DNA of 64,000 nt from Candidatus Poribacteria bacterium (lineage in GTDB: Bacteria; Poribacteria; WGA-4E; WGA-3G): assembly GCA_022824265.1 (NCBI GenBank), contig JAJEAG010000086.1, positions 1-64,000 on the forward strand. Reading direction: 5' to 3'. The notes beneath the pieces were generated by a model. It had not been told where the DNA came from, did no database searches, and saw only the letters and a list, made by a program, of their open reading frames with translations. This document shows positions 1 through 64,000 of this stretch, one piece after another. The position numbers and the translations under genes were made by a program. The first letter of the stretch is position 1, and each line of letters begins with the position of its first letter.

Positions 1-119
1 TGCGGGTCATATTGCACGCTACAGACAAAGTTGTTGTTCGCAACGATGACTGATACTTGACTGCCTTATGCAGTTTCAAAATATGAAAAATACAAGGGTC
101 CGTCATCTTTCAGACTTGA
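1..119. other. Non-coding left edge
   Basis: No gene is recognisable here. A short open stretch in frame 3 ends with a stop near position 53 and could be the tail of a gene beginning outside the window, but its sixteen residues match nothing I recognise. Confidence 0.3.
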
Positions 120-345
120 AACAAGATTTTTCACTTTTCGGTGGTATGTGCCACAATCACTCTGCACCCGTTGTAAAGGGGTGGTTGAGACATCCGCAAG
201 GGTGCGGAAGTTACAACTCTCAACCAAGTGACTGGTAATAGTCTATCACAAACAAACGAAAAAGTCAACGACTTTTTCAACAATGGAGACGTTAGCCGTG
301 TCTACATCCCCGCCCTAAAGGAACGGGGTCTTGACACGGAACGTT
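120..345 (+). mobile_element. IS200/IS605-type right end, omegaRNA-like structured segment
   Basis: Three nested or adjacent stems are visible. GGTTGAGA (183-190) pairs with TCTCAACC (218-225) and encloses the stem TCCGCA/TGCGGA (193-208). A nine-base stem GAAAAAGTC/GACTTTTTC lies at 258-278. CCGTGTC (296-302) pairs with GACACGG (333-339) around CCCC/GGGG (308-328). The core CCCCGCCCTAAAGGAACGGGG resembles the terminal hairpin of IS200/IS605 (TnpB) elements, whose right end overlaps the omegaRNA guide scaffold. No tnpB reading frame is visible upstream, so this looks like a solitary right end or fossil. The assignment rests on the hairpin pattern and on memory of the family. Confidence 0.45.
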
Positions 346-501
346 TGATAAACCATTAATTCATTATACCATAGTCTGTATATAGGTAAATGCAGAAAAT
401 AGGTGAGCGGGTTAAATACGGGAGAGGAAACTCTGCCTCTACGAGTTACGTACTAATGTTTGTGTTTTTGTTGTAAATACATCAATTTCTGCTCCATCTA
501 A

Positions 502-543
502 AAACGTACACAAAATGGGTGTTTTTCGTTTCTGTGTACGTTT
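502..543. repeat. Perfect 11-bp inverted repeat
   Basis: AAACGTACACA (502-512) is complementary to TGTGTACGTTT (533-543) across a 20-base loop. It lies between the IS605-like segment and the epimerase promoter. It could be a transcription stop or a mini-element end; no T tract follows, so a terminator is not supported. Confidence 0.5.
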
Positions 544-563
544 ATGTTTGGAATAGTTTTCAG

Positions 564-599
564 TTTTGTCTGAACCAGGATTTTCAGGATTTGCAGGAT
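564..599. repeat. Dispersed CAGGAT-type repeat, copy 1
   Basis: The stretch has a TTTTGTCTGAACCAGGAT core followed by two more short AGGAT-ending units. The reverse complement of the same element occurs at 47872-47917, with one extra unit. The roughly ten-base periodicity suggests unit-number variation between copies. Confidence 0.6.
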
Positions 600-603
600 A
601 AAA

Positions 604-630
604 GTTCGCGATTCGTAGATCGTTCCTACA
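604..630. repeat. Short GTAG...CTAC dispersed-repeat fragment
   Basis: GTTCGCGATTCGTAGATCG is followed by TTCCTAC, giving a small GTAG/CTAC stem. It directly follows the CAGGAT repeat and resembles in style the GTAGG-containing repeats at 45.4 and 54.7 kb. Membership of the same family is only a guess. Confidence 0.3.
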
Positions 631-772
631 GAAACAGAGAAAGATGGATGTAGAGAACGCATAATTCGTGATTTTGAAATAAAGTAATCTTATAGGAAGG
701 TAAGAAACCTCTACTACAATATTACTACGGTGTCATTGAATGTCTCTGATTAATCACACCACACTCCGAAAT

Positions 773-801
773 TTGACAATTCACGCATTTTATGTTATAA
801 T
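773..801 (+). promoter_or_regulatory. Sigma-70 promoter of rpe
   Basis: Consensus -35 TTGACA (773-778) and -10 TATAAT (796-801) are separated by exactly 17 bases. The start codon of the epimerase gene lies 39 bases downstream, so the leader is short. This is probably the promoter for the three-gene catabolic cluster that follows. Confidence 0.75.
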
Positions 802-839
802 TATAAATTGAAAAGTCCGCATTTATATGGAGAATTACC

Positions 840-1571
840 TTGCCGACTCCTGAGAGTCAATGTCTTAGCCCCACGGAAAAACAGATCAGCATAGCACCAT
901 CAGTTATGTGTGCAGATCTCTGTAATTTAGAAACAGATATTCGGGAGCTGGAAAAATCTGGGATTAATCTACTTCATTTTGACTTGATGGACGCACACTT
1001 CGTACCAAACATGCCAATTGGATTAGCACTCATTGAACAACTACGTGAAAAAACAGAATGCGCCTTCGACATTCACCTGATGGTGGAGAATAACGATTTT
1101 TTTGTGACAGCAGTTGCAAACATTGGCGTTCAGCAAATCGCAGTTCACGTTGAATCTGCTCCGCATCTGGATAGAACACTGTCGTTAATTCAAGGACATG
1201 GTATAAAAGCGGGTGTTGCTTTGAATCCAGCAACCCCACTTTCCGCGATAGAGTATGTTCTTGATAGGCTTGATTTCGTGTTAATTATGACAGTGAATCC
1301 GGGGTTTGCTGGACAGAAATTAGTGCCTGCGACCCTACGCAAAATATCAGATTGTCGAACCTTTTTGAATGACCATGATGTGAATCTTCCGATTGAAGTT
1401 GATGGTAATGTTAGTTTTGAAAACATACCGAAGATGGTGGCATCTGGTGCGGATATTTTAGTCGGTGGAACCAGTAGCGTTTTTAACAAAACGGGTTCCC
1501 GTGTTGAAAATATCAAATATATTCATCAAGCTATTTCACTTGGACTTGAAGAAAGAGGGTGTGATGGATAG
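840..1571 (+). CDS. rpe: Ribulose-phosphate 3-epimerase family protein
   Basis: A 243-residue TIM-barrel epimerase that interconverts ribulose-5-phosphate and xylulose-5-phosphate or a related ketose phosphate. Family signatures are present in order: SIAPSVMCADLCNL near the N terminus, HFDLMDAHFVPN (metal-binding His and catalytic Asp), HLMVEN, MTVNPGFAGQ, and EVDGNVS with the second catalytic Asp. The start is TTG at 840, six bases after GGAGA (829-833). The stop overlaps the next gene by eight bases, which suggests coupled translation. The two dehydrogenases that follow make a polyol or sugar-phosphate catabolic role possible, so an allulose-6-phosphate-type substrate cannot be excluded. 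Confidence 0.85.
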   Translation: MPTPESQCLSPTEKQISIAPSVMCADLCNLETDIRELEKSGINLLHFDLMDAHFVPNMPIGLALIEQLREKTECAFDIHLMVENNDFFVTAVANIGVQQIAVHVESAPHLDRTLSLIQGHGIKAGVALNPATPLSAIEYVLDRLDFVLIMTVNPGFAGQKLVPATLRKISDCRTFLNDHDVNLPIEVDGNVSFENIPKMVASGADILVGGTSSVFNKTGSRVENIKYIHQAISLGLEERGCDG

Positions 1572-2628
1572 CGGTTTGATGGAGGCACTTGTACTGCACG
1601 GTGTCGGAGATTTAAGGTTAGCACATATACCAATCCCCAACATCTCTGAAGGACAAGTCCGAGTTCGAATCGGTTTCTGTGGTGTTTGTGGTTCTGACAT
1701 CCCAAGGATATTTTCAAAAGGCACTTACAGTTTTCCAACAGTCTGCGGACACGAATTTGCTGGAACTGTGGATCTATGTGGATCAGATGTTGATGAATTT
1801 AAACCGGGAGATAATGTTGTTGTTTTTCCGTTGATATGGTGTGGAAAGTGTGCGGCGTGTGAGAATGGAAAATACGTCCAATGCAACGACTATGACTATC
1901 TCGGTTCACGAAGTGATGGTGCATTTGCAGAATATGTTGTTGCACCGAAAGAGAATATCATACGTGTGCCAGATGGTGTAACACTGGAAGAAGCGGCACA
2001 GACAGAACCCGCTGCTGTCGCACTCCATGCAATACGACGGGTAAAAGAGTCTGTTGTCGGTAAAACGGTTGCTATCTTTGGAGCAGGTCCAATTGGGTTA
2101 ATGGTGGCAATGTGGACAAGAATAATTGGCGCAGCACAAGTGTTGCTGTTTGACATTGTTCCTGAAAAACTAAAATTAGCACAACGTTTAGGATTTGAAA
2201 ACGTCTATAACAGTGCAATAGAAGATCCTGTTGATGTAACAAATAGATGGACTGGTGGAAATGGTGCCCACGTCTGTATTGAAGCAGCGGGAGTTCCAGA
2301 AACCTATCTTGATGCGTTGGGAAGTATCCGACGTGATGGCAGTGTGGTTTTGCTTGGTAATCCTGCTGCTGATGTAACACTTCCTGCACCGCTTATTTCG
2401 CAATTGATGCGGCGTGAAGTGAGTCTGTTGGGAACTTGGAATTCTGATTACAGTGTATCTGGTAACGACGACGATTGGCGTACAGTGCTACAAACAATGG
2501 CTTCTGGCAAATTGGATCTCATTCCACTGATTACACACAAGGTTCCATTGATAGATAGCACTGATGTTCTAAACATGATGAAGGACAAAAGCGATTTTTA
2601 TGCGAAAGTGCTCATACATCCATCGTAA
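1564..2628 (+). CDS. Zinc-dependent medium-chain dehydrogenase (GatD/sorbitol dehydrogenase-like)
   Basis: A 354-residue MDR-superfamily alcohol dehydrogenase, predicted to oxidise a sugar alcohol or polyol phosphate with NAD(P). Catalytic zinc ligands are Cys42 (CGSD) and His63-Glu64 (GHE). The structural zinc lobe is complete with Cys93, Cys96, Cys99 and Cys107. The Rossmann motif GAGPIG lies near residue 180. ATG at 1564 is chosen because AGAGG sits just upstream and the start overlaps the epimerase stop; the frame stays open further upstream but without homology. It most resembles galactitol-1-phosphate 5-dehydrogenases. Its coupling with the epimerase suggests consecutive steps on one substrate; the substrate is not determined. 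Confidence 0.8.
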   Translation: MDSGLMEALVLHGVGDLRLAHIPIPNISEGQVRVRIGFCGVCGSDIPRIFSKGTYSFPTVCGHEFAGTVDLCGSDVDEFKPGDNVVVFPLIWCGKCAACENGKYVQCNDYDYLGSRSDGAFAEYVVAPKENIIRVPDGVTLEEAAQTEPAAVALHAIRRVKESVVGKTVAIFGAGPIGLMVAMWTRIIGAAQVLLFDIVPEKLKLAQRLGFENVYNSAIEDPVDVTNRWTGGNGAHVCIEAAGVPETYLDALGSIRRDGSVVLLGNPAADVTLPAPLISQLMRREVSLLGTWNSDYSVSGNDDDWRTVLQTMASGKLDLIPLITHKVPLIDSTDVLNMMKDKSDFYAKVLIHPS

Positions 2629-2669
2629 ATAACTAACAGGGTTTACACCCATAGATAACAAAGGGAAAT

Positions 2670-3722
2670 ATGATAGCGGCTATACTTGAAAGCCTTGAAA
2701 ATTTCAATGTGCAAGATGTTCCTGAACCTGAAATTGACAACAACTCGGCATTGATGCGAGTTGAGTCGGTCAGTATATGTGGTTCCGATGTGCGAATATT
2801 TCATCATGGTAATCCCCGTGTTGAACCACCGACAATTATTGGTCATGAGAATTCGGGTGTGATAGTCAAGGTCGGAAAAAATGTAAAACGTGTTAAGGAA
2901 GGTGACCGTGTCTCAATCGGTGCTGATGTTCCGTGTGGACAATGTCATTGGTGTCGGAACGGTTACGGTAACAACTGTCATATCAATTACGCTATTGGTT
3001 ATCAAATTCCGGGTGCATTTGCACAATACATGAAACTTCCCCGCTTGGTTTTGGAAGAAGGACCTGTTACCCCATTTGGTGAAAGTCTTAGTTTTGATGA
3101 AGCTGCCCTTGCTGAACCGCTTGCATGTGCTATCAATGGTCTTGAATTAGTAAATATGTCCCTTGGTAAAAGTGTTGTGATTATCGGATTAGGACCGATC
3201 GGTTGCATGATGATTGACCTTGCCCGTGTCATGGGTGCGACTAAAGTCATTGGTGTTCAACGTAGTAAACTACGTATGGAGATTGCCAAGTTCTACGAAG
3301 CAGATGTTTATATTGCCTCTGAAGAGGAAGATGTTGTGGAACGTTGTCTTGAAGAAACCGACGGTGAGGGTCCGGATATCGTTGTTACGACTTGTGGCTC
3401 TGTTGAAGCGCATGAACAGGGAGTTGAAATGGTCGCACACCGAGGTTATGTCAATCTGTTCGGTGGATTGCCAAAGACCATGCGTCCGATGAGCGTTCTC
3501 TCTAACACTATTCATTATAAAGAGTGTTTCGTTACTGGTTCTCACGGTTGCGTTCCCCGTCATCACGAATTAGCTGTCAAACTTCTTGAAAAAGGATTAG
3601 TTCGTGTTCAACCTCTGATTACACATCATTTTCCACTTGTAGAAATTGACCAAGCCTTTGAGGCTATGGAATCCCGAAAGGGTATGAAAATAATGATGCA
3701 TCCTCACGCTGCCTCTACGTAA
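2670..3722 (+). CDS. Zinc-dependent alcohol dehydrogenase (sorbitol/threonine dehydrogenase-like)
   Basis: A second MDR dehydrogenase of 350 residues, paralogous to its upstream neighbour. Cys37 (CGSD) and His59-Glu60 bind the catalytic zinc, and Cys89, Cys92, Cys95 and Cys103 form the structural zinc site. GLGPIG marks the nucleotide-binding fold. The start ATG follows AAGGGA (2661-2666). It lies 41 bases after the previous gene, so the three genes from 840 probably form one operon. Two dissimilar dehydrogenases beside one epimerase would suit conversion of a polyol into a pentose-phosphate intermediate, but the substrates are inference. Confidence 0.8.
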   Translation: MIAAILESLENFNVQDVPEPEIDNNSALMRVESVSICGSDVRIFHHGNPRVEPPTIIGHENSGVIVKVGKNVKRVKEGDRVSIGADVPCGQCHWCRNGYGNNCHINYAIGYQIPGAFAQYMKLPRLVLEEGPVTPFGESLSFDEAALAEPLACAINGLELVNMSLGKSVVIIGLGPIGCMMIDLARVMGATKVIGVQRSKLRMEIAKFYEADVYIASEEEDVVERCLEETDGEGPDIVVTTCGSVEAHEQGVEMVAHRGYVNLFGGLPKTMRPMSVLSNTIHYKECFVTGSHGCVPRHHELAVKLLEKGLVRVQPLITHHFPLVEIDQAFEAMESRKGMKIMMHPHAAST

Positions 3723-3902
3723 GATGTGCAGTTTTGGATTTTATATATTCAATACGTAACATACTATAAATTATATCAGTTGCTGCGGTTTTCAAACGCA
3801 CCAGTGAGTGTTGATAATACTGCTTAATAAATACTTTACTGTTAATTCAATAACCTTTATTTAGACAATGTTTAAGTTTACAAGGTTAAAGTAGAATACA
3901 TA

Positions 3903-4418
3903 ATGAGTGATTTTACTAAATATATTCGACATATACCGAATTTCCCGAAACCAGGTGTTTCATTTAGAGATATTACTCCACTTTTAGGAAATGGTTTGGC
4001 TTTTAATGCTGCGATTGAAGTATTCGTAAACCGTTTTAGATCTGAATTGATTGACGTTATTGTAGGGATTGATGCTCGTGGTTTTATTTTAGGTGCAGCC
4101 CTTGCACAACGGTTAGGTTTAGGTTTTGTTCCCATTCGTAAAAGTGGCAAACTGCCTTTTGATTGTTATGAAGTGACATACAACCTTGAATACGGCACCG
4201 ATACACTTGCTATCCATCAGGATGCGTTTTCGATAGGAAGCCGTGTCCTTATTTGCGACGATGTTTTAGCGACAGGTGGAACACTTTCTGCCTCAATAGA
4301 ACTTGTCAAAAAATTGGGTGGGGATATAGTAGGTGTTGCACTTTTGTTGGAACTCACGGAATTTGAAGGGCGGAAAAAAGTAGTAGATCAACCAATCTTT
4401 TCTCTCGTTGAATTTTAG
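3903..4418 (+). CDS. apt: Adenine phosphoribosyltransferase
   Basis: This 171-residue protein salvages adenine to AMP using PRPP, and its length is typical. It begins with the family pattern IRHIPNFPKPGVSFRDITPLL, carries GIDARGF and PIRKSGKLP substrate loops, and has the PRPP-binding loop VLICDDVLATGGT at residues 115-127. It stands apart from the upstream operon by 180 bases. A methylthioribose kinase gene at 14.9 kb points to the same adenine and methylthio salvage economy, although the genes are not linked. Confidence 0.95.
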   Translation: MSDFTKYIRHIPNFPKPGVSFRDITPLLGNGLAFNAAIEVFVNRFRSELIDVIVGIDARGFILGAALAQRLGLGFVPIRKSGKLPFDCYEVTYNLEYGTDTLAIHQDAFSIGSRVLICDDVLATGGTLSASIELVKKLGGDIVGVALLLELTEFEGRKKVVDQPIFSLVEF

Positions 4419-4499
4419 CAAATATGGAATATAGTTTCCAATTATGCAAAGCGACAATTGGGTGATAGATTAGGTTTTGAAGGTGTTTTGTCGGTAGAC

Positions 4500-4572
4500 G
4501 CGCCTGTAGCTCAGGGGATAGAGCAGGGGCTTCCTAAGCCTCGTGTCGGGGGTTCGATTCCTCCCAGGCGCA
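4500..4572 (+). tRNA. tRNA-Arg (anticodon CCT)
   Basis: A full cloverleaf can be folded. The acceptor is GCGCCTG/CAGGCGC, the D arm GCTC/GAGC, the anticodon stem GGGGC/GCCTC with loop TTCCTAA, and the T arm GGGGG-TTCGATT-CCTCC. The anticodon CCT reads AGG. The discriminator is A4572, followed by CCT, so the full CCA end is not encoded. Confidence 0.93.
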
Positions 4573-4821
4573 CCTTAATAATTTTTAATATAATTTCGCA
4601 CGTGGTTATCTTAGTAAGCATGTATTTGCTAATCTATTAATCACCTAAATCTGCGCGATTGATAGATGAATTACGGATGAAGATATACCACATTATAAAA
4701 ATAAACTCATTGCTTGTCCTATTAGTTAGATAGTTTAAGCATAACTGGCATACATTAGGATTTTAATTAATCTGCAATATCCTTACATCCGTAAATATAG
4801 TTTTAGAAATAGGAGCATTTG

Positions 4822-6768
4822 ATGTACAGATTTAATATCTGGAAAATAGTTTTAATTCTTGGTGTTTTACTGTTATCAGTTTTATACCTTATTCCAACAC
4901 CAGATAGTCTCTATCTTCCGTTATATGGTAATCTTCCTTTGTGGATGCAGGAATCACTTCCTCGCTTTGAAGTAACCGAAGATAATGCATTTAAGGTAAA
5001 TTTAGCGGAAGTAGATTATCCTGAAGGCAAAAACTTCCAAGAAGCGATTACTGAACTACAAGATGTTTTCAAAGTCCATTTAGAGAAACTGGAATTATTT
5101 GAGACGGTTGACTACGAGTTTGATACGACAGAAGACAAAGAGTTCTTCGTCAGACTAACATCTGATAAGGCAGCGGTAAATCCCACTTCAACTTTGGAGA
5201 ATTTACATTTATATGGCAGTATTCCAACGGCATTAAGACCAATTCTACCTGCTAATCGATTGAAGTTAGGTTTAGACTTGAAGGGTGGTGTTCACCTTGT
5301 GCTTGAAGTTGATCTTGAGAGATCGAAAAGCGAGTTACTGAAGGCAAGGTCATATTCAATACCAGAGATGCTTAGGACAGAGCAAGTATTGTGTCGGCAA
5401 GTTGAACAAGTGAGCGGGGAAGATGCCTTGAATGTGCTTATTGAAATCCCTTCGCGCTTACGATCCGATCAAGATCAAAAAAAGGAGTATACTGATAAAG
5501 CTGAAAAACTTCTCAACGAAATAGAATTCTTTGAAGATGTAGAGATTGTCACTGAAAAAGACACGCAATCAACCTATAGGCTTCATTTAAGTGGTCGAGG
5601 TATGCAAGAATACAGTGATCAGGCAATTGAGCAGGTCTTGATTGTCTTACGAAACCGCGTTGATGCTTTCGGGGTTGCCGAACCATCTATCCGACAGGAA
5701 GCAAATCGTCCACGTATCATCATTGAATTGCCGGGAGCGAAAGATTCCTCTGGACCACTTCGTATTGTTGAGACAATGGGTAGATTAGAATTCAAGATGG
5801 TCAAGAAGTCTCCTACGGGCGGTAATTTGTGGTCAGGTTCTGCAAATACACCACCCCCAGAGAATCTTCCTGAGGACGCAGAAATTCGGTATCATCATGA
5901 AACAGGCGATTGGTTCGTTCTGGAGAGTCCAGTACTACTTACAGGTCATAACATTGAGGATTCTAAACCTACTTCCGGTAGCACAGGATTTGAAATCGTT
6001 GTCCTTATAGAATTTGATCGTGAAGGCAGCACGAAATTTGCTAAAATCACTGGCGATCATATTGGTGAACATCTGGCAATACTTCTTGATGATAAGATTC
6101 AATCTGCCCCAGTAATAAACACACAGATTAGAGGGAGTGCGATAATTGAAGGGAATTTTAATTTTCCAGAAGCGAAATATCTTTCAAACATCTTGAATGC
6201 AGGTGCTTTTCCGGTAGGTGTTAAAGTTGGTGAAGCACGTGCTGTCGGTCCTACTCTCGGTCAGGAATCTATTGATAACGGTATAAAAGCTGCCCTGATA
6301 GGACTTCTTGGTGTCCTTGTCTTCATGGTAATTTACTATCGTTTATCTGGTTTCGTAGCGATTGTTGCACTCGTTTTTAATATGATCATTATTCTGAGTG
6401 CTTTAGCAGGTTTTGGTGCAGCATTGACACTACCAGGTATTGCTGGACTTGTGCTTACTATAGGTATGTCTGTGGATGCAAATGTACTTATATTTGAGAG
6501 AATTCGCGAGGAATTGCGTACAGGAAAAACTGTATGGTCAGCGATTACAAGTGGTTATCAGCGTGCATTTGTAACTATTTTAGATGCGAACCTTACGACT
6601 TTCTTTACGGCTCTTGTGCTCTATCACTTCGGTACTGGTCCGATAAAAGGGTTTGCGATAACACTTGGTATTGGAATTCTTGCGAGTATGTTCACAGCAA
6701 TTATTGTCACCAGAGAAATGTATGGATTGGCAATCGGAAATCGGGATGTGAAAAAACTAAGCATCTAA
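4822..6768 (+). CDS. secD: Protein translocase subunit SecD
   Basis: An inner-membrane accessory subunit that uses the proton motive force to help complete SecYEG export. The 648 residues comprise one N-terminal membrane segment, a large periplasmic region with LGLDLKGGVHLVLEVD and RNRVDAFGVAEPSI, and five C-terminal membrane segments carrying the family signature around GMSVDANVLIFERIREE. ATG at 4822 is preferred over the TTG one codon earlier, because AGGAG (4811-4815) then lies six bases upstream. secF follows 99 bases later, the usual order. Confidence 0.95.
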   Translation: MYRFNIWKIVLILGVLLLSVLYLIPTPDSLYLPLYGNLPLWMQESLPRFEVTEDNAFKVNLAEVDYPEGKNFQEAITELQDVFKVHLEKLELFETVDYEFDTTEDKEFFVRLTSDKAAVNPTSTLENLHLYGSIPTALRPILPANRLKLGLDLKGGVHLVLEVDLERSKSELLKARSYSIPEMLRTEQVLCRQVEQVSGEDALNVLIEIPSRLRSDQDQKKEYTDKAEKLLNEIEFFEDVEIVTEKDTQSTYRLHLSGRGMQEYSDQAIEQVLIVLRNRVDAFGVAEPSIRQEANRPRIIIELPGAKDSSGPLRIVETMGRLEFKMVKKSPTGGNLWSGSANTPPPENLPEDAEIRYHHETGDWFVLESPVLLTGHNIEDSKPTSGSTGFEIVVLIEFDREGSTKFAKITGDHIGEHLAILLDDKIQSAPVINTQIRGSAIIEGNFNFPEAKYLSNILNAGAFPVGVKVGEARAVGPTLGQESIDNGIKAALIGLLGVLVFMVIYYRLSGFVAIVALVFNMIIILSALAGFGAALTLPGIAGLVLTIGMSVDANVLIFERIREELRTGKTVWSAITSGYQRAFVTILDANLTTFFTALVLYHFGTGPIKGFAITLGIGILASMFTAIIVTREMYGLAIGNRDVKKLSI

Positions 6769-6867
6769 CACAAAGCTGTGTCTAAATTCTTTTATAACCT
6801 ATGGAATTGCCCAAGATGATATGATCAAATAATCTAATGGGTAACGCGAATATGGAGAAGATAGAAA

Positions 6868-8028
6868 TTGCAATTTTTAAGAGATTCAAATTTTGATTTT
6901 ATAAATAGACATCGCACAGGTTTTTTATGTTCAGCAATCATAATCTGTATCGGCATTGTTTTCCTTATTTATCACGGTGGACCAAATTTTGGTATTGATT
7001 TCCGCGGCGGCGTTAAGGTTGAAGCAATATTTAATAGAGCGGTTACAGATACTGAGTTGAAAACTAAGTTGGCTGATTTTGGTTATGAGGATGCAAAAAT
7101 ACAACTTGAACCAAATGAAAACAAGGCTTTCATCTCTATGGGACATCGTCCAGAATTTCAGGAACAATTTATAAATATACCTATCCTGTCAGACCCTGGA
7201 GATGCGACTGCGACAAGTCTACAGGTCAGTAGCACAGTGGATAAAATACATCTGTTGAAGGCAGAAGAGACTGTTGAATTAATTGATGGAGATGAAAAAC
7301 GTCGTAACGAGATTAGTGCAGTTGAGACTATTGCTGAAGGTGCAACCAAGGTGGTGACTTTTACGCAAGAAATCGGTATAGATTTAACAGAAAATGCTAC
7401 GATTCAATTACAAGCAAGTGTTGGGAACATTCTCACAGAAGCTTTACAAGAAGGTGGCGACGGTTGGCAGGCTGACCCCGAAGGTGTAAATGTTGTTGAA
7501 GTTGGTCCAAGTGTAGGACGCACACTCAAATGGGCAGCACTCTGGTCAGTTCTTTCATCAATTGCTATTTTGCTGATTTATATCTCGTGGCGTTTTGAAT
7601 TCCGTTTTGCCATTGGCGCGATTGCTGCACTTGTTCATGATGTGCTTATCACATTAGGAATCTTCGCCATTCTGACAAAGGAAATAAATCTACCGACTGT
7701 TGCAGCATTTCTCACGATTATCGGATATTCGCTGAACGACACAATCGTTGTGTTTGACCGAATTCGAGAAAACGGTTTATCTATGCGTGGCACAGAATAT
7801 ATTGATGTACTAAACCGAAGTATCAATCAATCATTGAGTAGAACCGTTATCACATCCATAACAACTCTGTTTGTTGTTGTAGTCATCTTTGTTCTGTCAA
7901 GTTCAGGTGAGGAAATTAACACATTCGCCTTAGCCCTTATCGTTGGTGTGTTAATAGGAACATATTCCTCAATCTTTATCGCCAGTCCAATTCTGTATAT
8001 CTGGAATCTAAAACAACAGAAAGCGTAA
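6868..8028 (+). CDS. secF: Protein translocase subunit SecF
   Basis: Partner of SecD, 386 residues. It starts with the SecF pattern FINRHRTG, a first membrane helix, then FGIDFRGGVKVEA. The C-terminal half holds the remaining helices and the conserved GYSLNDTIVVFDRIREN block. The start is TTG at 6868, with GGAG about ten bases upstream; the nearest ATG is in another frame. The periplasmic loop looks long, with an acidic stretch between roughly residues 100 and 150, which partly explains a length above the usual 300 or so. Confidence 0.95.
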   Translation: MQFLRDSNFDFINRHRTGFLCSAIIICIGIVFLIYHGGPNFGIDFRGGVKVEAIFNRAVTDTELKTKLADFGYEDAKIQLEPNENKAFISMGHRPEFQEQFINIPILSDPGDATATSLQVSSTVDKIHLLKAEETVELIDGDEKRRNEISAVETIAEGATKVVTFTQEIGIDLTENATIQLQASVGNILTEALQEGGDGWQADPEGVNVVEVGPSVGRTLKWAALWSVLSSIAILLIYISWRFEFRFAIGAIAALVHDVLITLGIFAILTKEINLPTVAAFLTIIGYSLNDTIVVFDRIRENGLSMRGTEYIDVLNRSINQSLSRTVITSITTLFVVVVIFVLSSSGEEINTFALALIVGVLIGTYSSIFIASPILYIWNLKQQKA

Positions 8029-8032
8029 TTTA

Positions 8033-8779
8033 ATGGAAATACTGATATTTAATTCTTACACAACGGGTCAGAAGCATAAATTGGATAACCCTCTCAGTGC
8101 TGAAGATTGCAGTTCACCTGATCGTCTTAAGTCCAGAATAAAAGAATTATGTGGTTTCAATGATGAGGGGTGGCATAACAATAGTAGAGACTATCGCTTA
8201 CCTGCAGGTAAGATGTTTTCCGGTCCATTGTCCGTTCAATTAAAGGAAGGTTTGAAACAGATTCGGAAACACGAAGACTATGGTAAAACAAGCATTGATT
8301 TATATTATCCATGGTATTATTGTCGGGTTGATGGAAAACAGAGTCCTGTTAGCGAGAACGACATCATTGTCCCGTTTGATACTTCCCCGCTTCACGAACT
8401 CGAGGTATTAGAATTTGATGAGAGTGAAGTTCCTGAACGGACGGTGGATTTGCTTGAAAGCTATGACTTGGTTTTTTCGTTGTTGCGACCTGACGATATT
8501 GCATCATTGCAACGTGTTTTTGAAGTTGAACGAAGTGTCCCGATAATCTTCCTGCTTCCAAAGAGTCAGAGAAAAGCAGTCAATGAGGATTTACCGAATG
8601 TTCATGTTGTTGAGACTGGTAGGACTCTGCAGAAAAGGCTACGCACTACCAATTGGGCTCTCAAGGGTGCTGTGATGCGAAGGTTATGTGAAGCGGCGTG
8701 TCGTGATGGTTTACAGGTTTTTGAGGAAGTGAAGAAGGATCCGCAGCAGTTACTTGAGATAATACTTCAAAAGAGTTAA
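8033..8779 (+). CDS. Unknown protein, weakly YaaA/DUF6884-like
   Basis: A 248-residue protein with no signal peptide or membrane segment, starting only four bases after secF, so it is probably co-transcribed. The N-terminal part (a hydrophobic strand, then KLDNPLSAED, later LPAGKMFSGP, and ENDIIVPFD) recalls the layout of DUF6884/YaaA-type proteins, but the family's first-strand Cys motif is not obvious. The C-terminal half has a strand pattern around YDLVFSLLRPDDI. I do not recognise a function. The secDF linkage may be positional only. Confidence 0.5.
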   Translation: MEILIFNSYTTGQKHKLDNPLSAEDCSSPDRLKSRIKELCGFNDEGWHNNSRDYRLPAGKMFSGPLSVQLKEGLKQIRKHEDYGKTSIDLYYPWYYCRVDGKQSPVSENDIIVPFDTSPLHELEVLEFDESEVPERTVDLLESYDLVFSLLRPDDIASLQRVFEVERSVPIIFLLPKSQRKAVNEDLPNVHVVETGRTLQKRLRTTNWALKGAVMRRLCEAACRDGLQVFEEVKKDPQQLLEIILQKS

Positions 8780-8814
8780 ATTGAACCTATATCACCGATT
8801 TCAGAGGCACAGAC

Positions 8815-10182
8815 ATGAATCGTCAAACACCTTCTACCTACTCTATTACGTTCCCTATTATCGGTGAATCCGAACCGATGCGGAAAGTTTGGCACCAAGT
8901 CAAACAGGTCGCGCCAACGAACGCGACTGTCCTCATTACTGGAGAGACAGGTGTAGGTAAAGAAGTAGTTGCACAGGAAATCCACAAGAAAAGTTCCCGT
9001 AAAGATAGACTCTTTAAAGCTGTCAATTGCGGTGTGTTTTACCAAGACCTCCTTCAAAGTGAACTCTTTGGACATGAAAAAGGTGCTTTCACGGGTGCTA
9101 CGAACCAACGTCGTGGTGTGTTTGAACTTGCTGATGGTGGCACACTCCTTCTTGATGAGATTGGTGAAATGTCTCCCGAAGTGCAGGTAAAATTTCTGCG
9201 TGTGTTAGAAACACAAGAATTCACACGACTCGGTGGTGAAAAAAGCGTTAAAGTTGATGTCCGAATAATTGCTGCAACAAACGTCAATCTTGAAACATCA
9301 GTTAAAGATAAGAAGTTTAGACAAGACCTCTATTACAGACTAAACCTATTCCATATCCAAATTCCTCCCTTACGGGACAGGCGCGAAGATATACCTCTTT
9401 TCGTTGATGCTTTTATTTCTGAATTAAGCGCAAAACATGATAAAACGATCACTGGTATACAACCTGACGCACTCACATCCTTAATAAATGCTGATTGGCA
9501 AGGAAATATCCGTCAGCTTAAAAATGCTGTTGAATCTGCTATTATCGTAGCTGCATCAGAGGAACTTGAACAAAAAGATTTTCCCACAGAATCAGATTTA
9601 GGTAATGCTAAGTTTCCTGTCCACATTATTGATGAACCGGGAACTTCTATGCAGATTTTAAATCCGGACTCCGGACAAATTGCTTCAGAAAATGTTGCCA
9701 TATACAAGACTATTCTTGGACTTATCCTCTCAGCAGTTCGTCTGCTTGAACCCAACACCACTCATAACAATGAGATACCATCGCTAATTCCTGATGAGGA
9801 TAACAGTTGGCTACAGATAACAGATACAGATGATACGGCAGCAGTATTGCGGAAAACGCTTGAGGTGCTTTCAACTATAGCAAAGGCTCTTGAAAATCGT
9901 CCACAAGACGAAGTTATACAGATTGGCAATCCAGTAGGACAGCGAGACGGTTCAAGTGTAAAAGACGGATATCTACCTGTTCTTGATGATGAAGATACAA
10001 TTGGTAAGGTTGGTATGAAGATGGCGGAAATAGAAAAGGCAGCTATCGAAAAGACCTTGGCTGAAACAAGTGGGAATAAAACTGAAGCTGCGAGGATTCT
10101 GGATATTGGAGTTCGGACTTTACACAGAAGACTGGATGAATACAAAAAAGAAACTGAAAAAGGAAATGAGATTTTGGTTTAG
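8815..10182 (+). CDS. Sigma-54-dependent transcriptional activator without receiver domain
   Basis: A bacterial enhancer-binding protein of 455 residues. The AAA+ domain occupies roughly residues 15-250, with Walker A GETGVGKE (43-50), the sigma-54 contact loop GAFTGA (90-95) and Walker B LLLDEIGE (111-118). A Fis-type helix-turn-helix closes the protein (KTEAARILDIGVRTLHRRL). There is no N-terminal sensory domain, as in PspF. Unusually, about 160 acidic, poorly conserved residues separate the ATPase from the DNA-binding domain. It must work with RpoN, which is not encoded here. It follows the previous gene by 35 bases. Confidence 0.9.
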   Translation: MNRQTPSTYSITFPIIGESEPMRKVWHQVKQVAPTNATVLITGETGVGKEVVAQEIHKKSSRKDRLFKAVNCGVFYQDLLQSELFGHEKGAFTGATNQRRGVFELADGGTLLLDEIGEMSPEVQVKFLRVLETQEFTRLGGEKSVKVDVRIIAATNVNLETSVKDKKFRQDLYYRLNLFHIQIPPLRDRREDIPLFVDAFISELSAKHDKTITGIQPDALTSLINADWQGNIRQLKNAVESAIIVAASEELEQKDFPTESDLGNAKFPVHIIDEPGTSMQILNPDSGQIASENVAIYKTILGLILSAVRLLEPNTTHNNEIPSLIPDEDNSWLQITDTDDTAAVLRKTLEVLSTIAKALENRPQDEVIQIGNPVGQRDGSSVKDGYLPVLDDEDTIGKVGMKMAEIEKAAIEKTLAETSGNKTEAARILDIGVRTLHRRLDEYKKETEKGNEILV

Positions 10183-10242
10183 GAATGACCACGTAATATA
10201 CCCATCATACAAAGAACTCTCGCACTGGACATTGAAATCCTT

Positions 10243-10509
10243 CTATAATACTCCTACCATTGTCTGATTAAAATAGTCAGGTGGGAGCTCAACAATTTCA
10301 AGAACCCTTTCAAGCTGGTCGGTAGCTGGATCGTAGCCATAGTTAATTTGTCGCATCAATTCAAGTGCTGCTAATCGCTCTTGTGGTGTTTTTGAAAGCC
10401 AATATTCCCTATCACTTGATTTTTCAGAGAGTGATATAACAGAAAATGCTGTCTTATCCATTCTATATAGGTTCTTATCATTTAGAATGGGTGCCTCTTT
10501 TTTATCCAT
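10243..10509 (-). CDS. Small conserved protein, antitoxin-like orphan
   Basis: An 88-residue soluble protein. The pattern DREYWLSKTPQERLAALELM followed by NYGYDPAT belongs to a widespread family of small proteins that I remember lying next to nucleotidyltransferase genes in toxin-antitoxin-like pairs. No such partner is present: the next gene downstream is convergent. The start at 10509 is supported by AGGTG just upstream on the minus strand. It follows the MoxR gene by 16 bases, so the two are probably co-transcribed. The function is not established. Confidence 0.6.
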   Translation of the reverse strand: MDKKEAPILNDKNLYRMDKTAFSVISLSEKSSDREYWLSKTPQERLAALELMRQINYGYDPATDQLERVLEIVELPPDYFNQTMVGVL

Positions 10510-10525
10510 AATTGCACCTGAATAC

Positions 10526-11539
10526 TCAACTATCCGCAGGAGGTTCAACTTTTTCCAATAACTGTGAGATGATGTCAAGGCTGGAAATGCCATCTGCTTC
10601 AGCATTAAAGTTGGTCAAGATACGGTGTCGCAAGACAGGTTTGGCGACTGCTTTGATGTCTTCATAACTGACATGGTAGCGTCCGTGCATTATTGCACGT
10701 GCCTTTGCCCCTAAGACAAGATATTGAGATGCACGAGGACCTGCCCCCCAATTGACCCAATCCTTGATGAAATCAGGTGCATCTGGATGTGATGGTCGTG
10801 TGTTAAAACTTAATTCAACAGCATAATCTACTATAGACTCAGCAATAGGCACTTTACGAACAATCTGCTGTAATCTGAGAACTTCTTCACCCGTGAGAAC
10901 GGGTTCTATTTCAGGTTCATAAGCAGAGGTAGTCGTCATCACAATCTCTCTTTCCTCAGATTTCTCAGGATAATCTATGTAAATGTTGAACATAAAACGG
11001 TCAAGTTGTGCTTCAGGTAGTGGATATGTACCTTCCTGCTCAATTGGGTTCTGAGTAGCTAATACAAAAAAAGGTAATTCCAATGCGTAGGTATTTCCAC
11101 CTGCTGTTACCTTATATTCCTGCATTGCCTGCAAGAGAGCTGCCTGTGTTTTCGGTGGTGTTCTGTTAATCTCATCTGCAAGTACAATGTTTGCAAAAAC
11201 GGGTCCTTTTATAAAACGGAATGCGCGTTTTCCGGTGTTGATTTCTTCTTCAATAATATCTGTTCCGATAATATCTGAGGGCATCAGGTCTGGTGTGAAT
11301 TGTATGCGGTTGAATGGTAACTTTAGAATTTTGGCAAACGTATCAATTAGTAGTGTTTTCGCTAATCCTGGTACACCAACGAGGAGACAGTGTCCTTGTG
11401 AAAAAAGCGCGATGAGCAGTTGATCAATGACATCGCTTTGACCGATAATCCGTTTTTTGAGTTCATTTAGGATGTTTTCGCGAGAGGATTTTAAGAACTC
11501 TGCGGCTTCTAAATCGGTTTCAATGTGGGTAGTTTCCAT
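10526..11539 (-). CDS. MoxR-family AAA+ ATPase
   Basis: A 337-residue chaperone-like ATPase of the MoxR/RavA class. Walker A is GVPGLAKT (55-62), Walker B IVLADEIN (118-125), and the sensor 1 region reads FFVLATQNPIEQEGTYPLPEAQLDRF. ATG at 11539 has AGGAAGG at good spacing and gives the family N terminus; an upstream extension of eleven residues is less likely. MoxR genes usually precede a DUF58 and a von Willebrand factor A gene. Neither is present here; only the small orphan gene follows. Confidence 0.88.
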   Translation of the reverse strand: METTHIETDLEAAEFLKSSRENILNELKKRIIGQSDVIDQLLIALFSQGHCLLVGVPGLAKTLLIDTFAKILKLPFNRIQFTPDLMPSDIIGTDIIEEEINTGKRAFRFIKGPVFANIVLADEINRTPPKTQAALLQAMQEYKVTAGGNTYALELPFFVLATQNPIEQEGTYPLPEAQLDRFMFNIYIDYPEKSEEREIVMTTTSAYEPEIEPVLTGEEVLRLQQIVRKVPIAESIVDYAVELSFNTRPSHPDAPDFIKDWVNWGAGPRASQYLVLGAKARAIMHGRYHVSYEDIKAVAKPVLRHRILTNFNAEADGISSLDIISQLLEKVEPPADS

Positions 11540-11625
11540 TTTAATCCTTCCTAATATAATGAGTATTTTCAATTGTAGACATTGATTGTAATAGAAAACA
11601 GCAATTATGCTCTTATTACATTAAA

Positions 11626-12678
11626 TTATTCGGGTTTCCACATCTGAAGACCGTCAAAATCAAAGTTAAAGTCGATTATACGGGTGCCTGCTTCTTCAAG
11701 TTTTTGTCGGACGTTATGTTCGCGTGTCGGTTGGCAATAGAATAGTAGACAACCGCCACCTCCAGCACCGCATGCTTTTCCCCCGATTGCTCCATGCTCT
11801 TTTGCTATCTCAAAAAGTTTGTCAATCTGTTCATTTGTTACAGATGAATGTAGTTTTTTCTGGTTGTTCCAGTTTTCAGTCAAAAGTTCACCAAAGTCAG
11901 TTAATCGTCCACGAATCAGAGCTGTTTTTGTAGATTCTGCAATTGCCTTAAGTTTTTCTATTGCCTTTCTCACCCCCGGTTCACCACTATTATATGCTTG
12001 CGTGACATTCTGATGAATATTACCTGAAAGGCGTGATTGACCTGTATAACACAGAACGAGGTTTTTTTCTAATTCATACTGGATATGTGGTGTTAGTTTT
12101 ATAGGCGATGTTTTTACATCTTCTCCCTGAAATTCCATCACACTAATACCACCGATTGCACTTGCATAATGGTCCTGTTTGCCACCGAGGATACCAAGTT
12201 CATGACGTTCAATACTGCTGGCAAGTTCTGCATACTGATATGGAAGATATGTTAAATCCTTGATTGAACCGAGTACACCGATGAGTGCAACACCCATTGC
12301 AGCAGAAGTTCCAAGCCCACTTCCTGGAGGTGCATTAGATTGTGTTATCAGATCAAAACTTCCGATTTGGATTGACATCTGACGGACAGCTGCTTTAACA
12401 AGATCAATATTTCCATCATATTCAAGTTGTCGTACATCTTCAGCTTCAACAAAGGAATCAAAATCTGCTGAATAGATACGGATCTTTTTTTCCAAGACCC
12501 GTTGTAATTCCACTGAATCATTAAAATTCGATTGGCTTTCACAAACAAGTGATGCATAGGCGTATCGGTTAATCGCTCCATTGACAACCAGCCCTTTTGA
12601 TTCTTTTGTAAAAAGGGCAACATCACTCCAACCACCTGCAAAATCTATACGCACAGGTGCTCTTGTCCTGATTAACAT
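11626..12678 (-). CDS. GHMP-family sugar kinase (HddA-like)
   Basis: A 350-residue GHMP kinase. The N terminus IRTRAPVRIDFAGGWSD and the ATP loop APPGSGLGTSAAMGVA are typical of heptose-7-phosphate kinase and the fucokinase C-terminal domain; the late motif GGKACGAGGGGCLLF also fits. It is predicted to phosphorylate a sugar, possibly D-glycero-D-manno-heptose 7-phosphate for the envelope or a deoxyhexose. ATG at 12678 is chosen because AGGAG lies eight bases upstream. No heptose or GDP-sugar genes are nearby to fix the substrate. Confidence 0.8.
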   Translation of the reverse strand: MLIRTRAPVRIDFAGGWSDVALFTKESKGLVVNGAINRYAYASLVCESQSNFNDSVELQRVLEKKIRIYSADFDSFVEAEDVRQLEYDGNIDLVKAAVRQMSIQIGSFDLITQSNAPPGSGLGTSAAMGVALIGVLGSIKDLTYLPYQYAELASSIERHELGILGGKQDHYASAIGGISVMEFQGEDVKTSPIKLTPHIQYELEKNLVLCYTGQSRLSGNIHQNVTQAYNSGEPGVRKAIEKLKAIAESTKTALIRGRLTDFGELLTENWNNQKKLHSSVTNEQIDKLFEIAKEHGAIGGKACGAGGGGCLLFYCQPTREHNVRQKLEEAGTRIIDFNFDFDGLQMWKPE

Positions 12679-12900
12679 CAACAACTCTCCTGAAATTGAC
12701 TTTTAACCATCTAAATGTTCTCACTCCAAGGTGCTACCAAACATACAGTAACTAAACGCTGGAGGTGCATAACATCTATGATAGCATAGTGTTATAGTAT
12801 TTTACAATTCTTTTTTCTGGAGAATCTAAATGATATCGAACCAAACCACTGTCTGCAAGACATCATATATTGAAGAAATATTAGAAAAATAAAGTATAAA

Positions 12901-12948
12901 AAAGAAAAAGCCGTAGAATACCCTGTGGAAACAAGGGTATCTACGACT
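12901..12948 (-). terminator. Intrinsic terminator of the HU gene
   Basis: On the minus strand, AGTCGTAGATACCCT pairs with AGGGTATTCTACGGCT (one bulge and one G-T pair) and is followed by TTTTTCTTT. It lies about 30 bases past the HU stop codon, so it ends that transcript. Confidence 0.88.
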
Positions 12949-12975
12949 TTTCTTATGTAAGTCAAACGACTAAGT

Positions 12976-13260
12976 TTAGGAGACAGCGTCTTTAAGCTTT
13001 TTACCAGCTTTGAATGCAGGCACTTTCTTCTTAGGTATCTTGATAGTTTCGCCTGTTTGTGGATTGCGACCATCCCGGGCAGAACGAGTTCTGACTTCAA
13101 AAGTTCCAAAACCGATTAAGCCAATTGAATTACCTTTTTTTAAAGCATCTTGAACGGTTGACGTAAACGCTTCAACAGCAGCACCAGCATCTTTCTTGGT
13201 GAGTCCTGTTTTGTCAACGACGCTGCTGATGATGTCATCTTTCATCAATTTCTTTGCCAT
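12976..13260 (-). CDS. hup: HU-family DNA-binding protein
   Basis: A 94-residue nucleoid protein that binds and bends DNA as a dimer. [20 protein letters not shown] forms the helical N terminus; [21 protein letters not shown] is the beta-arm signature that inserts in the minor groove, followed by a basic tail. AAGGAAG precedes the ATG. A consensus promoter lies about 200 bases upstream and a strong terminator follows, so it is a single-gene unit. Confidence 0.95.
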
Positions 13261-13462
13261 GATTTAACTTCCTTTTAATATAATTATTCATTCATTCAGT
13301 CAAGCAAAACTCACACGCGAGAATCTGGAATGACATATAATAAGCGTTAGTCGTTTTCGCTTCAGACTGAAAGTAAAATAAGATAGAAACTATTCAGTAT
13401 ACAAATTGACTGACACGTAGATGTGTCATAAATAACTTAACACGATGTAGTTTCTGTATATA

Positions 13463-13491
13463 ATAATACCACATTTTTCAAGCGTTGTCAA
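13463..13491 (-). promoter_or_regulatory. Promoter of the HU gene
   Basis: On the minus strand TTGACA (13491-13486) and TATTAT (13468-13463) are 17 bases apart. This leaves an untranslated leader of about 195 bases before the HU start, long for a nucleoid-protein gene. I see no named riboswitch in it. Confidence 0.65.
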
Positions 13492-13797
13492 GCTGCGACT
13501 AAATTTCCAAGACCGCTTAACATTACAGTTTCCGCGTTAAAATACGGCGGAATTCTATGTGTCTACTACATTTAACGTTATTCTATGGAATTGGTTACTT
13601 GCTTAGGTGGTCCAAACTAATGCGTATCAGTATATATGTATAATTGATATGAATTATTGACACGCAATTATTGTTTATAAACCGATAGTTATAACGGATT
13701 AGTTCCTGAATCGTTACATCCTGAGTGCAATACGCGCGTGATGTGTTGATTGAAAACGGACGGTATAGTTCTTCGCGCTCATGATGACAAAACAGGT

Positions 13798-13826
13798 TTG
13801 CTTAAGTCTCAAATATGTGGTAACAT
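13798..13826 (+). promoter_or_regulatory. Candidate promoter of asd
   Basis: TTGCTT (13798-13803) and TAACAT (13821-13826) with 17-base spacing lie 42 bases ahead of the asd start. GAGGT precedes the ATG. The rest of 13492-13797 shows no gene. Confidence 0.4.
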
Positions 13827-13867
13827 TAAATAATACATAGAAAGGTTGATTTTGAGGTAAAAAAATA

Positions 13868-14869
13868 ATGAATGAGAGTTATCGTGTTGCAATTGTCGGT
13901 GCGACTGGGGCAGTTGGCAACACTATGTTGGAGCTTTTAGAAGAACGGTCATTTCCTGTTGGTAGTCTGAAACTGTTGGCATCTCACAGGTCAGCAGGGG
14001 AAATCTTGACATTCAAAGGGGCACATATAGTTATTGAGGAATTGACACACGATTCGTTTGATGATGTCGATCTTGTATTTTCATCAGCGGGTGGGTCAGT
14101 TAGTCAAGAATTCATGCCTACAGCGGTTGATAAGGGAGCATTAGTGATTGATAATACAAGTGCTTTCCGAATGGATGCTGATACTCCTTTAGTTGTCCCA
14201 GAAGTCAATATGGAAGCTGCTCTTAAACACAATGGTCTTATAGCAAATCCGAACTGTTCTACTATCCAGATGATGGTTGCACTCAAACCGATTTACGATG
14301 CTGTCGGAATTAAAAGAATAGTCGTCTCCACTTACCAAAGCGTTTCAGGTAAAAGCGGACGCGCCGTGAACGAATTGATTTTGCAGACAACTGAAGCATT
14401 GGAAGGCAAACCTATTACGCTTGATCGGTTCCCACATCAAATGGCATTTAACGTAGCTTTTGATTGGACCTTCACAGACACAGGTGATAATGAAGAGGAA
14501 CTGAAGATGGTTAATGAAACCCATAAAATCCTTTCTGATGATACTATAGGGGTTTCCGCAACGACTGTTCGCGTTCCTGTGTTTTTCGCACATTCTGAAT
14601 CGATTAACCTTGAGACCCACGAAAAACTCACCCCCGCAGACGCGCGTAAATGTCTTGCAGATGCACCCGGTGTGCAGTTAATTGATGATCCCAACAATTA
14701 CAAATATCCCATGGCGATAGATGCTGCTGGCAAAGATGATGTATATGTGGGACGTATCCGGGAAGATATATCTATTGAGAACGGATTAAATTTGTGGGTG
14801 GTTGCTGATAATCTCCGTAAAGGTGCCGCGTTGAATGCAATTCAGATTGCCGAACAACTCTTGCTATAA
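13868..14869 (+). CDS. asd: Aspartate-semialdehyde dehydrogenase
   Basis: Catalyses NADPH-dependent reduction of aspartyl phosphate to aspartate semialdehyde, the branch point for lysine/diaminopimelate, threonine and methionine. The 333-residue length is typical. VAIVGATGAVGNTML is the nucleotide-binding loop, NPNCSTIQ contains the catalytic Cys130, and STYQSVSGKSGRAVNEL follows. The methylthioribose kinase gene 29 bases downstream and an aspartate aminotransferase at 17.3 kb give the region an aspartate/methionine flavour. Confidence 0.95.
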   Translation: MNESYRVAIVGATGAVGNTMLELLEERSFPVGSLKLLASHRSAGEILTFKGAHIVIEELTHDSFDDVDLVFSSAGGSVSQEFMPTAVDKGALVIDNTSAFRMDADTPLVVPEVNMEAALKHNGLIANPNCSTIQMMVALKPIYDAVGIKRIVVSTYQSVSGKSGRAVNELILQTTEALEGKPITLDRFPHQMAFNVAFDWTFTDTGDNEEELKMVNETHKILSDDTIGVSATTVRVPVFFAHSESINLETHEKLTPADARKCLADAPGVQLIDDPNNYKYPMAIDAAGKDDVYVGRIREDISIENGLNLWVVADNLRKGAALNAIQIAEQLLL

Positions 14870-14897
14870 ACATCTTGTCGTTTTTCGTTAGCATAAG

Positions 14898-16031
14898 ATG
14901 GAATTAAACAGAGAAACCATCCCACAATACCTACAAGAACGTCATCTTGAGATAGGTTTTTTTGACTCGGATGCAGAGTTGATTTCTGAGGAAATCGGAG
15001 ATGGCAACCTGAATTTTGTTTACCGTGTTTATGATGCTGCACGTCCGACCTGTTCTGTCGTGGTGAAACAAGCACCACCCTATATAAAGATATTAGGTCC
15101 CGACTATCCATTGCCTCCCGATCGCTTGACGTATGAATCCCGATCACTTAAGATATATAATCAGTTTGCAAGTCAGGCAGTACCAACACAACACTATTTT
15201 GATAGTGATGCAGCAGTAATTGTAATGGAAGATCTTCGCGGGTACCGTTTATTGCGAGACAATCTCGTTGCTGGAATAGTTGATATAACTGTCCCCGAAC
15301 AAATTGGTTGCTTTATGGGGAAGGTGCATAGCCAAACATATACCGAAAATCTTGACAGTACTACAGCAGATAAGTACCGAGAAGATTTTGGTAATACAGT
15401 GATGCAATCAATAACTGCAGATTATGTTTTCACTTTTCCTTTTATGGAACACGAAACGAATTTCTATTCCGATGGTTTGGAGTTAGATGTTAAACGGTTG
15501 AAGACAGATGATGTGTTCCTGCAACATGCACGAAATCTAAAATCAATTTTTCTAACTGAACAACACGGTTTGACGCATGGGGATCTCCATACTGGCAGTA
15601 TAATGGTCAAAGATGATGCTGCCAAGGTTATAGATTCAGAATTTGCATTCTATGGTCCCGTTGGATTTGACATTGGATTGTTTTGGGCAAACTATCTTTT
15701 ATCCTATTTTTCACACACTGGAAATACCGATGTGCAATCAGAAATAAAGACCGCCATTATTCAAACGTGGGAGACATACACAGAAGAATTTGAAATAGAT
15801 CCTATCCTAAAGACACGTACCCTAAATACTATCTTCCACGAAGCTGTAGGGTTTGCTGGTATGGAAATGTTAAGACGGATCATTGGTGCTGCACATGTCA
15901 AGGACATTGAAAGTATTCAGGACAAAGAAAAAAAATTAAGTATAGAAACCAATATTCTTAAATTCGGACTCTTTCTTGTAAAAGAGCGGAAGAACATTAC
16001 CACTGTTTATAAATTGGTAGAATCGTTATAG
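14898..16031 (+). CDS. mtnK: S-methyl-5-thioribose kinase
   Basis: A methionine salvage enzyme that phosphorylates methylthioribose to methylthioribose-1-phosphate. The 377 residues have the aminoglycoside-phosphotransferase fold. The family-specific block LTHGDLHTGSIMV supplies the catalytic Asp, and VIDSEFAFYGPVGFDIG supplies the metal-binding site. GDGNLNFVYRV near residue 35 is the glycine-rich loop. The other salvage genes (mtnN, mtnA) are not in the window, so the pathway must be completed elsewhere. Confidence 0.92.
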   Translation: MELNRETIPQYLQERHLEIGFFDSDAELISEEIGDGNLNFVYRVYDAARPTCSVVVKQAPPYIKILGPDYPLPPDRLTYESRSLKIYNQFASQAVPTQHYFDSDAAVIVMEDLRGYRLLRDNLVAGIVDITVPEQIGCFMGKVHSQTYTENLDSTTADKYREDFGNTVMQSITADYVFTFPFMEHETNFYSDGLELDVKRLKTDDVFLQHARNLKSIFLTEQHGLTHGDLHTGSIMVKDDAAKVIDSEFAFYGPVGFDIGLFWANYLLSYFSHTGNTDVQSEIKTAIIQTWETYTEEFEIDPILKTRTLNTIFHEAVGFAGMEMLRRIIGAAHVKDIESIQDKEKKLSIETNILKFGLFLVKERKNITTVYKLVESL

Positions 16032-16091
16032 GTAATGTTCACAGATAACAAACAAGATCGATCGAAATGATAATTATGTATTAGGAAGAAT

Positions 16092-16949
16092 ATGAGAGAC
16101 TACTACGAAATACTCGGTGTTAAACGAAACGCCACTGCAGATGAAATAAAAAAAGCATATCGTAAATTAGCAGTTAAATGCCATCCCGATAAAAATCCTG
16201 GTGACAAAGTTGCTGAGGAGAAATTCAAAGAGGCATCCAACGCTTATTCGGTGCTATCCGATCCTGAAAAACGAAAAGTCTATGATGTTCGTGGACATGC
16301 TGGGGTTCAAGGTATGGGGTTTGAAGGATATACAAACGTGGAGGATATTTTCGCCAACTTCAACGACATTTTTGGACGTGCAGCTTATGGCGGATTTGGA
16401 GATGCTTTTGGGGATGTTTTCGGCACACACCGTCAAACTACTCGTAACTACCGCGGTCGTGACCATCGTATCAACCTCACTATTCCTTTTGCTGATGCGG
16501 TACTTGGAACACAGAAAGAGATAAATGTTCAAGGAAAAAGTATTACCCTTAAGATTCCACCAGGTATTAAAGATGGTCAATCACTACGTGTTCGTGGACA
16601 GGGAGAATCTATCGGTGCTGGCACAGCAGGAGACTTGTTGGTGAAAATATCCGTTCAACTACATCCATCCATATCAAGAGATGGACTTGATCTGGTAACT
16701 GATGTGAAAGTTCCAATGACGACAGCAGCGTTAGGTGGTACAGCTCGGGTACAAACACTTACAGGCAACGTAGATCTCAAAATACCATCAGGCGCACAAC
16801 CCGGACAGCAGCTACGTATCCGTGGACAAGGGATAGTTGATCCATCTGGTCGAAATGGAGATTTACGGGTTCGCATTACTGTGGAAATTCCGAAGTCATT
16901 GACACGCAAACAGAAGGATTTATTGAAACAACTTGCGAAGACATTATGA
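16092..16949 (+). CDS. DnaJ/CbpA-type co-chaperone
   Basis: A 285-residue Hsp40. The J domain (residues 3-68) has the HPD motif at 31-33, which stimulates DnaK. A Gly/Phe-rich linker with alternating [11 protein letters not shown]-like units follows, then two C-terminal substrate-binding beta domains. The cysteine-rich zinc domain of canonical DnaJ is absent, so this is the type II (CbpA) class. No dnaK or grpE is adjacent. Confidence 0.9.
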
Positions 16950-17062
16950 CAAACGAATTTTCTAAATCTGATGTGTTGACTTTACAATTTTAGATTCTTC
17001 CATAGGACACCATACAACAATCATCTGTAATTCAATACTTTAAAAGAAAAATACAATTTGAA

Positions 17063-17233
17063 TTGCTTCTTGACGTGTTAGTGGTACGCTTTCAAGGTGA
17101 CAACGTGCAGAAGTTGAAACCTATGATTGAAGGTATTGAAGATTTACAAACGAATAAGCAGTTGCATCACGAGGCACTTCAGGTGTCGAGTCTTGATGAA
17201 TTCAGACAAATCTTATCATCAAATGGAAATTGA
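17063..17233 (+). pseudogene. C-terminal remnant resembling Rpn/PD-(D/E)XK transposase-like proteins
   Basis: The frame is open from about 17006 to a TGA at 17231-17233 but has no convincing start. It encodes RFQGDN, then a helix ending IEGIEDLQTNKQLHHEAL, then SSLDEFRQIL. That order matches the C-terminal tail of Rpn-family (PD-(D/E)XK nuclease) or DUF4351-containing proteins, which end in an IEAIEDLEQL...ALxVESLDEFxxLL pattern. The nuclease domain is missing. I read it as the decayed end of such a gene inside a 334-base gap that otherwise holds nothing recognisable. Confidence 0.5.
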
Positions 17234-17283
17234 TACATATTACAGGAAACTGTGTTATATATAATTGAATGTTAGGAGAATAA

Positions 17284-18471
17284 ATGATTTCACTATCACA
17301 ACGAAGTCAAAACGTCACACCATCATCCACCTTAGCCATCACAGCAAAAATCAACGCAATGATCGCTGATGGCGTAGATGTAGTCAAATTCGGAGCAGGC
17401 GAACCGGATTTTGACACACCCGACTATATCAAATCCGCCGCAATAGATGCCCTTGATGCAGGGTTTACAAAATACACACCTGTCCCAGGTATTCCTGAAC
17501 TTCGGGAAGCAATCGTGGATAAATTCAAGAAAGACAACGGACTGGATTATACAACATCCCAAGTCATTGTATCCTGCGGTGCAAAACATACTCTCTACAA
17601 TATCATGCAAGCGATCTGCGATCCAGGTGATGAAGTAATATTTGCTGCGCCGTATTGGGTCAGTTATCCACAGCAGATTAAGTTAGCAGGTGCTGTACCA
17701 CGCGTGATTGAGACAACGGCTGAGCAAAACTTCTGTATGCAACCTGATCAGGTTGAAGCAGCAATCAACCCAAAAACAAAAGCGATTCTCATCAACAGTC
17801 CAAGCAATCCTACTGGCACGACCTATGATGTGGAGACGCTCAAGCAGATTGCCGAACTTGCGGTCAAAAATCATGTATATCTCATCTCAGATGAAATCTA
17901 TGAAGCACTGCTATACGACGGTGCAACACATCAGAGTCCAGCATCATTCAATGAAGAAACAAAAGCGATTACTTTTGTTGTGAATGGCGTATCCAAAGCC
18001 TACTCTATGACAGGATGGCGTATTGGGTATACGGCAGGTCCTGAAGACGCGATTTCAGCGATGTCTCGTATCCAATCACACAGCACTTCAAATCCGACAT
18101 CCATTGCACAAAAGGGTGCTGTCGCAGCACTCAACGAACCGCAAGACGCTGTTATTGAGATGTGTAAAGCATTTGAGGAACGTCGCGATGTTATCTGTCA
18201 ACGATTTGATGAAATTGATGGTGTGAATTATGTCAAACCGCAAGGTGCGTTCTACATCTTCCCCGATTTTTCTGCGCACTATGGAAGAACTCTTGATGGA
18301 AAAGAGATTGAAGGGTCAATGGACATAACCGATTATTTGCTTAGTTATGCAGGAGTCGGTGTTGTTCCGGGGAACGGATTCGGTGCGGACAACAATTTAC
18401 GCCTCTCCTTTGCTACCTCTTTGACAGAAATAAATCGCGGGTTAGATCGAATCAAAAAAGCATTGCAATAG
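17284..18471 (+). CDS. aspC: Aspartate aminotransferase (class I/II, PLP-dependent)
   Basis: Transfers the amino group between aspartate and 2-oxoglutarate. The 395-residue length fits the AspB-type subfamily. The N terminus has GAGEPDFDTP and KYTPVPGIPELREAI; NSPSNPTGT and SDEIYE line the cofactor pocket; Lys238 in VSKAYSMTGWRIGY is the Schiff-base lysine; the substrate Arg lies in LRLSFATS near the end. AGGAG precedes the ATG. Prephenate or another amino acid could also be a substrate. Confidence 0.88.
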   Translation: MISLSQRSQNVTPSSTLAITAKINAMIADGVDVVKFGAGEPDFDTPDYIKSAAIDALDAGFTKYTPVPGIPELREAIVDKFKKDNGLDYTTSQVIVSCGAKHTLYNIMQAICDPGDEVIFAAPYWVSYPQQIKLAGAVPRVIETTAEQNFCMQPDQVEAAINPKTKAILINSPSNPTGTTYDVETLKQIAELAVKNHVYLISDEIYEALLYDGATHQSPASFNEETKAITFVVNGVSKAYSMTGWRIGYTAGPEDAISAMSRIQSHSTSNPTSIAQKGAVAALNEPQDAVIEMCKAFEERRDVICQRFDEIDGVNYVKPQGAFYIFPDFSAHYGRTLDGKEIEGSMDITDYLLSYAGVGVVPGNGFGADNNLRLSFATSLTEINRGLDRIKKALQ

Positions 18472-18523
18472 AGTCTGTTTTCCTTAACCATGAGGTAATT
18501 TTCAAAACAAAGGAGATATTATC

Positions 18524-20233
18524 GTGACACAACCTAATGTTGTTTTTGTTATCACCGATGACCAAGGTTATGGTGATTTAGGATGTACCGGCAACCCAGT
18601 CATTAACACACCGAATTTAGATGCACTTGCAGGAGAAAGCGTACAACTGAGGAATCTACACGTCGGTCCTACTTGTTCACCGACGCGCGCAGGCATCATG
18701 ACCGGCAGATATTGCAACTCAACTGGGGTGTGGCATACTATTGGGGGTAGGTCACTGCTTCGGAGTGATGAGGTCACGATGGCAGATATCTTCAGACGCA
18801 ACGGCTATAATACCGGCATGTTTGGCAAATGGCATCTTGGGGATAACTATCCATTCAGACCACACGACCGCGGTTTTGAAGAAGCACTCTACCACGGTGG
18901 TGGAGGTATCAGTCAAACACCCGATTATTGGGGTAATGACTATTTTGACGACACCTATTTTAGCAACGGTTCCGAACAACCTTTTGAAGGTTACTGCACC
19001 GATGTCTGGTTTCAAGAGGGAATGAAGTTTATTGAACGAAACAAAGATCGTCCATTTTTATGTTATATCCCGACGAATGCACCACACGGTCCTTTCCGTG
19101 TTCCCGAAGCCTATAGTGAAGTGTACCGAAGGAAAGGGGAACCAGAATCGCGTGCCTGTTTCTACGGTATGATTACCAACATTGACGACAACATGGCACG
19201 GCTTCGACACCATCTCAAAGTGCTTGGACTTGAAGATAACACTATACTCATTTTCATGACCGATAATGGTTCTGCAAATGGATGTGATTTAGATGGACAG
19301 CAATATGTCAAATCTGGATACAATGCTGGAATGCGTGGTAAAAAAGGATCTCCCTATGAAGGTGGACATCGAGTTCCCCTCTTTATGCATTGGCCTAATG
19401 GTGGTTTTTCAGAGAAGAAAGAGGTAGATGAACTTACTGCTAATATTGATCTGCTTCCTACACTAATAGATCTATGTGATTTAGAGATTTCTGATCCATC
19501 CCGTTTCCACGGCAAAAGTATTGCTCCGTTACTACAAGATAAATTGGTAGAATGGGAAGATCGTGTGGTTGTCACCGATTCCCAACGTGTTGAAAATCCG
19601 ATTAAGTGGAGACAGAGTGCCACAATGTCACAAAGATGGCGGCTTATCAACGGTACAGAACTTTACGACATACAAGAAGATCCGGAACAACGTAATGACA
19701 TAGCGGCTGAACATCCCGATGTCGTCGCTGAACTCCGTGACCATTATGAAGCATGGTGGACGTTAGTATCAGAACGGTTTGACGAAGATTGTCCGATTGT
19801 GGTTGGCACGCAAAACGAACAACTTGCTTGTATAACAACACACGATTGGCACGGTAGTGGAAATGCTTGGAATCAAGGATCAATTCGGAACGGGATGGAA
19901 TGCAATGGGTATTGGGCAATTGAGATACCGGAAGATGGTGAATATAGTTTTGAATTGCGTCGCTGGCCTCGCGCAGAAAACAGAGCAATCACCGAAGGTA
20001 TCCCCGGTGAGAAAATTGACCTTTACAACGGTGGAAAGGCATTAGATTTAAAAACAGCACAAATTCGCATTGGTGATCAGACACAAACACAGGCAATCAA
20101 ACCTGATGCATTAGGTGTTACTTTTACCTTCAACCTAAAAGCAGGACAGACTCGTATGCATACTGAGTTCTCTGATGAATCTGGAGAATTATCGCTTGGA
20201 GCTTATTATGTCTATGTGAAACAAGTGATTTAA
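18524..20233 (+). CDS. Sulfatase (alkaline phosphatase superfamily)
   Basis: A predicted sulfate-ester hydrolase of 569 residues starting at GTG after AAAGGAG. TDDQGYGDLG supplies metal-binding Asp residues, and CSPTR at 51-55 is the C-x-P-x-R motif whose Cys51 must be oxidised to formylglycine. GKWHLG and FMTDNGS complete the active site. After the catalytic domain there is a C-terminal beta-rich part of about 150 residues. I see no signal peptide, unusual for enzymes acting on sulfated polysaccharides. No maturase gene is in the window. The substrate is unknown. Confidence 0.92.
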   Translation: MTQPNVVFVITDDQGYGDLGCTGNPVINTPNLDALAGESVQLRNLHVGPTCSPTRAGIMTGRYCNSTGVWHTIGGRSLLRSDEVTMADIFRRNGYNTGMFGKWHLGDNYPFRPHDRGFEEALYHGGGGISQTPDYWGNDYFDDTYFSNGSEQPFEGYCTDVWFQEGMKFIERNKDRPFLCYIPTNAPHGPFRVPEAYSEVYRRKGEPESRACFYGMITNIDDNMARLRHHLKVLGLEDNTILIFMTDNGSANGCDLDGQQYVKSGYNAGMRGKKGSPYEGGHRVPLFMHWPNGGFSEKKEVDELTANIDLLPTLIDLCDLEISDPSRFHGKSIAPLLQDKLVEWEDRVVVTDSQRVENPIKWRQSATMSQRWRLINGTELYDIQEDPEQRNDIAAEHPDVVAELRDHYEAWWTLVSERFDEDCPIVVGTQNEQLACITTHDWHGSGNAWNQGSIRNGMECNGYWAIEIPEDGEYSFELRRWPRAENRAITEGIPGEKIDLYNGGKALDLKTAQIRIGDQTQTQAIKPDALGVTFTFNLKAGQTRMHTEFSDESGELSLGAYYVYVKQVI

Positions 20234-20303
20234 GACGTGGTTTAGAATCTAAAACGATATTTGTTTTAATCCTATATCCTAACAAATCAAGGGAGTATTT
20301 ACG

Positions 20304-20681
20304 ATGAAAATATTACGCGTTTTTACAATCTTAACAAGTGCTTTTGTTTTATTGATAAGTTGTGCCACACATACTCCTACAGAAAGACAGTCCTTTTCAT
20401 CAAATGAATCATCAAGTCGCCGAGGTGTACATTCATGGAAGGGGCAGCACATTTCAGAAGTTATCAAGAAATGGGGACCGCCCCATAAAGTCGTTGAGCA
20501 GAATTCAGGTGGAGAAATATATACGTGGAAGTTTAACGCAGCGACAACTACGTTTCCTGATGGACGTTTACGAGGTAGAAAAGGGACGATACAGCCAATC
20601 ATCCACTTACATACCTATGCAGACGGTATAGTATATCATTGGACTTCTGACGCTGGATCTAAAGTAGATAGACCTCGGTAA
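20304..20681 (+). CDS. Small lipoprotein of unknown function
   Basis: A 125-residue protein with a lipoprotein signal: a basic start, a hydrophobic core and lipobox LISC with the Cys near residue 20. After a Ser-rich linker comes a compact domain with WGPPHKV and GGEIYTWKF, which recalls small BamE/SmpA-like or DUF-type lipoproteins carrying the motif VxxxWGPPxxV. GGGAG precedes the ATG. It follows the sulfatase by about 70 bases. The function is not recognised. Confidence 0.7.
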   Translation: MKILRVFTILTSAFVLLISCATHTPTERQSFSSNESSSRRGVHSWKGQHISEVIKKWGPPHKVVEQNSGGEIYTWKFNAATTTFPDGRLRGRKGTIQPIIHLHTYADGIVYHWTSDAGSKVDRPR

Positions 20682-20753
20682 ATAAAGATACTCTCAACTG
20701 GTGATTTCGTTCTATAGACTATATCATCAGAAGAATATACGCTTACATATATT

Positions 20754-21512
20754 TTACTGTTGCTTCAGTTTTCCCCACAACATAGGTAGTTTATCAGATG
20801 GTTCCACAGCATAAGCAGTATGATACATCCCGTTTTCCATTATACCTTGGATCTCATCTTTAGACAGTGCATCGTTGAATAGACCGACCTCATCCATTAT
20901 ACAGGCAGATTGAAAACCTGCCCCTTGGTCCGTCCCAAGCCATGCTGTCTGGTTTTGAGCTTGTAGTTGAAATTTTGGTACAGCTTGTGCGACCTTCTCT
21001 TCTCCATCAATATATATTTTCACCATGTTCCCATCGTAGGTGTTGGCGACATGGTACCATGTGTTTGCCTTGACGACTAATCCACTGGTAACGTTCCAAC
21101 TATTGCTCCAACTACGAAGTGTATTAGGAATTTCTTTGTAGGGTACATAGCGGTTGTTGCTCTGATCCCATATAGAGAAATAATTTTGCTGTGCCGCAAT
21201 ATCTGTAAACCGAATCCATAGGATGAAACTCACTTTATCGATCATGACTGCTTTACCGAATGGAATAGTTACTGTACCTCCCCTATTAATATCAAGCGCG
21301 CCATCAAATTGACCATCAACCCAATCTGAATTGGCTATTGTGCCATCATAACCATTTTCCGATGCGTCTGTAGCGACATTACCTTCGCCTTCATCAAGTA
21401 GCCAAATTCCAATAATCCTTTCAGGATCAATTTTTGCTTCACAAAGTGATGCAAATATACCAAAGACAAATAACAAACAAACCGCCATAATAACACTATA
21501 CTTTCTATTCAT
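20754..21512 (-). CDS. Secreted LamG-domain protein
   Basis: A 252-residue exported protein. The signal peptide ends near the Ala-rich CEAK site. One concanavalin A-like LamG domain (about residues 30-225) shows the usual landmarks GIWLLDEGEGNVATDASENG, WYHVANTYDGNMVKIYIDG and IMDEVGLFNDALS. Such domains bind or display carbohydrates. The gene is opposite to its neighbours and has its own promoter. No catalytic domain is attached. Confidence 0.88.
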   Translation of the reverse strand: MNRKYSVIMAVCLLFVFGIFASLCEAKIDPERIIGIWLLDEGEGNVATDASENGYDGTIANSDWVDGQFDGALDINRGGTVTIPFGKAVMIDKVSFILWIRFTDIAAQQNYFSIWDQSNNRYVPYKEIPNTLRSWSNSWNVTSGLVVKANTWYHVANTYDGNMVKIYIDGEEKVAQAVPKFQLQAQNQTAWLGTDQGAGFQSACIMDEVGLFNDALSKDEIQGIMENGMYHTAYAVEPSDKLPMLWGKLKQQ

Positions 21513-21542
21513 GTGTTGCTCCTATTTTGTAATTTATTGTTT

Positions 21543-21571
21543 ATTATATGAAGTTTTGCTTTGATATGCAA
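21543..21571 (-). promoter_or_regulatory. Promoter of the LamG gene
   Basis: On the minus strand TTGCAT (21571-21566) and TATAAT (21548-21543) are 17 bases apart, about 30 bases before the start codon. It is divergent from the promoter at 21607. Confidence 0.6.
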
Positions 21572-21606
21572 GTTTAATTGATATCCAGACTCAACACGGA
21601 ATTTGA

Positions 21607-21636
21607 TAGACAAGACTTAAATAGTTATGATATAAT
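21607..21636 (+). promoter_or_regulatory. Promoter of the Tyr-rich lipoprotein gene
   Basis: TAGACA (21607-21612) and TATAAT (21631-21636) have an 18-base spacer. CAGGAGGAGG then precedes the ATG at 21674. Confidence 0.45.
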
Positions 21637-21673
21637 CATAAATAGAATTGGTTGAGTCTACAGGAGGAGGATT

Positions 21674-22192
21674 ATGAATCTCAAAACTGCCTATATTATG
21701 CTACTTCTCTTTACAATGATTATGCTCGTTGGTTGTTATACCAAACTTGGTTATTATGAATCAACATATTTCACTGAGAAACAACAGGAACATGTAGAAA
21801 GAACTGATAAAGAGATGAAACCTGCTTCCGATACCGATATGGGAACTGAAAAAGATGACTCTGATGGATATTACGGGCGGAGGAAGCATCCATATCGATC
21901 CAAACATACTTATACAGACAATTCCTATTGGGTTCCTTACAGACCATATCCGTATACATATTATCAATCACCGATGTATTACTATCCAAATCCTTGGTAC
22001 TATGGATATTACGCTCCTTACGGTTATTATGGTGGTTATTATCCTTACAGAAGTTACTATGGAAGGTACCATGGTCGTACATTTCATCCTGCTTCACGCA
22101 GGACTTATAAACGAAGTGAAGCGTTAAAAGGACACCGTTCTGAGTACCGTCGTGCCCGATATTCACGTAGTATAACTTCGTCAACCCCTTAA
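21674..22192 (+). CDS. Tyrosine-rich low-complexity lipoprotein
   Basis: A 172-residue lipoprotein with lipobox LVGC (Cys near residue 21). The first part is charged (Glu, Lys, Asp). The middle (about residues 70-135) is built of Tyr, Pro, Gly and Arg, with repeated YY and YGYY steps. The C terminus is basic. Such Tyr/Gly/Pro-rich surface proteins often stick to the envelope or oligomerise, but no function is shown here. The Shine-Dalgarno sequence is very strong. Confidence 0.7.
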   Translation: MNLKTAYIMLLLFTMIMLVGCYTKLGYYESTYFTEKQQEHVERTDKEMKPASDTDMGTEKDDSDGYYGRRKHPYRSKHTYTDNSYWVPYRPYPYTYYQSPMYYYPNPWYYGYYAPYGYYGGYYPYRSYYGRYHGRTFHPASRRTYKRSEALKGHRSEYRRARYSRSITSSTP

Positions 22193-22367
22193 CTGAAACA
22201 TCTTCAAGAGACACAAGAGAATAACAATATACTATATAATCCATGACCGATAGTTGTCGCACAGAACACTAAGTTGAATGACACGCGGCATTGTAAACTA
22301 CACGGTATTGGTACACGTTAAAAGTACATTAAATCTAAGTGAATAGGATAATATAGGAGAAACGAAA

Positions 22368-23651
22368 ATGATACGAGCAATTATTGGTGTTTTTGTATGT
22401 CTGCTTTTCACGGGTTTGTTAGCAGTTGTTTGTCCAGCACAAGAGGAAGAAGTAGCAATCGGTAATACGTTTGGTGTAGGTGCACGGTCAATGGGTATGG
22501 GAGGTGCATCACTCGGACTTGCAGATGATTTCACTGCGCTTTATTGGAATCCTGCGGGATTGGCACAAATACAAAAGTTTGAAATGTTCACAAGTCTATC
22601 ACACAATACAGCAACAACCGATAGTTATTTCACTGACGATGAAACTATTGGTACGAGTCGTTCACAGTTACGTCCAAATTCATTAGGTATTGTCTACCCG
22701 TTATATACGCGCCAAGGAGGTGCTGCGGTAGCATTCGGCTATAACCGCGTCCAAAACTTCGATTTTCAAACCAAGATTCAAGGTATTGGTTCCGATTCAG
22801 GAGACGTATTTAGTGGGCTTTATGTAAACGAAACTAATCGCAACTCAGGTGGTATAGGCATTTGGAGTTTTGGAGCCAGCGTGTATCTCTCTAAAAATAT
22901 TCTTATTGGTGGTTCTGTGGACTACTGGAATGGGGATAGCCTCAAGGAATTAGATACCACAGCAACCGATACAGGGAATATAAGAGAAAATCTCGCAAGA
23001 TTCAGTTATGATGACGAGATAGACCGCGTATATTCAGGTATCAGTGGACGTGTAGGTATTTTAGCTAATATCGTTGAGGAAGTCAGCCTTGGTGTTACGT
23101 TCGTAGCACCTACCGAGTTGACAGTTGATGAATTCTGGCGTCAATATGAAATAAGATATAATGATGATAATAACGAAGGTGAATCCAATGCTGCAGATGG
23201 TAGTTTTGCGTTTGACATTGAGAAACCTTTTGAAATCGGAGCAGGTCTTGCTGTCAAATTGTTGAATAAACAGTTAGTATTTGCTGGTGATATTCAACTT
23301 ACGGATTGGCAGCAAACACGATATGATCCTAAACCTGCAGAAGATATTCCAGATGATTTCTTTGAAGAATTCTATGCCACAACAATCCAAATAAGGGTTG
23401 GTGCTGAATATCGTATTCCTGAGATTGATACATACTTACGAGTTGGATATTTTCGAGATACAATTCCCTTTACGGATACAGATATAGAAAATGAACGTGA
23501 TTTTCTGACATTCGGTGTTGGAAAGATATTTGAAGATTCTATAAAATTCGATCTGGCATATATGTGGGGTAATTGGCAGCAGTCCAGAAATAAACTAACA
23601 ACGAAACGAAATACACACCGAGTTTTTGTGTCTGGTGCATACCGTTTTTAA
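22368..23651 (+). CDS. OmpP1/FadL-like outer-membrane barrel protein
   Basis: A 427-residue protein with a signal peptide cut near AQEEE. Its N terminus GARSMGMGGASLGLADD followed by FTALYWNPAGLAQ is typical of OmpP1/FadL and PorV/UPF0164 proteins, whose N terminus plugs a 14-strand barrel. Alternating hydrophobic strands run to a terminal Phe (GAYRF), the outer-membrane sorting signal. It may transport hydrophobic compounds or act as a secretion shuttle like PorV; no other type IX secretion genes are in the window. TAGGAG precedes the ATG. Confidence 0.85.
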   Translation: MIRAIIGVFVCLLFTGLLAVVCPAQEEEVAIGNTFGVGARSMGMGGASLGLADDFTALYWNPAGLAQIQKFEMFTSLSHNTATTDSYFTDDETIGTSRSQLRPNSLGIVYPLYTRQGGAAVAFGYNRVQNFDFQTKIQGIGSDSGDVFSGLYVNETNRNSGGIGIWSFGASVYLSKNILIGGSVDYWNGDSLKELDTTATDTGNIRENLARFSYDDEIDRVYSGISGRVGILANIVEEVSLGVTFVAPTELTVDEFWRQYEIRYNDDNNEGESNAADGSFAFDIEKPFEIGAGLAVKLLNKQLVFAGDIQLTDWQQTRYDPKPAEDIPDDFFEEFYATTIQIRVGAEYRIPEIDTYLRVGYFRDTIPFTDTDIENERDFLTFGVGKIFEDSIKFDLAYMWGNWQQSRNKLTTKRNTHRVFVSGAYRF

Positions 23652-23717
23652 TCTGGACATATCATTTCAAGCAAAAAGTGTTGGGTACCATCCCCATAGT
23701 ATAGTCTGAAACAAATG

Positions 23718-23767
23718 AAAACCCTATGGTAAGTAAGGTGATTAAACCGTTCCTACCATAGGGTTTT
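23718..23767. terminator. Bidirectional intrinsic terminator
   Basis: AAAACCCTATGGTA (23718-23731) is perfectly complementary to TACCATAGGGTTTT (23754-23767). It lies between the convergent barrel gene and rplQ, so it can end both transcripts, including the large ribosomal operon. Confidence 0.85.
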
Positions 23768-23801
23768 AAATATTTATGATACTCTAAAGGCACAACACAC
23801 A

Positions 23802-24203
23802 TTATACAAGTTGTATATACGCCATTTGTGCACCATCACCGCGTCTCAATTCCCCTCGAATTATACGGGTATATCCACCATTTCGATCTTGGTAACGAGG
23901 TGCTATATCGTCAAAAAGTTTTTGTAATATGGCATGCTTTTGCTGAGCACCGGATTCACCTCGACGTGGTGTATGATGCAAGTTGCTACCGTATAATAAT
24001 CGTGCAGCACGTCTACGTGCATGCATATTATCTTGTTTTGCGAGAGTAATTAGTTTTTCCGCTACGCGTCGGAGTTCTTTGCATTTGTGCAAAGTCGTCC
24101 TGATCTGTTCATGTTCAAACAACGCGGTTGCTTGGTTGCGGAAGAGTGCCTTTCGGTGACTTGTGGTTCGTCCTAATTTTCGACCACGTTTTCTATGTCT
24201 CAT
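23802..24203 (-). CDS. rplQ: 50S ribosomal protein L17
   Basis: Last gene of the ribosomal cluster, 133 residues. It begins with MRHRKRGRKLGRTTSHRKAL, the invariant L17 start. ATG at 24203 is preferred because GGAGG lies six bases upstream inside rpoA; the frame remains open slightly further. It overlaps rpoA by eleven bases, which suggests translational coupling. Confidence 0.96.
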   Translation of the reverse strand: MRHRKRGRKLGRTTSHRKALFRNQATALFEHEQIRTTLHKCKELRRVAEKLITLAKQDNMHARRRAARLLYGSNLHHTPRRGESGAQQKHAILQKLFDDIAPRYQDRNGGYTRIIRGELRRGDGAQMAYIQLV

Positions 24204-25194
24204 CTTTATCCTCCACTTCCGTTTCAATATAATTGTCGTCGTCCAAATTCATGCCGAGAGTCAATCCCATATTAGCAAGTTGGTCTTTAATTTCATTTAG
24301 AGAAGTCTTACCGAAGTTCTTATATTCTAACATCTCTTTCTCATTTTTGACGACAAGTTCACGGATAGTTTTAATGTTTGCTGTCTCAAGACAGTTTCCA
24401 GCACGGACTGAAAGTTCCAAGTCAGCGACTGGTTTAGAAAGATACCTGTTTCGCAAGATTTGTGCTTCGTCAATTTCGGGTATAGGTTCAACATAGGTTT
24501 CGTCAAATTCAGTAAAGATATCAAGTTGACTACGCAAAATCTCTGCAGCCTGTGTAATAGCCTGCTTTGGTGTTATACTTCCATCTGTCCAGATTTCAAG
24601 ATTGAGTTGGTCAAAATCAGTCACATCTTCAACTCGAGTTTCATTAACCGAGAAGTTAACCCTTTCAACTGGAGAGAATTTTGCATCTACAGGTATCCAA
24701 CCAATGGGCTGCTTAGGATCTCTATGTTCTTCTGCGAGTGAATAACCGCGTCCTGTTTCGACCTGAATTTCCATATCAATTCCCTGACATTTATCCAAGG
24801 TCGCAATGTGTTGATCAGGATTGATAATCTCAACAAGTGAATTGGAACGAATATCGGCTGCTGTCAACTCTCCTGAACCACTTGCTTTAAGTTCTAATAT
24901 CATTGGGTCATCTTCCTGAAGCTGGAACCGTATAGCCTTGAGGTTTAGAATTATCTGGACTACATCTTCTAAAATTCCTGGAATAGTTGAATATTCATGC
25001 TTGACTTGATCAATCTGAATTGCAGTGATGGCAGCTCCTTTAATTGAGGAAAGGAGTACTCGACGAAGCGAGTTGCCGAGAGTTGTACCAAATCCTCGCT
25101 CAAGAGGTTCAGCGGTGTATTTTGCATAATTTGGTTCTAAGGTTTCTGTATCGGCTACCAGACGTTCGGGCATTGTTAACTTCAACCTATCCAT
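24193..25194 (-). CDS. rpoA: RNA polymerase alpha subunit
   Basis: A 333-residue alpha subunit that dimerises to seed polymerase assembly. The N-terminal domain has ERGFGTTLGNSLRRVLLSS. The C-terminal domain contains the DNA- and activator-binding helix region SVRAGNCLETANIKTI and KNFGKTSLNEIK. AGGAGG precedes ATG 25194; a TTG codon immediately before it is less likely. It is unusually separated from rpsD by about 450 bases, with a possible promoter of its own. Confidence 0.97.
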   Translation of the reverse strand: MDRLKLTMPERLVADTETLEPNYAKYTAEPLERGFGTTLGNSLRRVLLSSIKGAAITAIQIDQVKHEYSTIPGILEDVVQIILNLKAIRFQLQEDDPMILELKASGSGELTAADIRSNSLVEIINPDQHIATLDKCQGIDMEIQVETGRGYSLAEEHRDPKQPIGWIPVDAKFSPVERVNFSVNETRVEDVTDFDQLNLEIWTDGSITPKQAITQAAEILRSQLDIFTEFDETYVEPIPEIDEAQILRNRYLSKPVADLELSVRAGNCLETANIKTIRELVVKNEKEMLEYKNFGKTSLNEIKDQLANMGLTLGMNLDDDNYIETEVEDKDET

Positions 25195-25640
25195 CAATTT
25201 CCTCCTATCGACTTATGTTGTTCTATGAACAGAATCAAACAGATTTGCTCCAGAAACATTACCATTCTATGCAACAACATTGTGTGGTATTGAAATGGTT
25301 TGTAAAGAACTGTGGAATTATTCCTGGCATGTAGGTTATACAACCGTAGCAATATACCATTAACATTCTGTCTATGGACACATGTTTATATTGATTGTAC
25401 TTTGACCCCTTGTTATGTCCCGATGTGTTTCAGGAAACCATTAGAGTGCATGACTGGAAGAGACTGTAGGAAACATTATGACATGATTCTATAGGTTAGA
25501 TACGATTCTAATGTACAGCGGTTTTCCATATCCTATTACACTACGACAAATCGCGTCAAACCTATTATTGACAAATTCAATCATAGGAATACTATAGGTA
25601 AACTGATTAAATTTGAAAACATTCAAGAGGTAGATATATA
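25195..25640 (-). other. Long rpsD-rpoA spacer
   Basis: About 450 bases without a credible gene on either strand, inside an otherwise compact operon. Apart from a promoter candidate at 25530-25559 I see no strong hairpin or terminator. Confidence 0.5.
25530..25559 (-). promoter_or_regulatory. Candidate internal promoter for rpoA-rplQ
   Basis: On the minus strand TTGACG (25559-25554) and TAGGAT (25535-25530) are 18 bases apart. It would give a leader of about 330 bases. The same -10 hexamer occurs in the promoter at 56661. Confidence 0.35.
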
Positions 25641-26273
25641 TTACCTGGAGTACAATTCAATAATAAGTTGTGTGTCTAACTCTGCTGCTATATGTTCTAC
25701 AATTGGGGTGCCTTGTACACGTCCTTCGGGTTTATCAGCATCCAGTTCAAGCCATTCTGGTGCCCCTCGTTGTTTAGTAAATTCTAACGCCTCTTGGATC
25801 GTGATGCTTTCACGACTTTTTTCGCGTGGAGTTATAACGTCTCCAATTTGAACCAGATAGGAAGGGATATTAACGCGTTTCCCATTGACAGTGAAGTGGT
25901 TGTGCTTTACCAATTGTCTGGCTTGTTTGCGTGATGTTGCAAACCCAAGGCGATAAACGACATTGTCTAATCGGCGTTCAAGGAGAGCGATTAGATTCTC
26001 ACCTGTAATACCTGTTTGACGTGCCGCTTTGAAATAGTAATTACGGAACTGTTTTTCATAAATACCGTAGATTCGTTTTGCTTTTTGTTTCGTGCGTAAT
26101 TGCCGTCGGAATTCACCACGAGCGCGCGTGGGAGGTTTTTGACCGTGGTCACCAGGTGGATAACTTCTCCGTTCAAATGAACATTTCGGTCCCAGGCATC
26201 TGCGACCTTTCAGAAAAAGTTTTTCACCTTCCCGACGGCATAATTTACAGACAGAATCTAAATACCTACTCAT
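25641..26273 (-). CDS. rpsD: 30S ribosomal protein S4
   Basis: A 210-residue primary 16S rRNA-binding protein. It has the zinc-binding form, with Cys9, Cys12, Cys26 and Cys31, and an S4 RNA-binding domain from about residue 100 (LERRLDNVVYRLGFATSRKQARQLV, part of it quoted). In many bacteria S4 represses the alpha operon; no such site was identified here. Confidence 0.97.
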   Translation of the reverse strand: MSRYLDSVCKLCRREGEKLFLKGRRCLGPKCSFERRSYPPGDHGQKPPTRARGEFRRQLRTKQKAKRIYGIYEKQFRNYYFKAARQTGITGENLIALLERRLDNVVYRLGFATSRKQARQLVKHNHFTVNGKRVNIPSYLVQIGDVITPREKSRESITIQEALEFTKQRGAPEWLELDADKPEGRVQGTPIVEHIAAELDTQLIIELYSR

Positions 26274-26285
26274 GTGTCTCCTTGG

Positions 26286-26657
26286 TTATACACGTCGTCT
26301 TTTTGGGGGACGACATCCGTTGTGTGGTATGGGGGTCATGTCTTTCATCAAAGTTATTTCTAAACCCGCGGCGGCGAGTGCTCGTATAGAAGATTCCCGC
26401 CCAGAACCGGGTCCTTTGACTCTCACTTCAACTCGTTTCATACCATGATCCATAGCTTTTCTGGCACATGCTTCGGCTGTCTGTTGCGCAGCAAAAGGTG
26501 TTGACTTCCTTGAACCCGGAAACGTCATTCCTGCGCTTGCCCAAGCAACTGTATTACCATTGAGATCGGTGATAGTCACAATTGTATTATTGAATGTAGC
26601 CTGTATGTGGGCAATACCTTCTGGTACATTTTTTCGTTCCCGTCTTCGTGAACGCAA
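26286..26657 (-). CDS. rpsK: 30S ribosomal protein S11
   Basis: A 123-residue platform protein of the small subunit. [16 protein letters not shown] and [17 protein letters not shown] are the family signatures, and the tail [18 protein letters not shown] is invariant. The start appears to be TTG at 26657, preceded by AAGGAG on the minus strand. The 102-base gap to rpsM holds a GCGG-TTTC/GAAACCGC hairpin (26711-26742). Confidence 0.96.
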
Positions 26658-26759
26658 ACTGTTTCTCCTTTATTATATATCCGTAAAATACGATGTAGTC
26701 TACACAACGGCGGTTTCAGAAAACAAAAGAAGAAACCCCGCTGCAGAAATCTCTGTGGA

Positions 26760-27155
26760 TCAACCGCCCTTACGTGCTGCCTCTTTAGCTTTCCTACCTA
26801 CTGAAATCGTCCGTGCTTTACCTTTCCTTGTACGAGCATTTGTATTTGTACGTTGTCCTCGTACGGGTAATTGCCGACGATGGCGGAGACCACGATAACT
26901 ATTAATATCCATTAACCGTTTAATGTTTTGATCAACTTCGCGACGTAAATCACCTTCAACTTTAAATTCTTCAGTAATTTTATCTCGGAGTTGACTGACT
27001 TCGTTTTCAGCCAAAGCATCAACCTGTTTGTCCGGGTCAATGTTTAGGTCAGTGACAATCTTCTTGGCAGTATAACGACCAATACCGTAAATAGCTGTCA
27101 AGGCAATATCAATTCGTTTGGTACGAGGGAGATCTACTCCTGCTATGCGTGCCAT
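26760..27155 (-). CDS. rpsM: 30S ribosomal protein S13
   Basis: A 131-residue head protein that contacts the P-site tRNA and bridges to the large subunit. [20 protein letters not shown] opens the protein; [20 protein letters not shown] is the rRNA-binding block. The C-terminal basic tail is slightly longer than usual. AAGGAGG-like sequence precedes the ATG. Confidence 0.97.
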
Positions 27156-27180
27156 TGTTTCCTCCTTATATAGGACAGAA

Positions 27181-27297
27181 CTATCCTTGCCGTTGTTTGT
27201 GCTTCGGATTCGAAGAACATATTACTCGGACAATCCCCTTTCTTTTAATTATTTTACAGCGGTTGCACATTTTTTTAACAGATGCTCGGACTTTCAT
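27181..27297 (-). CDS. rpmJ: 50S ribosomal protein L36
   Basis: A 38-residue gene easily missed. The product begins [20 protein letters not shown] and ends PKHKQRQG, with the zinc ligands Cys11, Cys14, Cys27 and His33. GAGAGG precedes the ATG at 27297. It lies between secY and rpsM as in most bacteria, but the usual preceding infA gene is absent here. Confidence 0.95.
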
Positions 27298-27367
27298 TTT
27301 TTCCTCTCAATTGTAATCCTTGTGTAAGTGATTAATGCGTTAGCCACAAGGGTATGTGATATCCGGT

Positions 27368-28714
27368 TTATCTTCCTCTTCGTCCTTTCAATCGTCTATC
27401 TTTTAAGAAGCCATCGTAATGTCGCATAGTTAAGTAAGATTCTATTTGTGAGACTGTATCCAACACAACTCCTACAACAATCAGAACAGAAGCACCTTCA
27501 ACCATTCCACCAACACCAAGCCAACTGGTAATAGCAATAGGAATTACAGCAATACCAGCAAGGAATAAAGCACCTGGAAGTGTGATTCGTGTTAATGTTG
27601 TATTGATATAATCCGCAGTCTGTTTTCCAGGGCGCAGCCCCGGTATGAAACCACCATTTTTCTGCAAGTCTTCTGCCATTTGAACAGGATTGATTTGTAC
27701 TGCTGTGTAGAAATAGGTGAATCCGATGATTAACAATGCATAAATAGCAAGATAGAAAAATGACGGGTTTGTTGGATCCATCAGATTTGTTAAGCCAAGA
27801 ACCCATTCCCAATCTTGTGGTAAAATACCGATGATAAAACTTGGGAACGTCATTAAATAAACAGCGAAAATAATAGGTATCATACCTGCAGCGTTTACGC
27901 GCAGGGGTAAATGCATTGAACGTCCACCGAAGACTTTTCCACCACGTATCTGCCGACCATATTGGATAGGAATCTTACGGACAGACAAGTGTATAAAAAT
28001 TGTGCCTGCTACAGCAACAACAACGAGAGCAAGTAAACCCGTCAGATGGATAAGTCCAAAACCTGTATCTTGAAGCAAATTTCTGACGACAGTCATGACA
28101 CCGTTTGGAAACGCTGCCATAATACCGACAGTGATAATTATTGAGATACCTTGTCCGATACCGCGTTCGGTTATTTGTTCACCCAGCCACATTACAAAAG
28201 CAGTACCTGCTGTTAGTGTTAGCACGACTAAAGCATGCCACCAAATAGTTACGTTTGGATCGACTATATTACCAGAATCATTTCCGAATAATGCCCCTGG
28301 GTTTCTCAATAGTATAGATATCGTTATACCTTGAATTATACTTAGAATAACGGTTCCGTAACGTGTGTATTGAGTGATTTTTTTCCGACCATCCGGTTCC
28401 TTAGAAAGTTTTTCTAAGGCTGGGATTATCATAGGTAGCATCTGCATGATAATCGCCGCAGTGATATAGGGTTGAATTCCCAAGGCGAAAATCGTCATTT
28501 GTCCGAATGCACCACCTGAGAAGATATTGATCAACGCAAGAACATTTCCGGTACGTTCCATCAGTTGATTAAAAAAATCCTCAAGTGCAGCATCATCAAT
28601 ACCGGGTAGCGTAATGTGGGCACCAAGACGATAAACGATCAGCAGCATCACAGTAAATATAATCCGCTTGCGCAATTCAGGGATTTTTAGGGCATTTTGA
28701 ATTGGCTTTATCAC
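27368..28714 (-). CDS. secY: Protein translocase subunit SecY
   Basis: Ten-helix channel of the Sec translocon, 448 residues. It begins IPELRKRIIFTVMLLIVYRLG, followed by a plug-region GGAFGQMTIFALGIQPYITA; the cytoplasmic loops carry GKQTADYI. The start is GTG at 28714, directly after the rplO stop, with AGGTGA inside rplO as ribosome site. The usual adk and map genes do not follow. It works with the SecD and SecF encoded at 4.8-8 kb. Confidence 0.96.
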   Translation of the reverse strand: MIKPIQNALKIPELRKRIIFTVMLLIVYRLGAHITLPGIDDAALEDFFNQLMERTGNVLALINIFSGGAFGQMTIFALGIQPYITAAIIMQMLPMIIPALEKLSKEPDGRKKITQYTRYGTVILSIIQGITISILLRNPGALFGNDSGNIVDPNVTIWWHALVVLTLTAGTAFVMWLGEQITERGIGQGISIIITVGIMAAFPNGVMTVVRNLLQDTGFGLIHLTGLLALVVVAVAGTIFIHLSVRKIPIQYGRQIRGGKVFGGRSMHLPLRVNAAGMIPIIFAVYLMTFPSFIIGILPQDWEWVLGLTNLMDPTNPSFFYLAIYALLIIGFTYFYTAVQINPVQMAEDLQKNGGFIPGLRPGKQTADYINTTLTRITLPGALFLAGIAVIPIAITSWLGVGGMVEGASVLIVVGVVLDTVSQIESYLTMRHYDGFLKDRRLKGRRGR

Positions 28715-29161
28715 TTAAATCACCTCGGCAGTACCGCCATTAGCTTCAATCTTTTCAATTGCAGATTTTGAAAAGCGATGTGCGCGCACCTTCAGTCGTT
28801 TGTCAAGTTCACCGTCACCGAGTATTTTAATGAGCGCGTTTTTCCGTTTGACGATACCTGCTTCACGTAATAGTTCAGGATTCACTTCAAGTTCATCCTC
28901 AAATACATTAAGGGTTTTAATATTTACGACATCATAATTTAACCGTTTATGTGCGATTCTACGTGGTCCGCGCTTAGGCACACGCCTAACCAAAGGCATT
29001 TGTCCGCCTTCAAACCAAGCGGGGATTGAACTGCCAGAGCGAGATTTTTGTCCTTTATGTCCACGACCCGCAGTACCACCTTTACCTGAACCGTTTCCAC
29101 GACCCACGCGTTTGCGTTTACGAGTTGCGCCAGGGGCAGGTTTGAGTTCATTGAGTTTCAT
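28715..29161 (-). CDS. rplO: 50S ribosomal protein L15
   Basis: A 148-residue late-assembly protein of the large subunit. [20 protein letters not shown] followed by a Gly/Lys-rich stretch ([20 protein letters not shown]) is the L15 hallmark. rpsE lies only 35 bases upstream, so there is no room for rpmD (L30), which normally sits between them. Confidence 0.96.
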
Positions 29162-29196
29162 TGAATCTTTCGTTCCTTAAATATAACTGAACAATG

Positions 29197-29727
29197 TCAG
29201 TTGTTAGTTTTAGTAGGACGTTTATGTAAGAGTTCCTCAACCGATTTACCTCGAATTCGAGCAACTTCATTGACATCTTTTAGACTACTCAATCCTATCA
29301 TTGTCGCCTCAGCAATATTTTTAACGTTTCTGGAAGATAGGCATTTTGTGAGTGCATCCCGTACACCTGCATATTCCAATATTGCACGTGTAGCATGCCC
29401 AGCAATAATTCCTGTTCCAGGTCTTGCGGGTTTAAGCAGGACTTTTGCGGCTTTGAATTCACAGATTATTTCATGTGGAATCGTGCCATCCTTTAATGGC
29501 ACACGAATCAAATTTTTCCGTGCATCTGCAAAACTTTTACGAAGTGCTCCTGCAATTTCACTGGCACTCCCAAAACCTATACCAACAATACCATCCCGAT
29601 TACCAACGACAGAAAGCGTATTAAAACTCGGAGTCCTTCTACCTTTTCCAACTCGCATGACGCGATTAATGTCAATAGGACGTTCTTCAAATTCAAAATC
29701 GTCAGGATTGATTCTTTCTTTTCGCAA
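29197..29727 (-). CDS. rpsE: 30S ribosomal protein S5
   Basis: A 176-residue accuracy-related protein of the A-site entrance. VMRVGKGRRTPSFNTLSVVG and GTGIIAGHATRAILEYAGV are the two family signatures. The start is TTG at 29727 with AGGAG six bases upstream. The spectinomycin loop region (near residue 30, VGKGRR) reads as in other bacteria. Confidence 0.95.
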   Translation of the reverse strand: MRKERINPDDFEFEERPIDINRVMRVGKGRRTPSFNTLSVVGNRDGIVGIGFGSASEIAGALRKSFADARKNLIRVPLKDGTIPHEIICEFKAAKVLLKPARPGTGIIAGHATRAILEYAGVRDALTKCLSSRNVKNIAEATMIGLSSLKDVNEVARIRGKSVEELLHKRPTKTNN

Positions 29728-29759
29728 AAAAGTCTCCTCTTAAGGGACAATCCAGGGCA

Positions 29760-30131
29760 TTAAAACTTAAGCCCACTTTCCCTTGCAGCTTCAGCGAGGG
29801 CTTTGATTCGACCATGATATAGATTGCCACCTCGGTCGAAGACGACTCCCTCAATATTATTTTCTTTTGCCTTTTGCGCGATGAGTTTGCCAACGCTTTG
29901 AGCAATTTGTATCTTTCCACCCTCAGAGGCATTAGCATCCTTTACTTCTGTGGATAAACTGGATGCATGGGCAAGTGTGCTCCCGTTCTCATCGTCAATG
30001 ATTTGGGCATAAATATGTTTCAAACTTCTACTAACAGAAAGCCGTGGGCGTAGATTAGTACCGTTGATTTTACGACGAATTCTTTTCCTTCGTCGGAGCC
30101 GGCTATTCTGTTTTCTTTTCCTATTATCCAA
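29760..30131 (-). CDS. rplR: 50S ribosomal protein L18
   Basis: A 123-residue 5S rRNA-binding protein. A basic N terminus ([10 protein letters not shown]) precedes [20 protein letters not shown]; the C terminus contains [20 protein letters not shown]. The start is probably TTG at 30131 with GGGAGG seven bases upstream. Confidence 0.95.
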
Positions 30132-30196
30132 CGGATTTCCTCCCGCAGCTAAAACACTTTTTATATAAAAACCTAAAATATAGCAACGTAGATGGG

Positions 30197-30763
30197 TTAG
30201 CCTGCAACCTTACCTTCTTTGTCGCGGACCCGTTCACCATCGTACCGTATACCTTTACAAGGTTTGTAGGTTTCTGGTTTCTTGATTTGACGGATAGAAG
30301 CAGCAACCTGACCAACTACTTGTTTATCTATCCCACTGATAGTAATAGGGATGTGCGTTTGACCATCTATATTCTCCTGAGGTTCAACAGCCACTGTGAT
30401 TCCCTCTGGAGGAGTAAAGGTTACTGTATGTGAATATCCAACATCAAGCGTTAAGACATTCTGATGATTAACCTCAGCACGATACCCTGTACCTACAACG
30501 CGCAACTTTTTCTCAAATCCATCTGAAACACCTGTTACCATATTAGCAATAAGGCTTCGTGTTAAACCATGAAGTGCTTTCTGTTTTCTGGTATCGTTTG
30601 CGCGAGCAACTGTAATAACATTATCATCAATATTCGCGTCAATTCCCTGTGGAATAATCCAGTTCAATGAACCTTTAGGACCTTCTACCTGGACCTCACT
30701 GTCTTTAAAATCAACTTTCACTGAACTCGGTATTGGAATTGGAATTTGTCCAATGCGTGACAT
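30197..30763 (-). CDS. rplF: 50S ribosomal protein L6
   Basis: A 188-residue protein near the GTPase centre. It starts [17 protein letters not shown] and ends with the L6 signature [22 protein letters not shown] at 30763 is used because GGAGA precedes it and homology starts there; twenty upstream in-frame residues are discounted. Confidence 0.96.
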
Positions 30764-30823
30764 TCTATTTCTCCAATTTACATTTCTAAAACTACAGGTA
30801 TGTTGTAAGGGGCATTTACGCAA

Positions 30824-31225
30824 TTACCAGACATAACAAAGAACTTCGCCCCCGACCTTTGCTCGTCTGCACTCAATTGAGGTTTTTACGCCATGCGATG
30901 TAGACATAATAGCAATCCCGAGGTCACCAAAAACACGAGGCAACTTATCTGACTTACGATAAACTCGTCTACCGGGTTTACTGATTCGTTTCAGATTGGT
31001 AATAGCTTTTTCTCTATTATGTGCACCGTATTTCAAATAGATTCTTATAATGCCTTGTTTTCCATCTTCAATAAGACGGTAGTTTCGTATGAAACCTTCT
31101 TCAGACAAGATACGAGCAATCTCCAACTTGAGTTTGGATGAGGATATCTCAACGCGCTCGTGTCCAGCCATATTAGCATTACGTATCCGTGTTAACATAT
31201 CTGCGATTGGGTCAGTCATTGACAT
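30824..31225 (-). CDS. rpsH: 30S ribosomal protein S8
   Basis: A 133-residue central-domain rRNA-binding protein. It opens with [16 protein letters not shown] and ends with GLGIMSTSHG-like [16 protein letters not shown] and the GGEVLCYVW terminus. In enteric bacteria S8 represses the spc operon by binding near rplE; I did not identify a clear copy of that site. Confidence 0.96.
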
Positions 31226-31240
31226 AAAATAAACTCCTTC

Positions 31241-31426
31241 TTACCAACTCGCCTTTCTTACACCAGGAATTTTCCCTGCCCGTGCAAAAAGACGAAAGCA
31301 GATACGACATAATTCAAACTTACGCAAATACCCTCGTGCACGACCACAATTATTGCAGCGGCTATATTTCCGTGTACGGTACCGAGGGGTCTTTTTATTC
31401 CTGGCAATCCAAGATTTACTTGCCAA
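31241..31426 (-). CDS. rpsN: 30S ribosomal protein S14, type Z
   Basis: The short zinc-binding form of S14, 61 residues. Cys24, Cys27, Cys40 and Cys43 form the zinc ribbon, and the C terminus [11 protein letters not shown] is invariant. ATG is used; it lies 15 bases ahead of rpsH. Confidence 0.96.
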
Positions 31427-31482
31427 CTTAAATACTCCTTTGATCGTAATCTACTTGTGTTATCTCTAATAGATATACCATG

Positions 31483-32046
31483 TCACTGACGGAAAGGCAT
31501 ACCGAGCTCGCGTAACAACACTCGAGCCTCTTCATCTGTCGCGGCGGTTGTCCCAATCGTCACATTCATACCGCGGATATCATTGACATCGTCATAGTCA
31601 ATTTCCGGAAAAATGAGCTGTTCGGTTAAACCTAATGAGTAATTGCCTCGACCATCAAAAGCGTCGGGGGAAACACCACGGAAATCTCGAATTTGAGGTA
31701 ACACTACGTTTATCAAGCGGTTGAGAAATTCATACATACGAAGTCGTCTGAGGGTGACTTTACATCCAATTGCCATACCAGGAGAACGGGTCATTCGCGA
31801 CGGTCCTCTGATTTTAAACGCAGAGATGGATTTTCTGGCACGGGTGATGATTGCACGTTGACCTGCAATCAGTGTTAACTCTTCAACAGCATCCTCAAGA
31901 ACTTTTGGTTCCTGAACCGCTGCACCGACTCCGATATTTAAGGTAATTTTTTCCAATTTTGGAATCTGCATTACATTTTTGTAATTAAACTCTTTTTGTA
32001 ATGCAGGAGCAACTTCTGTTTGGTAAAATGTTTTAAATTGGCTCAT
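31483..32046 (-). CDS. rplE: 50S ribosomal protein L5
   Basis: A 187-residue 5S rRNA-binding protein forming a bridge to S13. [24 protein letters not shown] and [19 protein letters not shown] are all typical. The C-terminal part has the usual [17 protein letters not shown]. Confidence 0.97.
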
Positions 32047-32135
32047 TAGCCTTATATCCTATAACATAATGATTATTGTAGTTGGATTTTTTTAGAAAAA
32101 ACCTATAGCTGCATCTGCGATGTGGTAATAATTTA

Positions 32136-32366
32136 TCAGTCAACCTTTTTTAAATTAGAGATATGGATGGTGCCTTCGCGTTCAACAACACCACCTTGCC
32201 CCATTTGATTTGGACGTAAGTGACATTTAATAAAATGAATACCTTCAACAATTGCTCTATTTTTCTTAGGAAAAACCTCCAATACAACACCTTGCTTACC
32301 ACGATCTTGACCACTCAAGACCTTTACTAAATCATCTTTTTTAATATGCAGCTTTTTCTTAGACAT
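32136..32366 (-). CDS. rplX: 50S ribosomal protein L24 (short)
   Basis: A KOW-domain assembly initiator. It starts KLHIKKDDLVKVLSGQDRGK and keeps the KOW core (KQGVVLEVFPKKNRAIVEG). At 76 residues it is about 25 shorter than most bacterial L24, lacking much of the C-terminal part. The 89-base gap to rplE contains no further frame that would extend it. Confidence 0.93.
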   Translation of the reverse strand: MSKKKLHIKKDDLVKVLSGQDRGKQGVVLEVFPKKNRAIVEGIHFIKCHLRPNQMGQGGVVEREGTIHISNLKKVD

Positions 32367-32376
32367 TATTCACCTC

Positions 32377-32745
32377 CTAAATCACTTCAGGGGCTAAGGA
32401 AACAATCCGCGTAAATGACTTTTCTCTGAGTTCACGAGCAACCGGTCCGAAAATACGTGTTCCACGCGGTTCATTTTCTTCGTTAACAAGAACAGCTGCA
32501 TTTTGATCAAACTTAATGTAAGAACCGTCTGGACGACGATACTCTTTCGCAGTTCGAACAACAACAGCACGAACAACTTCACCTGCTTTCACCTGTGTAT
32601 TCGGTACTGCCTCTTTAATACTGGCAACAATAATATCCCCGACACGGGCATACCTGCGTCGGGTACCACCGAGTACACTAATGCACATTAAATTTCTGGC
32701 ACCAGTATTATCAGCACAGGTTAATCGAGTATAATTTTGAACCAT
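32377..32745 (-). CDS. rplN: 50S ribosomal protein L14
   Basis: A 122-residue protein bridging the subunits. [20 protein letters not shown] and the C-terminal [20 protein letters not shown] are canonical. The gene has the usual length and position. Confidence 0.97.
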
Positions 32746-32764
32746 TGCCGCACCTTCCTTCCAA

Positions 32765-33034
32765 CTAATCAGTGGCAGACTGTGCCGCTGATACTATAGA
32801 CTGAACCCGCCAACGTTTTCGACGACTTAACGGACGAGTTTCTATCACCTGTATAACATCACCAACATTACATTGATTTTGTTCATCATGTGCAAGAATC
32901 TTTTTGGTTGAACGAACAACTTTTTTGTAAAGGGGATGTTGATAACTCCGAACTATTGCAACGGAGACAGTTTTCTCCATGCGATTACTGGTAACCATAC
33001 CTGTCCGAGTCTTTCGGTGTCTTATTTTATCCAC
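32765..33034 (-). CDS. rpsQ: 30S ribosomal protein S17
   Basis: An 89-residue OB-fold rRNA-binding protein. [18 protein letters not shown] and [20 protein letters not shown] match the family. The start is GTG at 33034 with AAGGA upstream; a downstream ATG would remove conserved residues. Confidence 0.95.
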
Positions 33035-33121
33035 GTTCTATTTTTTCCTTTTAAGATACATTCAGTTGTTGTAAACACCGAAACAGTGCAGACACACTGA
33101 ATATTCATACATATCACAAAC

Positions 33122-33322
33122 TTATTCGTCGGGTCCTAACTCACGAGCACGCAACACAGTCTTTATACGTGCAATGTCCTTACGAATTTTTCCAATAAGA
33201 GTGGTGTCTTCCAACTGCCCCAGAATACTTCTGGATCTTTGGTTGAATAGATTCTCTTTTAGATCCTCTAACTCGTTTTCCAATTCTTCTGTTGATCTGG
33301 TTCGCAATTCATGTGCCTTCAT
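33122..33322 (-). CDS. rpmC: 50S ribosomal protein L29
   Basis: A 66-residue two-helix protein near the peptide exit. MKAHELRTRSTEELENELED and the C-terminal IRKDIARIKTVLRARE are characteristic. It ends 87 bases before rpsQ. Confidence 0.95.
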   Translation of the reverse strand: MKAHELRTRSTEELENELEDLKENLFNQRSRSILGQLEDTTLIGKIRKDIARIKTVLRARELGPDE

Positions 33323-33324
33323 TT

Positions 33325-33738
33325 CTACACCTCATCCCGCGCGACGAATTTCGTCTTGATAGGAAATTTGTGTGCAGCACGTTCCATCGCTTCTTTTGCA
33401 ATTTCACGAGAAACACCGCTCAACTCATAAATAATTCTACCGGGTTTGACAACGGCAACCCAGAATTCTGGAGCACCTTTTCCACCACCCATCCGAGTTT
33501 CTGCGGGTTTCTTTGTTACCGGCTTATGAGGAAAAATTTTGATCCACATTTTCCCACCACGTCGAACTGCACGCGTGATTGCAACCCTACCAGATTCTAT
33601 TTGATTGCTTGTAATCCAACCAGCTTCCATTGCCTGTAAGCCATACTCACCGAAATTAATCTCTGAACCGCTACGCGGTTTTCCTCGACGTTTGCCGCGA
33701 TGTACCTTCCGATGCATCACACGTTTTGGCATTAACAT
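33325..33738 (-). CDS. rplP: 50S ribosomal protein L16
   Basis: A 137-residue protein that organises the A-site. It starts [39 protein letters not shown] and [19 protein letters not shown] follow in order. The Arg that is hydroxylated in some species lies in the latter block. Two bases separate it from rpmC. Confidence 0.96.
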
Positions 33739-33803
33739 ATATTCTCACTCCTGATTTCGTATATGAAACGCTCAAGCAAAGTTCCCAACTGGTTAGTATT
33801 ATC

Positions 33804-34619
33804 TTAGTTTTCGTTACCTTGCTTGTCGTTACTTCTTTGTTGTCTACGTCTGTTGTTACGTCCCTGATCACGTTGTCTGTTTGAAGAATTACGGTTACCT
33901 GATTGACGGTTATCTCTTCGCGTTCCGCCTGTGTTACTACGTCTGCCAGATTGTTGTCGACGAGCAGGAGTTTCACCACTTAACGCTTCTGGAATACCCA
34001 GAATCTCACCTTTAAAAATCCAAGTTTTCACACCTATTTTTCCATAGGTTGTATTCGCTTCTGTAAATCCGTAGTCAACATTAGCACGGAGGGTGTGTAA
34101 TGGAACGCGTCCTTCAAGACTTGATTCGGATCGAGCTATCTCTTTTCCGTCAAGTCTACCGCTAACCATAACTTTAACGCCTTGTGCTCCAGCTTGCATT
34201 GAGTCAGCAATATTTCGCCGCATTGCTTGTTTAAAACTGGTTCTACGTTCTATTTGGGTTGCTACTGCTTCCGCGAGAAGTTGTGCATCAAGTTCTGGCA
34301 CTTTTATCTCGGTAACTTCAATTTTTACCTGACGATCTATCAGTTTGGCAATATCTGTCCGTAATTTGTCTGCTTCTACGCCTCGACGTCCAATAACAAT
34401 ACCGGGTCTGGCAGTATGAATATAAATGGTACATCTCTCAGCAACGCGTTCAACTTCTACGCGCGAGATACCTGCGCGAACCAATTGCTCTTTGATGTAT
34501 TGCTGGATCTTAAAATCTTCATGCAACCATCTTGCATAATCTCTATCGCTATACCACTTTGAATCCCACGTCTCAATTATACCTAAACGTAAGCCACGGG
34601 GGTGAGTTTTTTGTCCCAC
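33804..34619 (-). CDS. rpsC: 30S ribosomal protein S3 with Arg/Asn/Gln-rich tail
   Basis: An mRNA-entry protein with a KH domain (GIVIGRRG) and typical start MGQKTHPRGLRLGI. The start is GTG at 34619 after AGGAGG. At 271 residues it exceeds the usual 210-240: roughly the last 55 residues form a disordered tail rich in Arg, Asn, Gln, Ser and Gly, for example GRRSNTGGTRRDNRQSGN. Such a tail could add RNA contacts near the mRNA entry channel. Confidence 0.95.
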   Translation of the reverse strand: MGQKTHPRGLRLGIIETWDSKWYSDRDYARWLHEDFKIQQYIKEQLVRAGISRVEVERVAERCTIYIHTARPGIVIGRRGVEADKLRTDIAKLIDRQVKIEVTEIKVPELDAQLLAEAVATQIERRTSFKQAMRRNIADSMQAGAQGVKVMVSGRLDGKEIARSESSLEGRVPLHTLRANVDYGFTEANTTYGKIGVKTWIFKGEILGIPEALSGETPARRQQSGRRSNTGGTRRDNRQSGNRNSSNRQRDQGRNNRRRQQRSNDKQGNEN

Positions 34620-34679
34620 ACAAACCTCCTATAGGACACTTTCCCAGTTATGAATCTGGAGGAAATGCGGTGAAAATCA

Positions 34680-35036
34680 CTACTCACCATCATATTCATC
34701 CTCCTCCTCATCAACAACAACTGTGATATGACTCTGACGTTTAAATATACGATTAGCCATACCTCGTGCACGGGGACGTATCCATTTTCGTGTAATTCCT
34801 TCATCAACACGAATCTCTTTGACGTACAAATTAGCGGCATCCACAGCAGCATCTTGATACTGGACATTTGCCACAGCAGATTGGATCAGCTTGTAAATCA
34901 CGGGGGCTGCCGCTTTATGTGTAAAGAGCAGTTGATTCAGCGCATCATCAACATACTGATTCCTAACCAAGTCGGCAACAAGACGTGCTTTACGCGGTGC
35001 TACCGAAACGTTCCGAATCTTTGCCCTTCCTTCCAT
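34680..35036 (-). CDS. rplV: 50S ribosomal protein L22
   Basis: A 118-residue protein lining the exit tunnel. RNVSVAPRKARLVADLVRNQ and KWIRPRARGMANRIFKRQSH are typical; the latter contains the beta hairpin. The protein ends with an acidic DEEEDEYDGE tail after the conserved HITVVV strand. Confidence 0.96.
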   Translation of the reverse strand: MEGRAKIRNVSVAPRKARLVADLVRNQYVDDALNQLLFTHKAAAPVIYKLIQSAVANVQYQDAAVDAANLYVKEIRVDEGITRKWIRPRARGMANRIFKRQSHITVVVDEEEDEYDGE

Positions 35037-35174
35037 TATTTTCTCCTAACAAAACTATAAACACACAAGTTGCGCACAATGTCTTGTTTAATTTACTCTT
35101 AACAACAATTTTAATTGAAAAGTGCGTCTCACCAGAGAAGCACATCAAACAACATATACAATTATAATGCCAAA

Positions 35175-35444
35175 TTATCTTCTTTGACCGCCAGCGTGTG
35201 AACGGAACGTACGGGTCGGTGCAAATTCTCCCAGTTTATGACCAACCATATTCTCAGTGATATATACTGGAAAAAATTTCTTCCCGTTGTGTATGGCGAC
35301 GGTATGACCAACAAATTCTGGTGTAATCGTAGAACTTCGTGCCCACGTACGAATGACACGTTTACTACCGGATTGTTCCATTTCTGCTATATGTTTCGCG
35401 AGTTTGGCGTCAACATAAGGTCCTTTTTTAATAGAACGTGACAT
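35175..35444 (-). CDS. rpsS: 30S ribosomal protein S19
   Basis: An 89-residue head protein. [15 protein letters not shown] and [19 protein letters not shown] are family-defining, and [14 protein letters not shown] closes the protein. The spacer to rplV (35037-35174) holds no gene. Confidence 0.97.
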
Positions 35445-35499
35445 TAGATGTCTCCTTAAACTCTGATGTGTTATTATGCATAAGGCACGTTGTTAACAA

Positions 35500-36321
35500 C
35501 TACTTGCGCTTGCCAACGATATACTGACTCGATTTCTTTTTAGGATTTCGCGTTTTATAACCTTTTGTCGGGACTCCCCAAGGTGTAACTGGGTGTCTAC
35601 CACCGGAACTTTTTCCTTCACCACCACCATGTGGATGGTCAACAGGATTCATCGCAACACCTCTGACTTTTGGACGCTTACCTAACCATCGTGAACGACC
35701 TGCCTTACCAATAGAGATTGTTGTAGGATTACCAACCTGTCCTATAGTCGCCATTGCCTTTACAGGTATAAGACGTATTTCGCTGGAAGGTAGACGGATT
35801 CGGGCATATTTCCCTTCACGATCAACCAACTGTGCTGCACCACCAGCACTCCGAACAAGTTGTCCACCCTTTCCGGGCTGCATCTCAATATTGTGTATTG
35901 AAGAACCCAACGGTATTTTTTCAAGAGGTAATGCATTACCAACACGGATCTCTGAGTCAGGTCCGGAGGTGACGGTGTCACCTACTTGGAGACCAAGTGG
36001 GGCAATAATGTAACGTTTCTCACCATCAGCATAATGAAGCAATGCAATATGGGCAGAACGGTTTGGATCATATTCAATCGCAGCAACTTTCGCTGGGATA
36101 TCAAACTTATCTCGCTTGAAATCAATAACACGATATCTACGTTTGTGTCCACCACCGCGTCTACGAACAGTTAAACGTCCTTTGTTATTGCGTCCGGCTT
36201 TTTTGCTAGAACCTTTAACGAGTGATTTCTCAGGTTTCTGACGTGTAATCTCTTCAAATGTATATCCCGTCATAAACCGACGACTCGGTGTAACTGGTTT
36301 ATATGTCTTTGCCACGCTCAT
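35500..36321 (-). CDS. rplB: 50S ribosomal protein L2
   Basis: A 273-residue protein essential for the peptidyl-transferase centre. [20 protein letters not shown] and the C-terminal [20 protein letters not shown] with its key His are intact. Confidence 0.97.
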
Positions 36322-36386
36322 TTCCTCTCGTAAAACAAACTTTCATACAACTCGGTTCATTATATAAACGAAAACTTAAAATCAAA

Positions 36387-36686
36387 TTAGATGCTCTCAA
36401 ATACTGGAATCCGAGTCCCTTCAACCACAGTAATAATAGCTTTCTTCCAATGGGGACGGCGTCCACGTTGATAGCGATTCATTCTACCCTTAACTTTTCC
36501 ACGCACTCGCATCGTATGGACATCAATGATACTCCCCTTAATATCAAACAACTCTTCGGCTGCGCGTCGAATATCTGTTTTGCTTGCATCTCGACTCACT
36601 ACAAACGAATACTTATTATCCTCGCGGAGAAACGTGCTCTTTTCTGTAATATGAGGTCGTAATATAACTTGATAATTATCTTTCAT
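36387..36686 (-). CDS. rplW: 50S ribosomal protein L23
   Basis: A 99-residue protein at the tunnel exit, docking site for trigger factor and SRP. VILRPHITEKSTFLREDNKY and the C-terminal KKAIITVVEG are typical. It follows rplD by four bases. Confidence 0.95.
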   Translation of the reverse strand: MKDNYQVILRPHITEKSTFLREDNKYSFVVSRDASKTDIRRAAEELFDIKGSIIDVHTMRVRGKVKGRMNRYQRGRRPHWKKAIITVVEGTRIPVFESI

Positions 36687-36690
36687 AACA

Positions 36691-37326
36691 TTAACCTTCT
36701 GAATCTACAAATTTTGCTTCCAAATTTTCAGCAGCCTGTTCAGTGAGCACAAGTTTGTCATGCCACAGCACTTGGTAAATATTAAGCATATCCCACGTAC
36801 AGCAATTAACTTTCGGGATATTCCGTAGTGATAGATAGATATTCGGTTCGTGTTCACCAAGGACGAACAACACTTTTCCATCTAAGTCTAATGCGTTTAA
36901 GACTGATACAATGTCTTTTGTACGCGGACGTTCAAGCGTAAAATCTTCAATAAGAATACACTGTTCATTTTGAAACCGATCCGCAAGTGCACTTTTTAAG
37001 CCAAGACGCCGGACCTGTTTAGGTGTATGCTGACGATAGCTGCGCGGTTTCGGTCCAAATGTTACACCACCGTGAACTCGTAACGGAGAACCTGCATCAC
37101 CTGCACGAGATCTACCTGTACCTTTCTGCCGGTACAATTTCTTACCACTTCCTTTGACTTCACTGCGGCTTTTCGTAGATGCTGTTCCACTTCTCTGGTT
37201 TGCAAGATACGCTACCACACATTGGTGAACAACAGCCGTATTTACCTCAGCATGTGTAAACGAATCCGATAAACTTTTCTCGTGAAGCACTTCTCCAGAA
37301 CGGTTGTGTACGTTTAAAGTTGCCAT
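36691..37326 (-). CDS. rplD: 50S ribosomal protein L4
   Basis: A 211-residue protein with the extended tunnel loop (KLYRQKGTGRSRAGDAGSPL) and GGVTFGPKPRSY. In E. coli L4 also represses its own S10 operon by acting on the leader. A hairpin lies just upstream of this gene (37362-37407) and a long inverted repeat ahead of rpsJ. Confidence 0.96.
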   Translation of the reverse strand: MATLNVHNRSGEVLHEKSLSDSFTHAEVNTAVVHQCVVAYLANQRSGTASTKSRSEVKGSGKKLYRQKGTGRSRAGDAGSPLRVHGGVTFGPKPRSYRQHTPKQVRRLGLKSALADRFQNEQCILIEDFTLERPRTKDIVSVLNALDLDGKVLFVLGEHEPNIYLSLRNIPKVNCCTWDMLNIYQVLWHDKLVLTEQAAENLEAKFVDSEG

Positions 37327-37361
37327 AACTCTTTAGCCTTCTCTCCATTGTGTATAACCTA

Positions 37362-37407
37362 ACATGAATTACCCCTGCTATCCTCTTAGAGGTGCTGGGG
37401 CACATGT
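37362..37407 (-). promoter_or_regulatory. Stable hairpin between rplC and rplD
   Basis: On the minus strand ACATG, CCCC and CCTCT pair in order with AGAGG, GGGG and CATGT, separated by small internal loops, giving a 14-pair interrupted stem with a one-base tip. No T tract follows, so it is not a terminator. It could be a ribosomal-protein binding or processing site. Confidence 0.5.
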
Positions 37408-37423
37408 TTCGATTACATCCAAA

Positions 37424-38080
37424 TTAACTGTCTGTGTTGTCTCCCTTTGAAACCTTTATCGCTTTCTTAATCAAAAGGAGCCCGTTAGGTGGTCCTGGTA
37501 TCGCACCCTTAACAACTAACAAATTCCGTTCTGCATCGGCTTGGATAATCTGTAAATTTTGGACGGTGTGTCGTTTAGCACCGTAACGTCCTGGCATCCG
37601 TTTTCCCTTAAAAACACGAGATGGTGTGGCACTTGCACCAATAGAACCTGTCCGACGAAGGTCTTGCTCGCCACCATGACTCTTTCTACCACCCTTAAAG
37701 CCGTAACGCTTCACAACACCAGTGAAACCGTGTCCTTTCGACGTACCTGTCACATCAACGAGTTCACCTTCAGAAAATAGACCAACATCAACAGTGTCAC
37801 CAACTGAAACTTCATCAAGACTTTTAACACGAAATTCACGCAATACTCGCGTTGGTGGTATATCAACCTTTGCGAAATGTCCACGCTCAGGACTGTTAAA
37901 CTTGTGTTCTTTACGTGCACCAAATCCTAATTGAACCGCTTGGTAACCATCACGTTCCTGTGTCTTTACCTGAACAATTGGACAAGGTCCAGCTTCTATA
38001 ACAGTCACCGGTATAGACTTTCCATCCTCTGCAAAGACTTGGGTCATTCCAACTTTTCTGCCAATAATTCCGTTAACCAT
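37424..38080 (-). CDS. rplC: 50S ribosomal protein L3
   Basis: A 218-residue protein reaching to the peptidyl-transferase centre. GIIGRKVGMTQVFAEDG, KGHGFTGVVKRYGFKGGRKS and GSIGASATPSRVFKGKRMPG are all present. The gene starts with ATG, 13 bases after rpsJ. Confidence 0.97.
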   Translation of the reverse strand: MVNGIIGRKVGMTQVFAEDGKSIPVTVIEAGPCPIVQVKTQERDGYQAVQLGFGARKEHKFNSPERGHFAKVDIPPTRVLREFRVKSLDEVSVGDTVDVGLFSEGELVDVTGTSKGHGFTGVVKRYGFKGGRKSHGGEQDLRRTGSIGASATPSRVFKGKRMPGRYGAKRHTVQNLQIIQADAERNLLVVKGAIPGPPNGLLLIKKAIKVSKGDNTDS

Positions 38081-38093
38081 TATCCTACCTCTA

Positions 38094-38405
38094 CTATAGG
38101 AGTGTTATTTTGACATCAACCCCAGCGGGTAGGTCAAGACGCATCAGTGCGTCAACTGTCTTTGGAGCGGTTTCAAGGATATCTAACAACCGTTTGTGAA
38201 TCCGCATTTCAAACTGTTCACGCGACTTTTTGTCAGTGAATGTTGAACGTTGAACAGTATAAATATGTTTCTTTGTCGGCAACGGAATCGGACCAGAAAC
38301 TCGCGCTTGTGTTTGCTTTGCTGTTGTCGCAATTTGTTTCGCAGACTGGTCAAGCAACCGATGGTCAAACGCTTTGAGCCGAATCCGTATCTTTTGATTG
38401 TTCAT
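38094..38405 (-). CDS. rpsJ: 30S ribosomal protein S10
   Basis: A 103-residue protein, first gene of the S10 operon. [20 protein letters not shown] and [14 protein letters not shown] are canonical. AAGGA precedes the ATG. Its 177-base leader contains a long inverted repeat. Confidence 0.97.
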
Positions 38406-38446
38406 CTCTTGGTTCCTTATTTAAAAGTAACAGGTTATTACTCGTA

Positions 38447-38550
38447 TTATTTTAGTCTTATACATGTATCTTGTCGAAACTGTTCACATTGATCTACATA
38501 GCCTTGAACGCTTCAACAAGATACAAGTAACACGTTGTAGACTAAAATAA
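38447..38550 (-). promoter_or_regulatory. Long inverted repeat in the tuf-rpsJ spacer (S10 leader candidate)
   Basis: Three co-linear arms pair around a 20-base loop: TTATTTTAGTC with GACTAAAATAA (11 of 11), TGTATCTTGT with ACAAGATACA (10 of 10), and GTTC with GAAC. It begins about 33 bases after the tuf stop and ends about 42 bases before rpsJ. There is no T tract. It may be the counterpart of the L4-responsive S10 leader; that is inference. Confidence 0.55.
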
Positions 38551-38582
38551 CTGAAGAGCAAAACCTTTAGAAGGCTACCTTC

Positions 38583-39782
38583 TTACTCAAGAATCTTTGA
38601 GACAACACCTGCTCCGATTGTGTGTCCGCCTTCACGGATAGCAAATCGGAGTTGTTCTTCCATTGCAATCGGTTTTGACAACTCAACAGTAATCTGTGCA
38701 TTGTCACCAGGCATAATCATTTCAATACCTTCAGCAAGATTCATTTCACCTGTGACATCAGTTGTCCGGAAATAGAACTGCGGACGATATCCACTAAAGA
38801 ATGGATTCCAACGTCCACCTTCCTCTTTTGTCAGAATATACGCCTCAGCTTCAAATTTGGTATGAGGTGTAACTGTACCCGGAATTGACAACACCTGTCC
38901 GCGTTCAACATCATCTCGATCAATACCTCGAAGCAATGCACCGATATTGTCACCCGCTCTACCTTCGTCAAGAAACTTATTAAACATTTCCACACCAGTA
39001 ACAACCGTATCACGTGTGTCGCGAAGACCAACGATTTCAACTGTATCGTTGACATTAACGATCCCACGTTCAACACGACCTGTAACAACCGTACCACGTC
39101 CACTGATTGTAAAGATGTCTTCAATCGGCATCAAGAAGGGTTTTTCGGTATCTCTAACCGGTTCTGGAATAAACTCATCAACGGAGGACATGAGATCAAG
39201 AATCGGTTTACATTTATCACTCGTTGGGTCACCAGCGGATTCCATTGCTTCCAAAGCTGAACCAGCGATGATCGGTGTATCGTCACCAGGAAATTCATAC
39301 TCATCCAACAATTCCCTAACTTCCAGTTCAACGAGCTCAAGCAGTTCTTCGTCATCCACCATGTCTGCCTTATTAAGAAAGACAACAAGGGAAGGAACGT
39401 TCACCTGCCGGGCAAGGAGTACGTGTTCACGTGTCTGTGGCATTGGTCCATCTGCTGCAGAAACAACCAGAATAGCACCATCCATCTGGGCAGCACCGGT
39501 AATCATATTTTTGATGTAGTCAGCGTGGCCAGGACAATCAACGTGAGCATAGTGACGGTTTTCAGTCTCGTATTCAACATGAGCCGTATTAATAGTTATA
39601 CCACGTTCTTTTTCCTCGGGGGCTTTATCAATGTCCTCATAGGTCATCACATAGTCTTTGTCCGCGAGCTGCGATAATACCATAGTAATTGCCGCGGTAA
39701 GCGTTGTCTTACCATGGTCAACGTGGCCAATAGTTCCAATATTAACGTGTGGCTTTGTCCTTTCAAATGCTTGCTTTGCCAT
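38583..39782 (-). CDS. tuf: Elongation factor Tu
   Basis: Delivers aminoacyl-tRNA to the ribosome, 399 residues. G1 is GHVDHGKT (19-26), the switch regions include [20 protein letters not shown], and NKAD ([10 protein letters not shown]) recognises guanine. The start is ATG. It follows fusA by 261 bases, with a promoter-like region of its own. Confidence 0.97.
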
Positions 39783-39986
39783 TTCTGTCCGAACTCCAAA
39801 TTATAGGTTTATATATAAGGTTTGTAATATCGCTTAACCTTGGCTTACTCTATGTTCTCAAAAGAGCGTTTGGTATAGCGCACAACGTGTCTCAACTTTG
39901 TCCGAAAGTCTTCAGACTTCCACAAATTACCTAACGAAAATCTCATTTCGGCAAGTAATATCTATTATTCACTCTAATTATTGTCC

Positions 39987-40015
39987 TAATTATTGTCAAA
40001 TGTGTATAATGTCAA
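39987..40015 (-). promoter_or_regulatory. Candidate tuf promoter
   Basis: On the minus strand TTGACA (40015-40010) and TAATTA (39992-39987) are 17 bases apart. A second TTGACA at 39999-39994 with a weaker -10 follows. The untranslated leader would be about 200 bases and contains a small AAGTC/GACTT hairpin. Confidence 0.45.
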
Positions 40016-40043
40016 TAATCACAACTTAGTGCTTTTGTATGCT

Positions 40044-42164
40044 TTATCGTTCTTTAGATGTTGATACAGTGTTTGATATCAAATCCTCCGCAACACTCGT
40101 TGGCACTTCTCTATAATGCGCAAACTCCATAGTATAGTTCGCACGCCCCTGTGTCAAGGAACGAAGGGATTTGACATAACCGAACATTTCAGATAACGGC
40201 ACATCTACACGAACAACTTGAATTCGAGATTTCGTATGCACCTCAGTGTCCCTAATATGAGCACGACGGGAATTAAGATCTCCTATTACCTTCCCAAGAT
40301 ACTCATCTGGCACTATAACTTCAACTCCCATGATCGGTTCAAGTAATACTGAACCTGAGCGTTTCGCAGCATCCTTGAATGCCATAGAAGCAGCAATGGA
40401 AAATGACATCTCAGAGGAATCCACTTGATGGAAAGAACCATCTACGAGCCGCACTCCAACATCAACTACAGGATACCCCGCTAAAGTTCCCACATTCATT
40501 GCGGTTTCAATGCCCTTTCGAACCGCAGGAATGTATTCTTGAGGGATTACACCACCCTTAGTTTCATCGGAAAATTCAAAACCACTTCCTTTTTCAAGAG
40601 GTATAACTTCAATAACAACATGACCAAACTGACCTCTACCACCAGATTGTCGAACAAATCTACCTTCGGCTTTTACCGGTTTTAGAAGCGTTTCACGGTA
40701 GGCAACTTCTGGAGAACCTACATTCGCAGAAACATTAAACTCTCTTACAAGCCTATCCACGATAATTTCCAGATGAAGTTCACCCATGCCAGAAAGTAAC
40801 GTCTGTCCAGTGTCAGGATCTTGATGTACTTTGAAAGTCGGATCCTCCTCAGCCAATTTTGAAAGAGCAAGATTCAACTTATCAATATCTGATTGTGAAC
40901 GTGGTTCTACTGCTATTGACATAACAGGTAACGGAAATTCCATTGTTTCCAATGCAATTGGTGCTTTTGGATCACAAATTGTGTCACCAGTACTTAATTC
41001 CTTCAATCCAATCGCAGCAACAATATCACCCGCACTTACCGATTGATGTTCTTCACGTTTATTAGCATGCATCTGCATCAACCTGCCAATACGTTCAAAC
41101 TTTTCACGCTTACTGTTGTAAACAGTGTCCCCTTTGTTTAGAACACCAGAATAGACCCTTAGATATGTCAGTTTACCAACATGTGGATCCGTCGTAATTT
41201 TAAATGCAAGGGCACAGAACGGAGCATTCGTATCTGCTGATCGAGTTTCTTCTTCTTCAGTTTTTGGGTTGAAACCAACTATGGATTTGACATCGGTGGG
41301 AGAAGGAAGGTAGGAGACAATACCATCTAAAAGCGGTTGAACACCTTTGTTCTTTAAGGCACTTCCACAAAGTACCGGAACAACTTTGCTACTGAGGACT
41401 GCTTGCCTTAAACCCGTTTTTATTTCTTCTGGTGTAAATTCTACTCCGTTGACATATTTCTCAAACAAACCTTCATCCCATTCAGCAACAGCTGCGAACA
41501 AATGATCCCGATATTCATAAACCATTTCCTCCATCTCTGTCGGAATATCTGTTTCATGAACAACAGTCCCTTGGCTACTTTCGTCCCATAACTGTCCCTT
41601 CATTGAAATCAAGTCTACAATGCCTTTGAATTGTTCTGCTGAACCAATTGGCAATTGGATAGGCACGGCTGTTGTTCCTAAACGTTCACCCATCATTTCA
41701 ACGGTTCGGAAAAAGTCCGCACCCGTTCGATCCATCTTATTGACATAAGCAATACGAGGAATTTCGTATTTATCCGCTTGTCGCCATACAGTTTCGGATT
41801 GCGGTTCAACACCACCAACAGCACAGAAAACTGCAACTGCTCCATCAAGCACCCTCAGCGAACGTTCAACCTCAACTGTAAAGTCAATGTGTCCAGGAGT
41901 ATCAATAATATTAATATGATGTTCTTTCCAGTTACAGGTAGTTGCTGCAGCAGTTATTGTAATGCCACGTTCCTGTTCCTGCACCATCCAATCCATAGTT
42001 GTCGTACCATCATCGACTTCACCGATCCGGTAAACTCTACCCGTATAAAATAGGATACGTTCGGTAACAGTAGTTTTTCCCGCATCAATATGAGCCATTA
42101 TTCCAATGTTTCGCCTATGCGATAGGGTTGACTTGCGTGGCACCCTAATATTTTTCTCCGCCAC
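40044..42164 (-). CDS. fusA: Elongation factor G
   Basis: The translocation GTPase, 706 residues. AHIDAGKT (24-31) is the P-loop, [20 protein letters not shown] the switch region, and NKMD the guanine-specificity motif. Domains II-V follow at normal lengths. It is preceded by rpsG with an 82-base gap. Confidence 0.97.
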
Positions 42165-42246
42165 GGTTCCATTACTCCTGAATTCGACGGTCTCTACTTC
42201 ACCGCCACATAATGTACATTTCTACTTTTATTCTATGTTTGTATTG

Positions 42247-42717
42247 TTACCATCTATAATGTGCAAAAGCTCTGTTCGCCTCTGCCATACGGTGTTGGTC
42301 TCTTTTCCTATTAATTGCAGCACCTTCTTCTTTCGCTGCATCCATAAGTTCACCTGCTAACCGTGCTGCCATGCCTTTTTCACCACGGGCTCGCGCAGAT
42401 TGAATAATCCAGTTAATCGCTAATGTCGTTCTCCGTTCAGCTTTTACATCAACAGGCACCTGATACGTCTGACTTCCAACACGTCGTGGACGAATCTCAA
42501 GCACAGGCTTTACATTGTTGATAGCCTGACGAAATACGGAAAATCCTTCCTCTTTCGATCTGTCCTCAATAATCTGAAAACTGGTGTACACAATCCGTTG
42601 TGCAGTCCCTTTCTTACCATCCCACATCAAGTGGTTAATAAATTTTGAAACTAATTTACTGTTATGAATGGCATCAGGGTCTACATCCCTTTTTGTGACG
42701 TTTCCACGTCTCGGCAT
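42247..42717 (-). CDS. rpsG: 30S ribosomal protein S7
   Basis: A 156-residue head-assembly protein. KRDVDPDAIHNSKLVSKFIN and the C-terminal RMAEANRAFAHYRW are typical. In E. coli S7 represses str translation from the rpsL-rpsG spacer; here that spacer (101 bases) shows no obvious strong stem. Confidence 0.97.
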   Translation of the reverse strand: MPRRGNVTKRDVDPDAIHNSKLVSKFINHLMWDGKKGTAQRIVYTSFQIIEDRSKEEGFSVFRQAINNVKPVLEIRPRRVGSQTYQVPVDVKAERRTTLAINWIIQSARARGEKGMAARLAGELMDAAKEEGAAINRKRDQHRMAEANRAFAHYRW

Positions 42718-42818
42718 CTATATCTCCTCCAAAAACTCATTAGCAATACTTACACTTTTACTGTTACTACAATCCATAGTATCAACTAAAATATAATGGT
42801 CTGAAATACTTCAGTCAT

Positions 42819-43193
42819 TTAACTGGGTTTTCGCGCGCCATACTTTGAACGTCCTTGGCGACGGTTCTCAACACCAGCCGTATCTAATTTACCACGAACA
42901 ATATGGTACCGCACGTTCGATAAATCCTTAACACGACCACCACGAACTAACACGACTGAGTGCTCTTGTAAATTGTGGTCAATTCCAGGTATATAACAGG
43001 TCGCCTCATCAGCGGAAGAGGTAAACCTTACACGTGCTACCTTCCGTAAAGCAGAATTTGGCTTGTTCGGCGTTACCGTTTTTACCTGTAAACAGATACC
43101 CCTACGTTGAGGACACTGCTGGAGAATCGGGGATTTCGTTTTTTTACGATATTTCTTGCGCGGTTTTTTAATTAACTGATTAATTGTTGGCAT
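42819..43193 (-). CDS. rpsL: 30S ribosomal protein S12 with unusual decoding-loop residues
   Basis: A decoding-centre protein of 124 residues. [20 protein letters not shown] opens it; [16 protein letters not shown] and [10 protein letters not shown] are conserved. ATG at 43193 is preferred to GTG 43199 on homology and GAGG spacing. Residue 43 is Asn (TPNKPNS, codon AAC), where nearly all bacteria have Lys and where Asn causes streptomycin resistance in mutants. The second loop reads KDLSNVRYH instead of KDLPGVRYH, so the usual Pro-Gly is Ser-Asn. The Asp that RimO methylthiolates (Asp90 here) is kept. Confidence 0.95.
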
Positions 43194-43244
43194 TTCCACA
43201 CCTCACTGACATTACGACAACAAGTCGTAAACTACTGCTTTTAG

Positions 43245-43271
43245 ACAAAAGAAAAAGCCCTCAAAGGGCTT
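43245..43271 (-). terminator. Intrinsic terminator, possibly an attenuator of the str operon
   Basis: On the minus strand AAGCCCT-TTG-AGGGCTT is followed by TTTCTTTTG. It lies about 50 bases ahead of rpsL, and downstream of the only consensus promoter in the gap, so it may act on rpsL transcription and not only end nagA transcripts. A second stem TTACGAC/GTCGTAA follows near the rpsL ribosome site. Confidence 0.75.
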
Positions 43272-43390
43272 GTAATACTCAACTGAACACATTAACGTTG
43301 CTCTGAGGAAAACGACGTTAGACTGCTTCCAAATTGAATGCCCCCTGTGTAAAATTGTGGACAAAACTTTTTACTACACTCAAAACCTAT

Positions 43391-43419
43391 ATTATAAACA
43401 TAAATACAGGTAATGTCAA
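43391..43419 (-). promoter_or_regulatory. Consensus promoter of the str-S10-spc-alpha cluster
   Basis: On the minus strand TTGACA (43419-43414) and TATAAT (43396-43391) are exactly 17 bases apart, a perfect sigma-70 match. It lies just after the nagA stop, giving an rpsL leader of about 190 bases. Confidence 0.75.
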
Positions 43420-43477
43420 GTTAAATTCAAAAATATTGCGAAAATTATTAGTAAATTGTTGTGAAATTACGAAATTT

Positions 43478-44710
43478 TTATGATTCTACCGCTTTTCCGC
43501 GAAGAATCACGTTCTGAACACTCAGATTCTCATCAACAATAACAACATCCGCACCTTTTCCTGTTGCAATTGAACCTATCATATCATCCACACCTAAATT
43601 CCGGGCAGGCGTTAATGTCGCCATCGTCAATGCATCCTCTAAAGTATATCCCCAACGTACAACATTGCGAACACCATCCATAAGGGTTATAATCGCTCCA
43701 GCAAGACGTTCAGTAGGTTTACCAACATCCAACCACATCGCGCCATCTTTTATATATTTAGGTGTATCTATATCAGCCATTTCATTGAGGCGAAATGCGT
43801 CATGCTCCTCTTCATAGACAGCATCCTTTTGCCACATTTCCTCGGTCAGTCCAGCATGTTCGGTGCAGTCTGTTATCAAACCCACACCAGAAACACCTTT
43901 ATGTTGTATCAAATACTTACCCCAAAAAGGATGAACGTGATGTTCGTCCACAATTAATTCTGCATGTATACCCGGGTGATCGAAAACAGCCTCAAGTGCG
44001 CCAAGATCACGATGATGCATGCCGCTCATACCGTTGTACGTATGAGTAGCACGCGTAATTCCCGCATCAATACCATCCATCGCCTGCTGATATGTTGCGT
44101 TTGTGTGCCCCATAGCAATAACGATATTGTTATATGCTTCTTCCCCATACTCCGCAAGATGTTTGATAAACTTTAAATTATCATCATTTTCCGGTGCAAC
44201 TGAAATCACTTTTAAAGTGCCATCAGACGCTGCCCACATGGCATGAAATTCTTCAAAGTTCGGAGGTGTAATATACTTTGCGTTCTGGGCACCGTTTTTT
44301 GCCAAACTCCCAAACTTACCTTCAACATACGATCCTAAAAGCCTTGCACCATCTTTTACAGGTTGGTCAACAACCTGGGCAATAGCATCTAACGATGCGT
44401 TTATCTGACCCATACTCCCCGAAGAAATACCGACTACTAACGACGTAACACCATTAGCAGCATGTGCACGGGCAATTGTCCCAATGTCTTCGGCTTTGCC
44501 GGTCATGCTGTCACAACCACCACCGCCATGAATCAACCCATCAATCAAACCAGGAATCACGAGACACCCTGATGCATCAATTACCTCATCTGAAGGAGGA
44601 AGTTGTTCTTTTGTAATTGTTGTTATTGTTTCTCCTTGAATGGCAACGGTTCCATATCCATAATGTGTCGGTGTATAAATATTACCATTCGTAATCGTCA
44701 ATGTTTCCAT
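43478..44710 (-). CDS. nagA: N-acetylglucosamine-6-phosphate deacetylase family protein
   Basis: An amidohydrolase predicted to deacetylate GlcNAc-6-phosphate, 410 residues. GHTNAT, THTYNGMSGMHHRD and the VDEHHVHP region supply metal and substrate ligands; LITDCTEHAG carries the catalytic Asp. The usual His-x-His near residue 60 is Leu59-Ile60-His61 (GLIHGGGG), and EGKFGSLAKNGAQN replaces the common EGPF...KGAH. E. coli NagA also lacks His-x-His, so activity is still plausible, though the substrate may differ. ATG at 44710 is chosen by homology; upstream frame extension starts at TTG and overlaps the ThuA gene. Confidence 0.8.
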   Translation of the reverse strand: METLTITNGNIYTPTHYGYGTVAIQGETITTITKEQLPPSDEVIDASGCLVIPGLIDGLIHGGGGCDSMTGKAEDIGTIARAHAANGVTSLVVGISSGSMGQINASLDAIAQVVDQPVKDGARLLGSYVEGKFGSLAKNGAQNAKYITPPNFEEFHAMWAASDGTLKVISVAPENDDNLKFIKHLAEYGEEAYNNIVIAMGHTNATYQQAMDGIDAGITRATHTYNGMSGMHHRDLGALEAVFDHPGIHAELIVDEHHVHPFWGKYLIQHKGVSGVGLITDCTEHAGLTEEMWQKDAVYEEEHDAFRLNEMADIDTPKYIKDGAMWLDVGKPTERLAGAIITLMDGVRNVVRWGYTLEDALTMATLTPARNLGVDDMIGSIATGKGADVVIVDENLSVQNVILRGKAVES

Positions 44711-44736
44711 ATTTAATATATATCTCTTCTCCAAAT

Positions 44737-45363
44737 CTATTTTGATACCCAAAGAACACTCTGTGCAAGAAATCGCAAAAAAGGTTCTAACTCAAAATCC
44801 TTTTGATGTCCTAATGAAGTATAACAGACACGACCTCCATTATGCAAACGTGTCCATGCAACAGGTTCCGTATGTTCATCTGTTCGTCCCATCAACAACA
44901 CAGTCGTCCCGTCCCGAAGCGAAGGGTTTTTGTAAAGACTCCCATAACTCTCAAATTTCGGAACCCCTTCCAGAATCGGATGTTCTGTCGCCACCGTTTC
45001 TAATTGTACAGTAGGTCCGTGACCATAATGTCCTTGATAATCCCCACCCAACACTATCTTATCAAATTCCAACCAATTCTGATAAGCATGGCTTGCAGTT
45101 CTCACACCGACAATCGGTCTGCCTTCTTCACAATACGATTGAAACTGTTTGAGTGATTCCCCACTAGTATTGAGACGTCGAGTATAGACCAACAAAACAT
45201 CAGCATCATCTAATGCTTCTAAGGAAGGATCATCATCTTCTGATTTATAGGCTACCATATCCGCTTGAATAGGATAGTTTTTCTCAATATATCTTTTAAA
45301 TATATTCAACGATACTTCCGAGTCATATTCAAATGAACCTGATAACATACATAATTTTAGCAC
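44737..45363 (-). CDS. ThuA-like domain protein
   Basis: A 208-residue protein with the glutamine-amidotransferase-like fold of ThuA (trehalose utilisation). Landmarks are the first strand LKLCMLSGSFEYDSEVSL, DVLLVYTRRLNTSGESLK, GVRTASHAYQNW and the terminal GGRVCYTSLGHQKDFE. The start is GTG at 45363 after GGGGTGA. It lies upstream of nagA with a 26-base gap, suggesting a shared role in carbohydrate breakdown. ThuA-like proteins have no firmly assigned reaction. Confidence 0.85.
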   Translation of the reverse strand: MLKLCMLSGSFEYDSEVSLNIFKRYIEKNYPIQADMVAYKSEDDDPSLEALDDADVLLVYTRRLNTSGESLKQFQSYCEEGRPIVGVRTASHAYQNWLEFDKIVLGGDYQGHYGHGPTVQLETVATEHPILEGVPKFESYGSLYKNPSLRDGTTVLLMGRTDEHTEPVAWTRLHNGGRVCYTSLGHQKDFELEPFLRFLAQSVLWVSK

Positions 45364-45424
45364 AAATTCACCCCATAAGAAATAATGCCATTTCTAAACG
45401 GCAGCTTCTCATTAATAAAAAATG

Positions 45425-45590
45425 TGTTTGTAGTCGCACAATCATTGCGTCTCTTACATTCCGTAGGGGCGAGGTTTCCTCGCCCGTCTTCACGCACTTC
45501 TTACATTCTCGTAGGTCGGAGCGAGCAAAGCGACATCCGACATGGACACTAAAGCCCCAGAGGGGCGAAAGGTGTATCAGAGGCGCTAAG
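45425..45590. repeat. Composite dispersed repeat, copy A
   Basis: Three hairpin-forming modules lie side by side: GGGCGAGG-TTT-CCTCGCCC (45467-45485), GTCGGAGCGAGC with its partner CATCCGAC (45515-45541), and GCCCC-AGA-GGGGC (45554-45566). The first two recur at 54671-54780, and the second alone at 52691-52717. They lie outside genes. The family looks like REP-type intergenic repeats. Confidence 0.75.
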
Positions 45591-45650
45591 GTTACACACT
45601 AAATTGACACATAAAGTGCGATTTCCTAACTGCACCTCATTCAATCTATT

Positions 45651-46151
45651 CTACTTCTTTTCTAAAACCAGAAAACTGTAGGAATAAGGATTTTTCTCAT
45701 CCGCTTCACAATCTGTCCGTTTCACTTCTCTCCACGCATTCCAATCAAATTCAGGAAAATAAACATCTCCCTCAAACGTATCGTGAACCTGCGTCAGGTA
45801 AAGTCGAGTTGCGTACGGCAAAAACGCTGCGTAGATAGGCGCACCACCACATATCATAAGTTCCGTTGAATCATCGTACATTTCTCCAACAGTGGCAAGA
45901 ATGTCATCAACTGAATGAGCAACTATACAACCTTTCGGTGCCTTGTAGTTCTCATTACGTGTTAGAATTATGTTTCGCCGCTTAGCCAACGGACGAGGAA
46001 GCGTTTCAAAGGTTTTACGTCCCATCACGACAGGTTTGCCGATAGTCATCTCACGAAAGTGTTTAAGGTCAGCAGGCAATTTCCAAGGTATATGTGGTCC
46101 ATTACCAATAAGTCGGTTTTTATCTATCGCAGCAATCATTGAGATTTGCAC
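45651..46151 (-). CDS. folA: Dihydrofolate reductase
   Basis: Regenerates tetrahydrofolate, consumed as dihydrofolate by thymidylate synthase. The 166 residues start QISMIAAIDKNRLIGNGPHI and include IPWKLPADLKHFREMTIGKP, GRKTFETLP and ICGGAPIYAAFLP. The start is probably GTG at 46151, since family alignment needs the preceding residues. thyA lies 3.4 kb upstream on the same strand, separated by the lipoprotein cluster. Confidence 0.95.
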   Translation of the reverse strand: MQISMIAAIDKNRLIGNGPHIPWKLPADLKHFREMTIGKPVVMGRKTFETLPRPLAKRRNIILTRNENYKAPKGCIVAHSVDDILATVGEMYDDSTELMICGGAPIYAAFLPYATRLYLTQVHDTFEGDVYFPEFDWNAWREVKRTDCEADEKNPYSYSFLVLEKK

Positions 46152-46198
46152 TATTCTTCAACACTCCTTCGGTTCACAATACGGTGTTCAGTAATCCA

Positions 46199-46912
46199 TC
46201 AATCCTTTTTCTGTTTAGAGACCATTTTAAAATGGCTTATCCATCTAAGTTTATTTGAACTAAAACTACTGCCACCCCCGCTACCATCAAACTTCTCATG
46301 TGGCTCTACAAATTTTTGAATTGGAAACTTTCGTTTTTCGTTCTTATTAGCTCCAAACTCAAAATGTAACACACCGTCAACGAGTTTGAATCTTCCTCTT
46401 TGCTTAGTATCGGAATCACCATAATATTGATTAATTAAGTCGTGAAAACTAAGATTACCAAAATCTGTATTTTCAATAGAAAAATACACCATAAGCCAGT
46501 TGCTAGTACGGAAAATAGCGAACACTTCACGCTCTTTTAAACCTGTAGAAATTTTAGATGTTGCTAACGGTGGGTTAAATACACTTTGCGGGTTTTCTTC
46601 TTTAGTAAAATATAAAAGGGTTAACCCTCCTACCTTGTTTACCCCCCTGTATTCAATGCCTTTATCAGCGTCAATTAAGTCAAATGAAATCGGTAATTTC
46701 TGTTTTTCTTTACCGCTACCTCTATCAAATTCTATTGTCAACTGTTTAGGTGTAAGTTGCGCGCTGACTACTTTCCATTTTTCTGGCATACGAAGCCGAA
46801 CCGTACAGCGAACACCATTTCCAGTTATTCCTTCATACCGTAACTGTTCTTCAACTGCACAACTCATACACAGCAGTAAGAGACTAATAAAATAAACTAT
46901 CCGAATCTTCAT
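46199..46912 (-). CDS. Repeat-containing lipoprotein, family member 1
   Basis: A 237-residue lipoprotein with signal MKIRIVYFISLLLLCMSC (Cys18). It contains two similar beta-rich units. Unit 1 reads LTIEFDRGSGKEKQKLPISF and continues to GLTLLYFT. Unit 2 reads LHFEFGANKNEKRKFPIQKF followed by a Gly/Ser turn. In between, REVFAIFRTSNWLMVYFSIE is a conserved core. It is closely similar to the broken gene at 48803-49523 and distantly to the two genes between them. I do not recognise the family. ATG at 46912 begins a clean signal peptide. Confidence 0.65.
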   Translation of the reverse strand: MKIRIVYFISLLLLCMSCAVEEQLRYEGITGNGVRCTVRLRMPEKWKVVSAQLTPKQLTIEFDRGSGKEKQKLPISFDLIDADKGIEYRGVNKVGGLTLLYFTKEENPQSVFNPPLATSKISTGLKEREVFAIFRTSNWLMVYFSIENTDFGNLSFHDLINQYYGDSDTKQRGRFKLVDGVLHFEFGANKNEKRKFPIQKFVEPHEKFDGSGGGSSFSSNKLRWISHFKMVSKQKKD

Positions 46913-46947
46913 CTGATTGATCTCTGGGTTATTGCGAAATGGCAAGA

Positions 46948-47748
46948 TCAACGGTCTATCAAATTTGGATGCTCAGTCGGTAAGTTTCTCTGTGGATGAT
47001 CCTGCATCAGTTCATCCTTCTTCGGTATAACCTTCAAATGAGCAATAAAAATGTCATCACCTAATTTACTCTTATTTTCAACTTCAACTGTTTCATCAGG
47101 TTGTAAATCCTTTAGCAGAAATCGAAGATTCTGAATTGGCATATCAGAGTCATCAGTTTCTATTTCTAAAATTCTATTACCATCTGCATCACTCTCTACA
47201 TTATCAAATGTTACGGTGTCCGTAACTTCAACAGTTATTCCAAATTTTGAATATTTCCAAGACGATTTTCTGCTGTCTGGAATCATGCAGTAAGCGATTA
47301 TCCTATCCCTGTCCCGAAATGATCCAGAATTACCAAATGCCCCAGGTTTCTTTGATAAACCATTTACCTTTATACCACTCCAGGTAAACGACATAGAGAA
47401 TCTTCTTGGGTTAGGAGAAGTGACTGTGAATTGGACAATTCCATACCCGTTTATCCTGTCTGTACCGTGAATTTCAAGAGTTTCATCAGGTGCGATCAAC
47501 TTTCCCATAAACGACCGTTTCAATGAGATTTTTCGTTTCTCAATTTTTTCACCAGATTTAATATCAACAAGCAGTTCATTGTTTTCTATAAAGGTATCAA
47601 CAATCTCAGACTTCTCATTCAGAGCCAAAAAGACTAAAAGTGTGTCGTTATTCCTATGAATTTTGTGTCCAGGCGCAGGTCTACCACAACCATTAAGAAC
47701 TAATACAAGACTAACAAAAAGTGTAAATACACAATTTATTCTTACCAT
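46948..47748 (-). CDS. Repeat-containing lipoprotein, family member 2
   Basis: A 266-residue lipoprotein with lipobox VLNGC (Cys21). Two similar units can be seen: ISLKRSFMGKLIAPDETLEI near residues 73-92 and LRFLLKDLQPDETVEVENK near 210-228, each placing DET before a Glu-rich strand. This matches the unit plan of its neighbours, although overall identity is low. It ends 36 bases before member 1. The function is unknown. Confidence 0.6.
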   Translation of the reverse strand: MVRINCVFTLFVSLVLVLNGCGRPAPGHKIHRNNDTLLVFLALNEKSEIVDTFIENNELLVDIKSGEKIEKRKISLKRSFMGKLIAPDETLEIHGTDRINGYGIVQFTVTSPNPRRFSMSFTWSGIKVNGLSKKPGAFGNSGSFRDRDRIIAYCMIPDSRKSSWKYSKFGITVEVTDTVTFDNVESDADGNRILEIETDDSDMPIQNLRFLLKDLQPDETVEVENKSKLGDDIFIAHLKVIPKKDELMQDHPQRNLPTEHPNLIDR

Positions 47749-47871
47749 GATATTTCACCATACTAAAGTTTAAACGATTTTGTCAGTTTCATGATGATTT
47801 GATGCCTCTTACACCCAACCCAAATGGGAAAATCATTTATAGAATTGGTATTACCTGATAAGAAACCTCTT

Positions 47872-47917
47872 ATCCTGCAAATCCTGTCTATCCTGAAAAT
47901 CCTGGTTCAGACAAAAT
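47872..47917. repeat. Dispersed CAGGAT-type repeat, copy 2
   Basis: This is the reverse complement of the element at 564-599, with an additional CTGTCTATC unit. It lies in the 188-base gap between two lipoprotein genes. Confidence 0.6.
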
Positions 47918-47936
47918 GAGACGATTTAGAATTAAT

Positions 47937-48665
47937 TCAAAATCTACCATCGTTCACAGAAGCAATATGAAAAATAGAACCCATGACAACTCTTGACGCA
48001 ATCAACAAACCTATACCATTATTTTCAACTTCTTCATTGGCATTTACGATTTTTCCAAGTGGAAAACTATGTTTTATTATACGGGTCCCTGTGTTAAATT
48101 CCACATTAAATGCATTATCAGTGAAATCAAAACGGTCAATTGGAACATCGGAGATATGCTGAAAATCAATGTCCTTAGGTTCAACAGACAACACAAGAGA
48201 TAACCTGTTTTCACTTCGGAAGGCTCTAAACTTCAAGCGATCCCCGTCGCGTGTCTTATAGTTTTCAGAGAGGATACGTCCATTAGGAAAGTGTTGGGGT
48301 TGACGTTCCAATAGGTTTGTCTTTTGGAATTGAAGAATAACCGTGTCTTCTACTTTTCCAACACCCGTGAGTAACAAGTTTTCGGTAGATTCTGCAAGCT
48401 GCATAGAATCATTACCCGTATGCATTGCATTTTCAACAATTTCAACTGTTGTGGTTTCAATGCCGCGTTTTGTTTGATTGATTTCTATGTTGAGTCCCGT
48501 AACAGTGGTTTCTACATTTACGGATTCAACCTCACTTTGCATTATCAAAGATACCGATATGAAGTTACCATGTCCGAAACTTGCCACATCAGCAAAAGGG
48601 TTAGTATCTGTCGGTTCGCAGCTTATAAGCGATATTGCAATAAGTATCGTAAAGATTATCCGCAT
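47937..48665 (-). CDS. Repeat-containing lipoprotein, family member 3
   Basis: A 242-residue lipoprotein with signal MRIIFTILIAISLISC (Cys16). The core LKFRAFRSENRLSLVLSVEP aligns with FAIFRTSNWLMVYFSIEN of member 1, and KHSFPLGKIVNANEEVENNG aligns with its RKFPIQKFVEPHEKFDGSG. It is preceded 15 bases upstream by a decayed copy of the thyA 3' end, just as the broken member 4 is preceded by the real thyA. The function is unknown. Confidence 0.62.
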   Translation of the reverse strand: MRIIFTILIAISLISCEPTDTNPFADVASFGHGNFISVSLIMQSEVESVNVETTVTGLNIEINQTKRGIETTTVEIVENAMHTGNDSMQLAESTENLLLTGVGKVEDTVILQFQKTNLLERQPQHFPNGRILSENYKTRDGDRLKFRAFRSENRLSLVLSVEPKDIDFQHISDVPIDRFDFTDNAFNVEFNTGTRIIKHSFPLGKIVNANEEVENNGIGLLIASRVVMGSIFHIASVNDGRF

Positions 48666-48680
48666 CTTCTTTTTTTTCAG

Positions 48681-48785
48681 ACAATCATCTTTGCACGAAT
48701 AACATCGTGATGCTGATAGTCATTTACCACATTTCTTGGATTTTATATTTATCAATAGGTGTTACATAAGGGTTCTGAATGAATT
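48681..48785 (-). pseudogene. Decayed duplicate of the thyA 3' end
   Basis: About 105 bases align to the last 35 codons of thyA (49541-49645). In one frame FIQNPYV...IDKYKIQEM corresponds to FLNPNVSSIDNFKIQDM; in another, NDYQHHDVIRAKMIV corresponds to KDYQHHDVIRAKMIV and ends at a stop. The frame breaks between the two. This fixes the left edge of a tandem duplication that also carried a lipoprotein gene. Confidence 0.85.
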
Positions 48786-48802
48786 CTTACTATCATATTC
48801 CA

Positions 48803-49523
48803 TCAATCTTTTTTCAGTTTAGGAATTATTTTATAGTTTTCTGTCCAACTAAGCAAATTATCTCTGACATTACTACCGCCACCACTATCCCAAAAATCTT
48901 CATTAGGTGAAACAAATTTCTGAATAGGAAAACTACGTTTTACTTTGTTATTTAGAGCAATTTTAAAATGTAACACATCATCTATGACTTCTAAATTAAT
49001 CCGATTCCCTGGAGCGATTTTTGCCTTTTTGAAATAATGCTGACGTAGGTCATGAGAAATAAGATTACCGAAAGAGGTATTTTCTATTGAGTAATGTACC
49101 GTTAACCAGTTACTTGTCCGAAAAATTGCAAATACCTCGCGTACTTTTTAAACCTTCGTTTATGCTGGTTTTAGCCAATGGCGGGTTGAACACACTCTGA
49201 GGATCTTCTTCATTCGTAAAATGCAGAAGAGATAATCCTTCTATTCTATTTGCACCCCTGAATTGAAGACTCTCATCATTAGCAACAAATCTGCATATTA
49301 GTGGGAAATGCTGTTTCTCTACGCCTATACCTCTATCATATTCTAAGACCAACTCTTCCGTATTGAGTTGCGCATTCACAATTTCCCAGCGATCCGGCAT
49401 ACACACACGAACGGTACACTTCCCAACATTACCGATGATCCCATCATAACTAAACTGTAGATCTACTGCGCAACTAATAAACAGCAATAAGAGACTGATG
49501 ATCAATGCTAACTGAGTTTTCAT
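48803..49523 (-). pseudogene. Repeat-containing lipoprotein, family member 4, frameshifted
   Basis: The first part (MKTQLALIISLLLLFISC signal, then about 135 codons) runs out of frame near 49145. The next frame continues at once with REVFAIFRTSNWLTVHYSIE and ends PKLKKD, matching member 1 to its last residues (PKQKKD-like). Removing one base from the AAAAA run (T5 at 49145-49149 on the plus strand) restores a full-length protein of about 240 residues. It is therefore either a recent pseudogene, a sequencing error or a slippage site. It starts 12 bases after thyA. Confidence 0.85.
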
Positions 49524-49535
49524 CTCAGTCTTCTC

Positions 49536-50333
49536 CTATACAATCATTTTCGCACGAATAACATCATGATGCTGATAATCCTTTAAATGCATGTCTTGAA
49601 TTTTGAAGTTATCAATAGACGACACATTCGGGTTCAAGAAAAGTTTCGGAAGTGGGTAGGGTTGCCTCTGAAGTTGGGTTTTTACCTGATCAAAATGCTC
49701 GTGATAGATGTGTGCATCCCCCAAAACATGGATAAATTCACTTGGTTCAAGATCCGTGACTTGTGCCACCATAGAAAGAAGCAGGGAATAGGATGCAATA
49801 TTAAATGGAACACCAAGGAACATATCACAACTACGTTGATACATCTGCAAGGACAACTTGCCATCTGCTACAAAAAACTGAAAAAACATGTGACACGGTG
49901 CTAATGCCATATGATCTAATTCAGCAGGATTCCATGCTGTGACAACATGCCTACGACTGTTCGGACAAGACTTTATCTGTTCAATCACATCCGCCAGTTG
50001 GTCAATTCTACCATCCTCTTTACGCCATCTACGCCACTGTACCCCGTAAATACAGCCGAGAGCCCCGTCACGACCCCACGCAGCAGCGTTCGCATTCCAT
50101 ATCTGCGTGCCAAGATTCTGAAACTGTTTAACATGATCAAAACCACGTATAAAACCCAGAAGTTCAGCTTTTACAGATCGAAACGCAAGTTTCTTTGTCG
50201 TTACCGCAGGAAAACCATCTTCGAGATTATATCGCATTTGCATGCCGAAGAGAGCGCGTGTCTTACCATTTCTACCCTCGCGGTCAACCCCAGCATCTAA
50301 TATCTGTTGAAGTCCTTCAAGATACTGTTTCAT
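49536..50333 (-). CDS. thyA: Thymidylate synthase
   Basis: Methylates dUMP to dTMP using methylene-tetrahydrofolate. The 265 residues include RTGT-equivalent GKTRALFG, the catalytic Cys147 in LAPCHMFFQFF, RSCDMFLGVPFNIASY and GDAHIYHEHFDQV. ATG at 50333 is used; an upstream TTG directly abuts GGGAG and is unlikely. dut (supplying dUMP) lies 66 bases upstream and folA downstream, so this is a dTMP-synthesis unit interrupted by lipoproteins. Confidence 0.96.
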   Translation of the reverse strand: MKQYLEGLQQILDAGVDREGRNGKTRALFGMQMRYNLEDGFPAVTTKKLAFRSVKAELLGFIRGFDHVKQFQNLGTQIWNANAAAWGRDGALGCIYGVQWRRWRKEDGRIDQLADVIEQIKSCPNSRRHVVTAWNPAELDHMALAPCHMFFQFFVADGKLSLQMYQRSCDMFLGVPFNIASYSLLLSMVAQVTDLEPSEFIHVLGDAHIYHEHFDQVKTQLQRQPYPLPKLFLNPNVSSIDNFKIQDMHLKDYQHHDVIRAKMIV

Positions 50334-50399
50334 TTTTATTATCAACTCCCAGTTAGGGTAATTTAGTTTTCAATAAATACGAATTTCAGGAATATAAAG

Positions 50400-50831
50400 T
50401 TACCGATCAGTACTACCAAAGCCACCACGAGAAGACTCTGTCATCTCCTCTACCTCTTGCCATTCTACAGTCGCAACACGAACAAAAATCGCTTGCGCGA
50501 TTCGACTACCCCTTTCAATCGTAACAATTTCATCGGTGAAATTGTAAGCTTGGATCTTTATCTCATCTTCTTCACCGCAGTAATCATTATCTATAATACC
50601 GACACTTTGTGCCATCATCAATCCAAATTTACGCGGGGTGCTACTCCGCATACATAACATCAACATATAACCCGGTGGTGTTTCCACAATCACATTCGCT
50701 GGAATTAAGACTATTTCACCAGGAGCAACTTCCGCAGATTCCCGGCATAGCAAATCAAACCCTACAGACCCTTCAGTTTCGTATTTAGGCAATGGAAGCG
50801 ATTTATCCACTCTCTTAATCTTTACATTCAT
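50400..50831 (-). CDS. dut: dUTP diphosphatase
   Basis: Hydrolyses dUTP to dUMP, preventing uracil incorporation and feeding thymidylate synthase. The 143-residue trimeric-type enzyme shows the five motifs: GSVGFDLLC, MRSSTPRK, GIIDNDYCGE with the catalytic Asp, RIAQAIF and SSRGGFGSTD. The third motif has extra acidic residues (EEDEIKI) compared with the common GEIKV form. Its ATG overlaps the stop of the SMP-30 gene by one base. Confidence 0.93.
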   Translation of the reverse strand: MNVKIKRVDKSLPLPKYETEGSVGFDLLCRESAEVAPGEIVLIPANVIVETPPGYMLMLCMRSSTPRKFGLMMAQSVGIIDNDYCGEEDEIKIQAYNFTDEIVTIERGSRIAQAIFVRVATVEWQEVEEMTESSRGGFGSTDR

Positions 50832-51703
50832 TACGAAACCGGTATCCCTTCCACTTTACATTCTATACGATAGATGGACGTACTCGCTGTAATAAATAGG
50901 CTATTCCAAAAATCACCACCCCACGCAAGATTCGCAGTACGTTCAGGAACAAGAATAATACCAAGGTGTGTGCCATCTGGGGAAAATATCCAAATACCGT
51001 TGGGGCCTGTCAGATATACATTACCATTAACATCTACCTTCATACCGTCCGGAACACCATTATCCCCCTTTTCCTCTGCAAAAACACGACCATTCGCTAA
51101 TGTACCATCATCTTGGACATCAAATGCACGCACATGCATCCGTTTTGTATCATTTATATACAGAATAGATTCATCAGGAGAAAAGCAGATACCGTTAGGT
51201 CTATCAAAATCATCAACAAGCAGCGTTAAATCTTCACCATCGGGAGACAACCGATATACTCCATGAAAATCCAGCTCTTTTTCCGATCCCCCTGATAAAC
51301 CGTATGGTGGATCCGTAAAATAGATACTGCCATCAGTTTTCACAACAATATCATTCGGACTATTCAACCGTTTGCCTTCATAATGTGATGCAATCGTCAA
51401 CACATCTCCATCCGCAGTTGTTCGCGACACACGACGATTGCCATGTTCACAAGCAATCAGGTGACCACCCCTATCGTAAGTCAATCCGTTAGAATTACCA
51501 GATGGATCTCTGAAAACAGTCATACCCGACTCTTCATCCCATCTCCGTATTTTATTCTCAGGTATATCACTAAAAAGCAGATACCTCCCGATGGAATGCC
51601 AAAGCGGTCCCTCAGTAAATTTACATCCGGTTGCCAATTGTTCCACAGTCGCATCCGAATCAACTAATTCCAATAAACGCGAATCACGTACATCAAGTGC
51701 CAT
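50831..51703 (-). CDS. SMP-30/gluconolactonase family protein
   Basis: A six-bladed propeller of 290 residues, predicted to hydrolyse a sugar lactone. FTEGPLW supplies the metal-binding Glu, LNSPNDIVVKTDGSIYFTDP the Asn and the following blade, and ICFSPDES the second Asp region. ATG at 51703 has AAGGA nearby; the frame is open further upstream only because it runs through the tRNA gene. The overlap with dut is odd for a carbohydrate enzyme and probably reflects a transcriptional arrangement only. Confidence 0.87.
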   Translation of the reverse strand: MALDVRDSRLLELVDSDATVEQLATGCKFTEGPLWHSIGRYLLFSDIPENKIRRWDEESGMTVFRDPSGNSNGLTYDRGGHLIACEHGNRRVSRTTADGDVLTIASHYEGKRLNSPNDIVVKTDGSIYFTDPPYGLSGGSEKELDFHGVYRLSPDGEDLTLLVDDFDRPNGICFSPDESILYINDTKRMHVRAFDVQDDGTLANGRVFAEEKGDNGVPDGMKVDVNGNVYLTGPNGIWIFSPDGTHLGIILVPERTANLAWGGDFWNSLFITASTSIYRIECKVEGIPVS

Positions 51704-51809
51704 ATTATTCCTTTCAATATCCTTGACACCCATTAATATTAATGATAACATTATATCAAAGAAGTGCCTTATATAATTTTGGGGTTTCCAAACCGAGAAG
51801 AAATATAAA

Positions 51810-51883
<74 letters not shown>

Positions 51884-51900
51884 ATAGTAAAGATATATAT

Positions 51901-51929
51901 AGTCTAACAAATACAAATTTCTTTGTCAA
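51901..51929 (-). promoter_or_regulatory. Promoter of tRNA-Arg(CCG)
   Basis: On the minus strand TTGACA (51929-51924) and TAGACT (51906-51901) are 17 bases apart, about 18 bases before the tRNA 5' end. The SMP-30, dut and thyA genes may be read from it too. Confidence 0.6.
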
Positions 51930-52130
51930 GTTTTTGTCACATCACGTGTAGGTAGGGTTATTGAATACTGAAAAATACATAAAACATATTGGATATATAT
52001 TGTTCCATACACCAGAATTACAACAAACAACCTACATCATAAGTTAAAATATTATCATAATGAAAGGTAACACCGAACACAAGTACAGTCATCACAAAAA
52101 CAGATAAAATACAAAAATGCAAATTTTAAC

Positions 52131-52160
52131 TTGACACCCGTTATTTTCTTGTGTTATAAT
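52131..52160 (+). promoter_or_regulatory. Consensus promoter of an unknown short gene
   Basis: TTGACA (52131-52136) and TATAAT (52155-52160) with an 18-base spacer, a perfect hexamer pair, in a very AT-rich gap. It faces the short ORF at 52200. Confidence 0.7.
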
Positions 52161-52199
52161 GCATGTCACATAAAATCTTTGGTTGAGCGTAGTCTAATC

Positions 52200-52544
52200 A
52201 TGTTAACATTTTACGATAGCAACATTCTTATGAATATAGAAAAAATAAACGAAATTGTAGTCAAAAAACTGCAATTTTCACAAAATATACAAAATGTACA
52301 AAAATTAAATTTTTTTCTCATGAAAAAATCAATTCTAACAACCTATAATCCCATACAGAAACAGCGTTTAGAAGCAATGTACCAAAATGTACCACTGAAC
52401 GAAATTAATGCACCCTATGGTACACTTTTTTACGAGGATAATTCAGTGAGATTGATAAAATTACGACCCAGAAAAAACAGTCAAACTTTCAAAACACAAA
52501 CCGTCCCAAAAATGCCAAATAAAAAACTGAAAATACCCACATAA
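52200..52544 (+). CDS. Unknown short protein
   Basis: A 114-residue reading frame beginning 39 bases after a consensus promoter. There is no clear ribosome site. Composition is Asn/Lys/Ile-rich in the first half; then comes MYQNVPLNEINAPYGTLFYE and a basic tail containing KTQTVPKMPNKKLK. No family is recognised. Its 3' end runs into CCGTCCC direct repeats. A reading frame opened from a TTG inside the promoter is not credible; ATG 52200 is. The product could also be an RNA. Confidence 0.35.
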   Translation: MLTFYDSNILMNIEKINEIVVKKLQFSQNIQNVQKLNFFLMKKSILTTYNPIQKQRLEAMYQNVPLNEINAPYGTLFYEDNSVRLIKLRPRKNSQTFKTQTVPKMPNKKLKIPT

Positions 52545-52592
52545 AAACCCCAGTAAACCCAGACACAGACTGGGAAAACATCACCGTCCCAA

Positions 52593-52624
52593 AACCGTCC
52601 CAAAAGACGAAAACTGGGACGGTT
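52593..52624. repeat. Perfect inverted repeat after CCGTCCC direct repeats
   Basis: AACCGTCCCA (52593-52602) is complementary to TGGGACGGTT (52615-52624). The same CCGTCCCAAAA unit also occurs at 52501 and 52584, giving three direct copies and one inverted. It may terminate the transcript from 52160 or be a small-element end. Confidence 0.6.
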
Positions 52625-52676
52625 TGAAGGAATGAAAAATCCAGAGAATTTGAAGAAATATTGAGATATGCGTCTT

Positions 52677-52720
52677 TTACATTATCGTCCGTCGGAGCGA
52701 GCAAAGCGACCTCCGACATG
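52677..52720. repeat. Composite dispersed repeat, copy B (single module)
   Basis: Only the GTCGGAGCGAGC module (52691-52717) of the repeat at 45.4 kb is present, preceded by a similar TACATT. The stem is CGGAG/CTCCG. Confidence 0.7.
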
Positions 52721-52801
52721 TCTGCCTGAATCACTATTGTTGTATAGGTTTCCTATTACGAATTATAAAAATGTTGGAAACGAAGGAGGAATATCAGAAT
52801 C

Positions 52802-53947
52802 ATGCATAAATCACAGCAAACATCTTTTAGTAGCACAATAAAACGTGCATTGTCAATATTTGGAATTGTCATTTTACTGTTCGCCTACGCACCCGAAGAC
52901 GTAGAAAGCCGCCGCAGTTTCGGAGGACGTAGTTTCAGTCGTAGCTTTAGCCGCAGTTCAAGTCGCAGCTACAGCCGCAGTACAAAAAGTTACACAGCAC
53001 CAAAACGCACATCCAGCAGTTCACGCTCTACCAGCTCAAGAAGCACTTACACAAAACCACGCACTTCTACCTCAACACGAAGCACAGGGAGTAGTTACGG
53101 TGGAAGTCGCACATCAAGAACAACTTCAACTCGTCCAAGTTCAACTGCTCGCCAGAAACAGACATCAACCAATCGTGCAAAGACAACGAACACGTCATCA
53201 ACACGTAACGCTACTGCTACACGAGGTCAACAAAAAGCAACCACGGCACAAAGCAGAAAACAGGTGCGCCAACTAAAAGCGGAAAACCGCAGCTTGAAAC
53301 GTAAAGTTACGACTGCAAACCGACAAACTGCAAGTGCTCGCAGACAACAACGTCAAACCATCACAGTCAACAACTATCGCACGTTCTATAATCCCTATCC
53401 AACCTATTCATTATACAGTTTACAAGCATCTATGGCGTTTAATAACCTGATGTTCGGACTCTATTTCCATGACTACTACAACCATGCAATCCGACGTAGT
53501 TATCTATGGCACTATCACCATCCAAACTACGACAGGCAACATTGGACTGATGAAAAACAGAAAGAGTACGAATTTTACAAAGATTACTATGAAAATCAGG
53601 GAATTGTACCTAACGAAAACTATGTAGACCCCGGAACAAATCGAGATGAAGACTTCGTCGCCAGTTACGTTGAAGAGAATCCTGATAAATTCTACGGAGA
53701 CAACGTAGAGGTAGTCACAGTTGAAGAACTACCAGATGAAGAGGCAATCAAACAAGAACTCCTCGCAACTGCCGAAACGCCAACCGTAACATCCAATACG
53801 CAACGTGCACCACCACAACAACCTGTCCAGCAAAAGGTTGTCGTAGTAAAGAAATCCTCAGGTGTAACATGGTTCATACTCATATTCTGCAGTCTTCTTA
53901 TCGTTGGTGGAATCATGTTAGTATTGTATAACAAAGGGTATTTTTAG
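52802..53947 (+). CDS. Ser/Arg/Thr-rich membrane protein
   Basis: A 381-residue protein anchored at both ends. A hydrophobic segment at residues 15-31 is followed by a low-complexity Ser/Arg/Thr stretch (about 36-165) with SFSRSFSRSSSRSYSRS-like repeats, a basic coiled-coil-like part, a Tyr/His-rich domain (about 205-275), an acidic part, and a C-terminal membrane helix (WFILIFCSLLIVGGIMLVLY). AAGGAGGA lies upstream. The next gene starts eight bases after its stop, so they form a pair. Similar RSF/SRS-rich membrane proteins occur beside DUF4178-type genes, but I cannot name the family. Confidence 0.6.
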   Translation: MHKSQQTSFSSTIKRALSIFGIVILLFAYAPEDVESRRSFGGRSFSRSFSRSSSRSYSRSTKSYTAPKRTSSSSRSTSSRSTYTKPRTSTSTRSTGSSYGGSRTSRTTSTRPSSTARQKQTSTNRAKTTNTSSTRNATATRGQQKATTAQSRKQVRQLKAENRSLKRKVTTANRQTASARRQQRQTITVNNYRTFYNPYPTYSLYSLQASMAFNNLMFGLYFHDYYNHAIRRSYLWHYHHPNYDRQHWTDEKQKEYEFYKDYYENQGIVPNENYVDPGTNRDEDFVASYVEENPDKFYGDNVEVVTVEELPDEEAIKQELLATAETPTVTSNTQRAPPQQPVQQKVVVVKKSSGVTWFILIFCSLLIVGGIMLVLYNKGYF

Positions 53948-53955
53948 GTGATTAC

Positions 53956-54579
53956 ATGGCATTATTTGGCAGGAAAGACGGAAAATCCCTCTTTGGAAAA
54001 CGCAAAGATGAAACAGATAAAAAACCGGAACGGCATGAATTAGTTGACATACCCATAGAAAGTATCATTGAACTCTCTGATCTGACAACATTTCAGGATA
54101 CAGGAGATACTTCTCACGCCTTTACGCTCTACAAGCGAAAGAAATACGAAGGTGAAGCACTCCTCCGTTATATGTATCATGTCCAAGATGTAGAAGAGGA
54201 ACTTGTGGTCGGAGTCGATCAAATTGCTGGAACACAGGATCAGTATGAAATCTCACGATGGATTGTTGACGGTGAACAGGAACTCGGAGACCCATTACCT
54301 GATGAAATGACGCTCTACTATCCAGATCCTGACAATGAGGACGAAGAAATTGCTGTTGTATACAACCGACAGGAAATTGTCCCAGCGAAACTCACCGTCA
54401 CCGATGCACAAGGAAAAGAGGAATTCAATGCAGAACTCCATGAATACATAACCGAAAACGATGAACTCATGTCTATTGAACTCTGCGGTAACTGGCTCAC
54501 ATTTTACGTCGGCTTACTCATCACTCGCTCCGATATCGAAATCTATCCTGTTACCATAAATGAACAGATACGCAGCTAA
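53956..54579 (+). CDS. Unknown acidic cytoplasmic protein, partner of the Ser/Arg-rich membrane protein
   Basis: A 207-residue, strongly acidic protein with no signal peptide. After a basic start (FGRKDGKSLFGKRKDE) come beta-rich segments including SHAFTLYKRKKYEGEALLRY and DEEIAVVYNRQEIVPAKLTV. The layout (a YxxxxYEGEALLRYMY block, then a charged body) reminds me of DUF4178 or DUF2491 proteins, but I am not confident. GGTGA precedes the ATG. Confidence 0.5.
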   Translation: MALFGRKDGKSLFGKRKDETDKKPERHELVDIPIESIIELSDLTTFQDTGDTSHAFTLYKRKKYEGEALLRYMYHVQDVEEELVVGVDQIAGTQDQYEISRWIVDGEQELGDPLPDEMTLYYPDPDNEDEEIAVVYNRQEIVPAKLTVTDAQGKEEFNAELHEYITENDELMSIELCGNWLTFYVGLLITRSDIEIYPVTINEQIRS

Positions 54580-54670
54580 ATAGATATGTCTTTTACGTTA
54601 CACATCTCTAACGATGGTGAATTTTGAAAATAATACACATTTACCCCACGGTAGGTGTGGTTGGAAAACT

Positions 54671-54780
54671 GTTTGTAGTCGCGCAATTCATTGCGCCTCT
54701 TATATTCCGTAGGAGCGAGGTCGCCTCGCCCGAATTCTCACATACAGTCCTTTAGGTAGGAGCGAGCAAGCCACCTCCGA
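54671..54780. repeat. Composite dispersed repeat, copy C
   Basis: GTTTGTAGTCGCGCAATTCA, then the GGAGCGAGG/CCTCGCCC module, then GGAGCGAGC with CCTCCGA. Order and spacing match copy A at 45425-45541, but the third GCCCC module is absent. It fills the gap between the acidic protein and the EamA gene. Confidence 0.75.
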
Positions 54781-54829
54781 TAAAATGCGGATTTACAAAC
54801 GACCAAAGCAGAGGGAAAATTAACATTAA

Positions 54830-55750
54830 TCAACGCCGCATATTCACAAGATAAATACCAGCAGCAACAAGAACAGCACCAAACAGCAAAGTAAACGTTA
54901 ATTCATCACCCAAAAATAGATAACTAAACAACACCCCTGACAACGGAGTAACAAAAAACAGAACAACAAGCTTACTGGCACTATATCTTTCAAGAATCGA
55001 TGTCCACGCCAAAAAACAATAGCCAGCAATGACACCACCTTGATAAAGCAATGCAGCACCGCTTGCAAGTGATATTTGGAATGTCATATCTCTTTCAAAC
55101 AAGTAACTCAACAACGCATAGACCGGGAGACTCAAAGTTAAGTACCACACCAAAAGCCGATACGGATGAATATATTGGACTAACAACTTCGTTACAACAA
55201 CTCGTAATCCCAAAAAACATCCACTTACAAGAACCAATACATCACCTAAAAGGGTTGACTCACCATTACCAAGATTTGGAACGACTGTAATAAAAACACC
55301 GCTGAAGGCAATTAAAATACCTAAAGTCTTAGATACAGAAAGTCGTTCCCCGGGTATCCAGAGATGTGCAAATAGTGCTGTGAAAAATGGATAGGAATTA
55401 ACATAAATCGTGGAACGTGAAGCGGACGTGAAATTAGTCCCTGTATTTAATACAATGATTTGGGATATGAAAATCGCTGTAAGAAGAACCAAGCGAGGAA
55501 ATTCACCACGTTGTAATCCGAGCGGAACACGACGATAAAGTGACCATACACCAACCACTATGAGTCCAATAACAAAACGTAAAAATGCCAATGCCATCGG
55601 AGGAAGGTCTTCCAAACCGACTTTTATGGCTGGTGAATTTCCACCCCAAAGAAAAGCGAGGAGCAAACTAATAGCAATAATCTTGCCATGTGGGTCCTCG
55701 CTGATAACATGTCGACTCGGTGATGTCCCAACGGGTTCTTTATTATTCAA
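54830..55750 (-). CDS. EamA/DMT-family permease
   Basis: A ten-helix inner-membrane transporter of 306 residues built from two EamA halves. The first starts LLLAFLWGGNSPAIKVGLED, with RFVIGLIVVG; the second ends FFVTPLSGVLFSYLFLGDEL. Such proteins export amino acids or metabolites. The start is uncertain: TTG at 55750 gives the full N terminus but has only a weak ribosome site. It lies 53 bases after the dioxygenase gene, which probably shares its promoter. Confidence 0.88.
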   Translation of the reverse strand: MNNKEPVGTSPSRHVISEDPHGKIIAISLLLAFLWGGNSPAIKVGLEDLPPMALAFLRFVIGLIVVGVWSLYRRVPLGLQRGEFPRLVLLTAIFISQIIVLNTGTNFTSASRSTIYVNSYPFFTALFAHLWIPGERLSVSKTLGILIAFSGVFITVVPNLGNGESTLLGDVLVLVSGCFLGLRVVVTKLLVQYIHPYRLLVWYLTLSLPVYALLSYLFERDMTFQISLASGAALLYQGGVIAGYCFLAWTSILERYSASKLVVLFFVTPLSGVLFSYLFLGDELTFTLLFGAVLVAAGIYLVNMRR

Positions 55751-55803
55751 AAGAGGCTGATGTCCTCATACGAAGTCCAATTACAGCAATACATAATGGA
55801 ATG

Positions 55804-56607
55804 TTAGTCATAAGCACCTGGACGATGATTGCCCATCAATCTTTGTTGACGTTCTGTAGCCTGTTCCAAAATTGATTCATCAAATTGAAACCGATTCAAG
55901 TAGGGTGGATATTTCTGTGTTATCATACGGTTTGCATAATGAACTTGTAACAGATAACGTGTCTGGTTGCTTCGGTTAGCAGTACCTCTATGCCAAACTT
56001 CACTCCTGAAAATAACGACATCACCAGCATTGCATAGTATACTCTTTTCCGTAGCACCCTTCCACTCCGTTTCACCATCAGGTCGTCGTCCAGAAAGATG
56101 ACTACCGGGAACAAACTTTGTCGGTCCAAGGTCTTCATATAGGTCATCTAAGTAATAGTGTGCAGTTGTAATGAATATCGGCACCTTCACACGAGAATCT
56201 TCCAATACGTCAGCAGGAAGTGGAATAGGTATATAATCGCTATGTAGTCCTTGATCCGGTCGACCAGGTCCTGTCATCCAAGATGTCATACCAATAACAT
56301 GACAATCTCCGCCATGCACCGCTTCCGCCAACTCAATCACCGGAGATTTATCAAGATAATGTAGGAATACTGCATCACGATTAAAGGCATTATTGATATG
56401 TTTGTTGAGAAAACCAGATCCATTTTCTGGAATGCTATGCTTGTCAAAACTCGCGGGAATTGCCGTTAATTTATCCATCGCATCTCGGAGTTCTACAAGT
56501 TCTTCAGCATTAATTACCTTTGGCAAATAGGCATAACCATCTTCTTCCATTGCTTTGACTTGGTTTTCAAGATCCGGATATGCTATGAGTGGTAACGCTT
56601 CGCTCAT
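55804..56607 (-). CDS. Phytanoyl-CoA dioxygenase (PhyH) family protein
   Basis: An Fe(II)/2-oxoglutarate-dependent hydroxylase of 267 residues. His122 and Asp124 in LHSDYIP and the distal His206 in WHRGTANRS form the facial triad; Arg in NQTRYLLQVHY binds 2-oxoglutarate. The substrate is unknown; the family is often expanded in marine bacteria. A good promoter lies upstream. Confidence 0.88.
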   Translation of the reverse strand: MSEALPLIAYPDLENQVKAMEEDGYAYLPKVINAEELVELRDAMDKLTAIPASFDKHSIPENGSGFLNKHINNAFNRDAVFLHYLDKSPVIELAEAVHGGDCHVIGMTSWMTGPGRPDQGLHSDYIPIPLPADVLEDSRVKVPIFITTAHYYLDDLYEDLGPTKFVPGSHLSGRRPDGETEWKGATEKSILCNAGDVVIFRSEVWHRGTANRSNQTRYLLQVHYANRMITQKYPPYLNRFQFDESILEQATERQQRLMGNHRPGAYD

Positions 56608-56660
56608 TGTCTCATCTCCTTAAATACAACCCTATTGATGAATTGGGACATCTTCAATAC

Positions 56661-56689
56661 ATCCTAACAACTTTTTAGGGACATGTCAA
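56661..56689 (-). promoter_or_regulatory. Promoter of the PhyH-EamA pair
   Basis: On the minus strand TTGACA (56689-56684) and TAGGAT (56666-56661) are 17 bases apart, about 50 bases before the PhyH start. Beyond it, 56690-56955 is AT-rich and shows no gene. Confidence 0.6.
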
Positions 56690-56955
56690 CTAATTTATTG
56701 AATAATTCGTTATATAATGCATCCAAACATGTGTTATGTAAAGAAAATACAATTCGGCAAATCTATCCATTTATAGCAAATATCTTACATAATTCATGAT
56801 TTAGAATTTGAAATCCATAATGTTATCTTAGCTATACTATACGACTAACAGAACTATACAAAATGAACACAATGTTGAAGCCAATTGTTACATAGGAAAT
56901 TGTAATTTGCAGAATGTTGATAAAATAATATTTAAATAGTAAGGGAGTGAAAAAA

Positions 56956-57219
56956 ATGAAAAATAAAGACACAATGCAAGAAGATATGGAATCAGCAAAA
57001 GATTCAGCTATCCGCGTCCCTGGGGTAATACTGGAATCTTTACCCGGAAACCTGTTCAGCGTCCAATTAACAGAGAACGACCATAAAGTTGTAGCATACC
57101 TTGCTGGAAAAATGATGCAACACAAAATATGGGTTCTACCGGGTGATCAAGTTACCGTTGAACTTTCCCCTTACGACCTAACGCGCGGACGAATTGTCTG
57201 GAGAAATCCCGGTTCATAA
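56956..57219 (+). CDS. infA: Translation initiation factor IF-1
   Basis: An 87-residue OB-fold factor that blocks the A site during initiation. The core [18 protein letters not shown], then [17 protein letters not shown] and [16 protein letters not shown] are unmistakable. An N-terminal extension of about 12 residues (rich in Met, Asp, Glu) exceeds the usual 72-residue form. ATG 56956 lies eight bases after GGGAG. In most bacteria infA sits between secY and rpmJ; here it is alone, about 30 kb away. Confidence 0.93.
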
Positions 57220-57262
57220 ATACCTCCTAATGAACATTGAATTATTGCAATACAACACAATT

Positions 57263-57282
57263 GTGCATCCGAAAATGTGTAT
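57263..57282 (+). repeat. 20-bp direct repeat, copy 1, start of leader cassette 1
   Basis: GTGCATCCGAAAATGTGTAT is identical to the copy at 57491-57510. It is followed by a T7 tract, a CCGC/GCGG stem (57324-57337), and a short ORF with a strong ribosome site. Confidence 0.9.
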
Positions 57283-57354
57283 TAGTGAATCATTATCATT
57301 TTTTTGGTAATGGTATCCTAATGCCGCTGAATTGCGGAAAAGGAGGTATTTGTT

Positions 57355-57387
57355 ATGTTATCAAATCAGAGGAGGTGTGACACTTAG
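57355..57387 (+). CDS. Putative 10-residue leader ORF 1
   Basis: ATG at 57355 follows AAAAGGAGGT at good spacing and encodes MLSNQRRCDT before TAG. It overlaps the first palindrome at 57376. Its layout mirrors the 26-residue ORF at 57636. Whether it is translated is unknown. Confidence 0.35.
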   Translation: MLSNQRRCDT

Positions 57388-57421
57388 TGTTACGCCCTTT
57401 GGTGTGACACCAAGTGTCGCA
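57376..57421 (+). promoter_or_regulatory. Two operator-like palindromes
   Basis: TGTGACAC-TTA-GTGTTACG (57376-57394) and TGTGACAC-CAA-GTGTCGCA (57403-57421) are two 19-base imperfect palindromes with identical left halves, 27 bases apart. They could be binding sites of a dimeric regulator, or stems in the transcript. Confidence 0.5.
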
Positions 57422-57432
57422 CACTTTCTGGC

Positions 57433-57457
57433 GGGACAGAGGTATATCCTCTGTCCC
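57433..57457 (+). terminator. Ten-base-pair hairpin, possible terminator
   Basis: GGGACAGAGG (57433-57442) pairs perfectly with CCTCTGTCCC (57448-57457) around TATAT. Only a short AATTTT follows, so termination is possible but not assured. It would end leader transcript 1 ahead of cassette 2. Confidence 0.45.
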
Positions 57458-57490
57458 CAATTTTGTACTATTCCAGTAGTTTTCTTAAAA

Positions 57491-57510
57491 GTGCATCCGA
57501 AAATGTGTAT
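57491..57510 (+). repeat. 20-bp direct repeat, copy 2, start of leader cassette 2
   Basis: Identical to 57263-57282, 228 bases away. It lies directly upstream of a promoter candidate and a T7 tract, as copy 1 does, so it could be an activator site duplicated with the cassette. Confidence 0.9.
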
Positions 57511-57521
57511 AGATAGAATAT

Positions 57522-57550
57522 TTGTTATTTTTTTGAATTTGTTGTATACT
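57522..57550 (+). promoter_or_regulatory. Candidate promoter of leader cassette 2
   Basis: TTGTTA (57522-57527) and TATACT (57545-57550) have 17-base spacing. A perfect stem GGATGTC-TGTT-GACATCC (57583-57600) follows in the leader. Confidence 0.5.
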
Positions 57551-57635
57551 ATTGCATATTGAATAAATGCACGAAATTTCACGGATGTCTGTTGACATCC
57601 AACTCCATTTACATTAATACAAGGAGGTTACCATT

Positions 57636-57716
57636 ATGTTGTATCTGAACTACACCACCCTTAATCCTAACCTATTGCGTCTAAGGCGATGGTGCCTCTG
57701 TCCATTAACAATATAA
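57636..57716 (+). CDS. Putative 26-residue leader ORF 2
   Basis: ATG at 57636 follows ACAAGGAGGTTACCATT, a near-perfect ribosome site. The product MLYLNYTTLNPNLLRLRRWC plus six residues (LCPLTI) is hydrophobic with an Arg-Arg-Trp-Cys step, and resembles leader ORF 1 in its MLxxN start and Arg-Arg...Cys. The sigma-like gene starts 52 bases later. Confidence 0.45.
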   Translation: MLYLNYTTLNPNLLRLRRWCLCPLTI

Positions 57717-57768
57717 TAGATTGGAAATGGCATAGGTACCCTCGACGCTCGCTGAGGAGTCGTTATCT

Positions 57769-58143
57769 ATGTCCAATTTTAATCCCGATTTTTGGGAAAT
57801 TCCGGTCCCACCGGAATTCTTTGATCAACTTACTACGGAAGACCACCTCTGGTATCAAACCTCAAGTGACGAATATACACATATACGTCACATCAAAAGA
57901 CGAAAAGTCCTAAAACAAATTCGTCAGATTATATCTAAGGAACTCACTGACCGTCAAAACGATTGCGTTAAACTCTATTTCTATGAAGGAAAAACACAAG
58001 AGGAGATCGGTGAAATACTCGGCATCTCTCGTCGAGTCGTAAGTCAGCATCTCTTTGGAGTAACACGGGACGGGAGGAGAGTCGGCGGCGCGATAAACAA
58101 AATACGCAAATTGTGTCGCAAATTAGGAATACACTATCCGTAG
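57769..58143 (+). CDS. Sigma-70 region-4-like DNA-binding protein
   Basis: A 124-residue protein. The C-terminal half (from residue 58) is a helix-turn-helix of the sigma region 4 type: ELTDRQNDCVKLYFYEGKTQ then EEIGEILGISRRVVSQHLFG. Conserved residues 1-40 form no known domain and contain no region 2, so it cannot act as a complete sigma factor; a regulator or phage-like sigma relative is possible. GAGGAG precedes the ATG. The duplicated leader cassettes lie immediately upstream. Confidence 0.75.
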   Translation: MSNFNPDFWEIPVPPEFFDQLTTEDHLWYQTSSDEYTHIRHIKRRKVLKQIRQIISKELTDRQNDCVKLYFYEGKTQEEIGEILGISRRVVSQHLFGVTRDGRRVGGAINKIRKLCRKLGIHYP

Positions 58144-58459
58144 TTAGAATCAACGGATCTAACAGTTATTATAAGGGACTCATCATGTGGAGTAGTCTTA
58201 ATGATTCACTCGCAAGGTGAGTCCTAAATCTTACTTACCCCGAATTCAATCAAGGAAATTCGGAAATTCAACCCAAATATTACGGTCAAACACCCTACTT
58301 GCTTTAAGTCTAATCTCTTCATCATTTAGTCCAATAACGGACTCCCACCTCCAATAAATCTTCAGATTGCCAAATAACTCGTATCTGTGTTATCCTACGT
58401 ATCGTTTCTATTCCATAAGACTTACAATAATCCCGCGCAAATTGCATAAGGAGAATCAC
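58144..58459 (+). other. Gap between the sigma-like gene and the oxidoreductase
   Basis: No gene is seen. GGACTCA (58176-58182) can pair with TGAGTCC (58218-58224), possibly ending the sigma-like transcript. TTGCCA (58367-58372) and TTATCC (58390-58395) with 17-base spacing could be the promoter of the next gene; the match is weak. Confidence 0.35.
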
Positions 58460-59647
58460 ATGGCAATACGGATTGCGATCATCGGTTGTGGTGGCATGGC
58501 AAACGGACATCTCAACGCATATCTTACAATTCATAATACAGAACCCGGGAAGGTGGAACTCGTTGCAATGTGTGATGAAGTTAAAGACCGAGCAGATAAT
58601 TTCGCCAACCGCGTCAAAGAAGTAACAGGGAAAAAACCCGTTGTCTTTGATGACACTGACACAATGCTATCAACGGTCGATTTGGATGGTGCGGATATTT
58701 GCACATCGCACGCACATCACCATATCAACGCTATTAAATGTCTCAATGCTGGTGTCAACGTCATGATAGAAAAACCGATGGGTATAACCGTCAAAGCGAC
58801 CCATGCGATTATGGCAGCCGCAAATGACAATGGAAAAATCGCTGCAACCGCAGAGAACATCCGTCGTATGCCGAGTCGACGCACTGCAGAATGGCTAATG
58901 AACGACAAAAAGATACTCGGTGAAATGCGTATGTTCCACGCACAACACGCAAGTCATCGTGAACCTAACCCACAGAGTGAATGGCACTGGCGACTCGACC
59001 TTACACTCGGTGGTGGCGGCATGGTCATGGATTCAGGTGCACATTATTGTGATACAATACGTTATCTCTTCGGTGATCCCGACACCGTTTATGGACGTGT
59101 CTGCCAATTTGAGAATCTGGAGGTAACAAAAGCTGGAGAAATCGTTAAGAATGAACAAGAAGATACATGGTTCGCAACAATCAACTTCAAGACTGGAGTC
59201 ATTGGGCTGTGGACATGCACATGGGCAGCAGTAGGACATAGTTTCAATCACGTCGTATATTACGGCAGCGAAGGATGTCTGCTTGACAATGGAGACATCT
59301 TCCACGGACCATTTGAAGGCGGAGAAGTCATCCTCAAAAATGGAACACGACTCTCTATGGAAAACCTGATTGAAGAATATATGGCAAGCCTTTCTGACGA
59401 GGAGAAAAACCGACTATTTCCACATAACTTTACAGATGGTGTCGTTCTTGAATGCTACGACTTTGTTGACGCAATTGAAAACAACCGTCCACCAGAATTA
59501 GATGCAGAAGCAGGTCTGCACGCAAAATCAATATGTGAAGCTATCTACGAATCCAACGCCTGTGGACAAGCAGTCAATTATGAAGATGTAGTATCAGGCG
59601 ACATTGAGATATATCAGAAACCGATCAACGAACGGTGGGGGTTATAG
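58460..59647 (+). CDS. Gfo/Idh/MocA-family oxidoreductase
   Basis: An NAD(P)-dependent sugar or cyclitol oxidoreductase of 395 residues. IRIAIIGCGGMANGHLNAYL is the Rossmann fold, EKPMG with its Lys near residue 105 the catalytic motif, and GGGGMVMDSGAHYCDTIRYL the C-terminal domain signature with the His pair. ATG 58460 follows AAGGAG. No secretion signal is present. The MFS gene starts directly after the stop. Confidence 0.9.
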   Translation: MAIRIAIIGCGGMANGHLNAYLTIHNTEPGKVELVAMCDEVKDRADNFANRVKEVTGKKPVVFDDTDTMLSTVDLDGADICTSHAHHHINAIKCLNAGVNVMIEKPMGITVKATHAIMAAANDNGKIAATAENIRRMPSRRTAEWLMNDKKILGEMRMFHAQHASHREPNPQSEWHWRLDLTLGGGGMVMDSGAHYCDTIRYLFGDPDTVYGRVCQFENLEVTKAGEIVKNEQEDTWFATINFKTGVIGLWTCTWAAVGHSFNHVVYYGSEGCLLDNGDIFHGPFEGGEVILKNGTRLSMENLIEEYMASLSDEEKNRLFPHNFTDGVVLECYDFVDAIENNRPPELDAEAGLHAKSICEAIYESNACGQAVNYEDVVSGDIEIYQKPINERWGL

Positions 59648-60946
59648 TTGTCTGGCAAAGAACAAGCTGCTTCCACAACAGATAAAAACATTGAACACCG
59701 TTCCCACCATAGAGATCAAGATAAAATTGTCGGTTACTTTGAAATTTTACAAACGAATCCAAATTTTCGTTGGTTGTGGTCAGGACAAGTAGTTAGCCTA
59801 TTAGGTGATTGGTTTAACCTCATCGCCTCCGCAATACTAATCCTTAATCTGACAAAATCAGGTTTAGCATTAGGTGTATTGTTTACAATACGTATGCTTG
59901 CCCCTTTTTTTGTCGCCCCATTGGCAGGAATCTGCGCTGACCGCTACAACCGAAAGCATATTCTAATTGCCACTGATATCGTCCGTGGGCTGCTTCTTAT
60001 CGGCTATCTCTTTGTAAAGGACGAAAAAGACATCTGGTTACTTTATCTCCTCACTACGTTACTTTATGGTGTAAGTGGTTTTTTCAGTCCTGCACGAAGC
60101 GCAATTCTGCCCGATGTCACCTCACGAAATGAACTCGGTACTGCCAATGCATTAAGTGCTACAACTTGGTCTGTAATGCTTGCTTTTGGTGCTGCTATAG
60201 GGGGCGTTACAGCAGGACTGTTTGGTGTTCACACTGCATTTATAATTGATGGACTTACCTTTTTCGTTTCAGCCGTACTGCTTCTCCAGATTAAACTACC
60301 CAACCGTTCAGACTCAGCATCTGATATGCGAAGCGGTCCACAACTTTCAAGCATAAGCTACATGTTCCGTCACCCGGATATTTTCTTTATAACGCTCCAT
60401 AAAGCGGTAATCGCACTTCTATTGTCTTCAGGATTTCAAGTTGCACAAGTTGAAATTGCCAAAACACATTTCGCAATAGGTATTGATGGGGCAATCAGTT
60501 TAGGTTTGATGTTCTGTATGGGAGGTGTTGGTAGTGGTATAGGTCCTATTGTCGCAAGGTTATGGACTGGAGACAAGGATAAACCGCTTCGACGAAGCAT
60601 CAGTCTGGGTTATCTGATTGGTTCAATTGGATTGGTAATCACTGCACCGCTGCTAAGTCTACCTATTGTCATATTCGGTGGGTTTATCCGTAGTATTGGC
60701 GGCGGAATTGCTTGGGTATTTTCAACCCAACTGCTCCTCCAACATGCCCCAAACGAAATTCGCGGACGCATCTTCGGAACCGAATTTGCCCTCTTTACAC
60801 TTATGGGTGCCATCGCTACTGCGATTGTCGGAGCCTTAATGGACATTGTTGGTGTACAAACCGTATTATGGGGAATGACATCTCTTCCGATAATCCCAGC
60901 ACTATTATGGTGGATTTGGCAATCACAATACAGCAAAGCATCTTAA
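59648..60946 (+). CDS. MFS transporter (MFS_3/EntS-like)
   Basis: A twelve-helix major facilitator of 432 residues. After a hydrophilic start of about 40 residues come NFRWLWSGQVVSLLGDWFN and ADRYNRKHILIATDIVRGLL, typical of the MFS_3 group of exporters. The start is TTG at 59648, immediately after the oxidoreductase stop, with GGTGGGGG upstream. It is co-transcribed with the oxidoreductase; the transported compound is unknown. Confidence 0.87.
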   Translation: MSGKEQAASTTDKNIEHRSHHRDQDKIVGYFEILQTNPNFRWLWSGQVVSLLGDWFNLIASAILILNLTKSGLALGVLFTIRMLAPFFVAPLAGICADRYNRKHILIATDIVRGLLLIGYLFVKDEKDIWLLYLLTTLLYGVSGFFSPARSAILPDVTSRNELGTANALSATTWSVMLAFGAAIGGVTAGLFGVHTAFIIDGLTFFVSAVLLLQIKLPNRSDSASDMRSGPQLSSISYMFRHPDIFFITLHKAVIALLLSSGFQVAQVEIAKTHFAIGIDGAISLGLMFCMGGVGSGIGPIVARLWTGDKDKPLRRSISLGYLIGSIGLVITAPLLSLPIVIFGGFIRSIGGGIAWVFSTQLLLQHAPNEIRGRIFGTEFALFTLMGAIATAIVGALMDIVGVQTVLWGMTSLPIIPALLWWIWQSQYSKAS

Positions 60947-61048
60947 AATAACGAATTAAATAGAATACGAGAAGTCTATATATCTAAATCCAAGGAATAA
61001 TGGACGTTTTGACATATTACAATCTACATTTCTTCATATTCTTCAATC

Positions 61049-61783
61049 CTATTCATCCTCATCTTCAGCATAAGAATGTCCGCTGAAAATTGCCCGAACC
61101 TGTTTTGCTGCTTTCGGTCCTGATAACAATTTCCCAATACGGTCACCTTCCTGTTCCAATAAAGCTTTGACATTCGTTAATACCGCTTCCAACTTTTCTC
61201 CCGGAAACTTACATGCACCATTTTCATCCATGTGTATGATCTCACCAGGTGCCACATCCATTCCTCTTATTGAAACAGGGACATTGACAGCCTGAACTGC
61301 CATGCCTCCGTGTCCAGGGGTAATTCCACTCAACAAGTATTGGAATTCCATCGGACGTATCTCATCAATATCGCGCGAAGGACCATTTGAGATTGCTCCT
61401 AAACATCCCACAGACTTCATTGCTGCTGTCATATTCCCACCAGCTAATCCCACTTTATCCGCTAATTCTGGAGGGAATTTCTGTTCAAATGCTAATATTG
61501 TCGGTTTCGGAGATGCATCTAACGCATCAATCACATCCATAAAAGAGAGTTCAGAGAAACCTGGATCAGGTATTCCGTAGACACATGTCACAGCATAACC
61601 CGCTACTGCCCCCAACTCAGGATACATGCATCGGATAGTAGTGTCTGTATACCAGTTTTCAGTCCACGGGTTGTACAGTCCAAGACACAGCGGATTTCCC
61701 GGATACGTAGCGACTACATTGGTTATTGAAGGTGTATCATATTTTCGCAATTCTGCTAACATTTCTTGTTCAGTTAATGCCAT
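61049..61783 (-). CDS. RraA-like family protein
   Basis: A 244-residue protein of the RraA/HMG-aldolase fold. It opens with LRKYDTPSITNVVATYP; GLAGGNMTAAMKSVGCLGAI and SNGPSRDIDEIR are the conserved blocks near the active site, followed by VSIRGMDVAPGEIIHMDENG. Some members are 4-hydroxy-4-methyl-2-oxoglutarate aldolases, others inhibit RNase E. Its pairing with an HpcH/HpaI aldolase favours catabolism of a hydroxy-acid or aromatic breakdown product. Confidence 0.82.
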   Translation of the reverse strand: MALTEQEMLAELRKYDTPSITNVVATYPGNPLCLGLYNPWTENWYTDTTIRCMYPELGAVAGYAVTCVYGIPDPGFSELSFMDVIDALDASPKPTILAFEQKFPPELADKVGLAGGNMTAAMKSVGCLGAISNGPSRDIDEIRPMEFQYLLSGITPGHGGMAVQAVNVPVSIRGMDVAPGEIIHMDENGACKFPGEKLEAVLTNVKALLEQEGDRIGKLLSGPKAAKQVRAIFSGHSYAEDEDE

Positions 61784-61834
61784 ACTATTCCTCTTATAAT
61801 ATATTCCTTATAATATATTCCACTGTTATGTTCA

Positions 61835-62713
61835 TTACACGGGCAAAGTCCGACCCGCATAAGCACGTCCAATACGAGCAGTTTCTTCGCCAGAACCACA
61901 GATTCTCACACCAGCATCAATACTCGCTTCAATCGTACCGGGTGATGCACTTTCCAAAAACTTAAGACCCGCAGATTTACATGCAGCAAATACACGATCC
62001 CTTGCATCTTGGAGTTCTTGCGGACGCGGGTTTGGTTGGTGTTTATACCCAAACGACATGCTCATATCACCTGGACCCCATTCTGCAAAAGCAATTCCAG
62101 GAACACGCGCAGTCATTTCAACATTTGCCAAGGCACGTTTATTCTCAAACTTTAGACCGAGAAGCAACTCACCGTTTGGATTCAGGGGCCAAGGGTCAGC
62201 AGTATCAAGATATTGGTCAACAGAAACTCCCCAGATATGTGAAGCAGGTCCCTGTCCGGCAGAACCTCGCCTACCGACATCCAATTGTGTCCCTACACCA
62301 ATAGTTTGGAATGGATAACGGCATGCCTCAACAAATGCTTTTACAGCCTCTGGCGACTCAGCATGACATAGCAGTAAACCGTGCACACCGCGTGCAAGTA
62401 ATTGCCGCATTTGCCATCCGTTTGCACGAATTACGTCTGCACTAACGCCATCAACTGGTAATTCAACAATTACTGCAGGAGTTTTGTGTCCACTATTCGT
62501 GGGACCTCCATCTGCCAGTCCACGCATATAACTGTCTAAACCTGATAGATCAAAACAACCGTGTTCCATACCGATGTTGATATAGTCAGCCCATGTGTTT
62601 GACATTGCATGACCAGCATCATAATTCAAGTCTGAAGTTGTGTGGCTTCCAGTATAGAAAACCGGTTGATCTGCTTCTAACAATTCAATTGCTTTATTAA
62701 CCCGTTTGGGCAT
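61835..62713 (-). CDS. HpcH/HpaI-family aldolase
   Basis: A class II aldolase of about 292 residues. YINIGMEHGCFDLSGLDSYM, GVHGLLLCHAESPEAVKAFV and GIAFAEWGPGDMSMSFGYK supply the metal-binding Glu and Asp positions of the barrel. ATG 62713 follows AAGGAG at seven bases; an eight-residue upstream extension is discounted. RraA lies 51 bases downstream in the same operon. Confidence 0.85.
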   Translation of the reverse strand: MPKRVNKAIELLEADQPVFYTGSHTTSDLNYDAGHAMSNTWADYINIGMEHGCFDLSGLDSYMRGLADGGPTNSGHKTPAVIVELPVDGVSADVIRANGWQMRQLLARGVHGLLLCHAESPEAVKAFVEACRYPFQTIGVGTQLDVGRRGSAGQGPASHIWGVSVDQYLDTADPWPLNPNGELLLGLKFENKRALANVEMTARVPGIAFAEWGPGDMSMSFGYKHQPNPRPQELQDARDRVFAACKSAGLKFLESASPGTIEASIDAGVRICGSGEETARIGRAYAGRTLPV

Positions 62714-62786
62714 TATATTACTCCTTAAATAATCCACGTGATATTATTGCATAGTGGCACGTATCTGTAGTTGGTATATAGATGTT

Positions 62787-62815
62787 ATCATATAGATAGT
62801 TGAGCAATCTGTCAA
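62787..62815 (-). promoter_or_regulatory. Promoter of the HpcH-RraA operon
   Basis: On the minus strand TTGACA (62815-62810) and TATGAT (62792-62787) are 17 bases apart, about 75 bases before the aldolase start. Confidence 0.65.
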
Positions 62816-62947
62816 GTTGATTTTAATGAAGAGACATTCAGTTTTCCAAATCCTATCATTTTCAATATGAAGCCTTGTCGCGACTTTACAACATATTTCT
62901 ACGAATCAACGAAAACTAAATAGCCCTGGGATTCCACACATCCAAAC

Positions 62948-62976
62948 TTGACAAGTTAGTAAAAATAAGGTAAGTT
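62948..62976 (+). promoter_or_regulatory. Candidate promoter of the right-edge dehydrogenase
   Basis: TTGACA (62948-62953) and TAAGTT (62971-62976) have 17-base spacing. The -10 is weak. It is divergent from the promoter at 62787; the rest of the gap shows nothing. Confidence 0.4.
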
Positions 62977-63040
62977 AATAAGGTAAAGACCGCAATGTTA
63001 TTGTCTATTATTATTACTTCTCTGTAGGAGTTAATATACT

Positions 63041-63988
63041 TTGAGAGCACTTGTAATCAAATTATTGCCTGATAAACGGCGCGAAAAAGGACTCGTCACT
63101 GATTGGAAAGAACCTACTCCACCTGTTCGAAATGAGGTGTTGTGTGAAGCAGTCTTTACAGGTTTAACAAACGGCACTGAACGTAATCAGCTTATCGGTG
63201 GTAACTACGCACCATCGGATGAAAATCTACCCAGTGGAGGTGGTTATCAAAACGTTGGACGTGTCATTGAAACTGGACCTGATGTAACACAACTTCAAGT
63301 GGATGACCTTATTTACGCAAGCGTTGACCATGTTGAACGTTTCACTATTCAGGAAAACGGGCTACTGTTGAAATTACCCAATGACGTTGATCCTGCTGAC
63401 GCAGCATTATTCGGTATTTCGGGTGTAGCGATGCACTGCTGTCGTAGAGTTGATCCGCGTATCGGAGAAAAAGTCCTCATTGTCGGTCAAGGTTGTATCG
63501 GTATGTTTGCCGCACAGATTGCCAATGCAATGGGAGCACGCGTTTCCGTTTGTGATATTGATGAATCCCGATTGGAACAGGCGCGCAAACTCGGTGTTGC
63601 AGAACAAGTTTTCAATACAAGCGATGATGGTTGGAATAGGTTAATTGGAGAAGGTGCTTATGATGCTGTAATGGATTTCGCTGGTGCAGTAGATATGGTC
63701 ACCCCGATGATACGTGCATGCAAAACGCGTGGACGTTTGCTATTAGTCGCAGGTAGATTCGATGTGAACTATACCTTCAACATAGGTCAATTTAAGGAGG
63801 TTAGTATACTACACTGTAGTCATTTCACGCGTGATGATCTGGATAATCTGTGTCGTCTTCTCCAGCAGGGATCGGTCAAAATCGCACCTCTAATTCGCCA
63901 TCGGGTAAACGTCAACGATGCATCACAGATATACAACTGGCTACGAGATGAACCGATGCGTTTGCTTGGAACCGTATTTGAATGGTAA
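63041..63988 (+). CDS. Zinc-independent medium-chain dehydrogenase
   Basis: A 315-residue MDR protein. The N-terminal catalytic domain has FTGLTNGTERNQL where zinc enzymes have CGSD, and lacks the four-Cys structural lobe, so it should not bind zinc; GTE-type relatives include BchC-like dehydrogenases. The Rossmann motif is VLIVGQGCIGMFAAQIANAM. The start is TTG at 63041 with TAGGAG ten bases upstream. The gene is complete, ending twelve bases from the window edge. Confidence 0.85.
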   Translation: MRALVIKLLPDKRREKGLVTDWKEPTPPVRNEVLCEAVFTGLTNGTERNQLIGGNYAPSDENLPSGGGYQNVGRVIETGPDVTQLQVDDLIYASVDHVERFTIQENGLLLKLPNDVDPADAALFGISGVAMHCCRRVDPRIGEKVLIVGQGCIGMFAAQIANAMGARVSVCDIDESRLEQARKLGVAEQVFNTSDDGWNRLIGEGAYDAVMDFAGAVDMVTPMIRACKTRGRLLLVAGRFDVNYTFNIGQFKEVSILHCSHFTRDDLDNLCRLLQQGSVKIAPLIRHRVNVNDASQIYNWLRDEPMRLLGTVFEW

Positions 63989-64000
63989 TCCAGATTTTCT

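Follow-up and report, generated by a model that had tools for sequence, protein, structure and literature searches.

The region between thyA and folA in the window, which is the whole 64,000-nucleotide stretch of Candidatus Poribacteria DNA that was analysed, carries four consecutive genes of one lipoprotein family whose members are built from a duplicated β unit. Our explanation is that these genes encode paralogous envelope lipoproteins and form a tandem array at a fixed site next to thyA, that the array has been remodelled by recombination, and that its products probably bind a varying partner and play no role in dTMP synthesis. Taken as a whole, we give this explanation about an even chance of being right. 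The genome to which the window belongs is 4.45 Mb in size, and the relatives used for comparison are Candidatus Poribacteria MAGs. On the minus strand the locus reads dut, thyA, A', a thyA relic, C, B, A and folA, with the features located as follows:

45651-46151, minus strand: folA (dihydrofolate reductase), the conserved flank 3' of the array; Pfam DHFR_1, E 1.7e-61
46199-46912, minus strand: A (member 1), a lipoprotein of 237 aa with units at residues ~25-103 and ~127-232; no family match
46948-47748, minus strand: B (member 2), a lipoprotein of 266 aa with the unit twice; N-unit profile link to A of 97.9%
47937-48665, minus strand: C (member 3), a lipoprotein of 242 aa; profile link to A of 92.6%
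48681-48776, minus strand: relic of the thyA 3' end, 96 bp, directly upstream of C; blastn E 3e-17, repeats D2 and D3
48803-49523, minus strand: A' (member 4), a broken paralogue of A, with identity to both halves of A
49536-50345, minus strand: thyA (thymidylate synthase), the conserved flank 5' of the array; Pfam Thymidylat_synt, E 2e-104
50400-50831, minus strand: dut (dUTPase); Pfam dUTPase, E 3.6e-22

An earlier note on this DNA had claimed that four related lipoprotein genes separate folA from thyA, and the analysis bore this out, as all four lie on the minus strand and are homologous by BLAST and profile comparison. The reading frames of A, B and C are intact. A TTG at 46951 had been proposed as the start of A; this was corrected to the ATG at 46912 because homologues of A start there. 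Member 4 had been taken for a whole gene of 137 aa (49523-49110), which turned out to be only the front part of a full-length copy, the remainder of A' lying in another frame (49150-48806). The front part is 50-52% identical to its half of A (member 1) and the rear part, in the other frame, 53% identical to its half; member 4 was accordingly identified as a frameshifted paralogue of A. The +1 frameshift lies near 49131-49150, where A' reads TTTTT and A reads TTTT, and it could be a sequencing error.

Start codons were mostly found ~10-40 bp past the thyA stop codon, and the number of promoter-like sites was equal to chance. A repeat, CAGGATTTTCAGGAT / CAGGATTTGCAGGAT, was observed at 576-599 and 47872-47904, with four occurrences vs 0.15 expected; one pair falls inside the 188 bp that separate C from B, and the element is possibly a dispersed intergenic repeat. 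On the plus strand, positions 52802-53947 hold an ORF of 381 aa with a Ser/Arg-rich start (RSFGGRSFSRSFSRSSSRS...) and a likely membrane helix at its end.

Judged by sequence, each protein carries a signal peptide, and a lipobox-like Cys is present in nearly all copies. The Cys is invariant in the 14 A copies and present in all B copies but one, having been lost from B of G015, while the lipobox of type A is non-canonical, with Cys or Phe at position -3. The proteins are probably exported and lipidated. Under the enterobacterial sorting rule, lipoproteins without Asp at position +2 go to the outer membrane. Asp at +2 occurred in none of the 62 sequences with a lipobox-like site, and this rule would therefore indicate the outer membrane.

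The repeated unit had been expected twice in at least members 1 and 2, and it was found twice in all four, with both frames of A' read. It is a β unit of ~90 residues, represented in member 1 by EFDRGSGKEKQKLPISFDLIDADKGIEYRG and EFGANKNEKRKFPIQKFVEPHEKFDGSGG. Profile comparison matched the N-unit to the C-unit at 97.0% for the B and D types together (P 8e-11) and at 95.9% for the D type, which belongs to the sister genus, and matched the C-unit of A to the N-unit of B/D at 96.0%; 0 of 100 shuffles reached the N/C profile scores. The two units of A gave no direct profile match to each other, and the link between the N- and C-units of C was weaker (68% at best). The N/C match became clear only after the sister-genus sequences were added, the previous comparison having used few sequences. 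The alignments revealed a unit pattern running roughly from an FRsgD-xItvYw hairpin through L-L-I-tGe, a charged EkqxLpI strand and vepHEtLeI-G to a last hydrophobic strand, and the EF, basic and acidic-Gly steps of the earlier note are contained in it. Structure prediction, which that note had put forward as a check, displayed the repeated strand series as well. The AlphaFold2 model of A, run on 16 sequences, presents the series twice (pLDDT 86, pTM 0.83), and the less confident model of B (pLDDT 66) orders its strands in a similar way; read from their strand order, the predicted models show a structural repeat in A and B.

A, B and C are homologous to one another and to type D of the sister genus, the N-units of A and B being joined at 97.9% and A and C at 92.6% by profile comparison. 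It had been suggested that they belong to no named family, and searches against Pfam, NCBIfam, PHROGs and PADLOC agreed, with only weak sub-threshold matches and none of note. No homology to the staphylococcal tandem-lipoprotein family was detected in Pfam or NCBIfam. The PDB sequence search returned no match for A and chance-level matches for B, none of them trustworthy, and Foldseek returned nothing significant for A or B, also among viral models. A viral origin was rejected, as no relative was present among viral contigs. The best reading is an unnamed lipoprotein family, found in one Poribacteria family and not described before.

The type D profile detected the family in 43 of the 85 genomes of the phylum, all within one Poribacteria family. 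A survey of the folA-thyA spacing in relatives, also recommended in the earlier note, located the genes at the same site in 17/17 genomes of the window's genus with a readable locus, at 1-4 copies each, and in 24/37 genomes of the sister genus, g2. The order thyA-C-B-A-folA is kept in the window's genus, and genomes often lack one or two of the three types. The window is the exception in its genus, as here A' adjoins thyA; in five relatives, the gene immediately following thyA is a C gene 75-87% identical to the window's C. Among the 37 g2 genomes in which thyA was found, 24 hold at least one intact copy 3' of thyA, 11 hold none and two hold a relic only, and the g2 copies lie within the stretch up to folA, save for a few contig-edge cases. 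Two D copies of the sister genus do not adjoin thyA in the DNA examined (G074, at a contig edge, and G060), and no further copies were found elsewhere in the window's genome. In 11 g2 genomes, and likewise in genus g3, thyA and folA are present but no lipoprotein gene separates them; the gene is therefore dispensable in those g2 genomes. Relics of lipoprotein genes were observed in G020, G068 and G081, two fragments remaining in G020 (genus g4); the window, G007 and G080 contain broken copies.

The flanking order SMP30-dut-thyA-...-folA-thuA-nagA-rpsL is old. In most g2, g3 and g4 genomes, a protein of ~170 aa with weak winged-helix matches is encoded before folA (L049:6281-6799; L065, L066, L110); no named family reached the cut-off for this protein, and its gene was not found in any member of the window's genus. 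As the winged-helix-like gene precedes folA in g2, g3 and g4, the thyA-folA spacer predates the array. The array had been described as embedded in the folA-thyA unit. This holds for its location, but not for a functional dTMP link, in view of the old spacer, the unrelated winged-helix-like gene and the 11 genomes without a lipoprotein. Further observations were made on individual genomes. In G080 (L118:6616-10370), decaying B-type copies, some of them broken, and one intact D-type copy lie between thyA and the winged-helix-like gene. In G009 (L036:3341-5451), thuA is split in an insertion-like manner, residues 1-70 and 68-208 being ~1.5 kb apart, and another contig of G019 (L067) carries an additional thyA that shares 53% identity with the window's copy and has no dut or folA nearby.

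A, B and C change several times faster than the neighbouring genes, yet under purifying selection. Their dN/dS was 0.20-0.47 in all computed pairs but one, C of G004/G005 (0.76 at a dS of 0.05), compared with 0.02-0.18 for dut, thyA, folA and thuA. Ratios below 1 do not directly demonstrate diversifying selection. The gene trees were discordant. The dut+thyA tree groups the window with G009 at a support of only 87/71, and the A tree groups it with G002 at 100/100. Between the window and G009, dS was 0.14-0.25 in SMP30, dut, thyA and folA and 1.05 in A; between the window and G002, the dS of A was 0.26, below all other genes of the pair (0.40-1.21). In the B tree, G005 is placed with G017 and G003 and apart from its sister G004. 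The discordance of A and B favours cross-species exchange over the sorting of old paralogues, and both may act. Old paralogues sorted by differential loss would be in keeping with the two deep A groups that coexist within G010 and G016 and with the frequent loss of lipoprotein copies, but this is improbable, because such sorting would not give A a dS below that of all other genes of the window/G002 pair.

The thyA relic offers a possible trace of such an event. It is 79% identical to the 3' end of the window's thyA, and its last 48 nt, stop included, are like the intact thyA end of G009 at 44/48 positions and like the window's thyA at 39/48. The spacer between the relic and C also resembles the thyA-C junction of G009. 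Over thyA positions 595-749 (155 bp), the window and G009 have the same sequence, and five differences follow in the last 49 bp. Incoming DNA with a thyA end and A' may have recombined inside the thyA 3' end, and the old thyA end would have been displaced and left as a relic before C. The relic may thus mark the arrival of A' by recombination, a reading that is suggestive only, because the informative sites are few. A mobile cassette or integrating element at thyA was also considered; the thyA-end relic is on one side only, and this candidate was set aside because no integrase lies between thyA and folA and there is no second end. There is a small chance that incoming lipoprotein cassettes dock at the thyA 3' end, each bringing its own thyA tail, so that thyA is restored and the old tail is left as a scar. 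If this were true, the site would act as a ratchet that renews surface lipoproteins without harm to thyA.

In the recombining array that we propose, copies and alleles would enter when incoming DNA undergoes homologous recombination with either the conserved flanks or sibling copies, thyA and folA being the shared homology arms and the source of transcription. The lipoproteins would be made from the thyA transcript, exported, lipidated and then sent to the outer membrane, and their two β units would bind a partner that differs between lineages, whether sponge host, neighbour, phage or nutrient. Binding of a varying partner is our best inference, because the fast but constrained evolution, the kept fold, the copy turnover and the apparent exchange resemble those of recombining surface-lipoprotein arrays. 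The turnover could also be that of envelope lipoproteins under weak constraint and in part dispensable: copies would arise by duplication, drift and decay with no changing partner behind them, and their position next to thyA would be inherited gene order. The losses and relics in g2 and g4 and the broken copies agree with such drift, as does dN/dS, which stays under 0.5 for most pairs and gives no hint of positive selection, but at least one copy is retained in 17/17 readable genomes of the window's genus, and the apparent allele exchange and conserved fold motifs also speak against it; we consider it possible, although unlikely.

It is highly doubtful that the proteins are envelope chaperones made of two p23- or small-heat-shock-like sandwiches. 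The idea arises from a weak one-domain resemblance to p23 and small heat-shock (HSP20) proteins that recurred in Foldseek (probability 0.84 for 4zja, 0.96 for the p23 structure 1ejf, 0.92 for 3w1z and 0.99 for a phage IbpA), but these matches over one unit had E-values of ~0.03-0.2, none below 0.03, and TM-scores of 0.4-0.5 at best. There is no sequence similarity to p23/HSP20, with no Pfam hit to an HSP20 or CS profile in A, B or C. The p23/HSP20 β-sandwich is the nearest recurring single-domain fold resemblance, not a significant one, and the present proteins differ from it in their predicted lipid anchor and in the unit duplicated within one chain. A role in dTMP or folate metabolism, for example the envelope capture of a nucleoside or folate, would fit the lasting linkage to thyA and the starts close behind its stop. 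Such a role is nevertheless extremely unlikely, since thyA and folA persist whether or not the lipoproteins are present; both genes are intact and the lipoproteins absent in 11 sister-genus genomes and in g3. Their dS and trees are also uncoupled from thyA, and the other neighbours, nagA, thuA, SMP30 and rpsL, are unrelated to dTMP.

Factor H binding protein of meningococci is a lipoprotein of two β domains. It occurs in divergent variant groups (PMC3731240), and the present family is similar to it as a two-β-domain lipoprotein with divergent variants, but is built from two like units and has no sequence similarity to it; the comparison of B with 8bk2 gave a chance-level fold match (probability 0.16). 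In Staphylococcus aureus, the copy number of csa1 changes by recombination (PMC7360770). The array resembles staphylococcal csa1/lpl (PMC7360770, PMC4470592) in its head-to-tail paralogous lipoprotein genes of 240-270 codons, held at a fixed place in varying copy number. We found adjacent, co-oriented homologues, each with a signal peptide and a lipobox Cys as read from the sequence, at 1-4 copies between species. In contrast to csa1/lpl, the array belongs to another phylum, occupies the thyA-folA site and matches neither that family nor any other in Pfam, and its copy variation was seen between species of one genus and not within a strain. The array belongs to the known kind of tandem paralogous lipoproteins, with a well-defined address and an unusual scar.

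The results present a taxonomically narrow family whose unit is duplicated and whose genomic address is fixed; its carriers are uncultured bacteria encountered chiefly in marine sponges. Primers for the conserved flanking genes thyA and folA can amplify the array from samples, and the match of alleles to host species, phage or geography is therefore directly testable. If the alleles follow host, phage or geography, the array would give access to the recognition of hosts or phages in Poribacteria, for which there is no culture.

Follow-up and report, generated by a model that had tools for sequence, protein, structure and literature searches.

We consider it rather probable that the window, a stretch of 64,000 nucleotides from a Candidatus Poribacteria bacterium, holds a translation-responsive and probably autoregulated circuit, comprising a uORF switch in the leader of a small regulator gene, a step linking the regulator to a repeated 20-nt element, and a free-standing RNA termed cassette 1. 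The architecture of this circuit, its conservation, the linkage of its parts and the distribution of the element are read from the sequences; the switch is predicted by folding, and we infer the signal sensed, the binder of the element, the direction in which the regulator acts and the action of cassette 1. As judged from genome comparisons, the set of regulator, leader and cassette 1 recurs beyond the sponge-associated Poribacteria in other uncultured phyla. If true, this would constitute a translation-responsive regulon whose targets include a dedicated RNA and an initiation factor, in phyla for which no such circuit was found in the literature searched.

The features given here with window coordinates lie on the + strand, and many had been foreseen. 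The original prediction contained an identical 20-mer occurring twice, which was confirmed at 57263-57282 (copy 1, a putative promoter/operator of cassette 1) and at 57491-57510 (copy 2, 5' of the regulator leader). The T-tracts, stems, AGGAGGT sites and ORFs of 10 and 26 codons are all present as it stated, and the sigma region 4-like gene that it placed next (57769-58143) matches PF04545 with an E-value of 3.3e-13. Every single feature is short, so that repeats and tiny ORFs arising by chance in AT-rich intergenic DNA might be considered; however, they are conserved across genera and phyla, the controls were at or near zero and the structure covaries. A chance origin is already refuted by the relatives, and its probability is negligible.

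The second cassette, by its position and conservation, is the leader of the regulator gene. It has a sigma-70-like promoter, TTGTTA-17-TATACT (57522..57550), the TATACT of which is kept in relatives without an element here, followed by a 5' hairpin, GGATGTC/GACATCC (57583..57600, arms at 57583 and 57594), and by a uORF of 26 codons (57636..57716) whose peptide is not conserved and whose stop lies in the loop of a hairpin, P1 (57691..57740). The P1 5' arm, GGTGCCTCTG (57691-57700), is inside the uORF, and the 3' arm, GGCATAGGTACC, occupies 57729-57740. In an alternative structure, P2 (57729..57773), GGCATAG (57729-57735) pairs with CTATGTC (57767-57773) across the regulator start codon. A uORF runs through the P1 5' arm, GGTRCCTCTG, in 51 of 53 distinct leaders and always stops between the arms, before GGCATAG; dinucleotide shuffles give 6.4 such stops, compared with the 51 out of 51 observed, the leaders being related and not 51 independent cases. 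Of 54 distinct leaders, 53 have both P2 partners, GGCATAG and CTATG[CT]C, and one has neither; a P2-like context was found at 1 of 59 other start codons checked. Covariation support for P1 and P2 is slight, since their cores hardly vary.

Both sequence and folding place a translatable uORF over one arm of mutually exclusive structures, the arrangement of a uORF attenuator. In 48 folded leaders, a ribosome stalled at the uORF start gave probabilities of 0.96 for P1 and 0.03 for P2, with the regulator start unpaired at 0.55; with the uORF complete, P2 reached 0.90 and the unpaired start fell to 0.07. The loss of P1 is built into this test, because the ribosome block is imposed. Start-codon accessibility falls on uORF completion in 46 of the 48 leaders, and Shine-Dalgarno accessibility is the same in the two states (0.40 in both). 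In the unblocked fold of the window's own leader, P2 (0.52) already exceeds P1 (0.05). Completion of the uORF is predicted to occlude the regulator start codon: ribosomes that finish the uORF would hold the P1 5' arm open, and the freed GGCAUAG would pair with CUAUGYC over the start codon, turning the gene off. Early stalling, or failure to initiate at the uORF, would allow P1 to form and leave the start codon free, turning the gene on. In one leader (L010), some 130 nt of extra sequence containing inverted repeats lie in the P1 loop, between the uORF stop and the 3' arm, and spare both arms.

Most Poribacteria uORF peptides end in RRWCLCPL, and those of cassette 1 end in RRC or RWC, as might be expected of a classical amino-acid attenuator in which Cys, Trp or Arg codons of the peptide sense charged tRNAs. 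Against this, the uORF reads the P1 arm in frames 1, 0 and 2 in 38, 12 and 1 leaders, respectively, and in the other frames the same RNA core encodes GDGAS, GTSAP or KVPLP, with no run of a single amino acid. Furthermore, the corresponding uORF peptides of the Latescibacterota-type leaders (see below) end in SPPVR or SPECCW, and their 10-codon peptides have no clear common residue pattern. A conserved run of regulatory codons was not found among the 53 distinct leaders, in which peptide and frame vary while the RNA is kept, and amino-acid attenuation is quite improbable. A conserved leader peptide was rejected, as frames differ while the RNA is kept. The notion that small peptides act together with the regulator is likewise hard to sustain for the 26-residue ORF, because relatives use three different frames across its conserved core.

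The regulator (57769..58143) has 124 amino acids and, according to the Pfam search, a homologue search and an AF2 model, contains a sigma-70 region 4 domain only. The PF04545 match is over the cut-off, so that the protein has the -35 recognition domain of sigma-70 factors, and the AF2 model resembles region 4 of SigL (TMt 0.81, E 0.03), its N-terminal 30 residues being of low confidence. Region 2, for -10 recognition, is absent from the 124-aa protein, no such Pfam family being matched, and NCBIfam matches are confined to the region 4 part. Like YlxM (UPF0122), the regulator has a region 4-type helix-turn-helix; nevertheless, its score of 25.2 bits to NCBIfam YlxM is far below the cut-off of 80, and it has a conserved N-terminal motif of its own, NPDFWE. 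It appears to be a small DNA-binding protein of region 4 fold, not a full sigma factor. Homologues at E<=1e-5 were found in 45 of 59 relatives, three of these being weak and partial-length, and a scan with 80 of 91 relatives identified homologues of 42-49% identity in Latescibacterota and relatives. The latter, some labelled Handelsmanbacteria, Zixiibacteriota or Gemmatimonadota, are together called Latescibacterota-type here. At three loci of genus genomes (L018, L021, L022), a gene for a Fur-like regulator, assigned by eye, is located immediately 5' of the regulator leader, which has neither element nor cassette 1 there.

The 20-nt element occurs exactly twice in the window at <=3 mismatches, against 0.01 expected in shuffles, and four places in the 4.45-Mb genome carry it at <=2 mismatches. 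The motif derived from 64 non-redundant Poribacteria sites is AAA[GC]TGCATCC-RAAAAT-GTGTATA, with A/T tracts 5' of it. Conservation in relatives had been set beforehand as the test that could refute the prediction; the ORFs and the repeat are kept, and the element was found at <=2 mismatches in 40 of 59 relatives, each with 1 to 9 sites, while the reversed pattern gave 2 hits in total in the same 59. The genes 3' of the element were read from part of the sites (30 loci and 40 further stretches). Those on the same strand in the fetched loci include cassette 1, the regulator gene with its leader and a range of further genes. Two of the protein families encoded by the latter (161-338 and 249-264 aa) match nothing in Pfam; the remainder include WD40-like repeat proteins, assigned by eye, FAD oxidases (PF01266) and an ABC-2 permease (PF12679). 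The element can thus be described as a genome-wide regulatory site that marks a gene set and is not specific to the cassette pair. Transcription probably starts at the element, which would then form part of the promoter, as a covarying, G-U-rich 5' hairpin directly follows it in cassette 1.

Among the 59 relatives, 37 have both regulator and element, 14 have neither (including 3 with weak sigma matches), 5 have the regulator only and 3 the element only; among the five regulator-only genomes, G019 has a 3-mismatch copy of the element at its locus, and three loci of the deep family (L154, L156, L159) keep AGTGCATCC 5' of a cassette 1-like stretch. In family f4, both are missing from genus g7 (6 genomes) and present in genera g6, g9 and g10. 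This joint presence and absence lends support to the proposed binding of the regulator to the element, by which it probably activates genes, namely its own gene, that of the cassette 1 RNA and others. An unrelated transcription factor or an alternative sigma factor might instead recognize the element, the region 4 protein being one target, and the resemblance of the element to a bipartite site with upstream A/T tracts would suit this. The Latescibacterota-type element, however, is mainly at the regulator and cassette 1, and in f4 the element follows the regulator within one family, so that such a factor is a real possibility but the less probable one. Many genomes of a second genus have the regulator leader without a copy of the element, and autoregulation there would be absent or would use another promoter.

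The logic proposed resembles that of two known systems, whiB7 and toiL, with parts that appear unrelated by the tests made. WhiB7 works together with region 4 of sigma and switches on the promoter of its own gene. The whiB7/wblC gene of Actinobacteria also has a uORF 5' of the regulator gene; according to PMC12121999, which with PMC13236596 represents the WhiB7/uORF literature found, this uORF senses several ribosome-targeting antibiotics, and amino-acid starvation is also an inducer. In contrast, neither the Pfam search nor the 25 best NCBIfam matches gave a WhiB iron-sulphur domain for the regulator, the Poribacteria protein itself having the region 4 fold, and the system described here would differ in start-codon occlusion (in Poribacteria), in its companion 10-codon RNA and in having IF-1 in the target set. 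In the topAI-yjhQP operon of E. coli, the toiL uORF is translated, the RNA alternately masks the downstream ribosome-binding site, and stalling within toiL turns the gene on, as predicted here (toiL data from PMC12121999). The gene regulated here, unlike that of toiL, encodes a DNA-binding regulator; also, absence of uORF translation is predicted to turn the gene on, whereas loss of the toiL Shine-Dalgarno site abolished topAI induction. Translational attenuation of ermB and ermC is similar in that a uORF stall alters downstream RNA structure and permits translation, as outlined in PMC12121999, but no conserved arrest peptide is present here. No paper on this circuit was found in literature on Poribacteria or Latescibacteria RNAs, leader peptides, regulons and infA/uORF.

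Cassette 1 is, from its sequence features, a free-standing RNA gene with a mini-ORF and a terminator. A 5' hairpin (57289..57314) directly 3' of the element forms 8-9 pairs in 46 of 47 distinct sequences, with compensatory changes and many G-U pairs, and is probably transcribed because it is G-U-rich and covarying. The RNA as matched by a covariance model (57315..57463, 165.8 bits) contains a CCGC/GCGG hairpin (57324..57337; CCGC at 57324, GCGG at 57334), the conserved Shine-Dalgarno site GGAGGT (57342..57347) and the 10-codon mini-ORF MLSNQRRCDT (57355..57387), with an internal AGGAGGTG at 57370-57377 and its stop in a hairpin loop. Its further parts are a tandem 27-nt repeat (57374..57427), which forms two hairpins or a single long one, and an intrinsic terminator (57433..57463, hairpin 57433-57457). 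The structure beats all 500 shuffles on five measures, in a test where relatedness of the sequences is unaccounted for. The covariance model, built from 33 sequences, identified cassette 1 in 57 of 84 genomes of the phylum, with one strong copy each in 53 of 58 family genomes and hits also in G038, G047, G048 and G051; this count is independent of the pattern search, which presumes an AGG[AT]GGTGTG core. Peptides in the family are MLANQRRC[DG]T and variants; outside it, MLANQRWCDT, MKSPRRCDL, MELLRWCDR, MKFLRWCDR and MLKSPRWLAT occur. A tmRNA was rejected, as ARAGORN found no tRNA-like domain at 56500-58500. Rfam has no family that the free-standing 10-codon RNA would match: the search of 56000-59000 in the window gave 2 matches, both far below the gathering score, and that of 15 loci gave none. 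Cassette 1 may be a new kind of RNA. At two loci (L011, L019), a palindromic repeat around GTAGGAGCGACCTCC..GGAGGTCGCTCCTAC, probably a dispersed repeat, is located between or 5' of the cassettes.

The proposal that two leaders control the regulator holds for cassette 2, which leads the gene, but not for cassette 1. In 7 of the 17 genus genomes that were compared, the latter is found 306-530 nt 5' of the regulator and in the same orientation, and other families too have it upstream, a position compatible with an upstream attenuator whose conditional terminator would, on read-through, feed the regulator gene. Nevertheless, cassette 1 is elsewhere in 10 of the 17, being off the regulator's contig in 9 and at a distance of 1 Mb in G010, a closed genome, yet it is intact where distant, and its place in the Latescibacterota-type genomes is downstream of the regulator. 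Contig breaks may hide some links, G010 being closed. An upstream attenuator is therefore very unlikely, and cassette 1 was rejected as a regulator leader.

The more constant partner is a second gene for initiation factor IF-1 (infA; 56956..57219; PF01176, 5.8e-24; TIGR00008). The genome has two infA genes, the window copy scoring 83.8 bits and the other (G000:C19:81014-81205) 96.3 bits. This IF-1 paralog accompanies cassette 1 on one contig, in the same orientation, in all 17 genus genomes, including those where the regulator lies elsewhere and cassette 1 stays beside it. The matches to the IF-1 domain and to cassette 1 are separated by 104-255 nt in 13 genomes and by some 1.9 kb in 3 others; in the remaining one the gene is 3' of cassette 1. 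On this linkage, the window infA seems to be a lineage-specific paralog travelling with cassette 1.

Dual-function sRNAs of the SgrS/SgrT type are free-standing RNAs with a small ORF and an intrinsic terminator, and cassette 1 has all three traits. It might, as a trans-acting antisense sRNA, pair with the regulator leader and tune it. In one Latescibacterota group, and in this group only (L163, L164, L171, L180), the core CGGAGGUGAAC of the cassette 1 ORF is complementary to GUUCGCCUCCG in the uORF, a pairing matched by 2, 0, 0 and 0 of 60 shuffles, respectively. However, with the regulator leader as the sole target tested, own-genome pairing was no stronger than cross-genome pairing (-65.5 vs -67.4, n=11; -62.9 vs -62.3, n=26), and 12 Poribacteria pairs of cassette 1 and leader showed no consistent site. 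Pairing between the terminator arm and CCUCUGUCC of the leader, present in the window, is absent in G008 and does not covary, and this candidate was rejected. The antisense reading is unlikely, and pairing with the leader was discarded as a general mechanism. Cassette 1 also differs from SgrS/SgrT in its lack of a consistent pairing target, as far as the regulator leader is concerned, in an ORF that ends inside a hairpin and in its internal Shine-Dalgarno-like motif.

In the Latescibacterota-type genomes, an equivalent of cassette 1 is located just 3' of the regulator, with element, Shine-Dalgarno site, 10 codons (MEPNTWRCAV, MKTLTSEVNA, MLHIYPEGIA or MSILNLEGIA), a stop in a hairpin and a terminator. 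The element occurs in this group in a form related to that of Poribacteria, and its pattern has 26 matches in 14 of 22 genomes, against 0 in the control, and 9 of those 14 carry it at both the regulator leader and cassette 1. The leaders have an intrinsic terminator in place of start-codon occlusion. In 20 of 25 leaders that could be parsed, the terminator probability increases from 0.10 when stalled to 0.63 with the uORF complete (rising in 16 of the 20, falling in none); parsing failed for L172, L173, L182, L183 and L185 and went wrong for L180 and L181, which are nevertheless included in these means. The predicted sign is the same in both phyla, uORF finished meaning gene off, since the terminator rises on completion as P2 does. 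Seemingly, start-codon occlusion serves in one phylum and a terminator in another, which allows one to ask how switches change mechanism and keep their logic.

Cassette 1 of both groups, compared by eye, shares an internal GAGG[TG] 8-12 nt before the stop, in differing frames, and a stop codon in or at a hairpin loop; a probable form from a deep Poribacteria family, MIAKQGGVSR, is without the internal motif. The short RNA would offer a strong ribosome-binding site and a 10-codon ORF, and a ribosome terminating there would sit in the hairpin, on the internal Shine-Dalgarno-like motif. Cassette 1 probably acts through the ribosomes it engages, not through its poorly conserved peptide. A tentative and rather doubtful extension is that it represents a regulatory RNA of a new class, one that yields a ribosome in a trapped state. 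Such an RNA would sequester ribosomes at initiation or termination, or report on them. Strong initiation on an ORF of about ten codons would fit this, as would a Shine-Dalgarno-like motif at 8-12 nt from a stop that is buried in a hairpin loop, production of the RNA by a dedicated regulator that is turned on by faltering translation, and the coupling of the RNA to IF-1. Literature on short ORFs, hairpins and ribosome sequestration provided nothing on this system, most results of this and the other searches being off topic. If true, a trapped-ribosome RNA would be a translation-homeostasis system of several uncultured phyla.

The set activated across phyla would include IF-1 and a PcfJ-like protein, to which Poribacteria would add many lineage-specific genes; that the shared targets include a translation factor is in keeping with a circuit that responds to translation. 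In the window, a degenerate copy of the element that keeps TGCATCC-N6-GTGT (56717..56736) precedes the infA paralog. Within Poribacteria, the element is 5' of the paralog in this genome (G000), G009 and G002 only, five Poribacteria infA loci not fitted by the IF-1 pattern having been left out. Of 14 Latescibacterota-type infA loci examined, among them L281 at a contig end, 8 have the element upstream at near-constant distance and one more has a near match; four further loci of this type were left out for the same reason. Latescibacterota-type sites also precede infA in G103 and L238, and a gene for a PcfJ-like protein in G095 and G098. Homology links the PcfJ-like proteins of two Latescibacterota-type genomes with that of a Poribacteria genome (E 2e-82 and 1e-71). 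At L239 (G098), a short ORF and a terminator seemingly lie between the element and the PcfJ-like gene, possibly a second attenuator in the regulon.
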